Assembly: GCF_008247605.1 (NCBI RefSeq) | Contig: NZ_CP043420.1 | Location: forward strand, 2,356,001-2,420,000 | Source: Kushneria phosphatilytica | GTDB lineage: Bacteria; Pseudomonadota; Gammaproteobacteria; Pseudomonadales; Halomonadaceae | Direction of reading: 5' to 3' | DNA: 64,000 nucleotides | Shown here: one piece after another, positions 1 through 64,000 of the stretch | Position numbering within the stretch: the first letter of the stretch is position 1 | Layout of the letters: each line of letters opens with the position of its first letter | The notes under the pieces: model-generated | Databases searched by the model: none | What the model was told of the DNA's origin: nothing | Seen by the model: only the letters and a program-made list of their open reading frames with translations | Translations under genes and position numbers: made by a program

Positions 1-1
1 G

Positions 2-133
2 ATCCTGCTGGTCCAGGGAACAGCCTTCAACTGGCCGGATCCGAACCATCTGCGCATTGTGACCCTGCCCTGGGTGGATCAGCTCGAGGATGCCATTGAC
101 CGGCTGGATCGTTTTCTCGCCCGACGTCGATGA
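2..133 (+). CDS. alaA: C-terminal end of alanine-synthesizing aminotransferase AlaA (partial, 5' end outside window)
   Basis: The first 43 codons form an open frame ending in TGA at 131-133. The peptide contains LLVQGTAFNWPDPNHLRIVT, which closely matches the C-terminus of E. coli AlaA, a PLP-dependent transaminase that makes alanine from pyruvate and glutamate. The PLP lysine and the rest of the fold lie upstream of the window. Its place directly before htpX matches the alaA-htpX order in pseudomonads and relatives. Identification rests on the C-terminal segment only. Confidence 0.85.
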   Translation: MLLVQGTAFNWPDPNHLRIVTLPWVDQLEDAIDRLDRFLARRR

Positions 134-158
134 CGCCTAAACCATCCTTAACACATGA

Positions 159-187
159 TTGAAACAAAGCGACACAGGACTTATCTA
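159..187 (+). promoter_or_regulatory. Candidate sigma70-type promoter for htpX
   Basis: TTGAAA (159-164), a 17-base spacer and TATCTA (182-187) lie about 57 bases before the htpX start. The -35 is good and the -10 is weak. HtpX is often under heat-shock or envelope-stress control, but I see no clear sigma32 -10 here. Confidence 0.35.
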
Positions 188-243
188 AGGCGTTAGAAGC
201 GACTTGTGTCGCGACTTCCCAAGCCCTTTCGGAGATCCATCAC

Positions 244-1149
244 ATGATGAGGATTGTCCTTTTTCTGGCCACCAACCTGGCCGTTGTGCTGGTCGCCAGC
301 GTGACCCTGCGCATTCTGGGCGTGGACAGCTATCTCGACGGTGCCGGCGGCCTGAATCTCAACAGTCTGCTGATTTTCTGCTTCATCTTTGGCATGGCAG
401 GATCGCTGATCTCGCTGCTGCTCTCCAAGAAGATGGCCAAAATGAGCACTCGGGCGCGCATCATCGAGCGCCCGGGCAACTCGACCGAACAGTGGTTGAT
501 CAGCACCGTAGGCGAACTCTCCCGAGACGCCGGTATCGAGATGCCCGAGGTCGGCATTTTCCCGGCACGGCAGGCCAACGCTTTTGCGACCGGCTGGAAC
601 AAGAATGCCGCGCTGGTCTGCGTGTCCGAAGGGTTGCTCGAGCAGATGCGCCCCGAGGAAGTACGCGCAGTACTGGGTCACGAGATCGGTCACGTGGCCA
701 ATGGCGACATGGTCACCCTGGCGCTCATCCAGGGGGTGGTAAACGCCTTTGTCATGTTCTTTGCCCGCATTGCCGCCATGGTGCTCGACAACTTCCTGCG
801 CAGTGACGAGGAAGGGGGTGGACTCGGCTTCTTCGGCTATATCGCCGTCGTGTTCGCCTTCGAGATGGTCTTTGGCATCGCCGCCTCGGTGATCGTTGCC
901 TGGTTCTCGCGCTGGCGTGAATATCGCGCCGATGCCGCCGGCGCCCGACTGGCAGGTAGTGGTGCGATGATCAATGCGTTGAACCGCCTCAAGGCGCAGA
1001 AGGATATGCAGGACGAAATGCCGGGCTCAATGACAGCCTTTGCGATCACGACCGGTCAGACTCGTCAGTTCATGGAGAAGCTGTTCGCCAGCCATCCTCC
1101 GCTCGATGATCGCATCCGCGCTCTCAAGGAAGCGGCTTACCGTCAGTAA
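244..1149 (+). CDS. htpX: Membrane-bound zinc metalloprotease HtpX
   Basis: HtpX is an inner-membrane M48 protease that degrades misfolded membrane proteins alongside FtsH. The 301-residue product matches the family length (293 in E. coli) and starts [13 protein letters not shown] like the E. coli protein. Two hydrophobic segments occupy about residues 4-26 and 40-60. The zinc motif HEIGH is at residues 146-150, and further hydrophobic segments follow at about 160-185 and 195-220. GGAGA stands about ten bases before the ATG. It follows alaA with a 110-base gap holding a candidate promoter and ends at a strong terminator, so it is probably transcribed alone. Confidence 0.97.
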
Positions 1150-1173
1150 ACCGCATCGAATGTGCTTCCTTCC

Positions 1174-1197
1174 GGCCCGCCCCATGGCGGGCCTTTT
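1174..1197 (+). terminator. Rho-independent terminator of htpX
   Basis: GGCCCGCC (1174-1181), loop CCAT and GGCGGGCC (1186-1193) form a perfect 8-bp stem followed by TTTT, 25 bases after the htpX stop. There is no T-run on the other side, so it serves the + strand. pdxB ends convergently at 1208. Confidence 0.85.
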
Positions 1198-1207
1198 CAT
1201 GCTTTGG

Positions 1208-2365
1208 TCAGCCCTGCTTGCCTGCCAGCCGCAGCGAGAAGCCGGCACTGACAATGGTGTCACGCAGATCGCCGGCATTGTGTTTGAGACTGACCCGCAA
1301 CGTCGAAAATTCACGCCGAGGCGGATACTCCTTGCGCATGCGATCAAACCCTTCGGCCATGCCGTAATGACGACGGTAGCGTTCCAGCAGTAGTGCATCG
1401 CGACGAATGTCGTAACATGCCCGGGCACAGAGTGTCAGCGCCTCAAGTGGCGGCGCCCAGCCGGTCAGGGTAATCCGGCGCAGCCAGGAATCCGGCTTGA
1501 GCTGACCAAGCCGCTTGCGAGCGGGCAAACCGAAGTGCCGGCTCATCGCTTCGTGAATCATGTCAGTCCCCAGCATCTTGCCATCCAGGCTGTAGCCGGC
1601 CACATGCGGGGTCGCGATATCCACCAGCCGGCAGAGCGCTTCATCAATATCGGGTTCCTGTTCCCAGACATCCAGAATGACGCGCAGATCGCGCCTGGTT
1701 TCCAGTCGACGACGCAAGGCAGAGGTATCGACACACTCGCCGCGCCCCGCACTGATCAGAATCTGATCAGGCCGCAGGGCGTCAATCCGTTCGGCATTCA
1801 GCAGATGATGGGTGGCATGATCACCGCTTTGTATCAACGGCGTATGCAGGCAGATCACATCGGCACGCTCGATCAGCGTATCGAGATCAACAAAATCCTC
1901 ACGCCCTTCTGCCTCGGCCCGCGGCGGATCACAGATCAGACAGGGCATATCCAGCGCCTCAAGCCTGGCCTGCAAGCGACTGCCTACATTACCGGCCCCC
2001 ACGATCCCCACGGTGCGCGAGTTCAGCGTCTCGCCATCCTGCTCGCTCATCAGCAGCAACCCGGATAGCACATAGTCGACCACGGACTCCGCATTGCTGC
2101 CGGGCGCACTGGCGAAGCCAATACCCTGCTCGCGCAGCCAATCGACATCAACATGGTCAACCCCAATGGTCGCCGTACCCACAAATTTTACCCGTGTTCC
2201 TGCCAGCAAATCGGCATTGACACGCGTCACCGAACGCACCAGCAGCACGTCAGCCTGCATCAGCTGCTCACGGCACATCTGTCTGCCCGGCAGACGCACG
2301 ATCTCGCCATGATCGCCAAAGAACTCCTCAATCAGCGGGATGTTTTCATCCGCCACAATACGCAT
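1208..2365 (-). CDS. pdxB: Erythronate-4-phosphate dehydrogenase PdxB
   Basis: PdxB oxidises 4-phosphoerythronate in the DXP-dependent branch of pyridoxal phosphate synthesis. The protein has the D-2-hydroxyacid dehydrogenase layout and collinear similarity to E. coli PdxB (378 aa). In numbering from the upstream GTG, the Rossmann GAGNVG is at about 124-129, and the catalytic Arg, Glu and His are R209 (SAGRGE), E238 (WEQEPD) and H255 (TPHVAG). The C-terminal PdxB dimerisation domain follows. I chose ATG at 2365 because GGGGAG precedes it well and it aligns with the E. coli start; a GTG one codon upstream (2368) is the alternative. Confidence 0.95.
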   Translation of the reverse strand: MRIVADENIPLIEEFFGDHGEIVRLPGRQMCREQLMQADVLLVRSVTRVNADLLAGTRVKFVGTATIGVDHVDVDWLREQGIGFASAPGSNAESVVDYVLSGLLLMSEQDGETLNSRTVGIVGAGNVGSRLQARLEALDMPCLICDPPRAEAEGREDFVDLDTLIERADVICLHTPLIQSGDHATHHLLNAERIDALRPDQILISAGRGECVDTSALRRRLETRRDLRVILDVWEQEPDIDEALCRLVDIATPHVAGYSLDGKMLGTDMIHEAMSRHFGLPARKRLGQLKPDSWLRRITLTGWAPPLEALTLCARACYDIRRDALLLERYRRHYGMAEGFDRMRKEYPPRREFSTLRVSLKHNAGDLRDTIVSAGFSLRLAGKQG

Positions 2366-2524
2366 CACGCTCCCCTTTTCCGGATTCCGACATGATTGCT
2401 CGATGCACTACAGCGCCATCATACCGATCGACTTTGAGCCCTCTTCCACGGCCTTTACAATCAACGCCTCATGACCGGAGAGCAACATGCCCTGTGGTCT
2501 TCTCTCAACGGTGTGGAGTGACGA

Positions 2525-2809
2525 GTGATCATTCGCTGGGAAAGCGGCCACGACTATGTACTGGTGCATGTCCATCGCGACATGTTTGGCGACTGGATTC
2601 TCAGTCGCGCCTGGGGGCAGATCGGCACCGGCTATGGCGGTCTGCGCCATGCGCTGGCCGAAAGCTTCGACCAGGCCATGACCTGGGTCGACAGCATTGA
2701 CCATATTCAGACCTCCCGCGGTTTCGAAAGGGTATGGAGCAGCGAGGATGACGACACACCCGAAGCCCGCCACGCCCTCGCTCAGCTGAATCAGCTCAGC
2801 GAGCAGTAA
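2525..2809 (+). CDS. Small WGR-like domain protein, function unknown
   Basis: A 94-residue protein starting at GTG with GGAG at 2515-2518. The stretch around residues 24-70 (WILSRAWGQIGT, GGLRHALAESF, then a helix) resembles a compact WGR-type beta-sheet domain, which in larger proteins such as PARPs binds nucleic acid. Here it stands alone with a short acidic tail. It is divergent from pdxB, with a 159-base gap for promoters. I assign no function; the WGR link is a resemblance of pattern. Confidence 0.7.
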   Translation: MIIRWESGHDYVLVHVHRDMFGDWILSRAWGQIGTGYGGLRHALAESFDQAMTWVDSIDHIQTSRGFERVWSSEDDDTPEARHALAQLNQLSEQ

Positions 2810-2915
2810 GCATCCCGCCACTGGCGTCGGGTCGAGCACCAGAAGGGCCAGCCAGCGTCACCAACGTTTGGCATGCTGACTCTCTGCCCGAACAGGAGAC
2901 GGCCCCGGGCGCTGC

Positions 2916-5156
2916 TCATGATTCTTTTCGATGGCGAATCAGGAAGACATGATGAATGTCCGGGCGCCGTTCAAAATCCGGATCCAGCATGGCTTTTGAG
3001 CGCTCTTCCACATGAAAGCGCTCCCGCAGTGCCCCATCGAGTCGAAAGCGACGCTGATTGTTGGAGAACAACAGCGTGCCCTCCGGCGCCAGGAGCGCCA
3101 TGCTCAGTTCAATCAACCGGACATGATCACGCTGCACATCCAGCACCTCTTCCATTTTTTTCGAATTGGAGAAGGTCGGCGGATCAAGAAAGATCAGGTC
3201 AAAGCTGTCACGTGCCTGCGCCAGCCACTGCAGACAGTCGGCACGTACCAGCTGATGGCGACGCTCATCCAGGTGATTGAGCCTGAAGTTCTCCCGCGCC
3301 CAGTCAAGATAGGTATTGGAAAGATCAACACTGACACTTGAACGCGCGCCTCCCAGGGCCGCATGAACGGTTGCCGTAGCGGTATAGCAGAACAGATTGA
3401 GAAAGCGCTGTCCTTTGGCATGTGTCCCCAGCCAGCGGCGCACCGGTCGGTGATCGAGAAACAGTCCGGTATCCAGATAGTCGCGCAGATTGACCAACGC
3501 CCTGATGGGCGATTCCACTACTTCCAGGCGCTGGCCCGACTCAGCCTGTCGCCCGTACTGCGACCGGCCGCTCTGTCGCTGACGACGTTTGAGATGAATG
3601 GCTTCCGGATCTACCTCGAGTACTTCGGGCAGTACCCCCAGAGCCTCCATCAATCTTTTTTCTGCCTGTTGCGGGTCAATCGAGCGCGGCGGCACGTACT
3701 CCTGCACATGTACCCGGTCGGCATAGCAGTCGATCGCCAGTGCATACTCCGGCATGTCGGCATCATAGAGCCGATAGCACTGCTCGCCGCTGCGTCTGAG
3801 CCATTTGGCGAGCCGCTTGCGATTCTTGCGCAGCCGGTTGGCGAACATTTGCGCGCCGGCAGAGTGACGGGCAGGCGCTTCAACCACTGGTGGTGATGCG
3901 CTTTCCTGCTTTTGGGCACCACGCTCTTCTTCGCTGTTTTCCGGCTCATCCGAACGCGCATGGATATCGATCAGCAAAAGCTTGCAATCCAGCTGGCCGT
4001 TCTTCAGCGCGTATTGCCGATGCGCTTTGAGCCCGAGCCGATGACCCAGCTCCGGATTACCGGTAAACAACGCCACCGACCAACCCGGGAAGTGGTGACG
4101 CAATGCACTGCCCAGCTTCTGATAGAGCACTACCAGAGCCGGCAGTTCACCCAAACGCTCCCCATAGGGAGGGTTGGTCATGATCAACCCACCCGGCAGA
4201 TCGCGCATACCATGTGGCTGCGTCAGCGTCTCTGCTTCAGCGACAATGAATGACACCTGATCGGCCAGTCCGGCACGCTCGGCATTACTGCGCGCCGACC
4301 GGATAGTCCGTTTATCGCGATCTCGCCCCTGCAGTACGCTCTGACAGTCCTGACGTCCCTGCTCGGCACGCGCCTCGGCCTGTCGATGGATCTCCTGCCA
4401 GAGTGCTTCATCATGTTGCGCCCAGCCATGAAAACCGAACCGTCGGCGATTCAGATTGGGAGCAATATCACACGCCATCATGGCTGCCTCGATCACCAGT
4501 GTGCCGGAGCCACACATCGGATCGAGCAGCGCTTCACCCCGGGCCGCCCGTTCGGGCCAGTCGGCACGCATCAAAAGCGCGGCCGCCAGATTCTCCTTGA
4601 GCGGAGCCTGGCCACCTTCGCGTCGATAACCACGTAAATGAAGACTGTCGCCACTGAGATCGATCCCCAGTGTCAGGGTGTCGCGATGAAAATGAGCGTG
4701 AATACTGACATCCGCGGTTTTCGGCTCCACCAGCGGACGGCCTCTGCCCGCCGCTCTCATGGCCTCGACCACCCCATCCTTGACACACTGGGCGCCAAAA
4801 CGGGTATGACGGATGCGCTCACTGGTGCCATGGAAATCCACCCGCAGCGTGACCGTTTCATCCATTTCTTCCGGCCAGTCAAACCCCGCTGACGCCCGGG
4901 TAATGGCCACCCCATCCGCCACGCCTTCCACCCGACCGAGCAGGCGAATGATGCGGTTGGCCAGCCGCGACCACAGGCACAGCCGGTAAAGCGTAGCCAG
5001 ATCAGCTCGGCCCATCACGCGGGCACTGGAGGTCTGTGTCACGCTGGCGCCCAGGGCAGTCAGTTCCTCGACCAGAAGACTTTCCACCCCCCAGGGGCAG
5101 GTCGCCATGAAATCCAGCATTGCAACGGTATCGGGTTGTGGGTCAGTAGCGCTCAT
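2916..5156 (-). CDS. rlmL: Fused 23S rRNA methyltransferase RlmKL (m2G2445 and m7G2069)
   Basis: This is the bifunctional enzyme that methylates two guanines in 23S rRNA before subunit assembly. Collinear similarity to E. coli RlmKL (702 aa) runs the whole length. An N-terminal THUMP region is followed by the RlmL domain, with DPMCGSGTL for SAM binding and NPPYGERLG as catalytic motif. The C-terminal RlmK domain contains FLNLFCYTATATVHA and LIFLDPPTFSNS. A charged linker near the domain junction is longer than in E. coli. I prefer ATG at 5156 (746 aa), which has CCGGAG just upstream; an in-frame ATG at 5195 has no Shine-Dalgarno. Confidence 0.95.
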   Translation of the reverse strand: MSATDPQPDTVAMLDFMATCPWGVESLLVEELTALGASVTQTSSARVMGRADLATLYRLCLWSRLANRIIRLLGRVEGVADGVAITRASAGFDWPEEMDETVTLRVDFHGTSERIRHTRFGAQCVKDGVVEAMRAAGRGRPLVEPKTADVSIHAHFHRDTLTLGIDLSGDSLHLRGYRREGGQAPLKENLAAALLMRADWPERAARGEALLDPMCGSGTLVIEAAMMACDIAPNLNRRRFGFHGWAQHDEALWQEIHRQAEARAEQGRQDCQSVLQGRDRDKRTIRSARSNAERAGLADQVSFIVAEAETLTQPHGMRDLPGGLIMTNPPYGERLGELPALVVLYQKLGSALRHHFPGWSVALFTGNPELGHRLGLKAHRQYALKNGQLDCKLLLIDIHARSDEPENSEEERGAQKQESASPPVVEAPARHSAGAQMFANRLRKNRKRLAKWLRRSGEQCYRLYDADMPEYALAIDCYADRVHVQEYVPPRSIDPQQAEKRLMEALGVLPEVLEVDPEAIHLKRRQRQSGRSQYGRQAESGQRLEVVESPIRALVNLRDYLDTGLFLDHRPVRRWLGTHAKGQRFLNLFCYTATATVHAALGGARSSVSVDLSNTYLDWARENFRLNHLDERRHQLVRADCLQWLAQARDSFDLIFLDPPTFSNSKKMEEVLDVQRDHVRLIELSMALLAPEGTLLFSNNQRRFRLDGALRERFHVEERSKAMLDPDFERRPDIHHVFLIRHRKES

Positions 5157-5323
5157 TGGCTCCGGATCATGTGATGCAGGCAATGGACCTGTCATATTTC
5201 TGAAAGGATTAAAAACGGCACATGCTTAGAAGAAAAGAATTTTCGACACCCCGGGGCTACTGGTTGATGATGACAGTGTAGCTACGCAATGCATATGCAG
5301 CTGTCATCCGCGGAACGCAGGCT

Positions 5324-5361
5324 CGCCCGACTGGCCGGGCGGGTGCATAAGTCCCTTATGC
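5324..5361 (+). other. Two consecutive hairpins in the rmf leader
   Basis: CGCCCG/CGGGCG (5324-5329 and 5336-5341) and GCATAAG/CTTATGC (5345-5351 and 5355-5361, loop TCC) form two perfect stems. The second ends one base before the rmf Shine-Dalgarno AAGAGG. This could affect rmf mRNA stability or translation; that is inference. Confidence 0.55.
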
Positions 5362-5374
5362 AAGAGGCAACCCG

Positions 5375-5581
5375 ATGAAGCGACAGAAACGAAACCGTTC
5401 ACAAAAAGCTTATATTCATGGTTACAAGGCCGGCATGTCCGGTCGCTCCAGGGACCAGTGTCCCAGTCAGGACATCAATTTGCGCGAGTACTGGATGAGT
5501 GGCTGGCGCGAAGGCCGTGAGGACAACTGGTCCGGTATGACGGGGATTGCCGGCATTCACAAGAATCCACGCGTACTCTAG
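5375..5581 (+). CDS. rmf: Ribosome modulation factor RMF
   Basis: RMF pairs 70S ribosomes into inactive 100S dimers in stationary phase. The N-terminus MKRQKRNRSQKAYIHGYKAG and the core SGWREGREDN match E. coli RMF (55 aa). This protein is 68 residues, with an extra tail of about 13 residues after the conserved region. The ATG follows AAGAGG. It lies between divergent rlmKL and convergent pyrD, an order also seen in Pseudomonas. The leader can form two hairpins and a strong terminator lies about 100 bases downstream. Confidence 0.95.
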   Translation: MKRQKRNRSQKAYIHGYKAGMSGRSRDQCPSQDINLREYWMSGWREGREDNWSGMTGIAGIHKNPRVL

Positions 5582-5682
5582 TGTCCTCCGATACCCTGTT
5601 GGGCCCCTCGTTATCGCACTGCTCTCTCTTCCCGTGGCCCAGGGGACACCCGCAGAAGCAGTGAAACATCCGATTCAGGGAA

Positions 5683-5708
5683 GGCTCGAACTCATTCGAG
5701 CCTTTTTT
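5683..5708 (+). terminator. Rho-independent terminator downstream of rmf
   Basis: GGCTCGAA, loop CTCA and TTCGAGCC form a perfect 8-bp stem followed by six T (5703-5708). It lies about 100 bases after the rmf stop, so the rmf transcript has a long 3' UTR. No gene was seen at 5582-5682. Confidence 0.9.
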
Positions 5709-5767
5709 CGTTCCATACCCGGACCAGCCCATGAGCAACATTGTGCTTCAGATGTAATTACGCCGGA

Positions 5768-6775
5768 TTACCCGAGCGCTCGGGCACACTCCCCCACCAG
5801 CGCTGGCCCACGATAGATCAGTCCCGTATATAATTGTACCAGGTCGGCACCGGCCTCCCGCTTCTCTCTGGCATCCTCGGCATCGAGAATACCGCCAACG
5901 CCAATAATGGTCATGGTGGGCAGCCGGTCACGCAGCGCCGCGATCACTCGCGTCGAAGCTGCTTTTACCGGTGCCCCGGAGAGTCCTCCGGTCTCTTTGG
6001 CCAGGGGAGAACCCGCCACCGCAGTGCGCGATATCGTGGTATTGGTAGCGATCACGGCTTCCACGCCACTCCCGGCCAGGCAATGCGCTACCAGCTCGAG
6101 TTCCTCATCCGCCATATCGGGGGCAATCTTGACCGCCAGCGGCACATGCCTGCCATTCTGCACGTCCAACCGCATGGCAGTCTCCGAAAGTGCACTCAAC
6201 AAGCGTTGCAGATGATCACCGAACTGCAGGTCACGCAACCCCGGAGTATTGGGTGAGGAGATGTTGACGGTGACATAGTCGGCATGCGCATGCACCACTT
6301 CCAGACAACTCAGGTAGTCGCTAGTGGCATCGGCGACATCAGTCGTCAGGTTCTTGCCGATATTGATACCCAGCACCCCATCGAAATGACGCCGACGAAC
6401 ATGCTCAACCAGCTGCTCGACGCCCCCATTGTTGAATCCCATGCGATTGATGATCGCCTGATGCTCGGGGAGTCTGAACAGCCGCGGCCGGGGATTGCCC
6501 GGCTGAGCCTTCGGCGTCACCGTACCCACCTCAACGAACCCGAATCCCAACGCACCCAGCGCATCGATATGCTCGCCGTCCTTGTCCAGCCCTGCCGCCA
6601 GCCCGACACGATTGGGGAAATGCAGCCCCATCAGTGTTACCGGTGCTTGTACCGCTTCGCCTCCCAGCGCATGGCTCAATCGGCAGCGATAGGCCATATC
6701 CAGCGCCGTCATGGTGATGCCATGAGCAGTTTCGGGATCGAATCGGAACAACAGGGAACGGGCAAGCGAATACAT
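5768..6775 (-). CDS. pyrD: Dihydroorotate dehydrogenase (quinone) PyrD
   Basis: PyrD oxidises dihydroorotate to orotate in pyrimidine synthesis, passing electrons to quinone at the inner membrane (class 2). The product is 335 aa (336 in E. coli) and begins [19 protein letters not shown], the N-terminal membrane-associating helix. [30 protein letters not shown] (with the class 2 catalytic Ser), IATNTT and IGVGGI are all present. A longer open frame continues to 6994 but overlaps the end of the upstream gene; the start at 6775 aligns with the family. The Shine-Dalgarno is weak. Confidence 0.96.
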
Positions 6776-6809
6776 CTGGGGTCTCGACAGTAGGGATGCA
6801 GCAGTATAC

Positions 6810-6840
6810 GCAGCCGCCATGCTCGCGTCACGGCGGCTGC
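6810..6840 (-). terminator. GC-rich inverted repeat after the 6849-7976 gene
   Basis: GCAGCCGCC (6810-6818) and GGCGGCTGC (6832-6840) form a perfect 9-bp stem with a 13-base loop, just after the stop of the upstream minus-strand gene and before pyrD. No T-run follows, so it is a weak or factor-assisted terminator candidate, or a processing structure. Confidence 0.4.
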
Positions 6841-6848
6841 CTTGCGCT

Positions 6849-7976
6849 TTACTCCTGTTCGACGCGCAGCGTATAGCTGTCGGTACCGGAACGAGCCGAG
6901 CCATATTTCTGACCACTGACACGCACGGTATAAACGCCGGGCTCAAGCTGCTTGCGAATATGGAAGTCGCCATCCAGCCCTTCGCCACTGTCACTGGCGA
7001 CTACCTGACCATCAGCATTGATCACCTCGGCAGAGAGCCGGTAGCTGCCCTGAGTGGCACCAAAGGAGGAGCTTTCCACTACGACATCTCCCGCCTGCAT
7101 GACCTCGAACTTCAGCACGTCGCCCTTCTCGCGAATCGAGACATCGCGCAGCAGCCGGTGCCGCATGGGGGTGGCGTCATTCGACTCGGCAGTCGCGGGA
7201 GCTTCAGCCTGACGGTTGTGGTTCCTGTCAGTGGCAGATGCTGCTGCGCCAGCGTCGCGGTCAGGTGTCGAACTCTCTGCCACGGCCTGCTCCAGCGCCT
7301 GACCACTGGGGCCGGGAGCGTCCGGTAGCGGACTGGGTGACGTTACCTCACTGGCACTACGCTGGGATGCCCCGACACCGGCCGTAGTCGCCTGAGGCGC
7401 CAGCCGTGGCGGATTCGAGGCCTGGCGCCGTTCGTCCTCGGCCGTGGTGGCCCCGGCCGGTGCCAACCGCTCGACCCGATTCTGATCTCCAAGGCCCTCT
7501 TGCCGGTCGAGATTCATAACGCGCACTGTCACACTCTGATGACCATTGCGAGCGGGCCCGCGACTGCGCCCCGTAATGGTCACCGCATACTTGCCCGGCG
7601 CCAGATCTTCACTCATTGCAACGCCGTTGGTACGTTCGCTGCCATCGGCCTGCTCGAGCACCACACCGTTGTCGTTTTTCAGTTCGGCATGCAGATCATA
7701 AGCCCCGGTCTCGCCCGGAAAACCACCAACCGCGATGCGATAGTGCCCCTGTTTGCTCACTTCAAAGTGATGCGTCAGTGGTTTGTCGCCCAGAAAGAGA
7801 CTGCGGCTCTGACGGTCCGAGCTGTTATGAATCGAATCCGAAAAGTCCACCTGTGCTGCGGCCGCCTCGGCACGCTTGAGGGCCGCGCTCTTGTCCGCCA
7901 GTGCTGTCTGGCTGACCAGTACGCCCAGACTTACACCAACTCCCAGTACCAACCGAAATGTCCTGCCTGTCATCAT
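6849..7976 (-). CDS. Exported protein with two PPC-like beta-sandwich repeats, function unknown
   Basis: A 375-residue protein with a signal peptide (hydrophobic about residues 8-24, then ALA-DK). Two related modules of about 90 residues occupy roughly 60-150 and 280-375. The first has [15 protein letters not shown] and [13 protein letters not shown]; the second has [15 protein letters not shown] and [13 protein letters not shown]. They resemble bacterial pre-peptidase C-terminal (PPC) domains. The linker at about 160-275 is rich in Ala, Ser, Pro and charged residues and is probably disordered. No catalytic domain is attached. A periplasmic or surface binding role is inferred from architecture. 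ATG at 7976 was chosen; GTG at 7985 is possible. Confidence 0.75.
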
Positions 7977-8113
7977 CGTTGTCACCGACGGTCCGATTCG
8001 CTCCTCGACGCCCGCAGGACCGCTTGTGCCATGGCAAAAAAGCCATCGCTGCCCACGAGGTCTGCCAAAACCGGCCCAGCATACCAGAGCCGAACGCTGC
8101 TGCGAGGAATTGA

Positions 8114-8995
8114 TTAGCCGGCGCTGGCGTCGACGACAACATGGGCGGCGGCTTCACCGGGCGCCGTCAGTTCTACCCGATCCCCAACGCTGAGCCGGGC
8201 CCCACTGCCCTCGAGAACAACCGCATTCTCGCCGAAGAAGGCCCCCGAGCGCCCGACATGGTGATACCCCATAAGAGTGGCCAGCGGCTCACCCTCCTCA
8301 ACAATTTCGCCACTGCACTGATCCACGGTCGTCACACGACAGCGCTGACAAGGCTTGCAGAGCCAGAGGACAAAATCACGACCTTCCAGGCGCTGATGAT
8401 AATGTTCGGCAAAGGCCTCGACGCCAGCGAGTACAATATTCGGACGAAAACGCGACATGGGCACGGGTCTGTGATGATGGGTTCTCAAGCGCGCATTGAG
8501 ATCCTCGAGCGATTCGCAGGTGGCGATCAGCAGTGGAAATCCATCGGCAAAACCGGTCCGAGCCTCCAGTGACCCCAGTCGCTGCGGATCCACCAGACGG
8601 TGATTGTCCTCGGGGACGCGCTTGAGTCTCAGCGTCTCGCCATGCCACAGGCCCAGCACATCGGTCAGCCAGGCGGCGGCTTCATCCCCCTCATCGACAC
8701 CGGCACAATGATCACGGAATATTTTCAGTGGCTCGGCCGGCCCAGTTGGTCGGCTCAGGGGCACAAACAGATGACGTCGATCAGGGGCACACAGGATAAG
8801 ATGGTAAGTATCGAGATGTACCTCGATGGTTGCCATGATCGGTAACTCGCGCTGGGTAATGAAACGTCCGCTCTCGGTTGTCACCATCCAGCGGCGATCC
8901 AGCGCCAGTCCTTCGCCGGTCAGCTCGACGCTCTCGAGCGCAATGCCGCCCAGCGCCTTGACGGGATAGATGTTGAGCGCAGTGATTTCAGCCAT
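8114..8995 (-). CDS. MOSC domain molybdenum-cofactor protein, YcbX/mARC-like
   Basis: A 293-residue protein with an N-terminal MOSC_N beta-barrel (MAEITALNIYPVKALGG, then RRWMVTT and FITQRELP) and a C-terminal MOSC domain. LCKPCQRCRVTTVD carries the cysteine expected to bind molybdenum in YcbX and mARC proteins, and SRFRPNIVLAG is the conserved strand before it. These enzymes reduce N-hydroxylated bases such as 6-hydroxylaminopurine. E. coli YcbX (369 aa) has an extra C-terminal 2Fe-2S domain that is absent here, so electrons must come from a separate partner. The start at 8995 aligns with the family and follows GGGACC. Confidence 0.88.
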   Translation of the reverse strand: MAEITALNIYPVKALGGIALESVELTGEGLALDRRWMVTTESGRFITQRELPIMATIEVHLDTYHLILCAPDRRHLFVPLSRPTGPAEPLKIFRDHCAGVDEGDEAAAWLTDVLGLWHGETLRLKRVPEDNHRLVDPQRLGSLEARTGFADGFPLLIATCESLEDLNARLRTHHHRPVPMSRFRPNIVLAGVEAFAEHYHQRLEGRDFVLWLCKPCQRCRVTTVDQCSGEIVEEGEPLATLMGYHHVGRSGAFFGENAVVLEGSGARLSVGDRVELTAPGEAAAHVVVDASAG

Positions 8996-9137
8996 GGTCA
9001 GGTCCCGTGATTGTCGTATCGGCGCCTTGCAATGAGCATCCGGCAGCACGTTTTTCTGATACCGTTTTATCAGCGCGGCGAAAGGTGTACAACGCTTCTG
9101 CGCTGCGGTCCCTTATCCCTGTTGCGGAAGATCTGAC

Positions 9138-9281
9138 ATGACTGATGAAAAGTCCGACACTACCCGAGATCGTTCTCATGACCATCCCCCGGAAGGTCAT
9201 TCACTGGTCGGCAAGATCGCCGTAGGCGTCGCATTCCTGGGGATCCTGGCTTTTTTTGTATTTGCATTCCTGGTTGGCTGA
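9138..9281 (+). CDS. 47-residue single-span membrane peptide, function unknown
   Basis: ATG at 9138 has GGAAG at 9126-9130 with a 7-base gap. The frame runs 47 codons to TGA at 9279-9281. The first 22 residues are polar and rich in Asp, Arg and His. Residues 23-46 form one strongly hydrophobic segment (KIAVGVAFLGILAFFVFAFL), giving a probable cytoplasmic N-terminus and a single transmembrane helix. The stop is 15 bases before a strong hairpin terminator, which supports a real transcribed gene. No family was recognised. Confidence 0.65.
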   Translation: MTDEKSDTTRDRSHDHPPEGHSLVGKIAVGVAFLGILAFFVFAFLVG

Positions 9282-9290
9282 TCGCCATTG

Positions 9291-9321
9291 AAAAAAAACG
9301 CCGTCCCGAAGGACGGCGTTT
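9291..9321. terminator. Bidirectional terminator between the small membrane gene and gdhB
   Basis: AACGCCGTCC (9297-9306), loop CGAA and GGACGGCGTT (9311-9320) form a perfect 10-bp stem. An eight-A run (9291-9298) gives a strong U-tract for the minus-strand gdhB transcript, which ends at 9347. TTT at 9319-9321 gives a shorter tract on the + strand. Confidence 0.9.
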
Positions 9322-9346
9322 CCGGCTTGCCTGCAGAGCACGGCGC

Positions 9347-12300
9347 TCAATTCTGGCTTTCAGCCAGCTCCCCGAGCGCTCGTACAGCTACGGTAAACAG
9401 GGCATAACCGGTCTGACTCCCCGAATGCACCTCCTCGAGCAGATCGCGCCAGCGGTTGATGCGGCTGCGATGCGCTTCGAGCCAGTGCTCGACCCGCTCA
9501 TCCACCTCAAGAGGCGCCGATTCCAGACGCAACACACTGGAGGTCAGGGTGAGCTGCTGCCGATCGAGATCGTCACGTAATGCCTCGCGCGCCTGAGCCT
9601 CCCAATTGTCATGGACTTCAAGACGATTGATCTGATCGAGCATCCAGGGCAGCTGCAGTCGCTCACCGATGGCGAAATAGGTATCCGCCACTCGCTCGAG
9701 CTTCTCATTATCGTGGCGTGCCGTCTCGATGATGCCGAGCCCGGCATAGAGGCTATCGGTTGCCGCTACCTGGCTGGCCAGCTGCTCCGGTACCCCGGCC
9801 TCGATATATTCATCACGCAGCTTTTCCCACTGCTCGCGGGCACCACCACGCAACCGCTCACCGATGCTTTCCTGCAACTGACTGAGCCGTGAGGAAAAGT
9901 GCTCGATGGTATCGCGCACACCATGGCTGCCGGTCTGACGCAGAAAATAACGGGTTGCACGGCGTACCAGGCGTACCAGTGACAGCATCATGTCGTACTG
10001 CACGTCACTGTCGACCTGATAGTCGAGCGCTTCGATATCGCGCCACAGGCTCGGCAGGCTGAAGCTATCCCTGGCGATGACATAGGCACGCACCACATCG
10101 GCACTGCTGGCACCTCCGACATCCATCAGTCGACGTACAAACGGAATGCCCATGTGATCGACCACATCGCCGGCCAGCTGGGTCGCCACAATCTGTGATT
10201 TGAGACGATGGCGATACGCCTCATCGCGATAACGATCCAACAGCGTTGCCGGGAAAGCACGCTCGACATGCTGCTGGATATAGTCATCTTCAAGCAGCTC
10301 GGTATCTGCCAGGGTACTCTTGAGATCGATCTTGGCATAGGAGATCAGCACCGCCAGCTCGGGATGCGTCAATCCCTCACCATTGCGTTGCCGTTCCGCC
10401 AGGGTCTGATCGTCAGGCAGCGCTTCCAGCTCTCTATCCAGCATGCCGATCTCTTCGAGATCCCGCGCGAAACGCCGATAGGGCCCCATGTTGTCCCTCG
10501 ACAAACGCCGCGACAGTGACAATGCCTGGGTCTGACGATAATTATCATCGATGACCAGATCGGCCACTTCATCGGTCATCTGCGAGAGCAGTTCATTGCG
10601 CTGCTTCTCGGTCATGTCGCCACGCGCTACCACATCATCCAGCAGGATCTTGATGTTGACCTCATGGTCGGAGCAATTGACGCCACCGGCATTATCGATG
10701 AAGTCGGTATTGACCCGAACCCCCTGATCGGCTGCTTCACGGCGCCCCAGCTGAGTGACTCCGAGATTGCCCCCCTCACCAATTACACGAGCACGCAGGT
10801 TGCAGCCATCGATACGCAGATTGTCGTTGGCCTTGTCACCGACATCGGCATGGCTCTCGCTCGATGCCTTGATATAGGTTCCGATACCACCGTTCCAGAT
10901 CAGATCGACACTGGCACCCAAAAGCGCATGAATCAGTTCCGCGGGTGAAAGTCGGTTGGCACTGATACCGAAGCACTCTTTCATCTGCGGCGTTAGGCTG
11001 ATCGATTTGGCATCACGCGAGAAGACACCCCCGCCCTCACTGATGATGCTGGTATCGTAATCCGCCCAGCTTGAACGCTTCAGGTTGAAGACCCGTTGAC
11101 GCTCGGCGAACGAGGCAGCTTCATCGGGATTGGGGTCGATGAAGATGTGGCGGTGGTTAAACGCAGCCACCAGCGCAATTTTTTCCGACAGCAGCATGCC
11201 GTTACCGAAAACATCACCGGCCATATCGCCAATGCCCAGCACGGTGAAGCGATCCTGCTGGGTATTGATGCCGATTTCCCGGAAATGGCGCTTCACCGAC
11301 TCCCAGGCGCCTCTGGCGGTGATCGCCATCGCCTTGTGGTCATACCCATGCTGGCCACCGGAAGCGAAGGCGTCGCCGAGCCAGAAGTGATACTCGTGAG
11401 CCAGCGCATTGGCAATATCCGAGAAAGTCGCCGTGCCCTTGTCCGCCGCGACAACCAGATAGGGATCATCGTCATCGCGACGCACCACATCACGCGGCGG
11501 TACCACTTCCTTCTCGACAAGGTTATCGGTCAGATCCAGCATGCCGCGAATCAGCGTCTGATAGCAGGCAATGCCTTCCTGCTGAATGGCGTCGCGATCA
11601 CCGGTATCAGGCAAGCGCTTGCAGATGAAACCACCCTTGGCACCCAGCGGTACGATCACCGAGTTCTTGACCTGCTGGGCCTTCACCAGGCCGAGAATTT
11701 CGGTACGGAAATCCTCGAAGCGATCCGACCAGCGAATACCGCCGCGGGCAACCTTCGCATTGCGCAGATGTACCCCTTCCATGCGCGGCGAGCAGACGAA
11801 CACCTCGTACATCGGCCGAGGCCGCGGGACATCGCTGAGCTGCCGGGTCGCCAGCTTGAACGAGAGGTAATCGCGCGGTGTGCCATCCTCGTTGGTCTGG
11901 AAGAAGTTGGTCCGCAGAGTCGCTTCGATCAGCTCGATATAACGCCGAATCAGGCGATCATCATTAAGGCTGGTGACTTCCTCGAGCTGGGCCTCGATCG
12001 CTTCACGGGTTTCGCCCTGACGTGTCTCATCGGCAGCCTCTTCCGGATTGAAGCGCTGTCGGAACAGCGTAACCAGCGCCCGGGTGATATCCGGATAGGC
12101 GGTCAGGGTATCGGCGATGTACTGCTGCGACAGTCCGAACCGTACCTGCTTGAGATAGCGGGCATAGGCACGCAGCATCGCCACTTCATGCCAGTCCAGG
12201 CGAGCGGCAATAACCAGGCGATTGAAGGTGTCGCTTTCGGCTTCACCGGTCCAGATGCGCGTGAAGGCTTCGATGAAGTCATCGCGCATCCGAGGCAGAT

Positions 12301-14185
12301 CGATACCGGAATGACCCGGATATTCCACATCAAAGTCGTGGATCCAGTAGGAGCGGTCACTGCGTTCGATTTCGAAGGGTCGCTCGCCCAGCACGCGCAG
12401 CCCCATGTTCTCCAGCAGTGGGAGCACATCCGAGAGCGGGATGGGAGCCCCGCCATGAAACAGCTTGAGCTTGAAGTTGCTGCGATTCTCGACCTGGCGA
12501 TAGAGGCTGATACCCAAAGGTGTACCGGCTTCCACCTTCTGGATGTAGGCAATGTCGTGAACCGCCGTACGAGGCGAAAACTCGTCGCGGTAGCTGCCGG
12601 GGAAGGCATCGCGATAGTGAATCATCAACTGATTGGCGGACTCTTCGCCGAAGCCTTCAACCATGGCTTCATGAAGCGCATCACGCCAGCTGCGTGCCAG
12701 CTCGATCACCTTGCGTTCGATTCGCCGGTCGTCGCGTTCAACCGGCTCATCGCCATTGAAACGCAGAATCAGCTGAATACGCGCCAGTACCGACTCCGAG
12801 AGATAGGTATTGAAGTCGCCAAAGGTGGCATCGAGCTCTTCGCAGAGCAGATTCTGAATGCGCACTCGCAGGTCGGTGGAAAAGACATCGCGCGGCACAA
12901 ACACCAGGCAGGAATAGAACTTGCCTGAGCGATCCTCACGAATGAACACTCTGACCCGACGCCGTTCACGAATGCCGAGGATGCCCATCGCAGTGCGACG
13001 CAGCTCATCGGTCCCCATCTGGAAGAGATCCTCGCGCGGATAAACCTCGAGAATCTGCATCAGCTGTTTGCCGTTGTGCCCCTTGGGATCCACATTGGCG
13101 CTGGTCATGACCGTCGCGATCTTGCGTCGCAGTACCGGTATGTTGCGCGGTGTCTCATTGTAGATCGACAGGGTATAGAGGCCGAGGAAGCGACGTTCGC
13201 CAATCACCCGCCCGCTTTCGTCGAAGCGCTCGACGATAATGTAATCCGGGTAGGCCGGCCGATGTACCCGCGCGTGAAAAGCACTTTTGGCAAAGGAGAT
13301 CAGCTCGGGAACCAGCACATACTCGCCGTTGTTTTCCGCCATGCTGGGCAGACGGTCCGGGCGTTCGTTATAACGTGGCAGATCGAGCCTGAGCACCCCC
13401 AGTTCGGAGTTGACGCAACGCTCGAGCTGCGGCTGGCCATCCTGTTCGTCGACGCGATACTCCTCGAACCCCAGGAAGGTGAAATGCTCATCCAGTAGCC
13501 AGTCGAGAAAGGCGCAGGCTTCGTCGACATCACGCTGCTCGATCGAGGCGGGACGGTGCTGGCGCAGTTCACTGATCGCTTCGCGTACCTGTTCCCGCAT
13601 CGGTTCGAGATCGCCCACCGCAGTGCGCACTTCTCCCAGCACCTCGCGCAAGCTCTCGGCCAGCGACCCCAGGGTTTCACTATCGGTATGCCGATCGATT
13701 TCGATGTATACCACCGACTCCCGCGCTTCCGGCGCATCCTCGGCATTGGGGGCAGTCAGCCGCTGCAGCTCAAGCTGCTCGTTGCGCTCTACGGCGAAAA
13801 CCGCGTTGTGAATGGCATGCACCGTAATATTGCGACGATTGAGCTCGATGCGGATGGAATCCACCACAAAGGCCATGTCGCGTCCCAGCACTTCAACAAT
13901 AGTGTGGGTAGACTGCCAGCCATGCTCCTCGAAGTCGGGGTTGAAGACCCGAACCTTCGGTTGATCGAGCGATTCACGCTGCTGCAGAAAGTGCCAGGTC
14001 GACAGGGTCGCTCCATAGATGTCGTCAGGCTGGCGCTCGGCCAGATCATCGAACGATGCCGTAGCATAATAATGTCTGGCGAAAGCAATGACCTGTTCGG
14101 CCCGTTCGGCCGGCAGACGCTGCCGAAACTGCTTTTCGAGAGCTTCGAAGAATTCGTTGCGACTCTCGGATGCGACTTTTTGCAT
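9347..14185 (-). CDS. gdhB: NAD-specific glutamate dehydrogenase, large (180 kDa) class
   Basis: This enzyme deaminates glutamate to 2-oxoglutarate with NAD+, a catabolic step. At 1612 aa it matches the GDH-180 class of Pseudomonas and Streptomyces. The N-terminal half holds ACT-like regulatory modules (for example FLDWLLDEHFTFLGFEEYRV). The catalytic region begins near residue 810 (KVARGGIRWSDRFEDFRTE) and includes VPLGAKGGF with the substrate-binding lysine near 850. The nucleotide-binding part follows (VLGIGDMAGDVFGNGML), then a long helical C-terminus. GGAGGA precedes the ATG. It appears to be monocistronic, with a strong terminator downstream. Confidence 0.96.
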   Translation of the reverse strand: MQKVASESRNEFFEALEKQFRQRLPAERAEQVIAFARHYYATASFDDLAERQPDDIYGATLSTWHFLQQRESLDQPKVRVFNPDFEEHGWQSTHTIVEVLGRDMAFVVDSIRIELNRRNITVHAIHNAVFAVERNEQLELQRLTAPNAEDAPEARESVVYIEIDRHTDSETLGSLAESLREVLGEVRTAVGDLEPMREQVREAISELRQHRPASIEQRDVDEACAFLDWLLDEHFTFLGFEEYRVDEQDGQPQLERCVNSELGVLRLDLPRYNERPDRLPSMAENNGEYVLVPELISFAKSAFHARVHRPAYPDYIIVERFDESGRVIGERRFLGLYTLSIYNETPRNIPVLRRKIATVMTSANVDPKGHNGKQLMQILEVYPREDLFQMGTDELRRTAMGILGIRERRRVRVFIREDRSGKFYSCLVFVPRDVFSTDLRVRIQNLLCEELDATFGDFNTYLSESVLARIQLILRFNGDEPVERDDRRIERKVIELARSWRDALHEAMVEGFGEESANQLMIHYRDAFPGSYRDEFSPRTAVHDIAYIQKVEAGTPLGISLYRQVENRSNFKLKLFHGGAPIPLSDVLPLLENMGLRVLGERPFEIERSDRSYWIHDFDVEYPGHSGIDLPRMRDDFIEAFTRIWTGEAESDTFNRLVIAARLDWHEVAMLRAYARYLKQVRFGLSQQYIADTLTAYPDITRALVTLFRQRFNPEEAADETRQGETREAIEAQLEEVTSLNDDRLIRRYIELIEATLRTNFFQTNEDGTPRDYLSFKLATRQLSDVPRPRPMYEVFVCSPRMEGVHLRNAKVARGGIRWSDRFEDFRTEILGLVKAQQVKNSVIVPLGAKGGFICKRLPDTGDRDAIQQEGIACYQTLIRGMLDLTDNLVEKEVVPPRDVVRRDDDDPYLVVAADKGTATFSDIANALAHEYHFWLGDAFASGGQHGYDHKAMAITARGAWESVKRHFREIGINTQQDRFTVLGIGDMAGDVFGNGMLLSEKIALVAAFNHRHIFIDPNPDEAASFAERQRVFNLKRSSWADYDTSIISEGGGVFSRDAKSISLTPQMKECFGISANRLSPAELIHALLGASVDLIWNGGIGTYIKASSESHADVGDKANDNLRIDGCNLRARVIGEGGNLGVTQLGRREAADQGVRVNTDFIDNAGGVNCSDHEVNIKILLDDVVARGDMTEKQRNELLSQMTDEVADLVIDDNYRQTQALSLSRRLSRDNMGPYRRFARDLEEIGMLDRELEALPDDQTLAERQRNGEGLTHPELAVLISYAKIDLKSTLADTELLEDDYIQQHVERAFPATLLDRYRDEAYRHRLKSQIVATQLAGDVVDHMGIPFVRRLMDVGGASSADVVRAYVIARDSFSLPSLWRDIEALDYQVDSDVQYDMMLSLVRLVRRATRYFLRQTGSHGVRDTIEHFSSRLSQLQESIGERLRGGAREQWEKLRDEYIEAGVPEQLASQVAATDSLYAGLGIIETARHDNEKLERVADTYFAIGERLQLPWMLDQINRLEVHDNWEAQAREALRDDLDRQQLTLTSSVLRLESAPLEVDERVEHWLEAHRSRINRWRDLLEEVHSGSQTGYALFTVAVRALGELAESQN

Positions 14186-14313
14186 CGATCTACACTCCTC
14201 CCTGCTTGCGTCACGCGACCCTGGATGGCGCCGATCACATCATGTTGGATACTGCGCCCAGCTTAGCCCAGGAGAGGGGACGGTCCATAATGGGTTGCTC
14301 GATCCGTTATTGG

Positions 14314-15468
14314 TCATGAGCATCCGGCATGAGCTGGCGCGGTTGCCTGATCCCCGCGTCGACGCAGCAGCACACCACACTCGCAATGATCGGTCCAGGG
14401 GAACTGATCAAACAGGGCCAGTCGCTCAACGGTATGAGTTTGCGTGAGCTGCTCGAGATTGGCCGCCAGGGTCGCCGGATTGCAGGAGATGTAGACAATC
14501 TCGTCGAAACGGGCAATACGTGCGCAGCTTGCTTCGTCCAGGCCGGCACGGGGTGGATCGACCAGTACGGTGGCAAAGTCATGCTCCGTCAGTGCCAGCT
14601 CATTGACCCGGTTACCCTCTTTCTCGCCATCCAGCGCTGCGCCGAACTCCTCGCTCGACATCCGTACCACGACTGCATTATCGATCGCATTGCTCGCCAG
14701 ATTGACCTGCGCCGAAGCGACCGACGTGCGAGATATTTCGGTCGCCGCCACGCGCCGGAAATTTTCCGCCAGTGCGATGGTGAAGTGACCATTACCGCAA
14801 TAGAGCTCAACCAGGTCCCGTGAACGCCGCCCCCCGTGTCTGGCCCGGGTCACCTCGCGTGCCCAATGCAGCATCGAACGCGCGATTTCGGCATTGGGTT
14901 GAGTGAAACTGTTCTCCACCTGCTGATAGTGGAAGACCTGCCCGTCCACTTCGAGGTGCTCGGTGACATGATCCCGGGTCAGGACCCGGCGCTGCTTGCG
15001 TGCACGGCCGATAATGGCAGCATCCAGCTGTTGCTCCAGTGCGCGGGCCTCTTCGTCCCAGCGCTCATCGAGTCGGCGGTGATAAATCAGCGTGATCAGC
15101 GCCTCGCCCGTCAACGTGGTGAGATATTCCACCTGGAAGAGTCGGTGCCGCAGTATCGGATTATCCCGCACGGCCTCGATCAGCTGTGGCATCAGCTCAT
15201 TGATCCGACGACTGGCGACCGGGTACTGCGTCAGTCGAATCACCGTTTTCTGCTTCGGATCGGCCGGATCGACTTCAAACATGGCGTGATGGAGGTCATC
15301 GCCGTCATGCCAGAGCCGGAATTCGCAGCGCTGGCGATAGTGGCTGGCAGGTGAAGCAAACACCTCGGGTGCGGGGGCATCGAAGCGGGCAAACTGCTCA
15401 ACGATGCGCTGACGCTTGGCCTCGAGCTGCTCGGGATATCGATCGGGCTCGACGACGGGAACACTCAC
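14314..15468 (-). CDS. trmA: tRNA (uracil-5)-methyltransferase TrmA
   Basis: TrmA makes m5U54 in the T-loop of tRNA and also acts as a tRNA folding chaperone. Similarity to E. coli TrmA (366 aa) is collinear. The signature QVENSFTQPNAEIA, SAM motif LVELYCGNGHFT, DPPRAGLD, catalytic cysteine in YISCNPATL and general base Glu in HCECGVLL are all present, followed by a short extra C-terminal tail. I chose GTG at 15468 (384 aa), which gives MSVPVVEPDRYPEQL like Pseudomonas TrmA and has GGAG ten bases upstream. A GTG twelve codons earlier (15504) is open but less like the family. Confidence 0.95.
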   Translation of the reverse strand: MSVPVVEPDRYPEQLEAKRQRIVEQFARFDAPAPEVFASPASHYRQRCEFRLWHDGDDLHHAMFEVDPADPKQKTVIRLTQYPVASRRINELMPQLIEAVRDNPILRHRLFQVEYLTTLTGEALITLIYHRRLDERWDEEARALEQQLDAAIIGRARKQRRVLTRDHVTEHLEVDGQVFHYQQVENSFTQPNAEIARSMLHWAREVTRARHGGRRSRDLVELYCGNGHFTIALAENFRRVAATEISRTSVASAQVNLASNAIDNAVVVRMSSEEFGAALDGEKEGNRVNELALTEHDFATVLVDPPRAGLDEASCARIARFDEIVYISCNPATLAANLEQLTQTHTVERLALFDQFPWTDHCECGVLLRRRGDQATAPAHAGCS

Positions 15469-15565
15469 GGTAACGCTACTCCACAATGGACTGGCAGGAA
15501 GCACGTAGTGTAACCGTCGTCAACGTCCGACTGAACCGACAACGCCCGTGGTTGCGGCGTCGTCT

Positions 15566-17122
15566 TCAGGTCACCGGGGCCGGATTGAAGAGTGCCAGAT
15601 CGTTTTTCAGCCCCCAGCGCTCGGTCCAGGTCGGCTTCCCACTGGCAGTCGCGATGATGGCTTCGAACATCTGCTGCCCTACTTCCTCGATACTGGCCTC
15701 TCCCATCGCTACCTGACCGGCGTTGATATCCATCAGGTCGTGCCAGCTCTGCGCCAGAGCATTACGCGTGGCCACCTTGAGCACCGGTGCCATGGCCAGG
15801 CCGTAAGGCGTACCGCGTCCGGTCGAAAACATATGGATATTCATGCCGGCAGCCAGCTGCAGCGTGCCACAGATGAAATCGCTGGCAGGCGTGGCGGCAA
15901 AATTCAACCCCTGGACCTTTACCCGTTCCCCGGGTGGTACAACCCCGCTGATCGGGCGGGTACCTGATTTGACGATCGAGCCCAGCGCCTTCTCGACAAT
16001 GTTGGAGAGACCACCGCGCTTGTTGCCCGGTGTGGTATTGGCACTGCGATCGACACCGCCACCCGCAAGGTAATGATCATACCAGGCCATCTGATCGATC
16101 AGTTGTTGCGCTACTTCGTGATTGGCAGCGCGGGCCGTGAGCAGATGGATGCCATCGCGCACTTCAGTGACCTCGGAAAACAGCACCGTAGCCCCCGCCC
16201 GCACCAGCAGATCAGTGGCATGGCCGATCGCCGGGTTGGCAGTCACCCCGGAAAAGGCATCACTGCCACCACACTGTACCCCGACCACCAGCCCCGACAA
16301 CGGGCATGGCTCTCGTCGACGCTCATTGAGTACAGCGAGTTTCTGGCGAGCCATCGCCACAATGGCATCAAGCATCTCGCCGAATCCCTCATGTTCCTGC
16401 AGACGCACCACCCATTGCTCGGCATCGCTCTGCTCGAAACCCTCTCCACTCAGCAGCCGATCGGGCTGGAGCTTTTCGCATCCCAGACTGACGACCATGG
16501 TTTGTCCGCCAAGATTGGGATTACGAGCGAGATTACGAACGGTACGAATGGGGATCGGCGCATCCGGTGCATCAATGGCCACGCCACAACCGTAGGTATG
16601 GTTCAGTGCGACCACATCATCAACGTTGGGGTACTCCGCCAGCACCTCGCGGCGAATACGCTCCACGGCGTGTTCCAGCACGCTGGCCACGCACTGCACG
16701 GTCGTGGTAATCCCGAGAATATTACGAGTACCCGTGCTGCCATCGGCGTTGCGATACCCCATGAAAGTATGGCCTTCCAGTGGAGATTGCTCGGGCAGCA
16801 CCGCCGTCGCCATCGGCAGGTTATCCAGAGTGGGCGATGCCGGCATTTCCATGACGCCTTCATGCACCCAGCAGCCCTGAGCCAGTGGCTGGCGGGCATA
16901 ACCGATGGCTACGCCATAGCGGATGATCGACTCTTCAATGGCAATGTCCTGCAGGGCCACCTTGTGCCCCTGGGGCACCCATTCGGTCAATTGCAGACCA
17001 TTGTCCAGCGCGGTACCAGCGGGCAGCCCACCATCGTTGGCCACAATGGCCACATTGTCACGCTCGTTGATGCGAAGGATCAACGGCGCCTGCTGACGGT
17101 CGGATTCGATGAGGCGAGTCAT
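15566..17122 (-). CDS. garD: Galactarate dehydratase GarD
   Basis: GarD dehydrates meso-galactarate to 5-dehydro-4-deoxy-D-glucarate. The 518-residue product aligns end to end with E. coli GarD (523 aa): an SAF-like N-terminal domain ([15 protein letters not shown]), then [47 protein letters not shown] and a C-terminus ending [10 protein letters not shown]. Family members use iron. ATG at 17122 has AGGAGG seven bases upstream. It is the last gene of the hexarate unit, and a second copy of the gudD palindrome lies 64-79 bases before its start, suggesting an internal promoter under the same regulator. Confidence 0.96.
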
Positions 17123-17185
17123 CACACTTCCTCCTGTATGCTCGGCGATCCTGTCGTAGTCGAAAGCGCCAGAGCCTGAATGCGA

Positions 17186-17201
17186 TGAATGACGTCATAC
17201 A
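17186..17201 (-). promoter_or_regulatory. Second copy of the hexarate-regulator palindrome, upstream of garD
   Basis: On the minus strand this reads TGTATGACGTCATTCA, which is TGTATGA-N2-TCATxCA and differs from the gudD copy in one arm base and one centre base. It lies between the regulator gene and garD. The FadR-type regulator encoded next door is the obvious candidate ligand; that is inference. Confidence 0.6.
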
Positions 17202-17250
17202 GGAAGCGATCCACCAGGACACCTCGGGGCAGCTGGTCACCGACCTGAAG

Positions 17251-17994
17251 TCAGTCGGATTCGCCGGGGGTTTCCAGTCGGCCGTGGTAGAGCCGCCAGG
17301 AGCGCCCCAGGTGATCCTGCATTGCCTGTCTGGCTCGGTCAGGCTCGCAATCGACAATGGCGCGATAAATCGCCCGATGTTCTTCCAGTACATTCTCCAG
17401 GTAACGCATCATTTCATCACGCGCCCCGAGGTCTTCAACGTGCGAACGCGGCACCATGGTTTCGCCGAAAAAGTCGTAGAAGCGCAGATAGACATGATTG
17501 CGACAGGCGGCACCGATCAGGCGATGGAACTCGAAATCCTCCTGCTTGGCCAGGTGTCGGTCGCCGATACTGCGCGCAAAGCGTGCCAGATTCTCCTCGA
17601 GTGCGCTGATGTCCTGCTCAGTGCGGCGCTGCGCCGCCAGCCCGGCCGCCTCGGTTTCAATCGGAATCCGAAACTCCAGAACCTGTACGATCTCGCTGGC
17701 CGTTTCCAGGCTCAACCCTTCCGTCATGAAAGACGTTGAGGCATGGCGGCGAATCACGAAGGCCCCGATCCCTCGCCGGGTTTCAACCAGACCGCGGGAT
17801 TTGAGATGCGATACAGCCTCGCGTACCACCGTGCGACTGACATCAAACATCTCTCCCAGCTGACTCTCCGTGGGCAACCGATCACCAACCTTGAGCTGCT
17901 CACGCTGAATCATCTCTTCCAGCGCACCGACCACATAGGCCGACAGGTTCTGACGCCGCCGCGGCGGCGTAAATTGCGAATCAAGCGAGGTCAT
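17251..17994 (-). CDS. GntR/FadR-family transcriptional regulator of hexarate catabolism
   Basis: A 247-residue regulator with an N-terminal winged helix-turn-helix (about residues 15-82: RLPTESQLGEMFDVSRTVVR, then RGIGAFVI) and a C-terminal all-helical FCD ligand domain (about 95-235). The FCD domain has EDFEFHRLIG and later His residues that can form the usual metal or sugar-acid site. It lies between kdgD and garD on the same strand, so the ligand is probably a hexarate or its dehydration product. A shared palindrome before gudD and garD fits repression by this protein. The exact family member is not identified. Confidence 0.9.
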   Translation of the reverse strand: MTSLDSQFTPPRRRQNLSAYVVGALEEMIQREQLKVGDRLPTESQLGEMFDVSRTVVREAVSHLKSRGLVETRRGIGAFVIRRHASTSFMTEGLSLETASEIVQVLEFRIPIETEAAGLAAQRRTEQDISALEENLARFARSIGDRHLAKQEDFEFHRLIGAACRNHVYLRFYDFFGETMVPRSHVEDLGARDEMMRYLENVLEEHRAIYRAIVDCEPDRARQAMQDHLGRSWRLYHGRLETPGESD

Positions 17995-18103
17995 GAAGGC
18001 ATCCGCTCAAAAGAAATTGGACTGTTCCCGAGCTGCCAGTATCACCTCCCGTGCAGGGCGGGGTCCAGGTGATGCCCCATGCGTCTGCCACATGATGCCC
18101 GTG

Positions 18104-19027
18104 TTATTGCGTCAATTGCCTGAAAATACCGATCAGCCGTTCCAGCTCTGCGCGTTCCTCGTCGGTTGGCATCACCAGGGGGGTACGCACACTGCCACCG
18201 GGATGGCCAATCAATTCGGCACCGGCCTTGATCAGACTGACCGCATAGCCGGGCTTGTGACCACGCAGTTCAACAAAGGGCACGAAGAATTTCTCGACCA
18301 GCCGAGACACCTGGGTAGTGCGCCCTTCACGCAACAGTCGATAGAACTTCAACGCTTCTTCCGGCACGAAGTTGAAGACCGCCGAGGAGTAGGTATTCAC
18401 ACCAATTGCCATATACGCTTCAGCAAAAATCTCTGCTGTCGGCACGCCCCCGATATAAACCAGCCGATCACCGACCGTCTTGATGATGCTATTGAGTGCC
18501 TGGATGTTGCCGACACCGTCCTTGAAACCAATCAGATTGGGACACTGGGTCGTCAGGCGCAGTACCGAAGCGGCATCGAGCTGACCATTGGCACGGTTGT
18601 AGAGCACCACACCCAGTTTTGTGGAAGCACAAACACGAGTGACATAATCGACCAGCCCTTCAGGAGGACACTCGGTCAGGTAGGGCGGCATCAGCAGCAG
18701 CCCGTCGGCGCCCTTCTCTTCAGCGATGCGCGCCTGTTCGATGGCATCTCGCACGTTGCGACCGGCACTGGACAGAATCGGCAGGTGACCACCGCAGATA
18801 CGCACCGCCGAATTCACCACGGTTTCCACTTCTCTTGTGGTCAGTGAGAAGAATTCCCCGGTACCGCCTGCCACAAACAAAGCCGACACCTCATACTGCC
18901 TGAGCCACTCCAGACGTGCCTCATAGGAGGGCGCATCGAATTCGCCGGCTGTATCGAAATCGGTAATCGGAAAGGAGAGCAGACCATCGCCGAGAGCTGC
19001 GCGCAGTTGCTGATGATCGAAATGCAT
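18104..19027 (-). CDS. kdgD: 5-dehydro-4-deoxyglucarate dehydratase KdgD
   Basis: This enzyme of the DHDPS/NAL aldolase superfamily decarboxylates and dehydrates 5-keto-4-deoxyglucarate to 2,5-dioxopentanoate, which enters the TCA cycle as alpha-ketoglutarate. In the 307-residue product the fold motifs are AGGTGEFF (about 53-60), the active-site Tyr in VLYNRANG (Y143) and the Schiff-base lysine in GFKDGVGN (K169). AGGAGG followed by CCTAC stands directly before ATG 19027; an ATG eight codons earlier lacks such support. It lies between gudD and the regulator and completes the oxidative route, since no garL/garR-type aldolase or reductase is nearby. Confidence 0.94.
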   Translation of the reverse strand: MHFDHQQLRAALGDGLLSFPITDFDTAGEFDAPSYEARLEWLRQYEVSALFVAGGTGEFFSLTTREVETVVNSAVRICGGHLPILSSAGRNVRDAIEQARIAEEKGADGLLLMPPYLTECPPEGLVDYVTRVCASTKLGVVLYNRANGQLDAASVLRLTTQCPNLIGFKDGVGNIQALNSIIKTVGDRLVYIGGVPTAEIFAEAYMAIGVNTYSSAVFNFVPEEALKFYRLLREGRTTQVSRLVEKFFVPFVELRGHKPGYAVSLIKAGAELIGHPGGSVRTPLVMPTDEERAELERLIGIFRQLTQ

Positions 19028-19097
19028 GTAGGCCTCCTGGGTAGTAATCATGACGGGGTATTCGCCACGAACCGTGACTTATCCTGTCGGCGCTGGA

Positions 19098-20435
19098 TCA
19101 ACGCACCATCGCCGGCCGCCCGGGATCAAAACGCCAGCCCGGAATCAGATACTGCATGGCTTTGGCATCATCGCGTCGTCCACCCTGCAGTGAGCGATAG
19201 CGCTGATGCGCCTGTTCGACGGCCGCCATATCAAGTTCAATGCCCAAACCCGGCATATCGGGAATGGCAATCCGGCCATCGCGAATTTCCAGCGGCGAAC
19301 GGGTCAATCGTTGACCTTCCTGCCAGATCCAGTGCGTATCGATGGCCGTCGGGCGCCCTGGTGCTGCGGCACCGACATGAGCAAACATGGCCAACGAGAT
19401 ATCAAAGTGATTGTTGGAATGGCATCCCCATGTCAGCCCCCAGTCATTACACAGCTGCGCTACACGTACCGCACCGCTCGGGGTCCAGAAATGCGGATCG
19501 GCCAGCGGGATATCGATGGCGCCCTGCATGACGGCGTGGCCAAGCTCACGCCAGTTGGTGGCAATCATGTTGGTCGCCACCGGCAATCCGGTGGCCCGCC
19601 TGAACTCCGCCATGATCTCGCGCCCCGAGAATCCCTGCTCGGCGCGACATGGATCCTCGGCATAGGCCAAGGTATCGCCGAGCCCCCGGCAGAGTTTGAT
19701 GGCCTCATCCAGTTGCCACGCGCCGTTGGGATCGACCGTAATGCGGGCCTCGGGGAAAGCGGTGGCCAGCGCCTGTACGGTTTCGATCTCCTGCTCACCG
19801 GATAGCACCCCACCCTTGAGCTTGAAATCCCGGAATCCATAGCGATCACGAGCTGCCTGAGCCAGCCGTAATATGGCGTCGGCATCCAGGGCCGGTTCAT
19901 TGCGAATTCGATACCACTCGTGTGCGTCTTCAGCGCTTGAGCGATAGTCCAGATCGGTCTGACGTCGATCGCCGAGGTAAAAAAGATACCCCAGCACCGC
20001 GACCTCCCGACGCTGCATCCCCTCTCCCAGCAGCTCGGCCACAGGCACCCCGAGGAACTGCCCCAACAGATCCAGCAACGCGGATTCGAGCGCTGCCACG
20101 GCATTGATCCGTAGCTCGAATGTCCAGGCACCGTCACCGGTGGCTTCAAAGTCCGCTGCCTGCTGACCTCGGTGGAGTTCGCTGACGATACGGTTCAGCC
20201 GCGCGATCGATTGTCCTTCTACTCGACCAATGGCATGACGCAGGGTACGTTCGATGACCTCGCCTCCCGGTGCCTCACCAACGCCCACATGACCGGCGTT
20301 ATCCTCCAGAATCACCAGATTGCGAGTAAACACGGGACCATGAGCACCGCCGATATTCAGCAGCATGCTGTCCTCTCCGGCGACCGGTATCACCTTCATG
20401 CTCGTTACGCGAGGGGCATCGTGAAACGTCGTCAT
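19098..20435 (-). CDS. gudD: D-glucarate dehydratase GudD
   Basis: GudD is an enolase-superfamily enzyme that dehydrates D-glucarate (and L-idarate) to 5-dehydro-4-deoxyglucarate. The 445-residue product has the same catalytic numbering as the E. coli enzyme: K205 and K207 in FKLKGG, metal ligands D235 and N237 in VDPNGAW, E260 in YAEDPC and H339 in GCHSNNHFD. The N-terminal capping domain is complete. It is the first gene of the unit. A promoter and an overlapping palindromic operator lie 45-90 bases upstream. Confidence 0.96.
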
Positions 20436-20480
20436 GCAGACTCCTGTCCTGGCACTGACACAAGATCGTCCTGCTGCTTA

Positions 20481-20496
20481 TGTATGATGTCATACA
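20481..20496 (-). promoter_or_regulatory. Palindromic operator at the gudD promoter
   Basis: TGTATGATGTCATACA is a perfect inverted repeat (TGTATGA-N2-TCATACA). It abuts the -10 element of the candidate gudD promoter and covers the expected transcription start, a typical repressor position. A near copy lies before garD. Binding by the neighbouring GntR/FadR-type protein is inferred. Confidence 0.75.
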
Positions 20497-20524
20497 ATTT
20501 ATGGCACATGACGCTTTTCGCCAA
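20496..20524 (-). promoter_or_regulatory. Candidate gudD promoter
   Basis: On the minus strand TTGGCG (20524-20519), a 17-base spacer and TAAATT (20501-20496) give a sigma70-type promoter with four of six matches in each box. The palindromic operator begins at the last base of the -10. Confidence 0.5.
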
Positions 20525-20646
20525 CCGAAACTTTGGTCGGTATGCCATCAATCACCTCTGAGGCGATAGCAGGCCCCTGCGGGCGTTTCGAGCAATAAAC
20601 GGGGCACACAGGAGCCATCTGATGTGCAATACGCTACGATGCCTTC

Positions 20647-20670
20647 AATACTGTATTTAAATACAGTATT
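20647..20670 (+). promoter_or_regulatory. LexA/SOS box upstream of umuD-like gene
   Basis: The core CTGTATTTAAATACAG (20651-20666) fits the LexA consensus CTG-N10-CAG, and the symmetry extends to a perfect 24-bp palindrome. It lies about 40 bases before the umuD-like start. Such complete symmetry suggests tight LexA binding and late SOS induction, as for E. coli umuDC. Confidence 0.92.
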
Positions 20671-20708
20671 TTGGAGAACACCGTTCCTGCCTGCCTTTGG
20701 AGACTTTC

Positions 20709-21164
20709 ATGGAGATCACACTGCTGGGGGCACCCCCTGCCAACGCTACCCACGGTTGCCTGCGGCACACCCGAACTACCAGCGGTTTTCCCTCGCCCGC
20801 TGATGAGTTTCGCGAGCCACCACTTGGCTATGGCGATCTGTTCGGCGCCGAATCAGCTTCGCTATTCTTCATGCGCGTCCGCGGCGCCTTACCCGAGCAG
20901 GGCTGGCACGATAACGACATTATCGCTGTCGAGCGGGATGCCTTTCCGTTCGATGGCGCCCTGGTCGTCATTGCACTGGATGGTGAACTTACCCTTCGTC
21001 AGCTGACGTGCCGACAGCAGCAATGGTGGCTATGCGCCCCGGGTGGTCATTATGCCGATCTCCCCATCGCCGGGAATGTACAGGAGCGGTTATGGGGTAT
21101 CGTTCGTCACCACATTCACAGTTATTTCGATGAACATCAGCGAAGATCGGAGATCCGCATCTGA
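20709..21164 (+). CDS. umuD: UmuD-like protein lacking the Ser-Lys catalytic dyad
   Basis: UmuD normally self-cleaves with RecA help to give UmuD', which joins UmuC in DNA polymerase V. This 151-residue protein keeps the cleavage-site region SGFPSPADEF (E. coli CGFPSPAADY) and the core around residues 49-99 in E. coli numbering. Where E. coli has GDSM with Ser60, it has RGALPEQG, with no Ser between residues 52 and about 140. Lys97 in DGEFTVKKL is Arg97 in DGELTLRQL. The protein contains no lysine at all. ATG 20709 has GGAG with a 6-base gap. It lies 15 bases before umuC. It may act as a non-cleavable or permanently UmuD'-like partner. Confidence 0.85.
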   Translation: MEITLLGAPPANATHGCLRHTRTTSGFPSPADEFREPPLGYGDLFGAESASLFFMRVRGALPEQGWHDNDIIAVERDAFPFDGALVVIALDGELTLRQLTCRQQQWWLCAPGGHYADLPIAGNVQERLWGIVRHHIHSYFDEHQRRSEIRI

Positions 21165-21179
21165 AAGAAGAGGCAGGCC

Positions 21180-22466
21180 ATGTATGCGCTGATAGACTGC
21201 AATAACTTCTACGTCGCTTGCGAGCGATTGTTCGATCCCGCCTTATATGGCAAACCGGTAGGGGTACTCTCCAACAACGATGGCTGCATTGTGGCACGCA
21301 GCGAGGAGCTCAAGGCGCTCGGTGTCGCCATGGGGACGCCTGCCCATCTGCTACCACCGGAGCTGGCACACCATGGACTGGTACTGCGCTCATCGAACTA
21401 CACGCTCTACGGAGATCTCTCCGAGCGGGTCCAGCGAGTGCTCGCCGCCGAAGTCCCGGAAGTCGACCCCTACTCCATCGATGAATATTTCCTCGACCTG
21501 AAAGGCGTCACAAAACCGCTCGAGCCCCTGGCCCAACGACTTGCCGGCCTCGTGGAGCGTCGGGTTGGTATTCCGGTCTCGGTCGGCATAGCGCCGACAC
21601 GCACCCTGGCCAAGCTGGCCAATCATTGCGTAAAGCAAAGAAATCGCCATCACAGCGACATACAGGTCTTTCGCAAGGCCGATGATCCCGGCCTGATTCA
21701 GTGGCTGCAAAACATGCCACCAGGTGCAGTATGGGGGATCGGCGGACGGCTGAATGCCCGCCTGATGGCTCTGGGCATTGATACGGCTTTCAAACTGCGT
21801 AATGCCTCTCCTGGCTGGTTACGTCATCGTTTCAATGTCGTATTGGCACGCACTGCCAGCGAGTTGAAAGGCGACGATTGTCTGGCACCGGATGGCCTGC
21901 TTGCCGCTCGCCACAGCATCCGTTGCTCGCGCTCTTTCGGGCGAGTACTGACAAACCCCGCGCAGTTGGGAGAAGCACTGCGTTTTCATTGCGAACGGGC
22001 CGGCGTCAAGCTGCGCCGTGAAGGCCAGCTGGCCAGCCTGATCGGAATCAGCCTGACCCCGGGCCCTTTCGACCGGACACCACGTGGACGCAACGGCCAT
22101 CGCCATGGCCTCTGTCACTGGCTAACGCTTCCCTTCCCGACAGCCGATACAGTCCGCCTCAACCTTTATGCACAACAGCTACTGAAACACCTTTATCAAC
22201 CCGGTCAGCGTTATCAGAAAATTACCGTCATGCTGGAAGGGCTTTCACCCCAACAGGGTCATCAGCCCAGTCTGTTCGAGGGCAGCGAATCGGGTCAGCG
22301 TTTACAACTGATGAAAACGTGGGATGACATCAACCAGCGCTATGGCGCCACAGCTCTGACCCTGGGGCCACGCACCAGCAAGGCCGACTGGCAAATGCGC
22401 AGCGCCCGTCGATCCGGACGTTTCACGACCCATATGGCTGAACTGCCACAGGTCACCCTTCGCTGA
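21180..22466 (+). CDS. umuC: Translesion DNA polymerase V catalytic subunit UmuC
   Basis: This Y-family polymerase copies past DNA lesions in the SOS response. The 428-residue product aligns with E. coli UmuC (422 aa). Metal-binding D6 (LIDCNNFYVACE) and D101-E102 (YSIDEYFLD) are intact. The little-finger region continues to a beta-clamp binding motif QPSLF at 362-366. Nothing suggests loss of activity. It shares a transcript with the umuD-like gene under the LexA box, and AAGAGG precedes the ATG. Confidence 0.96.
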   Translation: MYALIDCNNFYVACERLFDPALYGKPVGVLSNNDGCIVARSEELKALGVAMGTPAHLLPPELAHHGLVLRSSNYTLYGDLSERVQRVLAAEVPEVDPYSIDEYFLDLKGVTKPLEPLAQRLAGLVERRVGIPVSVGIAPTRTLAKLANHCVKQRNRHHSDIQVFRKADDPGLIQWLQNMPPGAVWGIGGRLNARLMALGIDTAFKLRNASPGWLRHRFNVVLARTASELKGDDCLAPDGLLAARHSIRCSRSFGRVLTNPAQLGEALRFHCERAGVKLRREGQLASLIGISLTPGPFDRTPRGRNGHRHGLCHWLTLPFPTADTVRLNLYAQQLLKHLYQPGQRYQKITVMLEGLSPQQGHQPSLFEGSESGQRLQLMKTWDDINQRYGATALTLGPRTSKADWQMRSARRSGRFTTHMAELPQVTLR

Positions 22467-22621
22467 TAAAGTGTTGTTCATGTTCACTTCAGCATAACGA
22501 ACTGGTCCTTTTTTCCCTACGCTACCGTCCGAGATGAGCTGGTGGCTGCTACTCTTGATGCTGCTGACCTGGTTCATTTGAATGAAACGATTAACACTCT
22601 GATCATGCAGGGAGACGCGCC

Positions 22622-23215
22622 ATGGGAATGAAAGGCCAACGCACGGCTGCCGGCCTGATAGCGGCAGCAATGACCATGACTCCAATGGGGGTTGCAGTCG
22701 CACAGCAAACGCAGAATGACACCGGGGACCCATCGGCCGATGCTGTCCATCCGGTGATCAAACATTATGGCGGCGTTATTCCGCGCAGCGATGACAACAC
22801 CAACCAACCCGATCCTGACAAAACCTATCATGTGATCTTCGATGTCTTTCACGGCGGAGATGATACTTCGAAGCTCAACCCGCAGCTGGATCGTCTGGCA
22901 CGAGCAGTCAATGTGTTTGCCGCGCATGGTGTCGATCCCGAACATCTCGACTTCGTGGCCATTCTGCATGGTGGTTCGACCCGCAGCGTCATGACCGAAA
23001 AGGCCTACCAGCAACGATTTGGTGTAGAGAATCCCGATACCGATATCATTGCTGCGCTGGAAAAGGCCGGCGTACAGGTAGAGGTCTGCGGGCAGGCACT
23101 CAGTCGTCGCAACATCAGCGAGGAAATGGTCAATCAGCAGGTCGATGTCACGCCTTCTTCCCTGGTCACACTGGCCATGTACGGTCAGAAGGGCTATGCC
23201 TACGAACGGTTCTGA
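22622..23215 (+). CDS. Exported DsrE/DsrF-like protein, copy 1
   Basis: A 197-residue protein with a signal peptide (about residues 1-27, ending AVAQQ). The mature part has a DsrE-type alpha/beta pattern: YHVIFDVFHGG, LARAVNVFAAHGV, DFVAILHGGSTRSVM and VEVCGQAL with the single conserved cysteine, then MYGQKGYAYERF. Cytoplasmic DsrE proteins relay sulfur, but exported members are uncharacterised and the role here is unknown. The next gene is a paralogue. It lies 155 bases after umuC with no clear terminator between, so SOS read-through is possible but unproven. Confidence 0.82.
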   Translation: MGMKGQRTAAGLIAAAMTMTPMGVAVAQQTQNDTGDPSADAVHPVIKHYGGVIPRSDDNTNQPDPDKTYHVIFDVFHGGDDTSKLNPQLDRLARAVNVFAAHGVDPEHLDFVAILHGGSTRSVMTEKAYQQRFGVENPDTDIIAALEKAGVQVEVCGQALSRRNISEEMVNQQVDVTPSSLVTLAMYGQKGYAYERF

Positions 23216-23255
23216 AATCGTTCGATAATATCACTCCGGGGGCATGATATTCCCA

Positions 23256-23274
23256 CCTGACAGGTACTGTCAGG
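23256..23274 (+). repeat. Perfect short inverted repeat between the DsrE-like genes
   Basis: CCTGACAG (23256-23263), loop GTA and CTGTCAGG (23267-23274) form a perfect 8-bp stem. No T-run follows, so it is a weak terminator candidate or an operator for the second DsrE-like gene. Confidence 0.45.
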
Positions 23275-23430
23275 CGCTGGATGGCCCTGATGAGGTTCCA
23301 CGTCACGGTCCCATGCCCCTTGCTGGCCTGGTAATATATACCAATGAAGCCGATCGGGTCGCATCATGTGCCTGTGACCCGCATTCAATGACCCACCTTG
23401 ACCTTCAGCCATAAACAAGAGACCACCCCC

Positions 23431-24018
23431 ATGGGAATAACCCGTCACTGGAAGCTTATCGCACTTTTCGGTGCTGCCCTTTTAATGCTATTGGCCGGCC
23501 TGATTGCCGCTCAGGAGGTGCAGGATCCCAATCCGCCACTTGAAATGGAGTACCCGGCAATCAGCCAGTATGGTGGAGTGGTCCCCCGAGACGATGACAA
23601 TGAAGATGTGCCGGCTGTCAATGGCACCTACAAGGTCATTTTCGATGTCGACAGCGGCGCTTCCAGTCCATCGCAACTCAATCCCGGCCTCAAACGGGTT
23701 GCCAGAGCCATCAACGTTTTTGCGGCGCACGGCGTCAAGCCGGAACAGCTGCAGTTCGTCGCCATCATTCATGGTGCCGCTACCCGCAGTGTCATAACGG
23801 ACCAGACCTATCGGGCCTGGTTCGATACGGATAACCCCAATACCGGATTGATCACGGCGCTGAAGAAGGCGGGCGTCAAGGTCGAAGTCTGCGGTCAGGC
23901 GTTAAGCCATTGGCGCATCGGGGATAACGACATCAATCGCGAAATCGCTATTGCACCGGCCGCACTGACCACTCTGGCTATTTATGGCATGCGGGGATAT
24001 GCCTATGAGCGGCTATAA
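23431..24018 (+). CDS. Exported DsrE/DsrF-like protein, copy 2
   Basis: A 195-residue paralogue of the gene at 22622, with roughly half or more of the mature residues identical. It shares YGGVVPRDDDN, YKVIFDVDSGA, RAINVFAAHGVKPE, AAIxRSV-type residues, VEVCGQALSHW and GMRGYAYERL. The N-terminal hydrophobic stretch (about residues 8-28) is a signal peptide or membrane anchor (LIAAQE). The start is ATG 23431 with AAGAGA upstream; an in-frame TTG at 23398 is unlikely. The tandem arrangement indicates local duplication. Confidence 0.82.
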   Translation: MGITRHWKLIALFGAALLMLLAGLIAAQEVQDPNPPLEMEYPAISQYGGVVPRDDDNEDVPAVNGTYKVIFDVDSGASSPSQLNPGLKRVARAINVFAAHGVKPEQLQFVAIIHGAATRSVITDQTYRAWFDTDNPNTGLITALKKAGVKVEVCGQALSHWRIGDNDINREIAIAPAALTTLAIYGMRGYAYERL

Positions 24019-24040
24019 CTGAGACTTTCCCGGCATGAAG

Positions 24041-24085
24041 CCCGACGGGCCAGAGCAGCTTTTGCAGTGGCCTCGGACCGTCGGG
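24041..24085. terminator. Nested inverted repeats between convergent genes
   Basis: CCCGACGG (24041-24048) pairs with CCGTCGGG (24078-24085), and inside it GGCCA pairs with TGGCC (24068-24072). The position between convergent ends suggests a shared terminator, although there is no T-run. Confidence 0.4.
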
Positions 24086-24109
24086 TTCAAATGAATGGCA
24101 GCGAATTGC

Positions 24110-24661
24110 TCAGGGCAGGACGATCTGCGCCTCCCTGAATTCGGCATAGAGATCAGGATAATCCTGCTGTAGTTGCTCAAGACGCACCCTGGCCTCGCCC
24201 GGGAGCAGAGCACGTAAATGCTGATATTCCTGATCGTCGAAATGACGTTCGATCAGCGGAAAGAGCTGTTCACGCTCCAGACGCAGATAGTGCCGGTGCG
24301 CATCGATATAGCCTTTCAGGCTCTCGGCGAACTGGCTGATGGGCACAATGGCATCCATCAGAATCATGTCGAGATCGTTGCTAAGCCGGCTCAGCCGCTC
24401 CTTGAGGGCTCGATAAACGTTGGCAGCCTCATAAACCAGCGCACCATTTTCACTGTCACGTTCCACCAGGCGCTCGGAGCACAAGCGTTCAAGTGGGACG
24501 ATATATTCGTCCATATAGGCCAGAATATAGTCGAGGACCTCCCGCATCATGCGAAAATCGGGGCGTTCTCCCTCGGCCAGCATTCGGTGTCGTTGTAGCA
24601 GGACGTGCAGCAGGCGCGCCATGTTGGCGTGATCCTGGCGAAGCTGAGACATATCAAGCAT
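24110..24661 (-). CDS. Hemerythrin-like HHE domain protein
   Basis: A 183-residue all-helical protein. Two helix-pair repeats are visible: LRQDHANMARLLHVLLQRH with YMDEYIVPLERL, then YIDAHRHYLRLEREQLFPLI. The second repeat has the H...E ligand pattern; the first is less typical (DEYIVPLE in place of HHEE-LFP). Such proteins bind a di-iron centre and sense or handle O2, NO or redox stress. ATG 24661 has CGGAG upstream; a start 19 codons earlier is open but lacks such a site. The neighbours do not reveal the role. Confidence 0.8.
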   Translation of the reverse strand: MLDMSQLRQDHANMARLLHVLLQRHRMLAEGERPDFRMMREVLDYILAYMDEYIVPLERLCSERLVERDSENGALVYEAANVYRALKERLSRLSNDLDMILMDAIVPISQFAESLKGYIDAHRHYLRLEREQLFPLIERHFDDQEYQHLRALLPGEARVRLEQLQQDYPDLYAEFREAQIVLP

Positions 24662-24793
24662 GGCGGCTTCTCCGGAAGACGTCTTGGAAGATTCCAGTCT
24701 AGCCCGGTGATGTGACATTGTATTGCCATCGACTCATTCTTTGGTCGATATTCACGTAATGGAAAGTATCACCGGCAAATAGCTACTGCTGCT

Positions 24794-25492
24794 TCAGGTC
24801 AGCATTCTACGCCATCGCCTCAGCTCAAGCTGCTGACGTCGCGTATTGAGCTGCTCGGTCGTGATCTGACCGGGCAGCACGCTGATCCGGCCATTATCAT
24901 CCTTCTTGAGCTCAAAATGACGACGGGCCCCCACCGGGCGCTTTTCCGAACCGAAAATGGCAATCAGTCGGATCTCGATACCCTGCAGGGTAATATCCCT
25001 GTTGGTGACGTTGCAGTCATCGTCAAGTTCGAGATCATGCATGCCGGCTACCTCCCGAATCAGACTGCCAAACGAGCCTCCTTCCATATACTGTCCCTTG
25101 TTCAGGGGGCCCTGGCGTGTCATTCGACTCAGTGGGTAGGGCGTATCGGTCTGGTCACTGTTTTGCTGACGCTGATCACCTTCGGAGTGTTGCTTATCCA
25201 CAACATCGGTAATGTCGCCGAACCAGACGCCTTCAGAGGTTTCAAGCTGAGCGAAGATGGTCTCGACGAAAACCGCTTCCTGGCTCATGTTACTGATCAG
25301 ACAGAGCGAGTCAGTATCCCGACCCCGCCCCCGGTTGATGATGATCTGAGGCTTGCGCTGCATGCGGAAATTGTGAAGCAGCAACTGAAGATAAACGAAC
25401 CAGATCACGAACATGCCAAAGGTGCAGATGGCACTGAACAGGGAGGCGTTTGTCGTCAGCCACTGCCAGGAAACTCCAATCCATTCGAACAT
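24794..25492 (-). CDS. Membrane-anchored protein of unknown function
   Basis: A 232-residue protein with one transmembrane helix at about residues 17-41 (LFSAICTFGMFVIWFVYLQL). A soluble part of about 190 residues follows that is rich in beta-prone segments and charged residues, with a Gln/Asp-rich loop near 105-120. The C-terminus is basic (RRQQLELRRWRRMLT). No family was recognised. It begins 39 bases after rarA ends on the same strand and GAGG lies before its ATG, so it may be co-transcribed with lolA-rarA. Confidence 0.7.
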   Translation of the reverse strand: MFEWIGVSWQWLTTNASLFSAICTFGMFVIWFVYLQLLLHNFRMQRKPQIIINRGRGRDTDSLCLISNMSQEAVFVETIFAQLETSEGVWFGDITDVVDKQHSEGDQRQQNSDQTDTPYPLSRMTRQGPLNKGQYMEGGSFGSLIREVAGMHDLELDDDCNVTNRDITLQGIEIRLIAIFGSEKRPVGARRHFELKKDDNGRISVLPGQITTEQLNTRRQQLELRRWRRMLT

Positions 25493-25531
25493 TCACTGCT
25501 GCCTCAATTCCCGGCATTCATGATTCGGTAT

Positions 25532-26866
25532 TCACTGCGAGCGACCGTTTTCAGCATCCAGTGACGCCAGCCAGTCGAGCTTTTCGGCAATGCGCTTTTC
25601 AAGCCCACGATCAACCGGATGATAATAGCGTGTTCCAGCCAGCGGTTCGGGAAAGTAGACCTCTCCCGCTGCATAGGCATGCGGCTCATCATGTGCGTAG
25701 CGGTACTCGCGACCATGCCCCATCGACTTCATCAGTGCCGTTGGTGCATTGCGCAAGTGTACAGGCACATCGTGGGCGCCCGTCGATGACACATGTTGTC
25801 TGGCTGCATTATAGGCCTTGTAGACCGCATTGCTCTTGGGCGCACAGGCAATATAGACAATGGCCTGCGCTACGGCGAGTTCTCCCTCCGGCGTCCCCAG
25901 GCGCTCCTGGACCTGCCATGCTTCGAGCGCGAGCGTCAGCGCACGGGGATCAGCGTTGCCTATTTCTTCACTGGCCATGCGCACCACACGCCGTGCGATA
26001 TACAACGGGTCGGCACCGCCATCCAGCATGCGGCAGAACCAGTACAATGCTGCATCCGGTGCGCTGCCTCGTACCGACTTGTGCAGCGCGGATATCTGAT
26101 CGTAGAAAAGATCGCCCCCCCGATCGAGCCGGCGGGTACTTTCGCCCAGCACATCCTCAAGAACGGCCTCATCGATATGAGCAGCTTCTCCTTCACTGGT
26201 CGCTGAGGCCATGTCAGCGGCAATTTCGAGCAGGTTAAGTGCCCGGCGAGCATCCCCATCGGCCGCAGTCGCCAGCATGTCGCGGATGGTCTCGGGCACG
26301 TCCAGTGCCATATCGCCCAGGCCAGCCGACTCCATCAGAGCCCGGTCAATCACCTGACGCAGCTCATCATGGGTCAGTGGCTTGAGCACATGTACCCGAG
26401 CGCGTGACAACAGGGCATTGTTGAGTTCAAAGGAGGGGTTTTCGGTAGTCGCGCCAACAAAAATGAACACGCCTTCTTCAACCCAGGGCAAAAAGGCATC
26501 CTGCTGCGCCTTGTTGAAACGGTGCACTTCATCGACGAACAACAGTGTCCGGATACCGGACTGGCGACGCTGCTGTGCCTGCTCGGCAGCGCTGCGTATA
26601 TCCTTCACACCAGCCGAAACGGCCGATAGCGTGGCAAAATGCGCCCGGGTCTGCGCGGCCATCATGCGCGCCAGTGTGGTCTTGCCTACCCCCGGTGGCC
26701 CCCACAGGATCATTGAGTAAAGCTGATCGTTTTCCAGTGCCCGACGAAGAGGTTTGCCCTCTCCAATGAGGTGAGTCTGGCCAACGTAATCCTGCAGGGT
26801 GAGAGGACGAAGACGCGCCGCCAGCGGCTGACCGGGCGGCGCATCCTTATCGAACAGATCACTCAT
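25532..26866 (-). CDS. rarA: Replication-associated recombination protein RarA (MgsA)
   Basis: RarA is an AAA+ ATPase of the clamp-loader family that acts at stalled forks. In 444 residues it has Walker A GPPGVGKTT (56-64), Walker B LLFVDEVHRFNK (about 109-119), sensor 1 ATTENPSFELN and the C-terminal tetramerisation domain (SAPDAALYWFCRMLDGG, RVVRMASEEIGNADP, then YFPEPLAGTRYYHP). It starts 18 bases after lolA stops, in the common ftsK-lolA-rarA order. Confidence 0.96.
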   Translation of the reverse strand: MSDLFDKDAPPGQPLAARLRPLTLQDYVGQTHLIGEGKPLRRALENDQLYSMILWGPPGVGKTTLARMMAAQTRAHFATLSAVSAGVKDIRSAAEQAQQRRQSGIRTLLFVDEVHRFNKAQQDAFLPWVEEGVFIFVGATTENPSFELNNALLSRARVHVLKPLTHDELRQVIDRALMESAGLGDMALDVPETIRDMLATAADGDARRALNLLEIAADMASATSEGEAAHIDEAVLEDVLGESTRRLDRGGDLFYDQISALHKSVRGSAPDAALYWFCRMLDGGADPLYIARRVVRMASEEIGNADPRALTLALEAWQVQERLGTPEGELAVAQAIVYIACAPKSNAVYKAYNAARQHVSSTGAHDVPVHLRNAPTALMKSMGHGREYRYAHDEPHAYAAGEVYFPEPLAGTRYYHPVDRGLEKRIAEKLDWLASLDAENGRSQ

Positions 26867-26884
26867 GATCGGCGAGCCCGGCGC

Positions 26885-27616
26885 TCAGTGAGCCCGACGA
26901 TCACGAATGACATCAGCCCCTTCAGGGATCTGGAACTGAAATCGACCGTCATCGATCTGCGGATTGATACTGATATCACTGAAGCTGATGCGTGTTTCCT
27001 GGCCAGTGCTATCGGTCAGGTCCAGGCCGGTGAGCCGTTCACCAGTGAACGTCATGTCCAGTGATTCGAACAGGGTTTCATTGGTCTTCGGAGAGAGGGT
27101 AAAGATCTCGGTGGTGCCCTGCTGCCGGCGCGTCACGTTATAGCTGCTCGTCAATTCATCCGCGCGCCCGGAAAGCAGCAACGCCGGCGTATGAGTGACC
27201 CGCTGGTCCAGGGGCCGAATAGTGACCTGCTGCAGGTCAGGATCATAGAGATAGACCTTCTGTCCATCGGAGACCACTGTCTGGCTGTAGGGGTCGCTCA
27301 CCTCCCAGCGGAAACGGCCGGGGCGCGACAGCCACATGTGGCCGCTGGCGTTCTGCATGCTGCCGCCCTGCCCTCCCTGACTGAGCACCTGCTGCTCGAA
27401 ATTCGCCGAATAGGTCTTCAGTGGCTCCAGCAGGTGGGTAAGCCGCTGCGCCGGAGTTACCGAGGAATCACTGGCCGCCCGGGCACCGGGGGCCATGGTC
27501 AACGACGCCAGAGTGGCAATCAACAGCGGTATCAGCCAGCGGCAAAACGGCCCTGATAGAATCCCCTGCAATGACCCGATACTCGATACACGACGATGAC
27601 AACGATTATATGACAT
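26885..27616 (-). CDS. lolA: Outer-membrane lipoprotein carrier LolA
   Basis: LolA is the periplasmic chaperone that carries lipoproteins from LolCDE to LolB. The 243-residue precursor has an unusually long N-terminal region of about 26 residues before the hydrophobic core (LIPLLIATLASLTM), then GARA-AS as likely cleavage site. The mature part has the LolA pattern (YSANFEQQVLSQGG, PGRFRWEVSDPY, VVSDGQKVYLYDPDL, RISFSDISIN). ATG 27616 is preceded by GGGA. The family length is about 205, so the extension is notable, but no internal ATG before the signal peptide offers a shorter start. Confidence 0.93.
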   Translation of the reverse strand: MSYNRCHRRVSSIGSLQGILSGPFCRWLIPLLIATLASLTMAPGARAASDSSVTPAQRLTHLLEPLKTYSANFEQQVLSQGGQGGSMQNASGHMWLSRPGRFRWEVSDPYSQTVVSDGQKVYLYDPDLQQVTIRPLDQRVTHTPALLLSGRADELTSSYNVTRRQQGTTEIFTLSPKTNETLFESLDMTFTGERLTGLDLTDSTGQETRISFSDISINPQIDDGRFQFQIPEGADVIRDRRAH

Positions 27617-27693
27617 GCGCTATCCCTGTAACCTCATTCCTGACTTTCCACGGCCCGGCGTCTTGGCCGGGCCACCATGCGCGTCGACAAGTA

Positions 27694-30600
27694 TCAATGA
27701 TTTGGCGGAGGCGCAATCACTTCTCGCTGACCATTACTGCCCATGGACGATACCACCCCGGCGCTCTCCATCGCCTCGACCAGCCGGGCTGCGCGGTTGT
27801 AACCAATCTTGAAGCGGCGCTGCACTGCGGAAATGGAAGCCCGACGGGACTCGGTGACATAAGCGACTGCCTCATCATAAAGCGCGTCCTGCTCGGCATC
27901 ACCGCCTTCACCGCCTTCCGCCTCAAGTCCGGTCAGAGCTTCGGCATTGACCCCGCCGGTCAGGATCTCCTCGACATATTCGGGCGTACCGCGGCGCTTC
28001 CAATCCTCGACCACCCGGTGGACCTCGTCATCGTCAACGAAGGCACCATGTACACGGGTCGGCATACCCGCGCCGGCCGGCAGATAGAGCATGTCACCAT
28101 GCCCCAGCAGATTCTCGGCACCGCCCTGATCGAGGATGGTACGTGAATCCACCCGCGAGGAGACCTGGAAGGCCATGCGGGTCGGAATGTTGGCCTTGAT
28201 GAGGCCAGTCACCACATCGACCGAAGGACGCTGGGTTGCCAGAATCAGGTGAATCCCAGCAGCGCGCGCCTTCTGCGCCAGCCGGGCAATCAGCTCCTCG
28301 ACCTTCTTGCCGACAATCATGAACATGTCAGCAAACTCGTCGATCACCACTACGATATAGGGCAGTTTTTCCAGCACCGGCGGCTGCTGATGCATCTCCC
28401 AGGGCTGTGGCTCCCACAATGGATCGGCCACCTGGGCGCCCGCTCGTTCAGCCTCATCCAGTTTGGCATTGAAACCGGCCAGGTTACGCACCCCCATGGC
28501 AGCCATCAGCTTGTAGCGTCGTTCCATCTCGGCGACACACCAGCGCAGCGCGTTGGCCGCCTCCTTCATGTCAGTGACCACCGGCGCCAACAGATGCGGA
28601 ATACCGTCATAGACGGACAGTTCCAGCATCTTTGGATCGACCATGATCATGCGCACATCTTCCGGCGTGGCCTTGAGCAGCATCGAGATCAGCATGGCAT
28701 TGACCCCGACCGACTTGCCCGAGCCCGTGGTACCCGCCACCAGCAGGTGCGGCATCTTGTTGAGGTTGGCCACGACAGGGTTCCCGCCGATGTCCTGCCC
28801 GAGCGCCACCGTCACCGGTGATTCGGCATTCTGATAGGCATCAGAATCAAACACCTCACGCAGCCGAATCATCGCCCGCTTCGGATTGGGGATCTCGATC
28901 CCTACGGTGGGGCGCCCCGGGATCACTTCAACCACACGCACGCTCTTGACCAGCAGCGAACGCGCCAGATCCTTGGCCAGATTACTGATTTTCGAGACCT
29001 TCACGCCTGCCGCAGGCTTGATCTCGAACCGGGTGATCACCGGCCCCGGCCAGGTATCGACCACTTCAGCCTTGACGCCATACTCACGCAAGCGCACTTC
29101 CAGCAGTTCCGCCATCTCGGCGAGCTGCTCATCAGTGTAATTGGGCTGATGATCATCGGGAGGAGTTAAAAGCGACAGTGACGGCATGGCCCCTATCGGC
29201 TCTTCAGGAGAATCGCTTTCAGGACGCTGATTCTGAAGATGCTCTACCGTCCAAAGAGTTGGGCCATTATCAGCCGGTGCCTCCGGCATCTCATTCACTG
29301 CTGCCGGTTCAGGATCGACACCCGCACTCGCATGAGACGTTTCCGTATCATCGGACCATGCTGTCAAACCCGGGGGACGCGCATGCTGATCACGTGCCGC
29401 AGTCTCATCGGCAGCATTGCTCACTGGTGTATTACCGGCTTCGCCCCCTGCCTCCTGTTCGGGCTCCAGGGATGACGGCGCAGGAGAGCGCACCTCATCC
29501 TCCGTTGGCTCATCCCGTGGCTCGGTTGCGGGGCGAGCACTTGGCAGAATGGACGCCTCCTCATCCTCATCGCGTGCACTCAGCGGAGAAGAGGTGGTCG
29601 GCTCATCATCCTCGTCACGAGAAGCATACATGCCCGCACGATAGCCCATTGAAGCAACTGTCGCTGGCTCATCCGACGCGCTTTGCGTATAAGAGTGTTG
29701 CTGATGGGTTGTCGGCGCCTGCGGCGGTACAGGGCGTTGCGCAGATACCGGAGCCTCAGCCTTGTCATGCTCACGAGCGGACAGCTCGGCGCTCTGCTCA
29801 AATCGGCTTGAAGACGCCTGCGCCGAAGGTGATGAGGCCAGAGGCTCATCATCATCAGGCACAATCGGATCAGGAATCACCTCTGGAATACGGCGCCGGG
29901 TAACATCCACTCTTGCCGGCCGTTCACTCTCCTCCGATGTTTCCCGGTGTCGGGATGAGGAGGCCATCGCCGAATCATGAGCGTGCTCATCACGGGCATG
30001 GCTGACGAACTCATGTCCCTGTACGGAAGTATCCTCCCCCTCCTCATGGATCTGAGAAGCAGACGCAGCCGGCTGTGAAGCGATCGACTCATGATCGTCC
30101 GCCGACCGCTGCTCCGAAGCTGGAGTCTGCCGAGTCGTACGGGGAGAATCCTTTTCCGAGGCTTCTTCAGTCGTTGCGCCCGTTACCGACGAAAAGCCCG
30201 GTTCAATGCGCTGATGACGTGCAGATGGCGTCTGTGACGGCACCTCCCAGGGGATAGTGTTATCCGTGGATTCGGTCGACTGGAGCGCCGCTTCGGTATC
30301 TCGATCATCAGGCGTCGTATCCTGCTGCGACGGACTCGCTGTTTCCAGGTTCGGCCGAGCCGCCTGACGTTCTCCACGCCGCCAGAATCGCCAACGGGAA
30401 GTGCGGTCCGGCCTTTCTTCTGCCGCCTCGTCAACATCCTCGGCAACCGGCTCATCCTCGTCACCAAAGTCGAACTCTTCTTCAGCGATAGCGGCACGCT
30501 CCGCTCGACGCTCTTCACGTTGCTGACGACGACGTTTCGCGACACGCTCACTGGTGTTACCCACCATGACGCTGAACCAGAGTATCCCACGAAGACCGGT

Positions 30601-31287
30601 CCGCCCCACCTCGTCAATAATGGCCAGCCATGACATGCCGGTCAGAAGCGGAATACCGCACAGCAACAGACCGAGCGCAATCAGCGTCGTGCCATGTATA
30701 CCCACCAGGGCGCCCAGCCCACTGGAAACACCCTCGCCGATAATGCCACCGGCCCCATAGGGCAGATCGCTCTCGGGACTGTAAAAATGCAGGGCGCCGA
30801 TGGTGCAGGTTGCCACCAGCACCAGCAGCATCCCACCACCACGCACGGCCAGCGCCACCGGATCCCAGACCAGATGGGCCTCCTTGAGTCGCATCAATCG
30901 CCAGGCCCCGAATCCCAGGATACCCGGCCACCAGAGCGCGCTGGCACCAAACAGTGAATAGAGAACATCGGAAAGCCAGGCGCCCACCGGCCCCATCCAG
31001 TTCGAGACACTTTTCTCGGGACCGCTGTACGACCAGCTCGGATCATCGGGTGCGTAGCTGAAAAAGGCCAGCAGCAGGAATAGACAGGCCACCAGCAGCA
31101 AAATGACGGTGCCTTCCTTGGAAGCGCCCTGCAATCGGGCGCTCATGCGGCGAGCGCTGGCGCGCGCCTTTTGTGCGCGCGGTCCGGCTGATTTGCGATT
31201 ACGCTCGTCATGACGCGTCCTGCGCTGACTCGCCTGCTTGCGGTTACTGGAATTTCTGGCACTCAACGGCCATCCCCCTTGCGCCAT
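27694..31287 (-). CDS. ftsK: DNA translocase FtsK
   Basis: FtsK anchors at the septum and pumps DNA toward dif so that XerCD can resolve chromosome dimers. The 1197-residue protein has a basic N-terminus, four transmembrane helices between about residues 58 and 235, and a long acidic and Ser/Pro-rich linker (about 260-700). The motor follows, with Walker [13 protein letters not shown] near 857 and [13 protein letters not shown] as Walker B. It ends in a winged-helix gamma domain ([20 protein letters not shown]) that reads KOPS sites. GAGG precedes the ATG. lolA begins 77 bases downstream. Confidence 0.97.
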
Positions 31288-31373
31288 TTCGGCGTACCTC
31301 GTGTTCTGCCATCAGGGGGTATCCCGAATACCGGGCGTCAATCAGGCGCTACCGCGTGCGATCCATGACCCGG

Positions 31374-31429
31374 GATACCCGCAGACGGGTATCATACCTG
31401 GCCTGCCGGGCGCGGCACAGGGCCAGGTA
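31374..31429 (-). repeat. Two adjoining perfect inverted repeats between mcp and ftsK
   Basis: GATACCCG/CGGGTATC (31374-31381 and 31386-31393, loop CAGA) lies directly beside TACCTGGCC/GGCCAGGTA (31395-31403 and 31421-31429). A third short one, GGTAT/ATACC, lies near 31318-31332. There is no T-run, so this may be an mRNA structure or a weak terminator of the chemoreceptor gene. Confidence 0.5.
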
Positions 31430-31457
31430 GTGCCTGATTGAAATGCAACCCACGATT

Positions 31458-33461
31458 TCAGCTCTGCATGGCCTCTTTGTCCTCGCTGGCATGACGCTGA
31501 CGGAACATGCCGATGCTCTTGAGCAGCGACTGCGACTGCTGATCGAGCTGGCGGGTGGTCTGCGTTGAAGCCTCGACCAGAGCGGCGTTATTCTGCGTCA
31601 CATTGTCCAGCTCGGCCACGGCCGTATTGATCTGCTCGATGCCCGCCAACTGCTCGTCGGAGGCCTGATTGATATCCCGAACCAGGTGGTTCACAGCCTC
31701 GACCCGGTTCATGAACTCACCCATTCGGGCACCGATGGCCTGCACTTCCTCGTTACCAAGCTGAATGCCATTGACCGCATCACCAATCAGACGCTGAATA
31801 TCCGCTGCCGCTTCGGCACTACGACTGGCCAGGCGTCGGACCTCCTCAGCCACCACGGCAAATCCCCGGCCATGCTCCCCGGCTCGAGCCGCCTCGACCG
31901 AAGCATTCAGTGCCAGCAGATTGGTCTGAAAGGCAATGGTGTCGATCACCCCCACAATATCGCGAATTTTTTCGGCATTGTCGTTGAGTGAACTCATGGA
32001 GCGCTCGGTGTGGCCGACCTGGGCACGGGTTTCCTCGGCCATGCGTGCCATGTCTTCAGTACGTGCGCGCCCCTGACGGGTGTGCTCGGTGTTCTGGCGC
32101 ACCGTAGCACTGAGCTGTTCAATGCTGGCAGCAGTTTCTTCCAGGCTTGCAGCCTGGGATTCGGTTCGCCGGGAAAGATCGGTATTACCGTTACTGAGCG
32201 AATGACTGCTGGCATGAATGTCTCCGGCCACACCCCGTACTTCTCCTACAATACGATCAAGACCATCACCGATACCGTTCATGGCGGTAATCAATCGCCC
32301 GATTTCATCACGCCGACGAGTCGAGAGTCGGTGCCGGAGATCCCCCTCGGCCAATTGACGCGCCAGTTCTACCACGCTGCTCAGTGGGCGGGTGATCTGT
32401 CGGCGCATCAGCCAGTACAAACTGCCGGCAATCAGCAGTGACAACACCAGCGCGGCCAGCATGAGCTGCCAGCGTATCCGGGCGATGGCGGCATCGATTT
32501 CACTATCATGGGCGGTCGCGGCAATCACCCACTGCCAATCCGGATAGGCCTTGAAGTAAGTGGTCCGTTCGGCGCCAGCCCCACCACCCGGCAATACATA
32601 CGACAGTGTGCCGCTATTGGCATCGAACATCGCCGACCAGATCTTCTTGCCATCAGCATCAGTCTGATCCAGCAACGACTGCCCCTCCTGCTCTCCTCCT
32701 GCGATCACCCGGCCCTGTTGCTTACCCGGTGCCGCATCAACAATCATGAAGCCCCCGGTCTCGCCCACTTTCAACTGACGAATTCGGCTTTTCAGATCAT
32801 TGAGTTCACTGCGAATATCGATACCGATAAAACTCGCCCCAATTACCTTGCCGTTCTCATTGAACATCGGCTCATAGCGAGTGATATAGGGAATCCCGAA
32901 CAGAGTGGCAATGCCGGAATAGGGCTTGCCCGCCATCAGCTGGGCGTAGCTGCGCGAATGCCTGTCCAGCAGCGTACCCATGGCACGCTCGCCCTGCTGA
33001 TTCTTGAGTGAAGTCGCCACGCGAATAAAGTCATCGCCGGTGCGTGCAAAAATGGTGACCGGCGCCCCTGCCATGTCACTGAATGCATCGAGCCTCTCGG
33101 TATCCAGCGTCAATACGCCACGACGATCAGCCAGCACCGGCGCCGATTTGCCCTTCACCTCCATACGGCTGGCACTATCCAGTGTATAGGGTGGCTGCAA
33201 CTGCTGACCTGTAAAGAGTTTCAGAAAATGTACTGTCTGCTGCTGCAGGCTGTGATCAAACAGGGCAATCATCTCGCTGACACGCTGGGTCTGTGCCTGC
33301 ATGGCACTCTTTTGCTGAGTCCTGAGCATTTGCTCGATACGCGCGGAAAGCCCCCAGGCCAGAAGCAGAAAGCCTGCGATCACCACAATACCTGTCAATA
33401 ACGCCATTCTGGCGCCTATCGTCATTTTTGACAGGCGTGAACGAAACATGAGTCGGGGCAT
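31458..33461 (-). CDS. Methyl-accepting chemotaxis protein with periplasmic Cache domain
   Basis: A 667-residue chemoreceptor. Transmembrane helix 1 (about 16-40: [19 protein letters not shown]) is followed by a periplasmic domain of about 290 residues of the Cache type. Helix 2 (about 330-350), a HAMP domain ([26 protein letters not shown]) and a signalling coiled coil follow. The hairpin tip [20 protein letters not shown] binds CheA/CheW, and methylation-type heptads ([18 protein letters not shown]) are present. There is no C-terminal NWETF-type CheR tether. The ligand cannot be read from sequence. ATG 33461 has AAGG upstream; ATG 33479 lacks one. Confidence 0.93.
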
Positions 33462-33653
33462 GGCATGAATCCTTGTCATTAACGGTCAAGCGCCATCAGA
33501 AACAGGCGCAATGGTCGTCAATCACGGCATTTCTGCCATTTTCTTTAAGCAAAACTTATTGAAATCCCCTGCATCGAGTGACTCGATCCGGCTCGGCGCA
33601 GATGCTGTCATCCCGTATGATAGGGGGTGTCATCAGATCATCACGAGAGACCC

Positions 33654-34340
33654 ATGGTGCCATGGCTGGCAGCCCTGCCGATTCAGTTTCCACCGGTCGA
33701 TCAGGCCCTGCGCGAACCCGACGGTCTTTTGGCCGCTGGCGGCGCGCTGACGCCTGACTGGCTATTGGCCGCTTATGTGCGCGGCATTTTCCCCTGGTTT
33801 GGAGAATCGGATCCTATTCTTTGGTGGAGTCCGGACCCTCGCCTGGTGTTGTTCCCTGCCGAATTACGAGTGCGACGCAGTCTGGCCAAGCGATGGCGCA
33901 ATGGCGGCTTCAGCGTCACGCTCGACTGCGCCTTTGACAGCGTCATTCATCATTGCGGGGCGCTACGTGCACAGCATGAGGGGACCTGGATCACCGACAG
34001 GATCCGCGCCGCCTATTCACGCCTGCATCGACTGGGTTATGCCCACAGCGTAGAGGTGTGGCAATCCGGAACGCTGGCAGGCGGCCTGTATGGCATCGCA
34101 CTGGGACGGGTTTTCTTTGGCGAATCGATGTTTTCCCTTCAGCCGGATGCTTCCAAGATTGCGCTGGCAGAACTGACCCGCTACCTGCAGGCGCTCGACT
34201 TTACCCTGATTGACTGTCAGGTACACACTGATCATCTGGTCAGCATGGGGGCGCGTGAAATCGACCGAAACGAATTCATTCGTTATCTTGAACATGATGC
34301 CTGGATCGATCACCCACCTGCGCCGTGGGCACCGATCTGA
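33654..34340 (+). CDS. aat: Leucyl/phenylalanyl-tRNA--protein transferase Aat
   Basis: Aat adds Leu or Phe to proteins with N-terminal Arg or Lys, making N-degrons for ClpS-ClpAP. The 228-residue product matches E. coli Aat (234 aa): GIFPWFGESDPILWWSPDPR, HEGTWITDRIRAAY, GYAHSVEVW, GGLYGIALGRVFFGESMFS and LIDCQVHTDHLVSMGA. I chose ATG 33654 with GAGAG upstream rather than GTG 33627. Its stop overlaps the longest open frame of bpt, and clpS/clpA, which read its products, are only 2-4 kb away. Confidence 0.96.
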   Translation: MVPWLAALPIQFPPVDQALREPDGLLAAGGALTPDWLLAAYVRGIFPWFGESDPILWWSPDPRLVLFPAELRVRRSLAKRWRNGGFSVTLDCAFDSVIHHCGALRAQHEGTWITDRIRAAYSRLHRLGYAHSVEVWQSGTLAGGLYGIALGRVFFGESMFSLQPDASKIALAELTRYLQALDFTLIDCQVHTDHLVSMGAREIDRNEFIRYLEHDAWIDHPPAPWAPI

Positions 34341-34375
34341 AACACTTTCAAAAGCCTGTCGTGAGGTCTCGGCCA

Positions 34376-35137
34376 GTGTCCGACTCCCTTGTCGCTTCCG
34401 ACACCCCCAGCAGCGCCAATCGTTATGCACTGCGTTTCTATCTCAGCACCGAACATGAGTGTGGGTACCTGAACGGACAGCAATCGACTTCACTGTTTCT
34501 CGATCCGGCTCTGCCCATGGACCGGGAAATTCATGGCGCCCTGCTGGTGCTCGGCTTCAGGCGCAGCGGTCAGCATCTCTATACCCCACACTGCCGAAAA
34601 TGCCAGGCTTGTATATCGGTACGCGTTCCGGTCGAGGATTTCACGCCCGACCGAACTCAGCGGCGATTGATGAGACGCAACCGCGAGCTGACAGCACATG
34701 AAAGGCCTGCCAGATTCAACGCCGAGCACTACGCACTTTATGAACGCTACATTCGGGCACGGCATGCTGATGGCGCCATGTACCCGCCCAGCCGCAATCA
34801 ATACTGCAGTTTTTTAACGCTTGAACATGACTGGGCCCGACTGGTCGAGTTTCGCCATGGCGGACAACTGGTGGCTGTAGCTGCCATGGATCAACTCGAA
34901 CACGGGCTATCAGCCGTCTATACCTTTTTTGACCCGGATCCGAGCTGGCAGCGACACTCGCTGGGCAGTTGGGTCATCCTGTGGCAGATCGAACATGCCC
35001 GAACGCGGGGACTGCCCCACGTATACCTTGGCTACTGGATTCAGCAGAGCCGCAAGATGCGTTACAAGCAGAATTTTCAGCCACTGGAATATCTGCATGG
35101 ACGTCACTGGCAACGCAGTATTCCCATACAGACATAA
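34376..35137 (+). CDS. bpt: Aspartate/glutamate leucyltransferase Bpt
   Basis: Bpt transfers Leu to N-terminal Asp or Glu, the second N-degron writer of bacteria. The 253-residue protein has the ATE N-terminal cysteines (HECGYL; HCRKCQACISVRVP), RRLMRRNRELT and the C-terminal GNAT-like part (RHADGAMYPPSR, LSAVYTFFDPD, VYLGYWIQQSRKMRYKQNF). I place the start at GTG 34376, with GAGG nine bases upstream and a family-like N-terminus. A GTG at 34325 overlapping aat by 16 bases is the alternative. aat-bpt-infA is a conserved order in pseudomonads. Confidence 0.93.
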   Translation: MSDSLVASDTPSSANRYALRFYLSTEHECGYLNGQQSTSLFLDPALPMDREIHGALLVLGFRRSGQHLYTPHCRKCQACISVRVPVEDFTPDRTQRRLMRRNRELTAHERPARFNAEHYALYERYIRARHADGAMYPPSRNQYCSFLTLEHDWARLVEFRHGGQLVAVAAMDQLEHGLSAVYTFFDPDPSWQRHSLGSWVILWQIEHARTRGLPHVYLGYWIQQSRKMRYKQNFQPLEYLHGRHWQRSIPIQT

Positions 35138-35168
35138 GTGTCGACTTTGAAAACGAGGGCACTTGCTT

Positions 35169-35197
35169 TTGCCCTGCCCCGCCGGATCAGGCAAAAT
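35169..35197 (+). promoter_or_regulatory. Candidate infA promoter
   Basis: TTGCCC (35169-35174), a 17-base spacer and CAAAAT (35192-35197) match the sigma70 consensus at four of six positions in each box, leaving a leader of about 110 bases before infA. Confidence 0.35.
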
Positions 35198-35314
35198 ATT
35201 ACGCCGCACAGACAGCCCTGCCCGATCATGTCACCATGAGCGCAGTGGCAAATACGGCAACGATGCACTATAACCATCGGCATCGCCCCATTACCCCACA
35301 AGGAAGGACGCCAT

Positions 35315-35533
35315 ATGGCAAGAGAAGACCATATTGAAATGGAAGGTGTCGTAGTCGACACACTCCCCAATACCATGTTCCGCGTCGAACTCGAGAATGG
35401 TCACATCGTGACAGCACATATTTCGGGCAAAATGCGCAAGAACTATATCCGCATCCTGACCGGCGACAAGGTCAAGGTTGAGCTGACGCCCTACGATCTC
35501 TCCAAGGGCCGTATTGTCTATCGCTCTCGCTGA
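35315..35533 (+). CDS. infA: Translation initiation factor IF-1
   Basis: IF-1 is an OB-fold protein that occupies the ribosomal A site during initiation. The 72-residue sequence ([20 protein letters not shown] through [16 protein letters not shown]) is almost the E. coli protein. A strong AAGGAAGGA precedes the ATG. It is separated from bpt by 177 bases and probably has its own promoter. Confidence 0.99.
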
Positions 35534-35663
35534 TGCCCTGTGCCGGCGGATGTGTCCGCAGGCTCTTCCCTTCTGCCCCGCTCGCGACTGATCTGATCGG
35601 TCATCACGCGATTGCCATCGTACCGGCGCCGAGCTGACTGCCTGCCCATATTCTGTCCATGAA

Positions 35664-35691
35664 AAATGCCCCGTCCGCAGACAGGGCATGA
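35664..35691 (-). terminator. Rho-independent terminator of clpA
   Basis: On the minus strand ATGCCC-GTC pairs with GAC-GGGCAT around a CGCA-type loop (35668-35691), with one bulged base on each side. TTTTT follows (35668-35664). It lies 46 bases after the clpA stop. Confidence 0.7.
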
Positions 35692-35736
35692 TGGGTTGGA
35701 ACAGGAGACGCCCGCACGAAATGGCGGGCGCGCCGA

Positions 35737-38010
35737 TCAGGCGACCTCGGCTTCGGTCGCCAGATGCAGCTCTCCCCCTTCAACCGTGACGTGCACGGTA
35801 CCACCGTTATCGGCCAGATCGCCGAACAGGATCATCTCGGCCAATGGCTTCTTCAGCTTCTCCTGAAGCAGTCGAGCCATCGGCCGGGCCCCCATTTCAG
35901 GGTCGTAGCCGTGCTCGGCCAGCCATGCGCGAGCCTCCTCGTCCACATCCAGCTGAACCCGTTTTTCATCCAGCTGCGCCTGGAGTTCCACCAGGAACTT
36001 GTCGACCACGCTGCGCACCACTTCCGTATCCAGATGATGGAACTGGATGATGCTGTCGAGTCGATTGCGGAACTCTGGCGTAAAGGTACGACGAATGACT
36101 TCCATGGCGTCAGTCGAATGATCCTGAGTCTGGAAACCGATCGACCGGCGCGAAGCCTGCTCGGCACCGGCATTGGACGTCATGATCACGATCACATTGC
36201 GAAAGTCCGCTTCACGCCCGTTGTTATCGGTCAAACGCCCGTGATCCATGACCTGCAACAGCAGGTTGAATACATCCGGATGCGCCTTCTCGATCTCATC
36301 CAGTAGCAGCACACAGTGCGGCTGCTTGGTCACGGCTTCGGTCAGCAGCCCCCCCTGGTCATAGCCGACATACCCGGGCGGCGCACCAATCAGGCGCGAC
36401 ACGGTGTGACGCTCCATGTACTCGGACATGTCAAAGCGTACCAGGCCAATGCCCATCAGCTGTGACAGCTGACGCGCCACCTCGGTCTTGCCGACCCCGG
36501 TCGGTCCCGCAAACAGGAAGCTGCCCACCGGCTTGTCGGGAGACCCCAGACCGGCACGCGAAAGCTTGATCGCGGCCGACAGGCTGTCGATCGCTTCGTT
36601 CTGGCCAAAGACCAGCATCTTGAGATCGCGCTCAAGGTTGGCCAGCAACTTGCGATCGGAGCTGGAAACACTTTTTGGCGGAATTCGGGCAATCGATGCC
36701 ACGATGGCTTCGACCTGCTCGACATCGATGGTGTCGACTCGCGCTTCTTCCGGCAGCAGCCGCTGATGGGCGCCTGCTTCATCAATGACATCGATGGCCT
36801 TGTCCGGCAGATAACGATCGTTGATATAACGATCAGAGAGCCGTACCGCGGTCTCTATGGCACCATCGGTGTACTTGAGCTGATGGTGCTCCTCGAAACG
36901 ACCGCGCAGTCCCTTGAGGATCCGGATGGCATCATCAACCGATGGCTCGAGCACATCGACCTTCTGGAAACGACGGGCCAGCGCGCGATCCTTCTCGAAG
37001 ATGCCACGAAACTCCTGAAAGGTTGTTGAACCGATGCAGCGCAATTCACCCGACGAGAGCATCGGCTTGAGCAGGTTGGAGGCATCCATGACGCCACCCG
37101 ACGCAGCCCCTGCACCGATCACCGTGTGGATCTCGTCGATGAACAGGATCGAGTTGGGCTCTTTCTTGAGTTCGGCCAGCAGCCCCTTCAGGCGTTTTTC
37201 GAAATCGCCACGATACTTGGTACCCGCGAGCAGAGCGCCCATATCCAGCGAATACACCACGGCATCGCTGATCACATCAGGTACATCTTCTTCAACAATC
37301 CGCTTGGCCAGCCCTTCGGCAATGGCAGTCTTGCCAACGCCGGCTTCGCCAACCAGCAGTGGATTGTTCTTGCGACGCCGGGCCAGAATCTGCACGACAC
37401 GCTCGAGTTCATGATCACGGCCCACCAGCGGGTCAACCTTGCCGATACGAGCCTGCTCATTGAGATTGGTAGCATAACCGGTCAGCGGGTTCGAGCCGGA
37501 TTCACCCATGCTCTCTTCGGCTTCCTCGCCTTCCTGGCTACTAGGGGTTCCGGACTGCTGACTGTTATGACCGGACACCTTGGAGATGCCATGAGCGATA
37601 TAGTTCACCGCATCTACACGGGCCACGTTTTGTTGCTTGAGGAAATAGACCGCCTGACTTTCCTGCTCGGAAAAAATCGCGACCAGCACGTTGGCGCCAG
37701 TCACTTCCGACTTGCCGGAAGACTGGACATGAAAGACGGCACGCTGAAGCACACGCTGGAATCCCAGGGTGGGCTGGGTCTCGCGATCATCCTGATCTTC
37801 GGGAATCAGCGGCGTTGTGGTATTGATGAAATCCTGCAGATCGCTGCGCAACTTGTCGAGGTTGGCACCGCAGGCCTTGAGCACGTCGGCTGCCGAGGCA
37901 TTGTCAAGCAAGGCCAGCAGCAGGTGCTCGACGGTCATGAACTCATGGCGCTTGGAGCGCGCCACGGTAAAGGCCGTGTTCAGGGTGAGTTCAAGTTCTT
38001 TGCTCAACAT
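35737..38010 (-). CDS. clpA: ATP-dependent Clp protease ATP-binding subunit ClpA
   Basis: ClpA unfolds substrates and feeds them to ClpP; with ClpS it handles N-degrons. The 757-residue protein has the double N-domain ([14 protein letters not shown]), first AAA+ with GEAGVGKT near residue 220, second AAA+ with GPTGVGKT near 505, Walker [13 protein letters not shown] and a SIGFQ loop that fits the ClpP-binding IGF/L motif. ATG 38010 has GAGGGG upstream; the frame is open further but without family similarity. clpS precedes it by 29 bases on the same strand. Confidence 0.97.
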
Positions 38011-38039
38011 GGCAGTCCCCTCGTTCCGCCTCGGACGGT

Positions 38040-38369
38040 TCAGTCCGCCCGGTCGATGTCGCACAGCAGCGGATGCTGGCACTCTCGAGCATACTGGTTG
38101 ACCTGCTGGCTCTTTGTTTCCGCAATATCACGGGTAAAGATACCGCAGGTCGCCTTCCCCTGAGTGTGGACGGCCAGCATGATCTGGACCGCCTTTTCAT
38201 GATCCATGGCAAAGAAGGTCTGCAGAACCTCGACCACGAACTCCATGGGAGTATAGTCATCATTGTGCAGTACAACCTTGTAGAGAGGCGGCTGTTCGAG
38301 CTCGGGATCGCTCGTCTGTTCCGCCACATCACCATGATCTTCTTCTTCCGGCTCAGGTGGTGGAGTCAT
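38040..38369 (-). CDS. clpS: ClpA adaptor protein ClpS
   Basis: ClpS binds N-terminal Leu, Phe, Trp or Tyr and delivers the protein to ClpAP. The 109-residue product has an acidic flexible N-terminal tail, then the binding core [16 protein letters not shown] and [16 protein letters not shown], with His in MLAVH and Asp in NDDYTP as degron contacts, ending [11 protein letters not shown]. The start at ATG 38369 gives a length like E. coli ClpS (106 aa), though no clear Shine-Dalgarno is seen; the frame is open to 38453 with an ATG at 38429. Confidence 0.95.
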
Positions 38370-38613
38370 GCCCAATCGCACGACCGGCACCGCCAGCGGA
38401 AAAACTGCATCGCTGTCTGTCTTGAACATAAGTTGCCGGGCCAGTGAACACAAGCGGGAAAGTGACTGAAGCGCTCGATATCATGGTTCGAGAACGCGTT
38501 CAGATGGCTTGGATGTTGTTATCAAGATGGTGGCACGAAAGAGCCGTTGCAACCGCTGCGCAATAAAAAGAACCCCATGACGACCATGATTTTCATCCAC
38601 AACGAAGCGACCC

Positions 38614-38632
38614 CCGCCCCGACAAGGGGCGG
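38614..38632 (-). repeat. GC-rich hairpin downstream of icd
   Basis: CCGCCCC (38614-38620), loop GACAA and GGGGCGG (38626-38632) form a 7-bp stem 37 bases after the icd stop, without a T-run. It is a possible factor-dependent terminator. The rest of 38370-38668 shows no gene. Confidence 0.4.
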
Positions 38633-38668
38633 AGGCCGCTAACCACTCGGCGCACAACCCGGTGGTAG

Positions 38669-39925
38669 TTACATGTTGGCTGCCACGGCCCGAGCAAAAT
38701 CACCACTACCCAGCAGTGTGGCGTTATCCATGACGTCATGAAAATCAAAGGTGACCTGCCCCTGGGCAATTGAGCTTTCCATGCCCTTCAGGATCAGATC
38801 GGCCGCTTCATTCCATCCCATGTAGCGCAGCATCATCTCGGCAGAGAGAATCAGTGAACTCGGATTGGCCCGATCCTGACCGGCCAGCTTCGGTGCGGTG
38901 CCATGGGTCGCTTCGAACATGCCAATGGCATCCGAGCGATTGGCGCCGGGCGCGATCCCGATACCCCCTACCTGAGCAGCCAGCGCGTCGGAGAGATAAT
39001 CGCCGTTGAGATTGAGCGTAGCCACAACATCATACTCCCGCGGATGCAGCATGATCTCCTGGAGCATGGCATCGGCAATGACATCCTTGATGACAATCTC
39101 GCGACCGGTATCGGGATTCCTGAGCACCTGCCAGGGGCCACCCTCGAGCGGTTCGGCACCGAACTCCTGTACGGCGACCTCATAACCCCAGTTTTTGAAG
39201 GCCCCCTCGGTGAACTTCATGATGTTGCCCTTGTGCACCAGCGTGACCGACTGCCGGTCATTTTCAATGGCATAGGTGATGGCCTTGCGCACCAGCCGCT
39301 TGGTACCCGCCTCGGACACCGGCTTGATACCAATGCCGCACTGCTCGGGGAAGCGAATGTTATCGACCGCCATGTCTTCGCGCAGAAAACGGATCAGGCG
39401 ATCGGCTTCAGGAGTGCCGGCAGGCCATTCGATGCCGGCGTAGATGTCCTCGGAATTCTCCCGGAAGATGACCATATCGACATCCTGCGGCCGCCTGACA
39501 GGAGAAGGTACGCCCTTGAACCAGCGCACCGGGCGTTCACAGACATAAAGATCAAGCTTTTGTCGCAGGGCCACGTTCAGCGAACGGATACCTCCGCTGA
39601 CAGGTGTGGTCAAAGGCCCCTTGATGGAGACAACATGATCGCGCACCGCCTCCATGGTTTCCTCGGGCAGCCAGGTATCATTACCGTAAACCCGGGTCGC
39701 TTTTTCACCTGCGTAGACTTCCATCCAGTGAATACGACGCTCACCACCGTAAGCACGTTCAACAGCCGCATCCACGACAGTCTGCATGGCAGGTGTCACA
39801 TCCACGCCAATGCCATCACCTTCGATAAACGGCACAATCGGGTTGTGCGGTACATTCAGGGAGTGGTCATTGTTGACGGTAATGCGCGCGCCTTCTTCCG
39901 GCACCCTGATGCTCTGGAAACCCAT
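38669..39925 (-). CDS. icd: Isocitrate dehydrogenase Icd, with altered cofactor-contact residues
   Basis: Icd converts isocitrate to 2-oxoglutarate in the TCA cycle. The 418-residue protein is collinear with E. coli Icd (416 aa). Substrate motif GGIRSLNV holds S115 (E. coli S113, target of the IDH kinase) and N117. The NADP-contact residues differ: E. coli K344-Y345 is K-L here ([11 protein letters not shown]), V351 is A (DRANP), Y391 is F and R395 is D ([10 protein letters not shown]). Only K344 is kept, so the NADP assignment is less secure than the enzyme identity. Confidence 0.94.
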
Positions 39926-40018
39926 GGTGTCTCCCCTGCAGTGAATTCAACGGGTTCAGGAGTATATCATCGCCCCTCCCCGAACGAGTAGATTCGTGTC
40001 GACAATCAGGACTTTTTC

Positions 40019-40621
40019 ATGAGCACACTCTACCTGCTGCACAAACCTTTCAGGGTGCTATCACAGTTTACCGATCCCCGGGGACGCGCCACGCTGGTGA
40101 ACTATATCGATGTCCCTGATATTTATCCGGCCGGGAGACTCGATTACGACAGCGAGGGCCTGTTACTGCTGACCCGTGATGGTCAACTGGCACACCACAT
40201 TACTCACCCAGATCGGAAACAGCCCAAGACCTATCGGGTGCAGGTGGAAGGTGAGCCGGACGACCATGCGCTCGAGGCGCTGCGTCATGGTGTCATGCTG
40301 AATGATGGTCCCACCCGACCGGCCAGAGTACGGCGGTTCGAATGGCCAAAAGCGCCTCCCCGAGAGCCGCCGATCCGCTATCGGGCCAGTGTGCCGACCT
40401 GCTGGCTGGAGCTGACCCTGACCGAAGGTCGAAATCGTCAGGTAAGGCGCATGACGGCCCATATCGGCTACCCTACCCTGCGTCTGATTCGCTGGTCGAT
40501 CGGCAATTGGGAACTGGCAGGACTCGCACCGGGCGAATGGCGCGAAGAGACCATTCATCTGCCGCGCAGCGGCGCAAGCCACAATCGGCGTCACCAGCGC
40601 CCTCGACGGAGACGTTCATGA
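40019..40621 (+). CDS. rluE: 23S rRNA pseudouridine synthase RluE
   Basis: RluE makes pseudouridine 2457 in 23S rRNA. The 200-residue protein has the RsuA-type catalytic motif GRLDYDSEGLLLLT with the nucleophilic Asp, KTYRVQVEG and GRNRQVRRMTAHIGYPTLRL. It lacks an N-terminal S4 domain, as RluE does. The basic C-terminal tail ([13 protein letters not shown]) is extra. AGGA lies before the ATG. Its stop overlaps nudJ (ATGA). It is divergent from icd. Confidence 0.93.
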   Translation: MSTLYLLHKPFRVLSQFTDPRGRATLVNYIDVPDIYPAGRLDYDSEGLLLLTRDGQLAHHITHPDRKQPKTYRVQVEGEPDDHALEALRHGVMLNDGPTRPARVRRFEWPKAPPREPPIRYRASVPTCWLELTLTEGRNRQVRRMTAHIGYPTLRLIRWSIGNWELAGLAPGEWREETIHLPRSGASHNRRHQRPRRRRS

Positions 40622-41097
40622 CTGATCGCTTCCTGCCGCATGTCACGGTGGCCAGTGTGGTCGAACACAACGGTGTTTATCTGCTGGTCGAAGAGCCGGC
40701 GCGCTCATCATCCCACCGGGGAAGTGTATACAATCAGCCCGCCGGGCATCTGGAAGCCGGTGAGAGCCTCGAAACCGCGGCACGTCGTGAAGCGTTGGAG
40801 GAAAGCGGCTGGCAGATCAGCCTGACCGGTTACCTGGGGCTTTATATCAATACGGCTGCCGACGGGATTACCTACCACAGTCATACCTTCCTGGCGCGCC
40901 CGGAGCAGCGACGCAATACCCGGCTGGATGCGGCGATCATTGCCGCCCACTGGCTCGACATGGCGACCATCGAACGCCTTGCATCCCAGCAGCGTCTGCG
41001 TAGCCCACTGGTATTGCGCCGCCTGCACGATGCCCGTGCCGGCATCTGCCATCCTCTCTCGATAATTCATGACCTCTCGCATCCCTCCCCCGGTTAA
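40618..41097 (+). CDS. nudJ: Nudix hydrolase NudJ
   Basis: A 159-residue Nudix enzyme; NudJ hydrolyses nucleoside di- and triphosphates and HMP-PP, a thiamine precursor. The Nudix box is complete at residues 43-65 ([20 protein letters not shown], then SGW). [12 protein letters not shown] and the following YNQPAGH match NudJ. It overlaps rluE by four bases and is followed by mnmA, a common order in gammaproteobacteria. Confidence 0.92.
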
Positions 41098-41122
41098 GGA
41101 GTGCTGCTGCATCGGGTATAAT
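41094..41122 (+). promoter_or_regulatory. Candidate promoter before mnmA
   Basis: A perfect TATAAT (41117-41122) lies 17 bases after TTAAGG (41094-41099), which matches the -35 at three positions. A start near 41129 would favour the ATG at 41165 for mnmA over an upstream ATG at 41123. Confidence 0.45.
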
Positions 41123-41164
41123 ATGCCATCTCAATTTCCTGCCATTGATCCTGCGAGTGTATTG

Positions 41165-42295
41165 ATGACCCTCTCTGCCTCTCATGCCGAAACCGGTCGC
41201 AAGGTCATCGTCGGCATGTCCGGCGGTGTCGATTCCTCGGTGACGGCCCTGCTGTTGCTTGAGCAGGGCTATCACGTTGAAGGGTTGTTCATGAAGAACT
41301 GGGACGAGGATGACGGGACCGAATACTGTACCGCCCGTGCAGACCTGGCTGATGCCCAGGCCGTCTGTGATCGTCTCGGCATTCGGCTGCACACAGCCAA
41401 TTTCGCTGCCGAATACTGGGATAACGTCTTCGAACACTTCCTCGAGGAGTACCGTGCCGGTCGCACGCCCAACCCGGATGTCCTGTGCAATCGTGAGATC
41501 AAGTTCAAGGTTTTTCTGGAGTACGCTGAAATGCTCGGTGCCGATCTGATTGCCACCGGCCACTATGTGCGTCGTGGTAAAAACGACGGGCATGTGCAGT
41601 TGCTCAAGGGACTCGATGGCAACAAGGATCAGAGCTATTTTCTGCATGCTGTCGCCGAGCCGGCGCTGGCGCGCACCCTGTTTCCGATCGGCGAGCTCGA
41701 CAAGAGTGAGGTTCGAACCATTGCCGAACACCACGATCTTGCCACTGCGCGCAAAAAGGATTCCACCGGTATCTGTTTCATTGGCGAACGCCGCTTCAGC
41801 GACTTTCTGCACCAGTATCTGCCTGCTCAGCCTGGCCGGATCGAAACCCCGGAAGGTGATGTCATTGGCGAGCACATCGGGCTGATGTATTACACCCTGG
41901 GCCAGCGACAGGGGCTCGGCATCGGCGGGTTGCAGAATTACCCTGAATCCCCCTGGTTCGTGGCCGACAAGGACCTCGAACGCAATGTACTGATCGCCGT
42001 ACAGGGGCAGCATCACCCGCTTCTTTACAGCCATGCATTGACCACTGAAAACATGCACTGGGTGACCGGTGAACCGCCTGCCCGACATTTTCGGGCACAG
42101 GCCAAGGTACGTTATCGCCAGCCCGACCAGCCCTGCGAAGTTGACGTACTTGATGATGGACGCATCATCGTTCACTTCGATACGCCGCAGCGCGCCGTCA
42201 CTCCCGGCCAGTCCGTGGTGCTCTATGAGGGCGAAGTCTGTCTTGGCGGAGGAGTGATTGCCAGCATCGAACGGGCACTGGAGCAGGCGGCATGA
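41165..42295 (+). CDS. mnmA: tRNA 2-thiouridylase MnmA
   Basis: MnmA adds sulfur to U34 of Lys, Glu and Gln tRNAs, receiving it through the Tus relay. The 376-residue enzyme has the PP-loop SGGVDSS (19-25), catalytic cysteines C108 ([12 protein letters not shown]) and C204 ([12 protein letters not shown]), [10 protein letters not shown], and C-terminal beta-domains with [17 protein letters not shown]. The start at 41165 aligns with E. coli MnmA (368 aa); the Shine-Dalgarno is weak. hflD overlaps its stop by ATGA. Confidence 0.96.
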
Positions 42296-42900
42296 ATCGT
42301 GAAGCACGACAGGCGCTGGCGTTGGCGGGCGTCTTTCAGGCAGCAGCAGTGGTCGATGAGCTGGCCAGGACGGGGCACGCCGACGAGCGCGCCTGGCAAA
42401 CCCTGGTTCGAGCCACCATCGATACCCAGCCCGAGACTTTCGAGTCGATCTATGGAGGCAACCACAACAACCTGCGTCTGGGGATCGAAACACTCGACAC
42501 GGTGCTCAGTCGGGGACAGATGGCCCCCAATGTCATGCGCTACGGCTTCTCGATGGTGCTGCTGATGCAGAAGCTGCGCAAACAGCCACAGATGATGAGC
42601 ACCCTGAGCGAGCGTCTGGATCGGGTGAACGATCAGGCCCGCCACTTCGGCGATACACATGAAAATGTCATCGCCAGTCTCGGTCAGATCTACCAGGACA
42701 CGCTATCGACCTTTCGTTACCGAGTGGTCGTCAATGGTGATCCGAGCCTGCTGCAGAGTCGCATGATGCCCGAACGCGTACGCACCGGATTACTTTCCGG
42801 TGTTCGCTTTGCCCTGCTCTGGCATCAACAGGGCGGGCGTCGCTGGAAACTGGTACTGGGACGCAGCGGACTACGCCGCGCCCTGGCCTCGATAGACTGA
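42292..42900 (+). CDS. hflD: High frequency lysogenization protein HflD homologue
   Basis: HflD is a peripheral membrane protein, named for its interaction with lambda CII; its host role is unclear. The 202-residue helical sequence has [19 protein letters not shown], the conserved [18 protein letters not shown] and [15 protein letters not shown]. It overlaps mnmA by four bases and is followed by purB, the usual order, which supports the call. Confidence 0.93.
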
Positions 42901-44328
<1,428 letters not shown>

Positions 44329-44386
44329 AAGCAGCAATGAGCCTGGCTACCCGCATATTCAGCCATTTCACTGCGCGAGGTTTTTC

Positions 44387-45559
44387 ATGAGCGCTTCACT
44401 GCCACTGGGCGGAATGGACGTTACCACTTTTCTGCATGAATACTGGCAGAAGAAGCCACTGCTGATTCGCGGTGCTTTTCCCGACTTCGAATCTCCACTG
44501 GAGCCGAATGATCTGGCCGGGCTGGCCTGTGAGGAAGAAGTGGAATCACGCCTGGTGGAAGTCAGGGGGGATCGCACCCCCTGGCAGCTCCATCAGGGCC
44601 CTTTCGACGAAGCGACCTTCAATCGACTTGGGCGACAGGACTGGAGTCTGCTGGTACAGGCGGTCGACCACTGGGTGCCGGAAGTTGCCGAACTGCTTGA
44701 GCACTTTACCTTTCTCCCCCGCTGGCGGCTGGACGATGTCATGGTCAGTTTTGCCCCACCGGGCGGTAGCGTCGGTCCACATGTCGACAATTATGATGTC
44801 TTTCTGCTGCAGGGCAGCGGACAGCGGCGCTGGCAACTGGGCGGTCTGGTCGATGAACAGGCGCCGATCGTAGAGGGTATTGACCTGCGTATCCTGGCGC
44901 ACTTCGAAGTCGAAGCCGATCAGGACTGGGTGCTGGAACCCGGTGACATGCTTTATATCCCCCCCCGTATTGCACATCACGGCGTCAGTGAAAGTGAAGA
45001 TTGCCTGACCTACTCGATCGGCTTTCGTGCTCCATCAATGGACGAAATGGTCACTTCCTGGGCGGACTACCTCGGCGAACAGCTTTCGGAGACCGAACGC
45101 TATAGCGACGCTGATCTGCAGCCGGTTTCTCACCCCGGCGAGATTGACCAGGCTGCCCTCGAGCGGGTGCGCCATGCCATGCTCAGTGCGCTGGATGATC
45201 CGACAACAATGGCCCAGTGGTTCGGTCGAGTCATGACCCAGGTTCGTTATCCCGATCAACTGATACCACCCGAACAGGCGCCTTCAGTGACGGATGTCCG
45301 CACTCATCTAGCAGCAGGAGGTGAGCTGCAGCGTACTCTCGGCTCTCGTTTTGCCTGGCATGGCAGCGGCGATAGCGTCACGCTTTTTGCCGATGGCGAT
45401 GGCATTGCCTGTTCGATTACCCTGGCTCGCTGGCTTGCCGACACGCGGCCGATCAACGTCGACATCCTGGCCTGTACCGATGCGCCGGAAATCCTTGTGC
45501 AGTTACTGGCCAATGGCAGCCTGCAGTGGGTCGAAGAGAGTGACGAGGAAGAGACGTGA
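44387..45559 (+). CDS. roxA: Ribosomal protein uL16 arginine hydroxylase RoxA (YcfD)
   Basis: RoxA is a 2-oxoglutarate and Fe(II) dioxygenase that hydroxylates an arginine of ribosomal protein L16. The 390-residue protein has a JmjC-type cupin with iron ligands H132 and D134 (GPHVDNYDVF) and H197 (PPRIAHHG), YWQKKPLLIRGAF at the N-terminus, then a winged-helix C-terminal domain. GAGG precedes ATG 44387. It lies 58 bases after purB and its stop overlaps the GNAT gene (GTGA). Confidence 0.93.
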   Translation: MSASLPLGGMDVTTFLHEYWQKKPLLIRGAFPDFESPLEPNDLAGLACEEEVESRLVEVRGDRTPWQLHQGPFDEATFNRLGRQDWSLLVQAVDHWVPEVAELLEHFTFLPRWRLDDVMVSFAPPGGSVGPHVDNYDVFLLQGSGQRRWQLGGLVDEQAPIVEGIDLRILAHFEVEADQDWVLEPGDMLYIPPRIAHHGVSESEDCLTYSIGFRAPSMDEMVTSWADYLGEQLSETERYSDADLQPVSHPGEIDQAALERVRHAMLSALDDPTTMAQWFGRVMTQVRYPDQLIPPEQAPSVTDVRTHLAAGGELQRTLGSRFAWHGSGDSVTLFADGDGIACSITLARWLADTRPINVDILACTDAPEILVQLLANGSLQWVEESDEEET

Positions 45560-46014
45560 ACATCACTATTGATGAGGGCAACTGGCATACACTGGGAACT
45601 TCATGTCTCGCCATCCGCCGCCGGGTCTTCATCGAGGAACAGGGCGTCAGCGAGAGTGAGGAAATCGACGGCCTTGATCCGGACTGCATGCACTTTCTGC
45701 TGTACATGGACGATGCGCCGGCAGGTACCGCTCGTTTACTCCCGGATGGCCATATCGGCCGGGTCGCCCTGTTGCCGGAATGGCGGGGTTACGGTCTGGG
45801 TCTGCAATTGATGCAGGCCGTACTTGCCACTGCCACGCGATGTGGTCACGCCTGTTGTGAACTGGCAGCACAAACGCATGCGCTGGCATTCTATCAACGG
45901 CTGGGATTTGTGGCGCATGGAGAAGAATTTCTCGATGCCGGACTGCCGCACTATCACATGAGACGTTCACTTGTAGCAGAACCCGGCGGATTGGCCTCGG
46001 ATAGCAGCCGCTGA
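45556..46014 (+). CDS. GNAT-family N-acetyltransferase
   Basis: A 152-residue acyltransferase beginning at GTG that overlaps the roxA stop. Features are RRRVFIEEQGVSESEEIDG near residue 22, typical of the YjcF/ElaA-like group, and the acetyl-CoA loop GRVALLPEWRGYGLG at about 68-82, then FYQRLGFVAHGEEFLDAG and HYHMRR. The acceptor is unknown. Coupling to roxA suggests co-transcription, but a ribosomal target is only speculation. Confidence 0.88.
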   Translation: MNITIDEGNWHTLGTSCLAIRRRVFIEEQGVSESEEIDGLDPDCMHFLLYMDDAPAGTARLLPDGHIGRVALLPEWRGYGLGLQLMQAVLATATRCGHACCELAAQTHALAFYQRLGFVAHGEEFLDAGLPHYHMRRSLVAEPGGLASDSSR

Positions 46015-46097
46015 TTGGTGAGGATCCAGCATGCCGGCTACAGTTCAGGCACGATTTTCGCAGCCATGATACCCTGCTGCGATATATTCAAACACGG

Positions 46098-46126
46098 CTG
46101 ACTTTTCCAAAACATTGTTCGATAAT
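46098..46126 (+). promoter_or_regulatory. Candidate promoter of the glycine-zipper lipoprotein
   Basis: CTGACT (46098-46103), a 17-base spacer and GATAAT (46121-46126) match the sigma70 consensus at four and five of six positions, about 47 bases before the start codon. Confidence 0.55.
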
Positions 46127-46172
46127 GCCCTCATTACACGCTGGCAAGGGGAGTCCCCCGGGAGCGCATTTC

Positions 46173-46643
46173 ATGAAACGCTATCTTGCCGTAGCCCTGT
46201 TGGGCGTACTCACTCTTGGCGGCTGCGCCAATAGTGATATTTACTCCGGCAATACTTATACCGGCAACCAGGCCAAGACGGCTCGTAATGTCACTTATGG
46301 CACCGTCACGGGCGTTCGACCAGTGACCATCCAGGCCGGTAATCAGAATAATACCGGTCTGGGAGGTATTGGTGGCGCCATTCTCGGTGGACTGCTTGGC
46401 AACCAGGTCGGAGGCGGCTCCGGGCGGGTACTGGCCACTGCCGTGGGGGGTATCGGTGGTGCCGTGGCCGGCCAAAAGGTCGAGGACAGTGCCAACCGTG
46501 TAGGCGCTTACGAGATCCAGGTCCGCACCGAGTCCGGGCAGGATGTCGTCGTGGTGCAGAAGGCCGACACCCAGTATCAGGTGGGCCAGCGGGTGCGCCT
46601 GATTGGCTCGGGCAACAGCATGAGCGTCGCCCCTGCGCAGTAA
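46173..46643 (+). CDS. Glycine-zipper outer-membrane lipoprotein, SlyB-like
   Basis: A 156-residue lipoprotein precursor: MKRYLAVALLGVLTLGGC with lipidation Cys18. The middle contains a Gly-rich two-segment zipper (about residues 70-108: GLGGIGGAILGGLLGNQVGG and GGIGGAVAGQKVED), and the C-terminal beta part (YEIQVRTESGQDVVVVQKAD) ends in VAPAQ. SlyB and Pcp-type proteins stabilise outer-membrane complexes under envelope stress; that role is inferred here. GGAG precedes the ATG. Confidence 0.9.
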   Translation: MKRYLAVALLGVLTLGGCANSDIYSGNTYTGNQAKTARNVTYGTVTGVRPVTIQAGNQNNTGLGGIGGAILGGLLGNQVGGGSGRVLATAVGGIGGAVAGQKVEDSANRVGAYEIQVRTESGQDVVVVQKADTQYQVGQRVRLIGSGNSMSVAPAQ

Positions 46644-46665
46644 GCGACTTGTCTGAAGTACCTGT

Positions 46666-46693
46666 AAAAGCCATCCCTGCCGGGATGGCTTTT
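46666..46693. terminator. Bidirectional rho-independent terminator
   Basis: AAAAGCCATCCC (46666-46677), loop TGCC and GGGATGGCTTTT (46682-46693) form a perfect 12-bp stem with A- and T-runs at both edges. It serves the lipoprotein gene (+) and gtrA (-), which converge here. Confidence 0.92.
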
Positions 46694-46733
46694 CATTTTC
46701 ATGATGAGTCTTTTGAACCGCAAGGCTTTCCTG

Positions 46734-47111
46734 TTAGCGAAAAGCCCACAGCCTGGCAGCCAGATACGAGACGATAGGCACAGCCAGCGTGGAAATGGTC
46801 AGCGCCACGAAATCAGGCAGTGGCGTGACGGCCAGCATGGAAGCCAGCAGAAAATTGTTGAGTGCAAATCCGGAGAGCGCAACCACGAAGAATTTAACGC
46901 CGCTCCCCTGCTGCTTGAAGGTGATGTGTCGGTGACCATGGAGAGACACCAGAAACGCCATCAGAAATGCCACAATATTGGCAATAAAGGGCGAAAGACC
47001 GGTAAAAAACCCCAGCAGAGCGCCTGCCGCCAACAGATGAATCAGCGTGGCTGCGCCCCCCACCAGACCAAAGCGGGTCATTCGTCCGGCTTCACCCAGC
47101 ATCGCCTTCAC
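46734..47111 (-). CDS. gtrA: GtrA-like membrane protein, probable polyprenyl-phosphate-sugar flippase
   Basis: A 125-residue GtrA-family protein with four transmembrane helices (about 10-30, 35-58, 72-92 and 98-118). RFGLVGGAATLIHL at the N-terminus and ASMLAVTPLP in the third helix region fit the family, which is thought to flip lipid-linked glucose or similar sugars. Its ATG overlaps the stop of the glycosyltransferase gene (ATGA). A terminator follows 40 bases downstream. Confidence 0.88.
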   Translation of the reverse strand: MKAMLGEAGRMTRFGLVGGAATLIHLLAAGALLGFFTGLSPFIANIVAFLMAFLVSLHGHRHITFKQQGSGVKFFVVALSGFALNNFLLASMLAVTPLPDFVALTISTLAVPIVSYLAARLWAFR

Positions 47112-48106
47112 GAGATGTCTACCTTCACCGCCGGTCTCGCCTGTGGCAACGGCTTCCGATCTGCACCACTGTCATGCTCGATCAAATAGAGCGGTCGCTG
47201 CTTGGCCTCTATGAACAGGCGACTGATGTACTCCCCCAGCACACCGACCGAGATCAGCTGCATGCCGCCAAAAAACAGAATGGCTGTCATCAGCGACGCA
47301 TAACCCGGCACCTGACTTCCGAAGATCATTACTTTTGTCAGCAGAATCACAATATAGAAGAAACTCAGCAGCGCCACGACACCACCGATATAGCTCCAGA
47401 CTCGCAATGGCCAGGTCGAAAAACTGACCAGCCCATCAAGCGCAAAATTCCAGAGCTTCCAGAAGTTGAATTTGGAATTGCCCACCTGCCGCGCCGGACG
47501 ATCATAATAGACGCCTACCGACCGATACCCCGGCCAGGAAAACAGTCCCTTCATGAAACGGCTGCGCTCGGGCAACTGACGCAGGGCCTCGACAATACGA
47601 CGATCAATCAGGCGATAATCGCCGGCATTGCTGGGAATGGTAGTAGTCGAGAGACGATTGAAAAAACTGTAGAACAGTCCTGCTGAGGTGCGCTTTCTGC
47701 GAGTATCCTCGTGACGCGACCCCCGCACCCCATACACCATGTCATAGCCTTCATTGCGCCATTTATGAACGAACTCATGAATCAGTTCGGGGGGGTCCTG
47801 TAGATCAACGTCCATGGGGACTACGGCATCACCGATGGCATGATCAATCCCGGCCGACATGGCTGCCTCCTTGCCAAAGTTGCGTGTCAGCCTGAGCCAG
47901 CGTACACGTTGATCACGTTCTGACGCTGCTGTTAGCGCTTCAGCAGTGCCATCGGTGGAGCCATCGTCAATAAAGAGAATTTCCAGCCTTGGCGCAACAT
48001 CACGCAGGGTGGCGTCAATGGCGGATAGAAAGGGCTCTACCGCCTCCACCTCATTCATGACCGGAATCACCAGTGAAAGTGTCCAGCCGTCCTTATCTGC
48101 TGTCAT
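47108..48106 (-). CDS. GtrB-like polyprenyl-phosphate glycosyltransferase (GT2)
   Basis: A 332-residue enzyme with a cytoplasmic GT-A domain: SLVIPVMNEVEAVEPFL, ILFIDDGSTDGT with DDG, RNFGKEAAMSAGIDHA and PMDVDLQDPPELI with the metal-binding DxD. Two C-terminal transmembrane helices (about 238-262 and 272-298) follow. It resembles YfdH/GtrB, which loads a sugar onto undecaprenyl phosphate. With gtrA it makes a two-gene unit for surface-glycan decoration; the usual third gene, a serotype-specific transferase, is not adjacent. Confidence 0.9.
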   Translation of the reverse strand: MTADKDGWTLSLVIPVMNEVEAVEPFLSAIDATLRDVAPRLEILFIDDGSTDGTAEALTAASERDQRVRWLRLTRNFGKEAAMSAGIDHAIGDAVVPMDVDLQDPPELIHEFVHKWRNEGYDMVYGVRGSRHEDTRRKRTSAGLFYSFFNRLSTTTIPSNAGDYRLIDRRIVEALRQLPERSRFMKGLFSWPGYRSVGVYYDRPARQVGNSKFNFWKLWNFALDGLVSFSTWPLRVWSYIGGVVALLSFFYIVILLTKVMIFGSQVPGYASLMTAILFFGGMQLISVGVLGEYISRLFIEAKQRPLYLIEHDSGADRKPLPQARPAVKVDIS

Positions 48107-48225
48107 TCCCTGCCTCTCTGAAACTGGCTTTTCTCAGTAGATTATCTTTTGTCGGACTCATTAGGCTGATTGAATCATTATTGACTTGAAGACGCTGCTG
48201 ACGTGCCATGCACCTCTGAGCAGAA

Positions 48226-49002
48226 ATGCTTTATGATCAATCAATGAAGAATATTATCGATCCCCATTACCGCGCCCTGCTCAGACAGCATGAACTTGAT
48301 GACTTTGAACAGCTCTGGGCACTTGATCTGCCTCCCGTCGACGCCCCCAATCTGGAACGTGGCGGTCATTCGGAAGTTGCCATACTGGCACTGGAAGGCC
48401 CCCATGGGTCGCAGCGTTTCTTTCTCAAGCGTCAGACCAATCATCTCGGCCGCAGCCTGCAGCGCCCTCTCGGGGAACCTACCTTTGCCCGCGAGATGCG
48501 CAATATCCGCGCTTTCGAACGACTGGGCATTCCGGCATTGACAGCAGCCTGGTATGGAGAACGACGCAGACCCGGTCAGTGGCGCGCCATTCTGCTTACT
48601 CCGGCGCTGGATGACCACCAGGACATGATGCACTGGCATCAGCAGTGGCCGACCCTCGATCCGGCGACTCGGCAGGCAATTGTCGAAAGCTGTGCGCGCC
48701 TGTTGCGTCGACTTCATCAGAAACACTGGCGCCACGGAAGCCTCTATGCCAAACATGTGTTCCTGCGCCCATTGAGCGAGCAGTCGAACTCCTTCGAAGC
48801 GCGTTTTATCGATCTTGAGAAATCCCGCCCCCTGATCAATGCACGTCGAGAACGACTGCGCGATCTCGAAGTCTTTGCCCGCCGGCTGCATGAGTGGGAT
48901 AGCTCTACATGGCAACGGTTCCTGGCGACTTATCTCGACTGTGAGCTGGACTCCAGGCTGCTGAAACGCTGGGAAGGAATGTTTCACTCCAGTCGCCGAT
49001 GA
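48226..49002 (+). CDS. InaA/WaaP-like lipopolysaccharide kinase family protein
   Basis: A 258-residue protein of the Kdo/WaaP/InaA protein-kinase-like fold. FFLKRQTNHLGRS supplies the ATP-site lysine and REMRNIRAFERLGIPAL the helix-C glutamate. HWRHGSLYAKHVFLRP is the catalytic loop and ARFIDLEKSRP the metal loop. The catalytic-loop Asp of typical kinases is Ser in HGS, so activity is uncertain. Family members phosphorylate LPS core sugars or are acid-inducible (InaA). ATG 48226 has GAG upstream; ATG 48244 has none. Confidence 0.82.
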   Translation: MLYDQSMKNIIDPHYRALLRQHELDDFEQLWALDLPPVDAPNLERGGHSEVAILALEGPHGSQRFFLKRQTNHLGRSLQRPLGEPTFAREMRNIRAFERLGIPALTAAWYGERRRPGQWRAILLTPALDDHQDMMHWHQQWPTLDPATRQAIVESCARLLRRLHQKHWRHGSLYAKHVFLRPLSEQSNSFEARFIDLEKSRPLINARRERLRDLEVFARRLHEWDSSTWQRFLATYLDCELDSRLLKRWEGMFHSSRR

Positions 49003-49068
49003 GTGCACTCGATACGTGCCATATATTTACTTTATGACATTGATTACATTTTTTTTCACACCAGGGGG

Positions 49069-49097
49069 ATGACAAATCGAACAGTGTTTTTTATATT
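49069..49097 (+). promoter_or_regulatory. Strong candidate promoter of ompW
   Basis: ATGACA (49069-49074), a 17-base spacer and TATATT (49092-49097) match the sigma70 consensus at five of six positions in each box, about 80 bases before the ompW start. Confidence 0.7.
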
Positions 49098-49108
49098 GCA
49101 TCCATCCT

Positions 49109-49129
49109 TTAGAGAACAGTGTTCTCTAA
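49109..49129 (+). promoter_or_regulatory. Perfect 21-base palindrome just downstream of the ompW promoter
   Basis: TTAGAGAACA and TGTTCTCTAA flank a single G. The palindrome would begin about five bases after the predicted transcription start. It could be a repressor operator or, in RNA, a 9-bp stem with an AGU loop at the 5' end of the message. Confidence 0.7.
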
Positions 49130-49178
49130 TCAGAAGAACCATCAGGGTCGAAGCCCGGCTCTTGCAAGGAGATGCATC

Positions 49179-49745
49179 ATGAAAATGTCCCGAATCCTGA
49201 CTGCTACCATTGTCGCCGGTTCCTGTGCCTTTGCTGCACAGTCTGCACTGGCCTATGGCCAGGGCGATGTCTTCGTCCGTGGCGATGTTACCAAGTCCGA
49301 GCCCACCGGCACTGGCAAGTACGACAGTGATCACGGCTGGACGGGTGCCATTGGTGTCATGCCCTTTGACAAGATCGGTGTAGAACTCAACACCAGCAAC
49401 CGCGCGAAATACGACGCCGACAATGGCGGCCATTTCAAGGCACGCCCTTACAGCCTGCTGGCTCAGTACTATCCGCTGGGCGGTACTGATGCCAGGGTGC
49501 AGCCCTATGTAGGTGCTGGTGCTACCTACATGCGCTTCAATGGCGCCGACCTGAATGATCGAAGCGGCGTTGATGACAGCAGCTGGGGCTGGACCGGCCA
49601 GCTGGGTGTCGATCTTCAGGTGACTGATAACTGGGCCGTCAACGGCTTTGCCCAGTACACCGATGTTGACGTTGACTACAGCGGTGGCGGTCACGACAAG
49701 CTGAATCCGGTTACCGTGGGCGGTGGTGTCACCTACCGTTTCTAA
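49179..49745 (+). CDS. ompW: OmpW-family outer-membrane beta-barrel protein
   Basis: OmpW forms an eight-stranded outer-membrane barrel with a hydrophobic channel. The 188-residue precursor has a signal peptide (about residues 1-25, QSALA-YG). The mature barrel has GDVFVRGDVTKSEP at the first strand, DKIGVELNTS, AQYYPLGG, VQPYVGAGATYMRF, WGWTGQLGVDL and the C-terminal GGGVTYRF with terminal Phe for BAM recognition. It is shorter than E. coli OmpW (212 aa). AAGGAG lies eight bases before the ATG. It has its own promoter and terminator. Confidence 0.9.
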   Translation: MKMSRILTATIVAGSCAFAAQSALAYGQGDVFVRGDVTKSEPTGTGKYDSDHGWTGAIGVMPFDKIGVELNTSNRAKYDADNGGHFKARPYSLLAQYYPLGGTDARVQPYVGAGATYMRFNGADLNDRSGVDDSSWGWTGQLGVDLQVTDNWAVNGFAQYTDVDVDYSGGGHDKLNPVTVGGGVTYRF

Positions 49746-49770
49746 GACGGAAACGATCGGAAGTCATATC

Positions 49771-49796
49771 ACGCCGGCCTTCGGGCCGGCGTTTTT
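49771..49796 (+). terminator. Rho-independent terminator of ompW
   Basis: ACGCCGGCC (49771-49779), tetraloop TTCG and GGCCGGCGT (49784-49792) form a perfect 9-bp stem followed by TTTTT, 25 bases after the ompW stop. Confidence 0.92.
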
Positions 49797-49817
49797 ACGT
49801 TGGCAGGACGCCCCCGA

Positions 49818-50327
49818 TCAGTGGGACGAACGCTGCCGAATACCGATCTCCTGCAGCGCATCCGCTTCCAGGCCTTCAACACAAGGCTGCTGCCGCAGTG
49901 CTTCATAATAACCGGGTGACAGCCAGGGCTTGCCGGCCAGTAAATGAGCCATGTACTCCTGCGCAGGCAGACGCCCGCTCTCAACCTTCTCCGGGAGCGC
50001 TACATAGACCCAGCCACGGAGCATTCCATGCTCTGTTTCAAGGGACTCGATACGCCGACGGTACTGGTCCGGATGACCTTCGTAGGGATCCATCAGTTCA
50101 ATCTGTTCAGGATGTGTCAGTTCGTGTAGAACCCCTTCCACCACTGCCTGACTGTCGGGAGTGACATTGGCATGTGCCACCCCCTCGATTCGGGCCGCCT
50201 TGTCAAAGGTCAACCGCCATCCTGAAAGACGCGCGGCCAGCGCAGCCCGCGTTTCTCCTACACGCGCGTTCATGCGTGCCAGATTCATGTTGCTGCCATA
50301 AGCAAAATAGTAATGCACTTCACTCAT
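49818..50327 (-). CDS. Gamma-glutamylcyclotransferase-like (GGCT) protein
   Basis: A 169-residue GGCT-fold protein. YFAYGSNMNLARM holds the YGSN substrate loop, and PYEGHPDQYRR contains the Glu expected as general acid/base. LSGWRLTFDKAA and EGVLHEL fit the family, whose members release 5-oxoproline from gamma-glutamyl peptides or amines. The substrate is not known. It overlaps the yqcC stop by ATGA, so the two are translationally coupled. Confidence 0.88.
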   Translation of the reverse strand: MSEVHYYFAYGSNMNLARMNARVGETRAALAARLSGWRLTFDKAARIEGVAHANVTPDSQAVVEGVLHELTHPEQIELMDPYEGHPDQYRRRIESLETEHGMLRGWVYVALPEKVESGRLPAQEYMAHLLAGKPWLSPGYYEALRQQPCVEGLEADALQEIGIRQRSSH

Positions 50328-50674
50328 GACGATGCCTGTTCCCGCAGATGCCCGGTATTGAGCACATGATCAATGTCATGCAGCGACTCCAGTACAGGAA
50401 GTCGCCGGCCGGTGGAAAGCCCCTGCAGTTGAAGCTCGGCAGCTGGTGCAATCTGCGACTGTTGTGGCAGAGCACTCCCCTGCTCAAGGCTTTCTCGCAG
50501 GCGCGCGCAAAGAACAAAGCGCAACCACTGCGGCAGGGTCATGGTATCGATACAGAAGGGTTCCGAACTTTCAAAGGCTTCTTCGGGCGGCGGCTCCTGT
50601 TTCCATAGATCGCCGGCCCGCATCGAAGACTCAAGTCGCTCGAGTGCCACGGCAAGCTGTTGATGCTGAGTCAT
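50324..50674 (-). CDS. yqcC: YqcC-family protein
   Basis: A 116-residue protein of the YqcC (DUF446) family: LAVALERLESSMRAGDLWKQ, FESSEPFCIDTMTLPQWLRF and the LPVLESLHDIDHVL C-terminus align with E. coli YqcC (109 aa). The all-helical fold has no assigned biochemical role. AGGAG seven bases before ATG 50674 decides the start; the frame is open to 50737. Its stop overlaps the GGCT-like gene. Confidence 0.9.
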   Translation of the reverse strand: MTQHQQLAVALERLESSMRAGDLWKQEPPPEEAFESSEPFCIDTMTLPQWLRFVLCARLRESLEQGSALPQQSQIAPAAELQLQGLSTGRRLPVLESLHDIDHVLNTGHLREQASS

Positions 50675-50916
50675 GTTATCTCCTGAAAATCCGTTATCCG
50701 ATGCCTGAATACGAACTGGTGAAGCGTCCATACACAATAATGCACAGAAAGGCTGAACGAGGCTGTGAACAAGTTTGGGATATCCTTCGCCAGCGCTGAT
50801 AACACCCGGGCTGTCACAGGACGGTCAAAATCTGACCAGCACCTTATCAGTGGCTGGAAAGCCTGAAGACGACACGTTACATTGCCTGCCCTGTCGACAG
50901 AAGACGAAGGGTTCAA

Positions 50917-51924
50917 GTGAGTGTACCACTGACGCTCGATGCGCTATTTACCCGCACCGGGCAACCACCAGGCTACTATCATGCGGGGCGCCGGGTCATA
51001 CCCTGCGCTCGGTCACACATGCAGGCTTTTGAAGCGCAGGAGCTGGCCTGGGAGGCCCCCTGGCAGGGGCATGCCCGGCTGGCAATCGTTTTTCCAGGTG
51101 TCCGTCATGGCGACCCCAATCTCTGGTGCCTTGGCCTGCCGCTGGATGAACAGGGCATGTTGCAGCCAGGGCCACGCGATGCCCTCATCGAGCGCCTGCT
51201 GCACTCCATGAATGCGCCAGACCGCGCCGAGAAGGAGGATCTGACGAGTGAGCCATTGGCCTTTCAGCCGGACACTCTGACCCTGGCCATGCTGCATGCT
51301 CGCATCACCCACGATCTGGCACTGCCTGCCAGCAGCTGGTGGCAGCCTGCCCATGAGGCACTGACCATTGCCGATACCGGCCGACACTGGTCCACACTGG
51401 GACTACAGGGTGTCGCGGATACCGTGGTACGCCGAACCCGAGAGGAGGAAATGCAGATCGCCGAGCGTCTGCCGCACTTGTCGGTCGAGGCGCTGCACGC
51501 ACTCTGCTACTGTTTGGAACATGCGCCACCGGCAACCGATGCGCTCGTGACGGCCCTCTGGCTCCGCAGTCAGGCGGAGATCGAGGCAACGGCCTCTTTC
51601 CGAGCCTGTCAGCGTGCTGGAATCAGCAGTGAGCTGCCCGACGCCGCCAAATGGGTCGATACTCTGCTGCGTCATGAGCCGGATGACGAGACGCTGGCGG
51701 TTATTGCAGCACGCGGCTGGTCTCATCTGGAACATGAAGAACGGCTGAAGCTGTTTCTGGATCACCTGGCCAGGCGTCCATCTGCCAGCTTTCGAGCCCT
51801 GATCAGCGATCTTGCTCTGATCCCGCGACTCAGGTTGCCGGTACTGATGCTGATGCGACAGGCCGATCGGGATACACCGCTGGCCCATCAGGTCAGAATG
51901 ATGCTTGGGAAAACTGCTTCATGA
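50917..51924 (+). CDS. DUF3549-family protein, function unknown
   Basis: A 335-residue protein starting at GTG with AAGGG upstream. The N-terminal 100 residues are mixed alpha/beta (FTRTGQPPGYYHAGRRVIPC, RLAIVFPGVRHGDPNLWCLG). The remainder is helical with HEAT-like segments (LPHLSVEALHALCYCLEHAP, DETLAVIAARGWSHLEHEER). I recognise it as the DUF3549 type found in pseudomonads and halomonads. No catalytic motif is seen. It overlaps rimB by ATGA and may be part of the same transcript as rimB-rimK. Confidence 0.78.
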   Translation: MSVPLTLDALFTRTGQPPGYYHAGRRVIPCARSHMQAFEAQELAWEAPWQGHARLAIVFPGVRHGDPNLWCLGLPLDEQGMLQPGPRDALIERLLHSMNAPDRAEKEDLTSEPLAFQPDTLTLAMLHARITHDLALPASSWWQPAHEALTIADTGRHWSTLGLQGVADTVVRRTREEEMQIAERLPHLSVEALHALCYCLEHAPPATDALVTALWLRSQAEIEATASFRACQRAGISSELPDAAKWVDTLLRHEPDDETLAVIAARGWSHLEHEERLKLFLDHLARRPSASFRALISDLALIPRLRLPVLMLMRQADRDTPLAHQVRMMLGKTAS

Positions 51925-52358
51925 CACCATTGCCCTATGAACCGCGCGCCATCCTGGGGCGCCGCGAGATGGTCGAACTGCCAGAGCTGGCATTACGTCT
52001 GGCCTGCAAGATCGATACTGGCGCCCGTACATCGGCGCTGCATGCCGAACGTATCGAGCTGATCGAAGACAATGGCGATCAGTGGGTCGAATTCGACACC
52101 TGGACTGGCGATGATGGCAGTGCCAGACGCCGCTTTCGAATGCCCTTTTATGATCGTCGACGCGTACGCAGCTCCAACGGTCATATCACGTGGCGCCATG
52201 TGATTCGCACGCCCATGGAACTGGGCGAGATGTGCTGGGACATTGAACTGACACTGGTCGACCGCAGCCGCATGCGGCATCCCATGCTGCTGGGACGACG
52301 TGCCATGCGCCGAATGCTGGTCGCACCAGGCGCTTCCTTTCTACACGGCGCGCCCTGA
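51921..52358 (+). CDS. rimB: RimB-like retropepsin-fold ATP-dependent zinc protease
   Basis: A 145-residue protein with the aspartic-protease-like signature KIDTGARTSALHAERIE, the motif of the RimB/RimK-associated retropepsin family. SNGHITWRHVIRT and HPMLLGRRAMRRMLV complete the fold. In Pseudomonas RimB counteracts or modulates RimK-added glutamates on ribosomal protein S6. It overlaps the DUF3549 gene by four bases and is 39 bases before rimK, which supports the name. Confidence 0.88.
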   Translation: MTPLPYEPRAILGRREMVELPELALRLACKIDTGARTSALHAERIELIEDNGDQWVEFDTWTGDDGSARRRFRMPFYDRRRVRSSNGHITWRHVIRTPMELGEMCWDIELTLVDRSRMRHPMLLGRRAMRRMLVAPGASFLHGAP

Positions 52359-52397
52359 GTCATCAAAGACCGGAAGCGACCTATACGAGGTGTTTTC

Positions 52398-53306
52398 ATG
52401 CACATTGCCCTGCTCTCTCGCAACCGCAATCTGTACTCATCGCGTCGCCTTATCGAGGCCGCTGAACAACGCGGGCATACGATACGTGTCGTCAATACCC
52501 TGCGCTGCTACATGAATATCGCCTCGCACCGTCCTTCGATTCACTACAAGGGCGAAGAACTGGAAACCTTCGATGCGGTCATTCCACGCATTGGCTCCTC
52601 GGTGACCTTTTATGGCTGCGCCGTTTTGCGCCAGTTTGAGATGATGGGCACCTACGTACTCAACGATTCGGTGGGTATCACTCGCTCCCGCGACAAGCTG
52701 CGCTCATTGCAACTGCTGTCGCGCAAGGGATTGGGATTACCGGTAACCGGATTTGCCCACTCTCCTGACGATATTCCCGACCTGATCAGAATGGTGGGCG
52801 GAGCACCACTGGTAATCAAGTTGCTCGAGGGCACCCAGGGCATCGGCGTGGTGCTGGCAGAAACCGTACAGGCCGCTGAAAGCGTGATACAGGCCTTCAT
52901 GGGATTACACGCCAATATCATGGTCCAGGAGTATATCCGCGAGGCAAAGGGTGCCGATCTGAGATGTTTCGTGGTGGGAGACAAGGTCGTCGCGGCCATG
53001 CGCCGTCAGGCCGCTGAAGGCGAATTTCGCTCCAATCTGCATCGTGGTGGTACGGCACATACCATTCGCATTACTCCCGAAGAGCGCTCAACAGCCATTC
53101 GTGCGGCACGCGCCATGGGGTTACAGGTCGCCGGGGTCGATTTGCTGCGCTCCCATCATGGACCGGTCATTATGGAGGTCAACTCATCACCCGGGCTGGA
53201 AGGTATTGAAACCACGACCGGTCGTGATGTGGCCGGTCTCATCATTGATCACCTCGAAAAGCATGCGGCACCGGTTCAGAAGGTACCGCCCCGACCACGC
53301 GGCTAG
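52398..53306 (+). CDS. rimK: Alpha-L-glutamate ligase RimK
   Basis: RimK is an ATP-grasp ligase that adds glutamates to the C-terminus of ribosomal protein S6. The 302-residue product matches E. coli RimK (300 aa): [78 protein letters not shown] and the metal site [19 protein letters not shown] precedes the ATG. rimA, found with rimB-rimK in Pseudomonas, is not next to it here. Confidence 0.96.
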
Positions 53307-53432
53307 AAAACAAGCAGCGCACGCCAATGGTGACTAATTCGGCAATGCCAGGTTTCTCGGGACGCGTTAGAATCAGGAGGGTGGCAAACTGCCCGAATTC
53401 GCGCCTATCAGCGTCAGCGGAGATGATCGCTC

Positions 53433-53882
53433 ATGTTTCTCGATAATCGCCAGGCGGCGATCGACGGCCTGCTCGAGGCGCTGGCCGACAGCCTCGATTA
53501 TTTTCAGGATAACGCCGCACGCCTGCCGGGCCATCTTCGTGAGCAGTTCGGTCCCGTGTTCGAGGAGCGCCGCGAGGAAGTGCGCAAGCTACAGAAACTG
53601 GCTCGTCGGCATCTGAAGCTGCTGCCGCGCGATGCTGATGTAGAGCGCGATGATTATCTGTGGCTCTGGAGCCGGCTGAAAAGCTTTGTAGGCAATGATG
53701 TGCAGGTACTGATTCGTGAACTGCTGGAGCAGGAACGCGTATTGATGCAGGCCCTCTCCAATGCCTTCACCCATCCTCTGCCCGAAGACATGGAAGCGGT
53801 CATGGAGCAGCTGTGGCGCAACTGCCGACGGATGATCCAGCTGCTTTACCGTCACCAGGAGCGTCATCAGAAGCGTCGCTGA
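53433..53882 (+). CDS. Small helical protein of unknown function
   Basis: A 149-residue, highly charged all-helical protein (DGLLEALADSLDYFQDNAAR, REEVRKLQKLARRHLKLLPR, LIRELLEQERVLMQALSNAF, RRMIQLLYRHQERHQKRR). The length and helix pattern recall ferritin-like DUF2383/PA2169 proteins, but I do not see convincing metal ligands. GGAG precedes the ATG. The last 83 bases overlap the end of the convergent SanA/YdcF-like gene. Confidence 0.7.
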   Translation: MFLDNRQAAIDGLLEALADSLDYFQDNAARLPGHLREQFGPVFEERREEVRKLQKLARRHLKLLPRDADVERDDYLWLWSRLKSFVGNDVQVLIRELLEQERVLMQALSNAFTHPLPEDMEAVMEQLWRNCRRMIQLLYRHQERHQKRR

Positions 53883-54594
53883 CACCGGTACAAAGTGGTA
53901 TCAACGGCTTCGGGTGGCCATCGATCAAATCGCCACCCTCTTTCGATGGCATCATCTCCACTCGGGGACCGAGAAAATACGGCTGACGCTGCCAGATAAA
54001 AAGATCACCAATGGTCCAGGCGCGAGCCAGCCATTCACGCAGTCTCAATGACCAGTGATAGCTTGGTGGTGAAGTCTGCGCCACGCAGCCTGTGGCCTGC
54101 AGTCCGACATGATCGGCGATGTACAGCGCTCGCGGCAGATGCCAGGCCTGGCTGATCAATACTACGTGTCGGGCCCCGAAAATGCGTTGTGCGCGCACCA
54201 GACTGTCAAAGGTACTGAAACCGGCATAATCAAGCGTCATGGCTGAGGCAGGCACGCCACGCTTTTTCATGTCACGCCACATGACCACTGGCTCGTTGTA
54301 ATAGCGGGTGTGATTGTCACCCGACAGGAGCAGATGCTCGACACGATCAAGATGATAAAGGCGCGATGCGGTATCAAGTCTTGCCTGATACCAGGGATTG
54401 GTACCGCCCCCTCGCAGCCCCCATGAGGTCCCGAAAATCAGCCCCACAGGTGCCTTCCCACAACTGGCCGGGTTCGAGTGAATGCGATCCCTCGTCACCC
54501 ACCATATCCAGCCATTGGCGAGGGCGATCATGAGTATTCCCGTCAACAGCAGCCCCGCCAGCACGGCCGCACATTTTCCTGTTACGCCGGTCAT
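53800..54594 (-). CDS. SanA/YdcF-like DUF218 membrane protein
   Basis: A 264-residue protein with an N-terminal membrane anchor (about residues 8-30) and a DUF218 domain: GLIFGTSWGLRGGGTNPWYQ, RVEHLLLSGDNHTRYYNEPVV, YAGFSTFDSLVRAQRIFGAR, VVLISQAWHLPRALYIADH. This pattern matches SanA, involved in the envelope permeability barrier, more than YdcF. The C-terminal 40 residues are Gly/Ser/Asp-rich and their coding region overlaps the convergent gene, so the true tail may have grown by loss of an earlier stop. Confidence 0.85.
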   Translation of the reverse strand: MTGVTGKCAAVLAGLLLTGILMIALANGWIWWVTRDRIHSNPASCGKAPVGLIFGTSWGLRGGGTNPWYQARLDTASRLYHLDRVEHLLLSGDNHTRYYNEPVVMWRDMKKRGVPASAMTLDYAGFSTFDSLVRAQRIFGARHVVLISQAWHLPRALYIADHVGLQATGCVAQTSPPSYHWSLRLREWLARAWTIGDLFIWQRQPYFLGPRVEMMPSKEGGDLIDGHPKPLIPLCTGVSDASDDAPGDGKAAGSSVGSCATAAP

Positions 54595-54712
54595 GCCTGT
54601 CGCTGCTCACTCATGCCCGTTCAGAGTTGCCCATCCTGTGAGCGAGCCAGCTTAAGCGAGCCTCGCAAGTCTCACAACCCGAAGCTCGATTTCAGGAGCC
54701 GGCAAAAAGTAT

Positions 54713-55273
54713 TCAGAACATATTGAGTTCGAGTTTGGCCTCGTCGCTCATCATGTCGCGCGACCACGGCGGAGAGAAAACAATCTCGATATGTACCTTC
54801 TGCACCTGTGGGGCACTCTCGATCTTGCGCTTGGCATCCTGAGCGATAACATCGCCCATGCCACATCCCGGCGCTGTCAGCGTCATGCGTACATTGACCA
54901 TCTTCTCGCCGCTGATCAGCGTGTCGATGCGACAGCCATAAACCAGCCCCAGCTCCACAATATTGACGGGGATTTCCGGGTCGTAACAGGTTTTCAACTG
55001 CTCCCAGACAAACGCTTCAAGCTCTTCGTCAGTGGCGTTCTCATGGAGGGTTGGACGCGGCGCCGGTTCAAGTCCCAGCGCATCGAGATCATGCCCTTCG
55101 ATCAGGTACATGCTGTATTCCAGCACCACCGTCACCGCGGTACCCAACGCCTGAGTCACCTGGACCACGGTATCTTCTTCCAGTGTCACAGGCTGGCCGG
55201 AAGGAATCGCGACCGCTTCAACACTGCGTTGCAGCGGTAACTGCTGGCCCTTGTAGAGAGACTCGAGTGCCAT
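54713..55273 (-). CDS. sufT: Iron-sulfur cluster assembly protein SufT
   Basis: SufT is a DUF59/MIP18 protein that helps Fe-S cluster maturation of target proteins. The 186-residue product has an N-terminal extension typical of SufT (TLEEDTVVQVTQALGTAVTV) and the MIP18 core (QLKTCYDPEIPVNIVELGLV, VRMTLTAPGCGMGDVIAQDA) with the conserved cysteine in APGCGMG. CGGAG precedes the ATG. It ends the suf operon, 46 bases after sufS. Confidence 0.94.
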   Translation of the reverse strand: MALESLYKGQQLPLQRSVEAVAIPSGQPVTLEEDTVVQVTQALGTAVTVVLEYSMYLIEGHDLDALGLEPAPRPTLHENATDEELEAFVWEQLKTCYDPEIPVNIVELGLVYGCRIDTLISGEKMVNVRMTLTAPGCGMGDVIAQDAKRKIESAPQVQKVHIEIVFSPPWSRDMMSDEAKLELNMF

Positions 55274-55319
55274 GCTATCTCCGTTATCGTGTCAGGTAAC
55301 GCACCGAAGCGGCGCCCTC

Positions 55320-56564
55320 TCAGCCTCGCACCATGGTCACAACCCGCTCAAGGGCATCAACGAAGTGATCCACTTCCTCCAGCGTGTTATAGACCGCGAA
55401 AGAGGCCCGACAGGTCGCCTCGAGCCCGTAATGATTCAGCAGTGGCTGCGCACAGTGATGGCCTGTCCGGATGGCCACCCCGAACTGATCAATCAGCAGC
55501 CCGATATCCTGGGCGTGAGCCCCCTCGATGACGAAGGAGATTACCGCAGCCTTGTGTGGCGCGTTCCCGATGATGCGCATGCCCTCGATAGCCTGCATGC
55601 GCTCGGTAGCATGCGTCAGCAGCCGCTTTTCCCAATCCTCGATCAGATCGAAATGCAGGTTGGTGATCCAGCGCAGCGCACGGTCGAGTGCAATGACCTC
55701 GGCGATGGCAGGCGTGCCGGCTTCGAAGCGATGCGGGATATCGGCAAAGGTCGTGCCCTGATCGAAGCTGACCGTACTGATCATCTCACCACCGCCCTGC
55801 CAGGGAGGCATGTCCTCCAGCAGTGCCGCGCGGCCGTAGAGCACGCCCACCCCGGTCGGGCCGTAGACCTTGTGCCCGGAGAAGGCATAGAAGTCCGCAC
55901 CGAGCGCCTGCACGTCAACACGCTGATGGGGCACCGCCTGAGCACCATCCACCATCATCACCGCATCGTGCTGATGCGCCAGCGTGCTCATCTCGGCGAT
56001 CGGATTGATGGTGCCCAGCGCATTGGAAACATGGGAAACGGCGACCAGCCGGGTACGCTCACCCAGCAGTTGCCGATAGGCCTGCATGTCCAGTACGCCC
56101 TGCTCATCCACCGGAATCACATGGAGCTTCAGATCAAGCTCTCGCGCCAGCAGCTGCCAGGGCACGATATTGGAGTGGTGCTCCATGTGCGAGACCAGAA
56201 TTTCATCGCCGGGATGCAGCTGACTGCGCCCCCAGCTCTGGGCCACCAGATTGATCGCCTCGGTCGTGCCGCGAGTGAATACGATCTCGCGGGTGGACTC
56301 GGCATTGACGAACTCGCGCACCGTATCGCGAGACTGCTCATAAGCGGCGGTTGCCTCATCCGCCAGACAGTGCAGTCCGCGATGGATATTGGCGTTGTAA
56401 CGGCCGTAATAATCCTGCAGGCAATCCAGCACCGGCTGCGGCGTCTGACTGGTCGCCGCATTATCCAGATAGAGCAATGGCTGATCGCCATGCACCCGGC
56501 GCGCCAGAATCGGGAACTGGGCCCGAATGGCCTCGACATCGAGCACGAGTTCGTCTGTCATCAT
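55320..56564 (-). CDS. sufS: Cysteine desulfurase SufS
   Basis: SufS takes sulfur from cysteine for Fe-S assembly. The 414-residue class II desulfurase has the PLP lysine K232 (FSGHKVYGPTG), MVDGAQAVPHQ, RGTTEAINLVA and the persulfide cysteine C371 in RTGHHCAQPL. Its start overlaps the sufD stop. No SufE or SufU sulfur acceptor lies in the operon, so the partner must be encoded elsewhere. Confidence 0.96.
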   Translation of the reverse strand: MMTDELVLDVEAIRAQFPILARRVHGDQPLLYLDNAATSQTPQPVLDCLQDYYGRYNANIHRGLHCLADEATAAYEQSRDTVREFVNAESTREIVFTRGTTEAINLVAQSWGRSQLHPGDEILVSHMEHHSNIVPWQLLARELDLKLHVIPVDEQGVLDMQAYRQLLGERTRLVAVSHVSNALGTINPIAEMSTLAHQHDAVMMVDGAQAVPHQRVDVQALGADFYAFSGHKVYGPTGVGVLYGRAALLEDMPPWQGGGEMISTVSFDQGTTFADIPHRFEAGTPAIAEVIALDRALRWITNLHFDLIEDWEKRLLTHATERMQAIEGMRIIGNAPHKAAVISFVIEGAHAQDIGLLIDQFGVAIRTGHHCAQPLLNHYGLEATCRASFAVYNTLEEVDHFVDALERVVTMVRG

Positions 56565-57886
56565 GCTGCGCTATCCTCCACGACACCAGCCAGATTGAAG
56601 CGATCCGGCAGTTTGCCGGCCACCGTGCGCTCGACACGCTCGGTAATTGCCGCCAGCGGAATCTGCTCCATGACCTCGGTGGCAAACGCCAGCGTCAGCA
56701 ATCCACGTGCCATTTCATGACTGATGCCGCGAGCACGCAGCGCAAAGATGGCATTTTCATCCAGCTGCCCGGTGGTCGCTCCGTGGGAACAGAGCACGTC
56801 ATCGGCGTAGATCTCCAATTCCGGCTTGGTATCGATCTCGGCGCGATCGGAGAGCAGCAGATTGGCATTGTTCTGATAGCCTCGCACCTGCTGAGCATCG
56901 CGCTTGATATAAACCCGACCGTTGAAGACGCCTCTCGCACGTCCGCCAAGGATGCCCTTGTAACTCTCGTTGGAGTAGGTTCTCGGCGCGTTGTGATTGA
57001 CCTGAGTGTGGTTATCGATGTGCTGGCGCTCCTGACCGAAAAACAGACCCCAGAATTCGGCAGTCGCGTTTTCATCGTTGAGCTCGCTGATCAGATCGTT
57101 ACGGACCAGCGCACCCCCCAGATTCAGGTTATAGGAGGCATAAAAGCTGTCACGATGCTGATCGATGTGCATGCTGGAAACGTGATATTCGCTCTGGCTC
57201 GCTTCCTGCAGCTTGTAGTGACGCAGCCTTGCGTTGGCATCAAGGCTGGCTTCACCCACCACGTTGGTGAAATTGGCTGCCGCCTGTTCACCAATGTAAT
57301 GCTCGATCAGACTGGCCTCACTGCCGCGCTCGGCGCGAACCAACAGGCGCGGATGACTCATGACGGCACGCTCGGCAGTACGCGACACGAAAATCGCGTA
57401 AACCGGCTTTTCCAGTACGGCATTGGGGCCCAGATGCAGCAGTACGCCTTCATGTGCAAAGGCCGTATTGAGCGCCGCAAACGGAGAAAAATCCTCACCG
57501 GTCAGTCGTCCCAGCTGCTCGCCGAGCACTTCACGACCGTTCATCAGCGCCTGCGAGAGCGGTTCGACCACCGTGCCTTCCGGCAGGTCGCCGATATTGG
57601 AGTGCTCGGAGCTGAACAAGCCATCCACAAATACCAGCCGATGGGCATCCATCTGCAGCTGAAGGGCTGCCAGGCGCTCCTCGGTCAGTGCGGCATCGCT
57701 GGCCAGCGTGAATTGGCTCTCGGCGATGCGGGAGACATCAGTATACTTCCATGCCTCCTGACGGGGAGTCGGAAAGCCCTGCCGGGCAAAGCTTTCGGCC
57801 GCCGCCCGACGCCGGCTGGTCAGCCACTCCGGCGCGCCCTGCTCGACGCGCTCCTGCAGAGGTTGCAGAAACGTTTCGGTACTCAT
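56561..57886 (-). CDS. sufD: Fe-S cluster assembly protein SufD
   Basis: SufD pairs with SufB in the SufBC2D scaffold. The 441-residue product has the SufBD beta-helix core: NHTQVNHNAPRTYSNESYKG, GVFNGRVYIKRDAQQVRGYQ and LYADDV-type EIYADDVLCSHGATTGQLDE with the conserved His that helps bind the nascent cluster. AGGAG precedes ATG 57886, which overlaps the sufC stop. The overlaps with sufC and sufS indicate tight coupling. Confidence 0.96.
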   Translation of the reverse strand: MSTETFLQPLQERVEQGAPEWLTSRRRAAAESFARQGFPTPRQEAWKYTDVSRIAESQFTLASDAALTEERLAALQLQMDAHRLVFVDGLFSSEHSNIGDLPEGTVVEPLSQALMNGREVLGEQLGRLTGEDFSPFAALNTAFAHEGVLLHLGPNAVLEKPVYAIFVSRTAERAVMSHPRLLVRAERGSEASLIEHYIGEQAAANFTNVVGEASLDANARLRHYKLQEASQSEYHVSSMHIDQHRDSFYASYNLNLGGALVRNDLISELNDENATAEFWGLFFGQERQHIDNHTQVNHNAPRTYSNESYKGILGGRARGVFNGRVYIKRDAQQVRGYQNNANLLLSDRAEIDTKPELEIYADDVLCSHGATTGQLDENAIFALRARGISHEMARGLLTLAFATEVMEQIPLAAITERVERTVAGKLPDRFNLAGVVEDSAA

Positions 57887-58635
57887 GCCGCGCTCTCCTG
57901 ATGGATCCATTCGTAGCCTTCGTCTTCCACTCGCAGAGCGAGCTGCTTGTCGCCCGAGCGGGCAATCCGGCCATCGATCAGTACGTGGACCTGATCCGGT
58001 TCGATGTGGTTGAGGATGCGTTGATAGTGCGTCACCAGCAGAATCGAGCGATTCTCGCTGCGCAGCGAATTGACACCCTGAGAGACGGTCTTCATGGCAT
58101 CGATATCAAGCCCGGAATCGATCTCGTCAAGCAGGGCCAGCTTCGGCTGTAACACCAGCATCTGCAGGATCTCGTTACGTTTTTTCTCGCCCCCCGAGAA
58201 GCCTTCATTGACCGCACGCTGGAGGAAACTGGTATCCATACGCATGAACTCCAGCTTCTCCTTGACCAGCTTCATGAATTCCGGAGAGGGAATCTCCTCC
58301 TCGCCACGGGCCTCACGCTGGGCATTGAGTGCTGACTTGAGCAGATAGATGTTCTTGACCCCGGGAATCTCCACCGGGTACTGGAACCCCATCAGCATGC
58401 CGGCGCGCGCGCGATCCTCGACGTCCATTTCCAGCAGGTCCTGTCCTTCGAAAGTGATCGTGCCCTGCGTCACTTCATACCCGTCACGCCCGGCCAGCAC
58501 CGAGGACAGCGTTGACTTGCCGGCTCCGTTCGGCCCCATGATGGCGTGCACCTCACCGGGATTGATGGTCAGGTTGATCCCCTTGAGGATTTCGGTCCCT
58601 TCCACGGTAGCGTGCAGATCCCTGATCTCGAGCAT
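57883..58635 (-). CDS. sufC: Fe-S cluster assembly ATPase SufC
   Basis: SufC is an ABC-type ATPase that drives shape changes of SufBD. The 250-residue protein has Walker A GPNGAGKST (34-42), the signature FSGGEKKRNEI, Walker B LALLDEIDSGLD and the H-loop VTHYQR. AGGG lies before ATG 58635; the frame is open 24 codons further without similarity to the family. Confidence 0.97.
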   Translation of the reverse strand: MLEIRDLHATVEGTEILKGINLTINPGEVHAIMGPNGAGKSTLSSVLAGRDGYEVTQGTITFEGQDLLEMDVEDRARAGMLMGFQYPVEIPGVKNIYLLKSALNAQREARGEEEIPSPEFMKLVKEKLEFMRMDTSFLQRAVNEGFSGGEKKRNEILQMLVLQPKLALLDEIDSGLDIDAMKTVSQGVNSLRSENRSILLVTHYQRILNHIEPDQVHVLIDGRIARSGDKQLALRVEDEGYEWIHQESAA

Positions 58636-58744
58636 GTTGTGACCCTGCCAAATATTTGAATGGCCGTTTGCCGGCCTGAAGATTGAAAAGAGAAGCCGGG
58701 CAGGCAACAGCCCGCCCGATTGCCTGAAATATCCTGCGGCGCTA

Positions 58745-60187
58745 TCAGCCGACCGACCCCTCGAGCGTCACACCCAGCAGTGCTTCGGCTTCAACGGCGA
58801 ACTCCATCGGCAGCTCCTGAAAGACGTCCTTGCAGAAGCCGTTGACGATCATGTTGACCGCATCCTCTTCGGAGATACCGCGGCTCTGGCAGTAGAACAG
58901 CTGATCATCGCCGATCTTCGAGGTCGTCGCCTCGTGCTCCACGGTCGATCTGCTGTTACCGATCTCCTGATAGGGGAAGGTATGAGCACCGCACTGGTCA
59001 CCAATCAGCAGCGAATCGCACTGCGTGAAGTTGCGTGACCCGGTCGCTCGCGGCGTCATTTTCACCAATCCACGATAGGACTGATTACTGCGACCGGCGG
59101 CGATCCCCTTGGAGACAATGGTCGACTTCGTATTCTTGCCGATATGGATCATCTTGGTGCCGGTATCGGCCTGCTGACGTCCGTTGGTAACAGCCACCGA
59201 ATAGAACTCGCCGACACTGTCGTTGCCGCGCAGCATGCAGGACGGATACTTCCAGGTAATTGCCGAACCGGTTTCCACCTGGGTCCAGCAGATCTTCGAG
59301 CGATCGCCACGGCAGTCCCCTCGCTTGGTCACGAAGTTGTATATGCCACCCCGGCCGTCCTCGTCACCGGGATACCAGTTCTGCACCGTGGAATACTTGA
59401 TGTGTGCGTCCTCGAGCGCCACCAGCTCAACCACTGCCGCGTGCAGCTGGTTCTCGTCACGCTGCGGTGCCGTGCAGCCTTCCAGATAGGAAACCTGCGC
59501 GCGCTTGTCACAAATGATCAGCGTGCGTTCAAACTGACCGGTATTGGCGGCGTTGATTCGGAAGTAGGTCGACAGCTCCATGGGGCATTCGACATCTTCC
59601 GGCACATAAACGAAGGAACCGTCAGTAAAGACTGCCGAGTTGAGCGCTGCAAAGAAGTTGTCGCCACGCGGCACCACACTACCGAGATAGGCCTGAACCA
59701 GCTCCGGATAATCGCGGATGGCTTCCGAAATCGAGCAGAAGATGACCCCTGCCTCGGCCAGCTTTTCCTTGAAAGTGGTCGTTACCGATACCGAGTCAAA
59801 AACCGCATCGACCGCCACGCCCGCCAGTGCAGCACGCTCATGCAACGGAATCCCCAGCTTCTCGTAGGTTTCCAGCAGTTTGGGGTCGACCTCATCCAGA
59901 CTCTGCGGCCGATCCTCGGGCTTTTTGGGCGCGCTGTAGTATGAAATGGCCTGATAATCGATCGGCGGATAGTTCAGATGAGCCCATGACGGCGACTTCA
60001 TGGTCTGCCATTGACGATAAGCCTCCAGACGCCAGTCCAGCATCCACTGTGGCTCACCCTTCTTGTGGGAGATAAAGGCGATGACGCTCTCATCCAGACC
60101 AGGCGGTACGGTATCGCTTTCGATATCGGTGACGAAGCCCTGCTTGTACTCACGCTGAACAAGCTGCTCCATTTCTTCGGTTGCCAT
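58745..60187 (-). CDS. sufB: Fe-S cluster assembly protein SufB
   Basis: SufB carries the site where the Fe-S cluster is built and binds FADH2. At 480 residues it aligns with E. coli SufB (495 aa). C390 in [12 protein letters not shown] corresponds to E. coli C405, and E419 in VEHEATTSK to E434. [20 protein letters not shown] and NYxSxxxxRG-type [11 protein letters not shown] are present, and the sequence ends [11 protein letters not shown]. It follows the regulator by 44 bases as first structural gene of the operon. Confidence 0.97.
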
Positions 60188-60231
60188 GTGCTCTCCCCCT
60201 TAACGGGTGCCATTCAATCGGTCGGTCAGAA

Positions 60232-60726
60232 TTATGATTGGTGCGTTTGCTCAACGGACGCCTGATCACGATCCCGAGTGTGCGCAACACTCTGGATCGG
60301 CAGGGTCAGTGGTAACCGGATGGGTGCATCGTGGGCCAGATCGGACAGTGTCACGCTATCCAGCAGCTGACGAACCGCCAGCGATACCCGCTGCCAGTTA
60401 TCCACCACGCCACATGACGCCATCAGCTCACAGTCGCCATCGACATGACCGCATTCGGTCATGGCGATCGGGCCTTCGATGGCAGTAATGATGTCTCGCA
60501 CCGTGATGAGATGCGCCGGACGAGCCAGCCGATAGCCGCCCCGCGCACCACGGTGTGAGGCCAGCAGTCCGGCCCTGAGCAGTAACTTCAGGGTCTTGCT
60601 GACTGTGGGACGAGGCAGGCCAACGCTGTCAGCGAGCTCTGCAGCAGCATGGGATTGTTCCGGATGACGCGCCATTTGCGCCATCACCACAGCGCCGTAG
60701 TCACTCATTTTCGACAGCTTCAGCAT
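60232..60726 (-). CDS. IscR-like Rrf2-family regulator of the suf operon
   Basis: A 164-residue Rrf2 regulator. The winged helix covers about residues 1-75 (MLKLSKMSDYGAVVMAQMAR, LPRPTVSKTLKLLLRAGLL, RGARGGYRLAR). Three cysteines C92, C99 and C105 (TECGHVDGDCELMASCG) match the [2Fe-2S] ligand spacing of IscR, so it probably senses cluster status. It heads the suf genes and likely represses its own promoter through the box at 60760-60772. It belongs to the suf-associated regulator group rather than isc, since no iscSUA follows. Confidence 0.93.
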   Translation of the reverse strand: MLKLSKMSDYGAVVMAQMARHPEQSHAAAELADSVGLPRPTVSKTLKLLLRAGLLASHRGARGGYRLARPAHLITVRDIITAIEGPIAMTECGHVDGDCELMASCGVVDNWQRVSLAVRQLLDSVTLSDLAHDAPIRLPLTLPIQSVAHTRDRDQASVEQTHQS

Positions 60727-60729
60727 GTC

Positions 60730-60753
60730 GCCCCCTTGCCTCCTTGCCTCCTT
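60730..60753 (-). promoter_or_regulatory. Triplicated Shine-Dalgarno repeat before the suf regulator
   Basis: On the minus strand AAGGAGGC occurs twice in tandem, followed by AAGGGGGC and then GAC-ATG. Three 8-base repeats each carry a strong ribosome-binding sequence and fill almost the whole predicted leader. Confidence 0.75.
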
Positions 60754-60759
60754 ATTGCG

Positions 60760-60772
60760 GACCATTTTAGTC
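60760..60772 (-). promoter_or_regulatory. IscR-type box overlapping the suf -10 element
   Basis: The minus strand reads GACTAAAATGGTC, fitting the core GACTRWWWYAGTC of IscR type 1 sites with one mismatch. The outer flanks of the full type 1 site are poorly matched. It overlaps the -10 hexamer, as expected for repression by a cluster-bearing regulator. Confidence 0.6.
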
Positions 60773-60792
60773 CTCATTCATCGGGCTGTGAA
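60764..60792 (-). promoter_or_regulatory. Promoter of the suf operon
   Basis: On the minus strand TTCACA (60792-60787), a 17-base spacer and TAAAAT (60769-60764) match the sigma70 consensus at five of six positions in each box. The start would be near 60757, about 30 bases before the regulator ATG. Confidence 0.7.
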
Positions 60793-60945
60793 GCTGCCTG
60801 ACCGCCAATCATCCTGATAGTCATCATTCAATGGTATCGAACGATCTACCGTGGACCGCCGCTGCGCTGATCACTTGTGTTTCCCGTATGGCGCAATACG
60901 CTGAACGGAGTACTACTGATGTTCATGGATGAAAGGGAGAGCGCA

Positions 60946-62658
60946 ATGAGCCGGAATGTGGCCGAAATCATGGTCGATGTTCTTGTCGAAGCGGGCGCCC
61001 AACGCTGCTATGGCGTGGTCGGTGACACCATCAATCAGCTGACTGATGCCGTGCGACGCAGTGATATGGACTGGGTCCATGTACGTCACGAAGAAGTGGG
61101 TGGGTTCGCCGCTGGCGGCGAGGCAGCACTGACCGGAGAGCTGGCAGCCTGTGCCGGGACCTGCGGCCCGGGAAGCCTGCACTTCGTCAATGGGCTGTTC
61201 GAAACGCATCGCAATGGCGCGCCGGTGGTCTTCATTGCCTCTCAGGTTCCCACTTCAGAACTTGGCGTTGGCTTTCCACAGGATGTGGATCAGAAAAAAG
61301 TTTACGAACAGTACAGCGTCTTCTGTGAATACATCGTCAATCCGGAACAGGCGCGACGCATGACCGTTCTGGCGGCCCAGGAAGCCCTGGCCAAGGGTGG
61401 AGTCGCCGTTCTGATCGTGCCCGGCGATCTGTTTACCCAGGCGCCGCAACAGGAATTACCGTGGCGGGTTCACCGCTTCGATCCCATTATTCGACCCAGT
61501 GCCGAAGAGCTGGTACCGATCATCGAACGCCTCAACCAGGGTGGCAGAATTTCCATTTACGCCGGCTATGGCTGCGCCTCGGCCCGTGAGGAAGTCCTGG
61601 CGCTGGCCGATCGGCTCAAGGCCCCTGTGGCATGGACCTCGCGCGCCAAGGATTTTATCGAACACGATAATCCCTTCGATGTCGGCATGACCGGGGTCTT
61701 CGGTCTGGACGGCGGTTATCGCGCGGTAGCCGAATGCGACACGCTGATTCTACTGGGTTGCAGCTTTGCCTGGACCCAATTCTATCCTGATAATGCCACC
61801 ATCATTCAGGTCGATCTCGATGCCGGCCAGATCGGCCGGCGCCACCCGGTTGATATCGGTGTAGTAGGCAGCGTACGCGACACCTGTGAAGCACTGGTTC
61901 AGACAGTTGAGGCACACAAGGATACCCGCTGGCTGGATGAATGCCGCGAGGCTTATGCCAAAGCACTGTCACACGCCGCGCATGACTCCCGCGATGATGA
62001 GCTCATCCATCCTCAGGAGCTGACCATGGCGCTGGATCGGCTCGCCGATGACAATGCCATCTTCACCGCAGACGGCGGCAGCCCGATGGTCTGGATGCTG
62101 CGTCACATTCGCACCAACGGTCGTCGGCGCACCATGGCCAGTCTGGTACATGGCACCATGGCCAACGCCTACCCACAGGCTCTGGGGATTGCCAAGGCGA
62201 TGCCTGATCGACAGGTGATCGCCATGTGCGGCGATGGCGGCCTTTCAATGCTGATGGGCGATCTGTTAACCGTGGTGCGCGAGCAGCTACCCCTCAAACT
62301 GGTGATCTTCAATAACGAGTCGCTGGGATTTGTCGAGATCGAGCAGAAGGTCGAGGGATTGCTGGATGCCTACACCGAGCTCAACAATCCTGACTTCAGT
62401 CAGCTGGCCGCCTCGATCGGCATGCGGGGACGGCGGGTCGAGCAAAAGCATGAGCTCGACGGTGCCATCAGCGAACTACTCGCCCATGAGGGGCCGGCCC
62501 TGCTCGATGTCCGTGTCAACCGCATGGAGCTGGTCATGCCGCCGAAGGTCGAAAGTGGCGAAGTGGCGTCAACCGCCCTCTACTCGGCCAAGGCCATGCT
62601 CAACGGCCGCATGGATGATGTGGTCGATCTGGTGAAGAGTAACTTCCTCAAGCGCTGA
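60946..62658 (+). CDS. poxB: ThDP-dependent pyruvate dehydrogenase (quinone), PoxB-like
   Basis: PoxB decarboxylates pyruvate to acetate and CO2 with ThDP and FAD, passing electrons to quinone at the membrane. The 570-residue protein aligns with E. coli PoxB (572 aa): VVGDTINQLTDAV, RHEEVGGFAAGGEAALTGEL with the ThDP-activating Glu, AGTCGPGSLHFVNGLF, the FAD domain (PFDVGMTGVFGLDGG) and the ThDP motif CGDGGLSMLMGDL...FNNESLGF. It keeps a C-terminal helix region (NGRMDDVVDLVKSNFLKR) like the E. coli lipid-binding tail. AAGGGAG precedes ATG 60946. Related acetolactate-type enzymes are less similar. Confidence 0.88.
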   Translation: MSRNVAEIMVDVLVEAGAQRCYGVVGDTINQLTDAVRRSDMDWVHVRHEEVGGFAAGGEAALTGELAACAGTCGPGSLHFVNGLFETHRNGAPVVFIASQVPTSELGVGFPQDVDQKKVYEQYSVFCEYIVNPEQARRMTVLAAQEALAKGGVAVLIVPGDLFTQAPQQELPWRVHRFDPIIRPSAEELVPIIERLNQGGRISIYAGYGCASAREEVLALADRLKAPVAWTSRAKDFIEHDNPFDVGMTGVFGLDGGYRAVAECDTLILLGCSFAWTQFYPDNATIIQVDLDAGQIGRRHPVDIGVVGSVRDTCEALVQTVEAHKDTRWLDECREAYAKALSHAAHDSRDDELIHPQELTMALDRLADDNAIFTADGGSPMVWMLRHIRTNGRRRTMASLVHGTMANAYPQALGIAKAMPDRQVIAMCGDGGLSMLMGDLLTVVREQLPLKLVIFNNESLGFVEIEQKVEGLLDAYTELNNPDFSQLAASIGMRGRRVEQKHELDGAISELLAHEGPALLDVRVNRMELVMPPKVESGEVASTALYSAKAMLNGRMDDVVDLVKSNFLKR

Positions 62659-62680
62659 AACCAGCACCATCAACAGGACA

Positions 62681-62710
62681 ACGCCCCGATAGCCATGGCT
62701 GCCGGGGCGT
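62681..62710. terminator. Stem-loop between convergent poxB and purA
   Basis: ACGCCCCG (62681-62688) pairs with CGGGGCGT (62703-62710) around an inner TAGCC/GGCT-like stem. It has no clear T-run on either side, so termination efficiency is uncertain. Confidence 0.5.
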
Positions 62711-62734
62711 CTGATAGCGGCTGCATTCAGCCTG

Positions 62735-64000
<1,266 letters not shown>

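Follow-up and report, generated by a model that had tools for sequence, protein, structure and literature searches.

A clade of UmuD homologs lacks the Ser-Lys dyad and the hydrophobic residues before the former cleavage site and may act without cleavage

Our results demonstrate that the UmuD homolog encoded in the 64,000-nucleotide stretch of Kushneria phosphatilytica DNA analyzed here (referred to as the window) has no Ser-Lys protease center, and that this is not an accident of a single genome, as the same kind of loss marks a clade of UmuD proteins in 27 genomes of its family. Our alignments show that both halves of autoproteolysis, the catalytic dyad and the hydrophobic residues before the bond, have been lost in this clade, and sequence comparison likewise shows that the clade retains the S24 fold, an SOS box, and, in the same operon, a umuC whose catalytic residues are intact, and that its genes evolve under purifying selection. 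We favor the reading, with a probability of roughly 0.55, that the clade UmuD would manage its polymerase in the manner of UmuD' without needing cleavage, with transcription as its main control; among the options that a sequence-only reading of the window had offered, this corresponds to a subunit that works uncut.

The features of the window are collected in Table 1. The 151-residue window UmuD contains no lysine at all, and its serines at positions 49 and 51 are followed only by S138. RGALPEQG occupies the position of the GDSM motif, and residue 97 is Arg, so that the sequence-only reading was right both in denying the protein a Ser-Lys center and in placing RGALPEQG at the Ser60 region. Against the Pfam Peptidase_S24 model the protein scores 38.3 bits (cutoff, 23.3), and against the NCBIfam UmuD model NF007621 it scores 66.9 bits, under the curated cutoff of 110. 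By sequence, the protein is closest to the solved structures of Escherichia coli UmuD' and UmuD, with 1umu and 8gmt among the best, and the same two entries were again among the best matches in a fold search with the predicted model of the protein (mean pLDDT, 71.6; pTM, 0.62). Pfam S24, the structure matches, and the tree all indicate common descent and the S24 fold, and the locus is a umuC operon under a LexA box. The Ser-Lys dyad and a cleavable segment (an Ala/Cys-Gly bond with a preceding hydrophobic residue) are absent from the window UmuD and from the clade. The protein is also not of the HumD type, which would start at the UmuD' position without an arm, and it scores 39.3 bits on NF051876, for which the cutoff is 120. 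The clade protein is a UmuD by descent and context, not by its defining proteolysis. A sequencing error as the cause of the dyad loss is very unlikely, because the same kind of loss is present in 26 other genomes.

Table 1. Positions of the umuDC locus and neighboring genes in the window
Feature	Position	Strand	Remarks
LexA-type SOS box, CTGT-N8-ACAG, palindromic	20651..20666	+	CTGTATTTAAATACAG; 42 bases before the umuD start codon
umuD homolog, dyad-less, 151 aa	20709..21164	+	Translation and family models
N-terminal arm, residues 1-25	20709..20783	+	Ends LRHTRTTS before the former scissile bond; translation
Ser25-Gly26	20781..20786	+	Scissile-bond position of E. coli UmuD; alignment
Residues 59-62, GALP	20883..20894	+	Place of the GDSM motif, without Ser60 and Met61; alignment
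Arg97	20997..20999	+	Where catalytic Lys97 is expected; translation and alignment
umuC, 428 aa, Y-family polymerase (IMS, IMS_C, DUF4113)	21180..22466	+	15 bases after umuD; catalytic residues present
QPSLF motif in UmuC	22263..22277	+	Sequence
Two tandem DsrE-like genes	22622-24018		Between umuC and a hemerythrin-like gene
Cluster with a mandelate-racemase-like gene	15566-20435		Between trmA and umuDC

The clade was delimited with a profile built from its 14 first-found members, the window included, by scoring preliminary candidates (at most 14 per genome) in 275 genomes of the family. Clade UmuDs were found in 27 of these genomes and in 7 of 24 genera (g1, g2, g6, g13, g19, g21, and g23), with scores of 194 to 260 bits against 163 bits for the next best match; the 13 clade genomes outside the profile scored 194 to 221 bits. 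Dyad loss played no part in this definition. The membership of the window UmuD itself rests on a search with its sequence alone (the top seven foreign matches, at 39 to 44% identity, were all clade members), on gene order, and on trees that carry long-branch warnings. In the UmuD tree (79 rows), the clade forms one side of a branch with support of 100/97, and the corresponding UmuCs do so in theirs (69 rows; 100/100). The UmuC tree places the canonical genus g5 as sister to the clade (99/92, under a long-branch warning), a relationship that the UmuD tree does not show. The tip branch of the window, the placing of which also carries long-branch warnings, measures 3.0 in the UmuD tree, where it is the longest, and 0.8 in the UmuC tree. 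Among the matches listed, from which 12 genomes lacking any match are absent, all 10 genomes of genus g2 harbor a clade UmuD; in the genus of the window it occurs in 1 of 10 genomes, and in none of the other 9. Outside the family, no genome exceeded 146.5 bits with a 27-row profile among 390 order and 369 class genomes drawn, draws that contain some family members. A scan of genome contigs with the window UmuD detected three loci of distant relatives, all three with an intact dyad, and the matches in plasmids (78 records) and phages (2 records) were all below 60% identity. Aligning related UmuDs, a check that the sequence-only reading had proposed, thus shows a loss common to the 27-genome clade; the dyad is not found in all close orthologs.

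We aligned the 27 clade UmuDs with 51 canonical ones, which come from 58 loci chosen as second copies, genus relatives, and high scorers and are not a random sample. The seven loci dropped were L094, L100, and L101 (no UmuD read), L071, L072, and L106 (duplicates), and L032 (a start unclear at first reading, with the dyad present). Ser60 is found in 50 of the 51 canonical proteins (Ala in 1) and is gone in 25 of the 27 clade proteins, whose column holds D in 10, A in 6, T in 6, S in 2, G in 2, and H in 1. The two clade proteins in which a Ser aligns with Ser60 (L047 and L050) nevertheless lack Met61 and Lys97. Met61 is present in 51/51 canonical and 0/27 clade proteins, and Lys97, present in 51/51 canonical proteins, is replaced in the clade by L (10), Q (7), R (6), or Y (4). 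Among 116 core columns, the gain of entropy in the clade is greatest at Ser60, second at Lys97, and fourth at Met61. G-x-S-M and the Lys are present in all 27 readable sequences from 28 nonclade loci of the order and class draws, six of which repeat earlier loci (five of these within the 51). With these residues missing, self-cleavage by the usual chemistry is excluded in the clade. Outside the clade, one locus in genus g5 (L026, genome G051) encodes a UmuD with GNAM (Ser60 to Ala) and Lys97 kept, with a UmuC of 427 residues, and is perhaps an independent or intermediate dyad loss.

The second half of autoproteolysis concerns the segment around the bond. The claim that the cleavage-site region is kept holds for GFPSPAD after the bond and fails for the residues before it, which depart from the canonical type. 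At P4-P1, a hydrophobic residue is present in 0/27 clade versus 50/51 canonical proteins, and the mean number of hydrophobic residues in P14-P1 is 1.44 versus 4.29; some canonical arms were shortened by the choice of start, a bias that works against these contrasts. Clade arms comprise 12 to 27 residues in all 27 proteins, with starts chosen by the analyst. Ser-Gly stands at the old bond in 27/27 clade proteins; as 19 of the 51 canonical UmuDs share the Ser (and 4 have Thr), we rejected Ser at P1 as a mark of the clade. In LexA, by the account of PMC10020695 as far as available, the cleavage segment is brought into a hydrophobic cleft. When structure prediction was applied to the docking of the arm, confidence in the arm was low for both proteins modeled: pLDDT was below 50 at residues 7 to 24 in the window UmuD (27 rows) and at residues 1 to 9 and 16 to 34 in the control, the canonical UmuD of the same genome (13 rows).

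These features of the segment raise the possibility that a non-S24 protease still converts the clade UmuD to a UmuD'-like form, recognizing R-x-x-S before the bond and GFPSPAD after it. R22, S25, and G26 are invariant in 27/27 clade UmuDs, and the P3-P7' stretch is free of nonsynonymous change (dN = 0) in four clade groups. However, dN is also 0 there in three of six canonical groups, for which reason we rejected a constraint on the segment stronger than the canonical one, and GFPSP, located after the bond, is conserved in canonical UmuDs as well. Moreover, the neighbors most often shared among the 14 neighborhoods compared are trmA-, rarA-, hemerythrin-, and lolA-like genes, and the arm in genus g6 is just 12 to 20 residues long, varying with the start chosen. 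We consider conversion by such a protease, which could be encoded at an unlinked locus, unlikely, and we keep it in view, as the invariant R22 and S25 are not explained by an arm that is merely vestigial.

The LexA box claimed by the sequence-only reading is present before the window umuD. By chance alone, 64 kb would contain the bare pattern about once (mean, 0.88), but an equivalent box, CTG[GT]-N8-ACAG, lies upstream of umuD in 27 of 27 clade members. A search for promoter-like sites returned none, fewer than the chance mean of 1.3. The adjoining umuC is intact, as had also been claimed: the 428-residue product has D6, D101, and E102, together with QPSLF, which we take to be a motif of the beta-clamp-binding type. 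Throughout the clade, umuC stands beside umuD and is full length (27/27; 419 to 428 residues), and all 27 products keep D6, D101, E102, and the Q of the clamp motif. Position 11, presumably the steric gate, is Tyr in 20 clade UmuCs and Phe in 7, the latter being those of genus g19 (L053, L064 to L067, L069, and L070). Ten UmuC columns contrast between the clade and canonical groups.

The number of other Y-family genes in these genomes differs. The genome of the window (G000; 3,624,619 bases in one contig) harbors three, namely, a dinB-like gene, a canonical umuC, and the window umuC. The search for a second umuD that the sequence-only reading had recommended was successful in this genome; the gene (L003) is canonical, with GDSM and Lys, and is followed by its own umuC. 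In 12 of the 27 clade genomes (G010, G014, G029, G033, G037, G047, G059, G069, G117, G120, G121, and G216), just two Y-family matches were found, a dinB-like gene and the clade umuC, and the UmuD profile at an E value of 1e-12 has one match in each of the 12. In three further genomes (G043, G218, and G220), the open frames of the second umuC matches span 169 to 176 residues versus about 420 expected, so that no umuC besides that of the clade seems to be whole. At the loci L086, L089, L090, and L096 of these genomes, the canonical umuC, with open frames of 165 to 176 residues, is apparently broken and a full-length canonical umuD adjoins it.

These counts bear on the proposal that the subunit is an inhibitor only, in which the uncut UmuD2C complex would serve as a brake, exerting checkpoint-like inhibition on replication or on other polymerases, and would carry out no translesion synthesis. 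Such a role recalls the noncleavable E. coli UmuD 8 S60A, which, in the available part of PMC5342242, is described as greatly reducing mutagenesis and, when overproduced, as sensitizing cells to UV. It is weakened by the 12 genomes in which no other umuC was found, by the catalytic residues kept in 27/27 UmuCs with dN/dS values of 0.07 to 0.15, and by the disappearance of the hydrophobic residues that an arms-down form would be expected to carry in its arms. We regard it as somewhat more doubtful than conversion by another protease.

The umuDC genes of the clade are flanked by trmA on one side and by hemerythrin, rarA, and lolA on the other, as seen in 14 neighborhoods (13 clade genomes and the window); the trmA cluster is present in 12/14, the rarA cluster in 11/14, and the hemerythrin cluster in 10/14, counts that include stretches stopping before these genes. 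Beyond lolA there is presumably ftsK. Because the window keeps this chromosomal place, its umuDC was probably inherited rather than recently transferred. The G+C contents of umuD (0.589) and umuC (0.590) are near that of the window (0.585). Among the nine other members of the genus, six were examined; each carries the trmA and hemerythrin genes as flanks and has no umuDC match. The nearest relative (G007) has 1.8 kb of other sequence at this place, in which the best umuD or umuC match has an E value of 0.34; a single 65-base DNA match (E value, 1e-9) corresponds to intergenic sequence ahead of umuD and lies outside umuDC. At least one relative of the two DsrE-like genes is found at the same place in five of the six other genus genomes examined. 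The cluster with the mandelate-racemase-like gene, which we take to include a dihydrodipicolinate-synthase-like gene, is also present in G007 and had no match in the five other genus genomes examined. Models of defense systems had no matches.

The clade umuD genes are under purifying selection. By the Nei-Gojobori method, run with the analyst's own script, their dN/dS values are 0.118 in g2 (10 genes), 0.239 in g13 (4 genes), and 0.168 and 0.108 in g19 (4 and 2 genes), and those of six canonical groups range from 0.054 to 0.224, one group having a saturated dS. The earlier argument against simple decay consequently stands for the clade (0.11 to 0.24), and it is less sure for the window copy, in which conserved columns have been lost. 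The window UmuD is the fastest-evolving clade member and retains 24 of 35 clade-invariant columns, 11 having been lost (35 of 36 are retained in each of the controls L049 and L053). For this reason, and because a canonical umuDC is present elsewhere in the genome, the function of the window copy is less sure than that of the clade. Decay of the window gene would also fit the longest branch in the UmuD tree and the lack of a clade member in nine other genomes of the genus. We nevertheless consider it very improbable, given that the reading frame, the SOS box, and the catalytic residues of UmuC are intact, that the window UmuC retains 144 of 166 clade-invariant columns, and that four other clade groups are under purifying selection.

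Cleavage in trans was examined against the S24 proteins of the clade genomes. The genome of the window has seven S24 matches, including L001, which from its sequence we take to be LexA, and L002, a LexA-like protein without a helix-turn-helix (L002:1465-1944, minus strand; 160 aa with GESM and Lys; 110.1 bits on the lexA model versus a cutoff of 110.95). By score alone, L002-like matches occur in 25 of the 26 other clade genomes. Among the 12 genomes with a single umuC, five (G047, G059, G069, G117, and G216) have three S24 matches each in total, and the remaining seven have 14 further S24 matches, of which the five that were read look like phage repressors or fragments and the nine left unread are open frames of 132 to 797 residues. 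In the 12 genomes without another umuC match, the clade UmuD should have no means of cutting itself, and its processing in trans by a canonical UmuD is unlikely as well. Cleavage in trans by a canonical UmuD, LexA, or an L002-type protein with an intact dyad could draw on the canonical UmuD in the window's own genome and on the two or more S24 matches besides the clade UmuD in 26/26 other clade genomes, but it is the least probable alternative, as the hydrophobic P4-P1 residue of a substrate is gone in 27/27 proteins and no second umuC was found in 12/27, five of these with three S24 matches in total; these counts do not bear on LexA itself.

The mechanism that we propose for a cleavage-independent UmuD begins with its arms. 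With the protease center and a dockable arm gone, the arms would stay free, as in E. coli UmuD 3A (T14A L17A F18A), a noncleavable variant with full-length, undocked arms that is called a UmuD' mimic in the portion of PMC5342242 accessible to us. The same source describes UmuD 18, a noncleavable truncation whose arms are more mobile and which gives mutagenesis at a low but detectable level. The uncut dyad-less dimer may then behave like UmuD', binding and activating UmuC directly, with LexA-controlled transcription, and perhaps protein turnover, replacing RecA*-dependent cleavage as the main control. In E. coli, according to the available text of PMC4552617, both mutagenesis and the release of UmuC from the membrane depend on cleavage, so the clade UmuC would have had to change, and the ten contrasting columns are where such changes could be sought. 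We give about an even chance to the broader proposition that the whole polymerase V lineage has dropped the RecA*-dependent switch, an uncut UmuD constitutively activating a co-evolved UmuC with transcription as the main control.

In E. coli, UmuD cleavage is held to delay and license the mutagenic polymerase V (PMC4552617, as far as its text was available). A natural clade with neither half of the cleavage apparatus raises the question of whether polymerase V requires cleavage or has in it just one control among others, a question made direct by the 12 of 27 genomes in which the clade umuDC is the sole polymerase V found. The ten contrasting columns allow one to ask, in addition, which changes in UmuC make cleavage dispensable. 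If our reading is true, this lineage probably runs polymerase V without the safety catch of cleavage. Among the titles and the starts of abstracts that we searched, with subscription papers mostly beyond reach, there was no description of a dyad-less UmuD clade.

The clade system resembles E. coli polymerase V in the S24 fold, the GFPSPA segment, the operon with umuC, and the SOS box; it differs in the lack of Ser60 (25/27), Met61, Lys97, and the hydrophobic residue before the bond, and in having Ser-Gly instead of Cys-Gly. HumD, of the phage P1 type (NF051876), lacks the arm and starts at the UmuD' position. The clade UmuD would share with it an action without a cleavage step, and differs from it in keeping its arm. 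YolD proteins, encoded beside Gram-positive UmuC-like polymerases, have been proposed as UmuD counterparts and, by the partial account of PMC6511836 that was available, form an evolutionarily distinct family. The LexA of Synechocystis, which by the accessible part of PMC7567884 no longer has the catalytic Ser or the Ala-Gly site, is likewise a LexA-fold protein kept after the loss of cleavage features, although it is a repressor, whereas here a polymerase subunit is concerned. UmuD 3A, with its full-length and undocked arm, resembles the clade UmuD in being noncleavable, as we infer for the clade. However, UmuD 3A is an engineered mutant whose named changes spare the dyad, whereas the clade has lost both halves by evolution.
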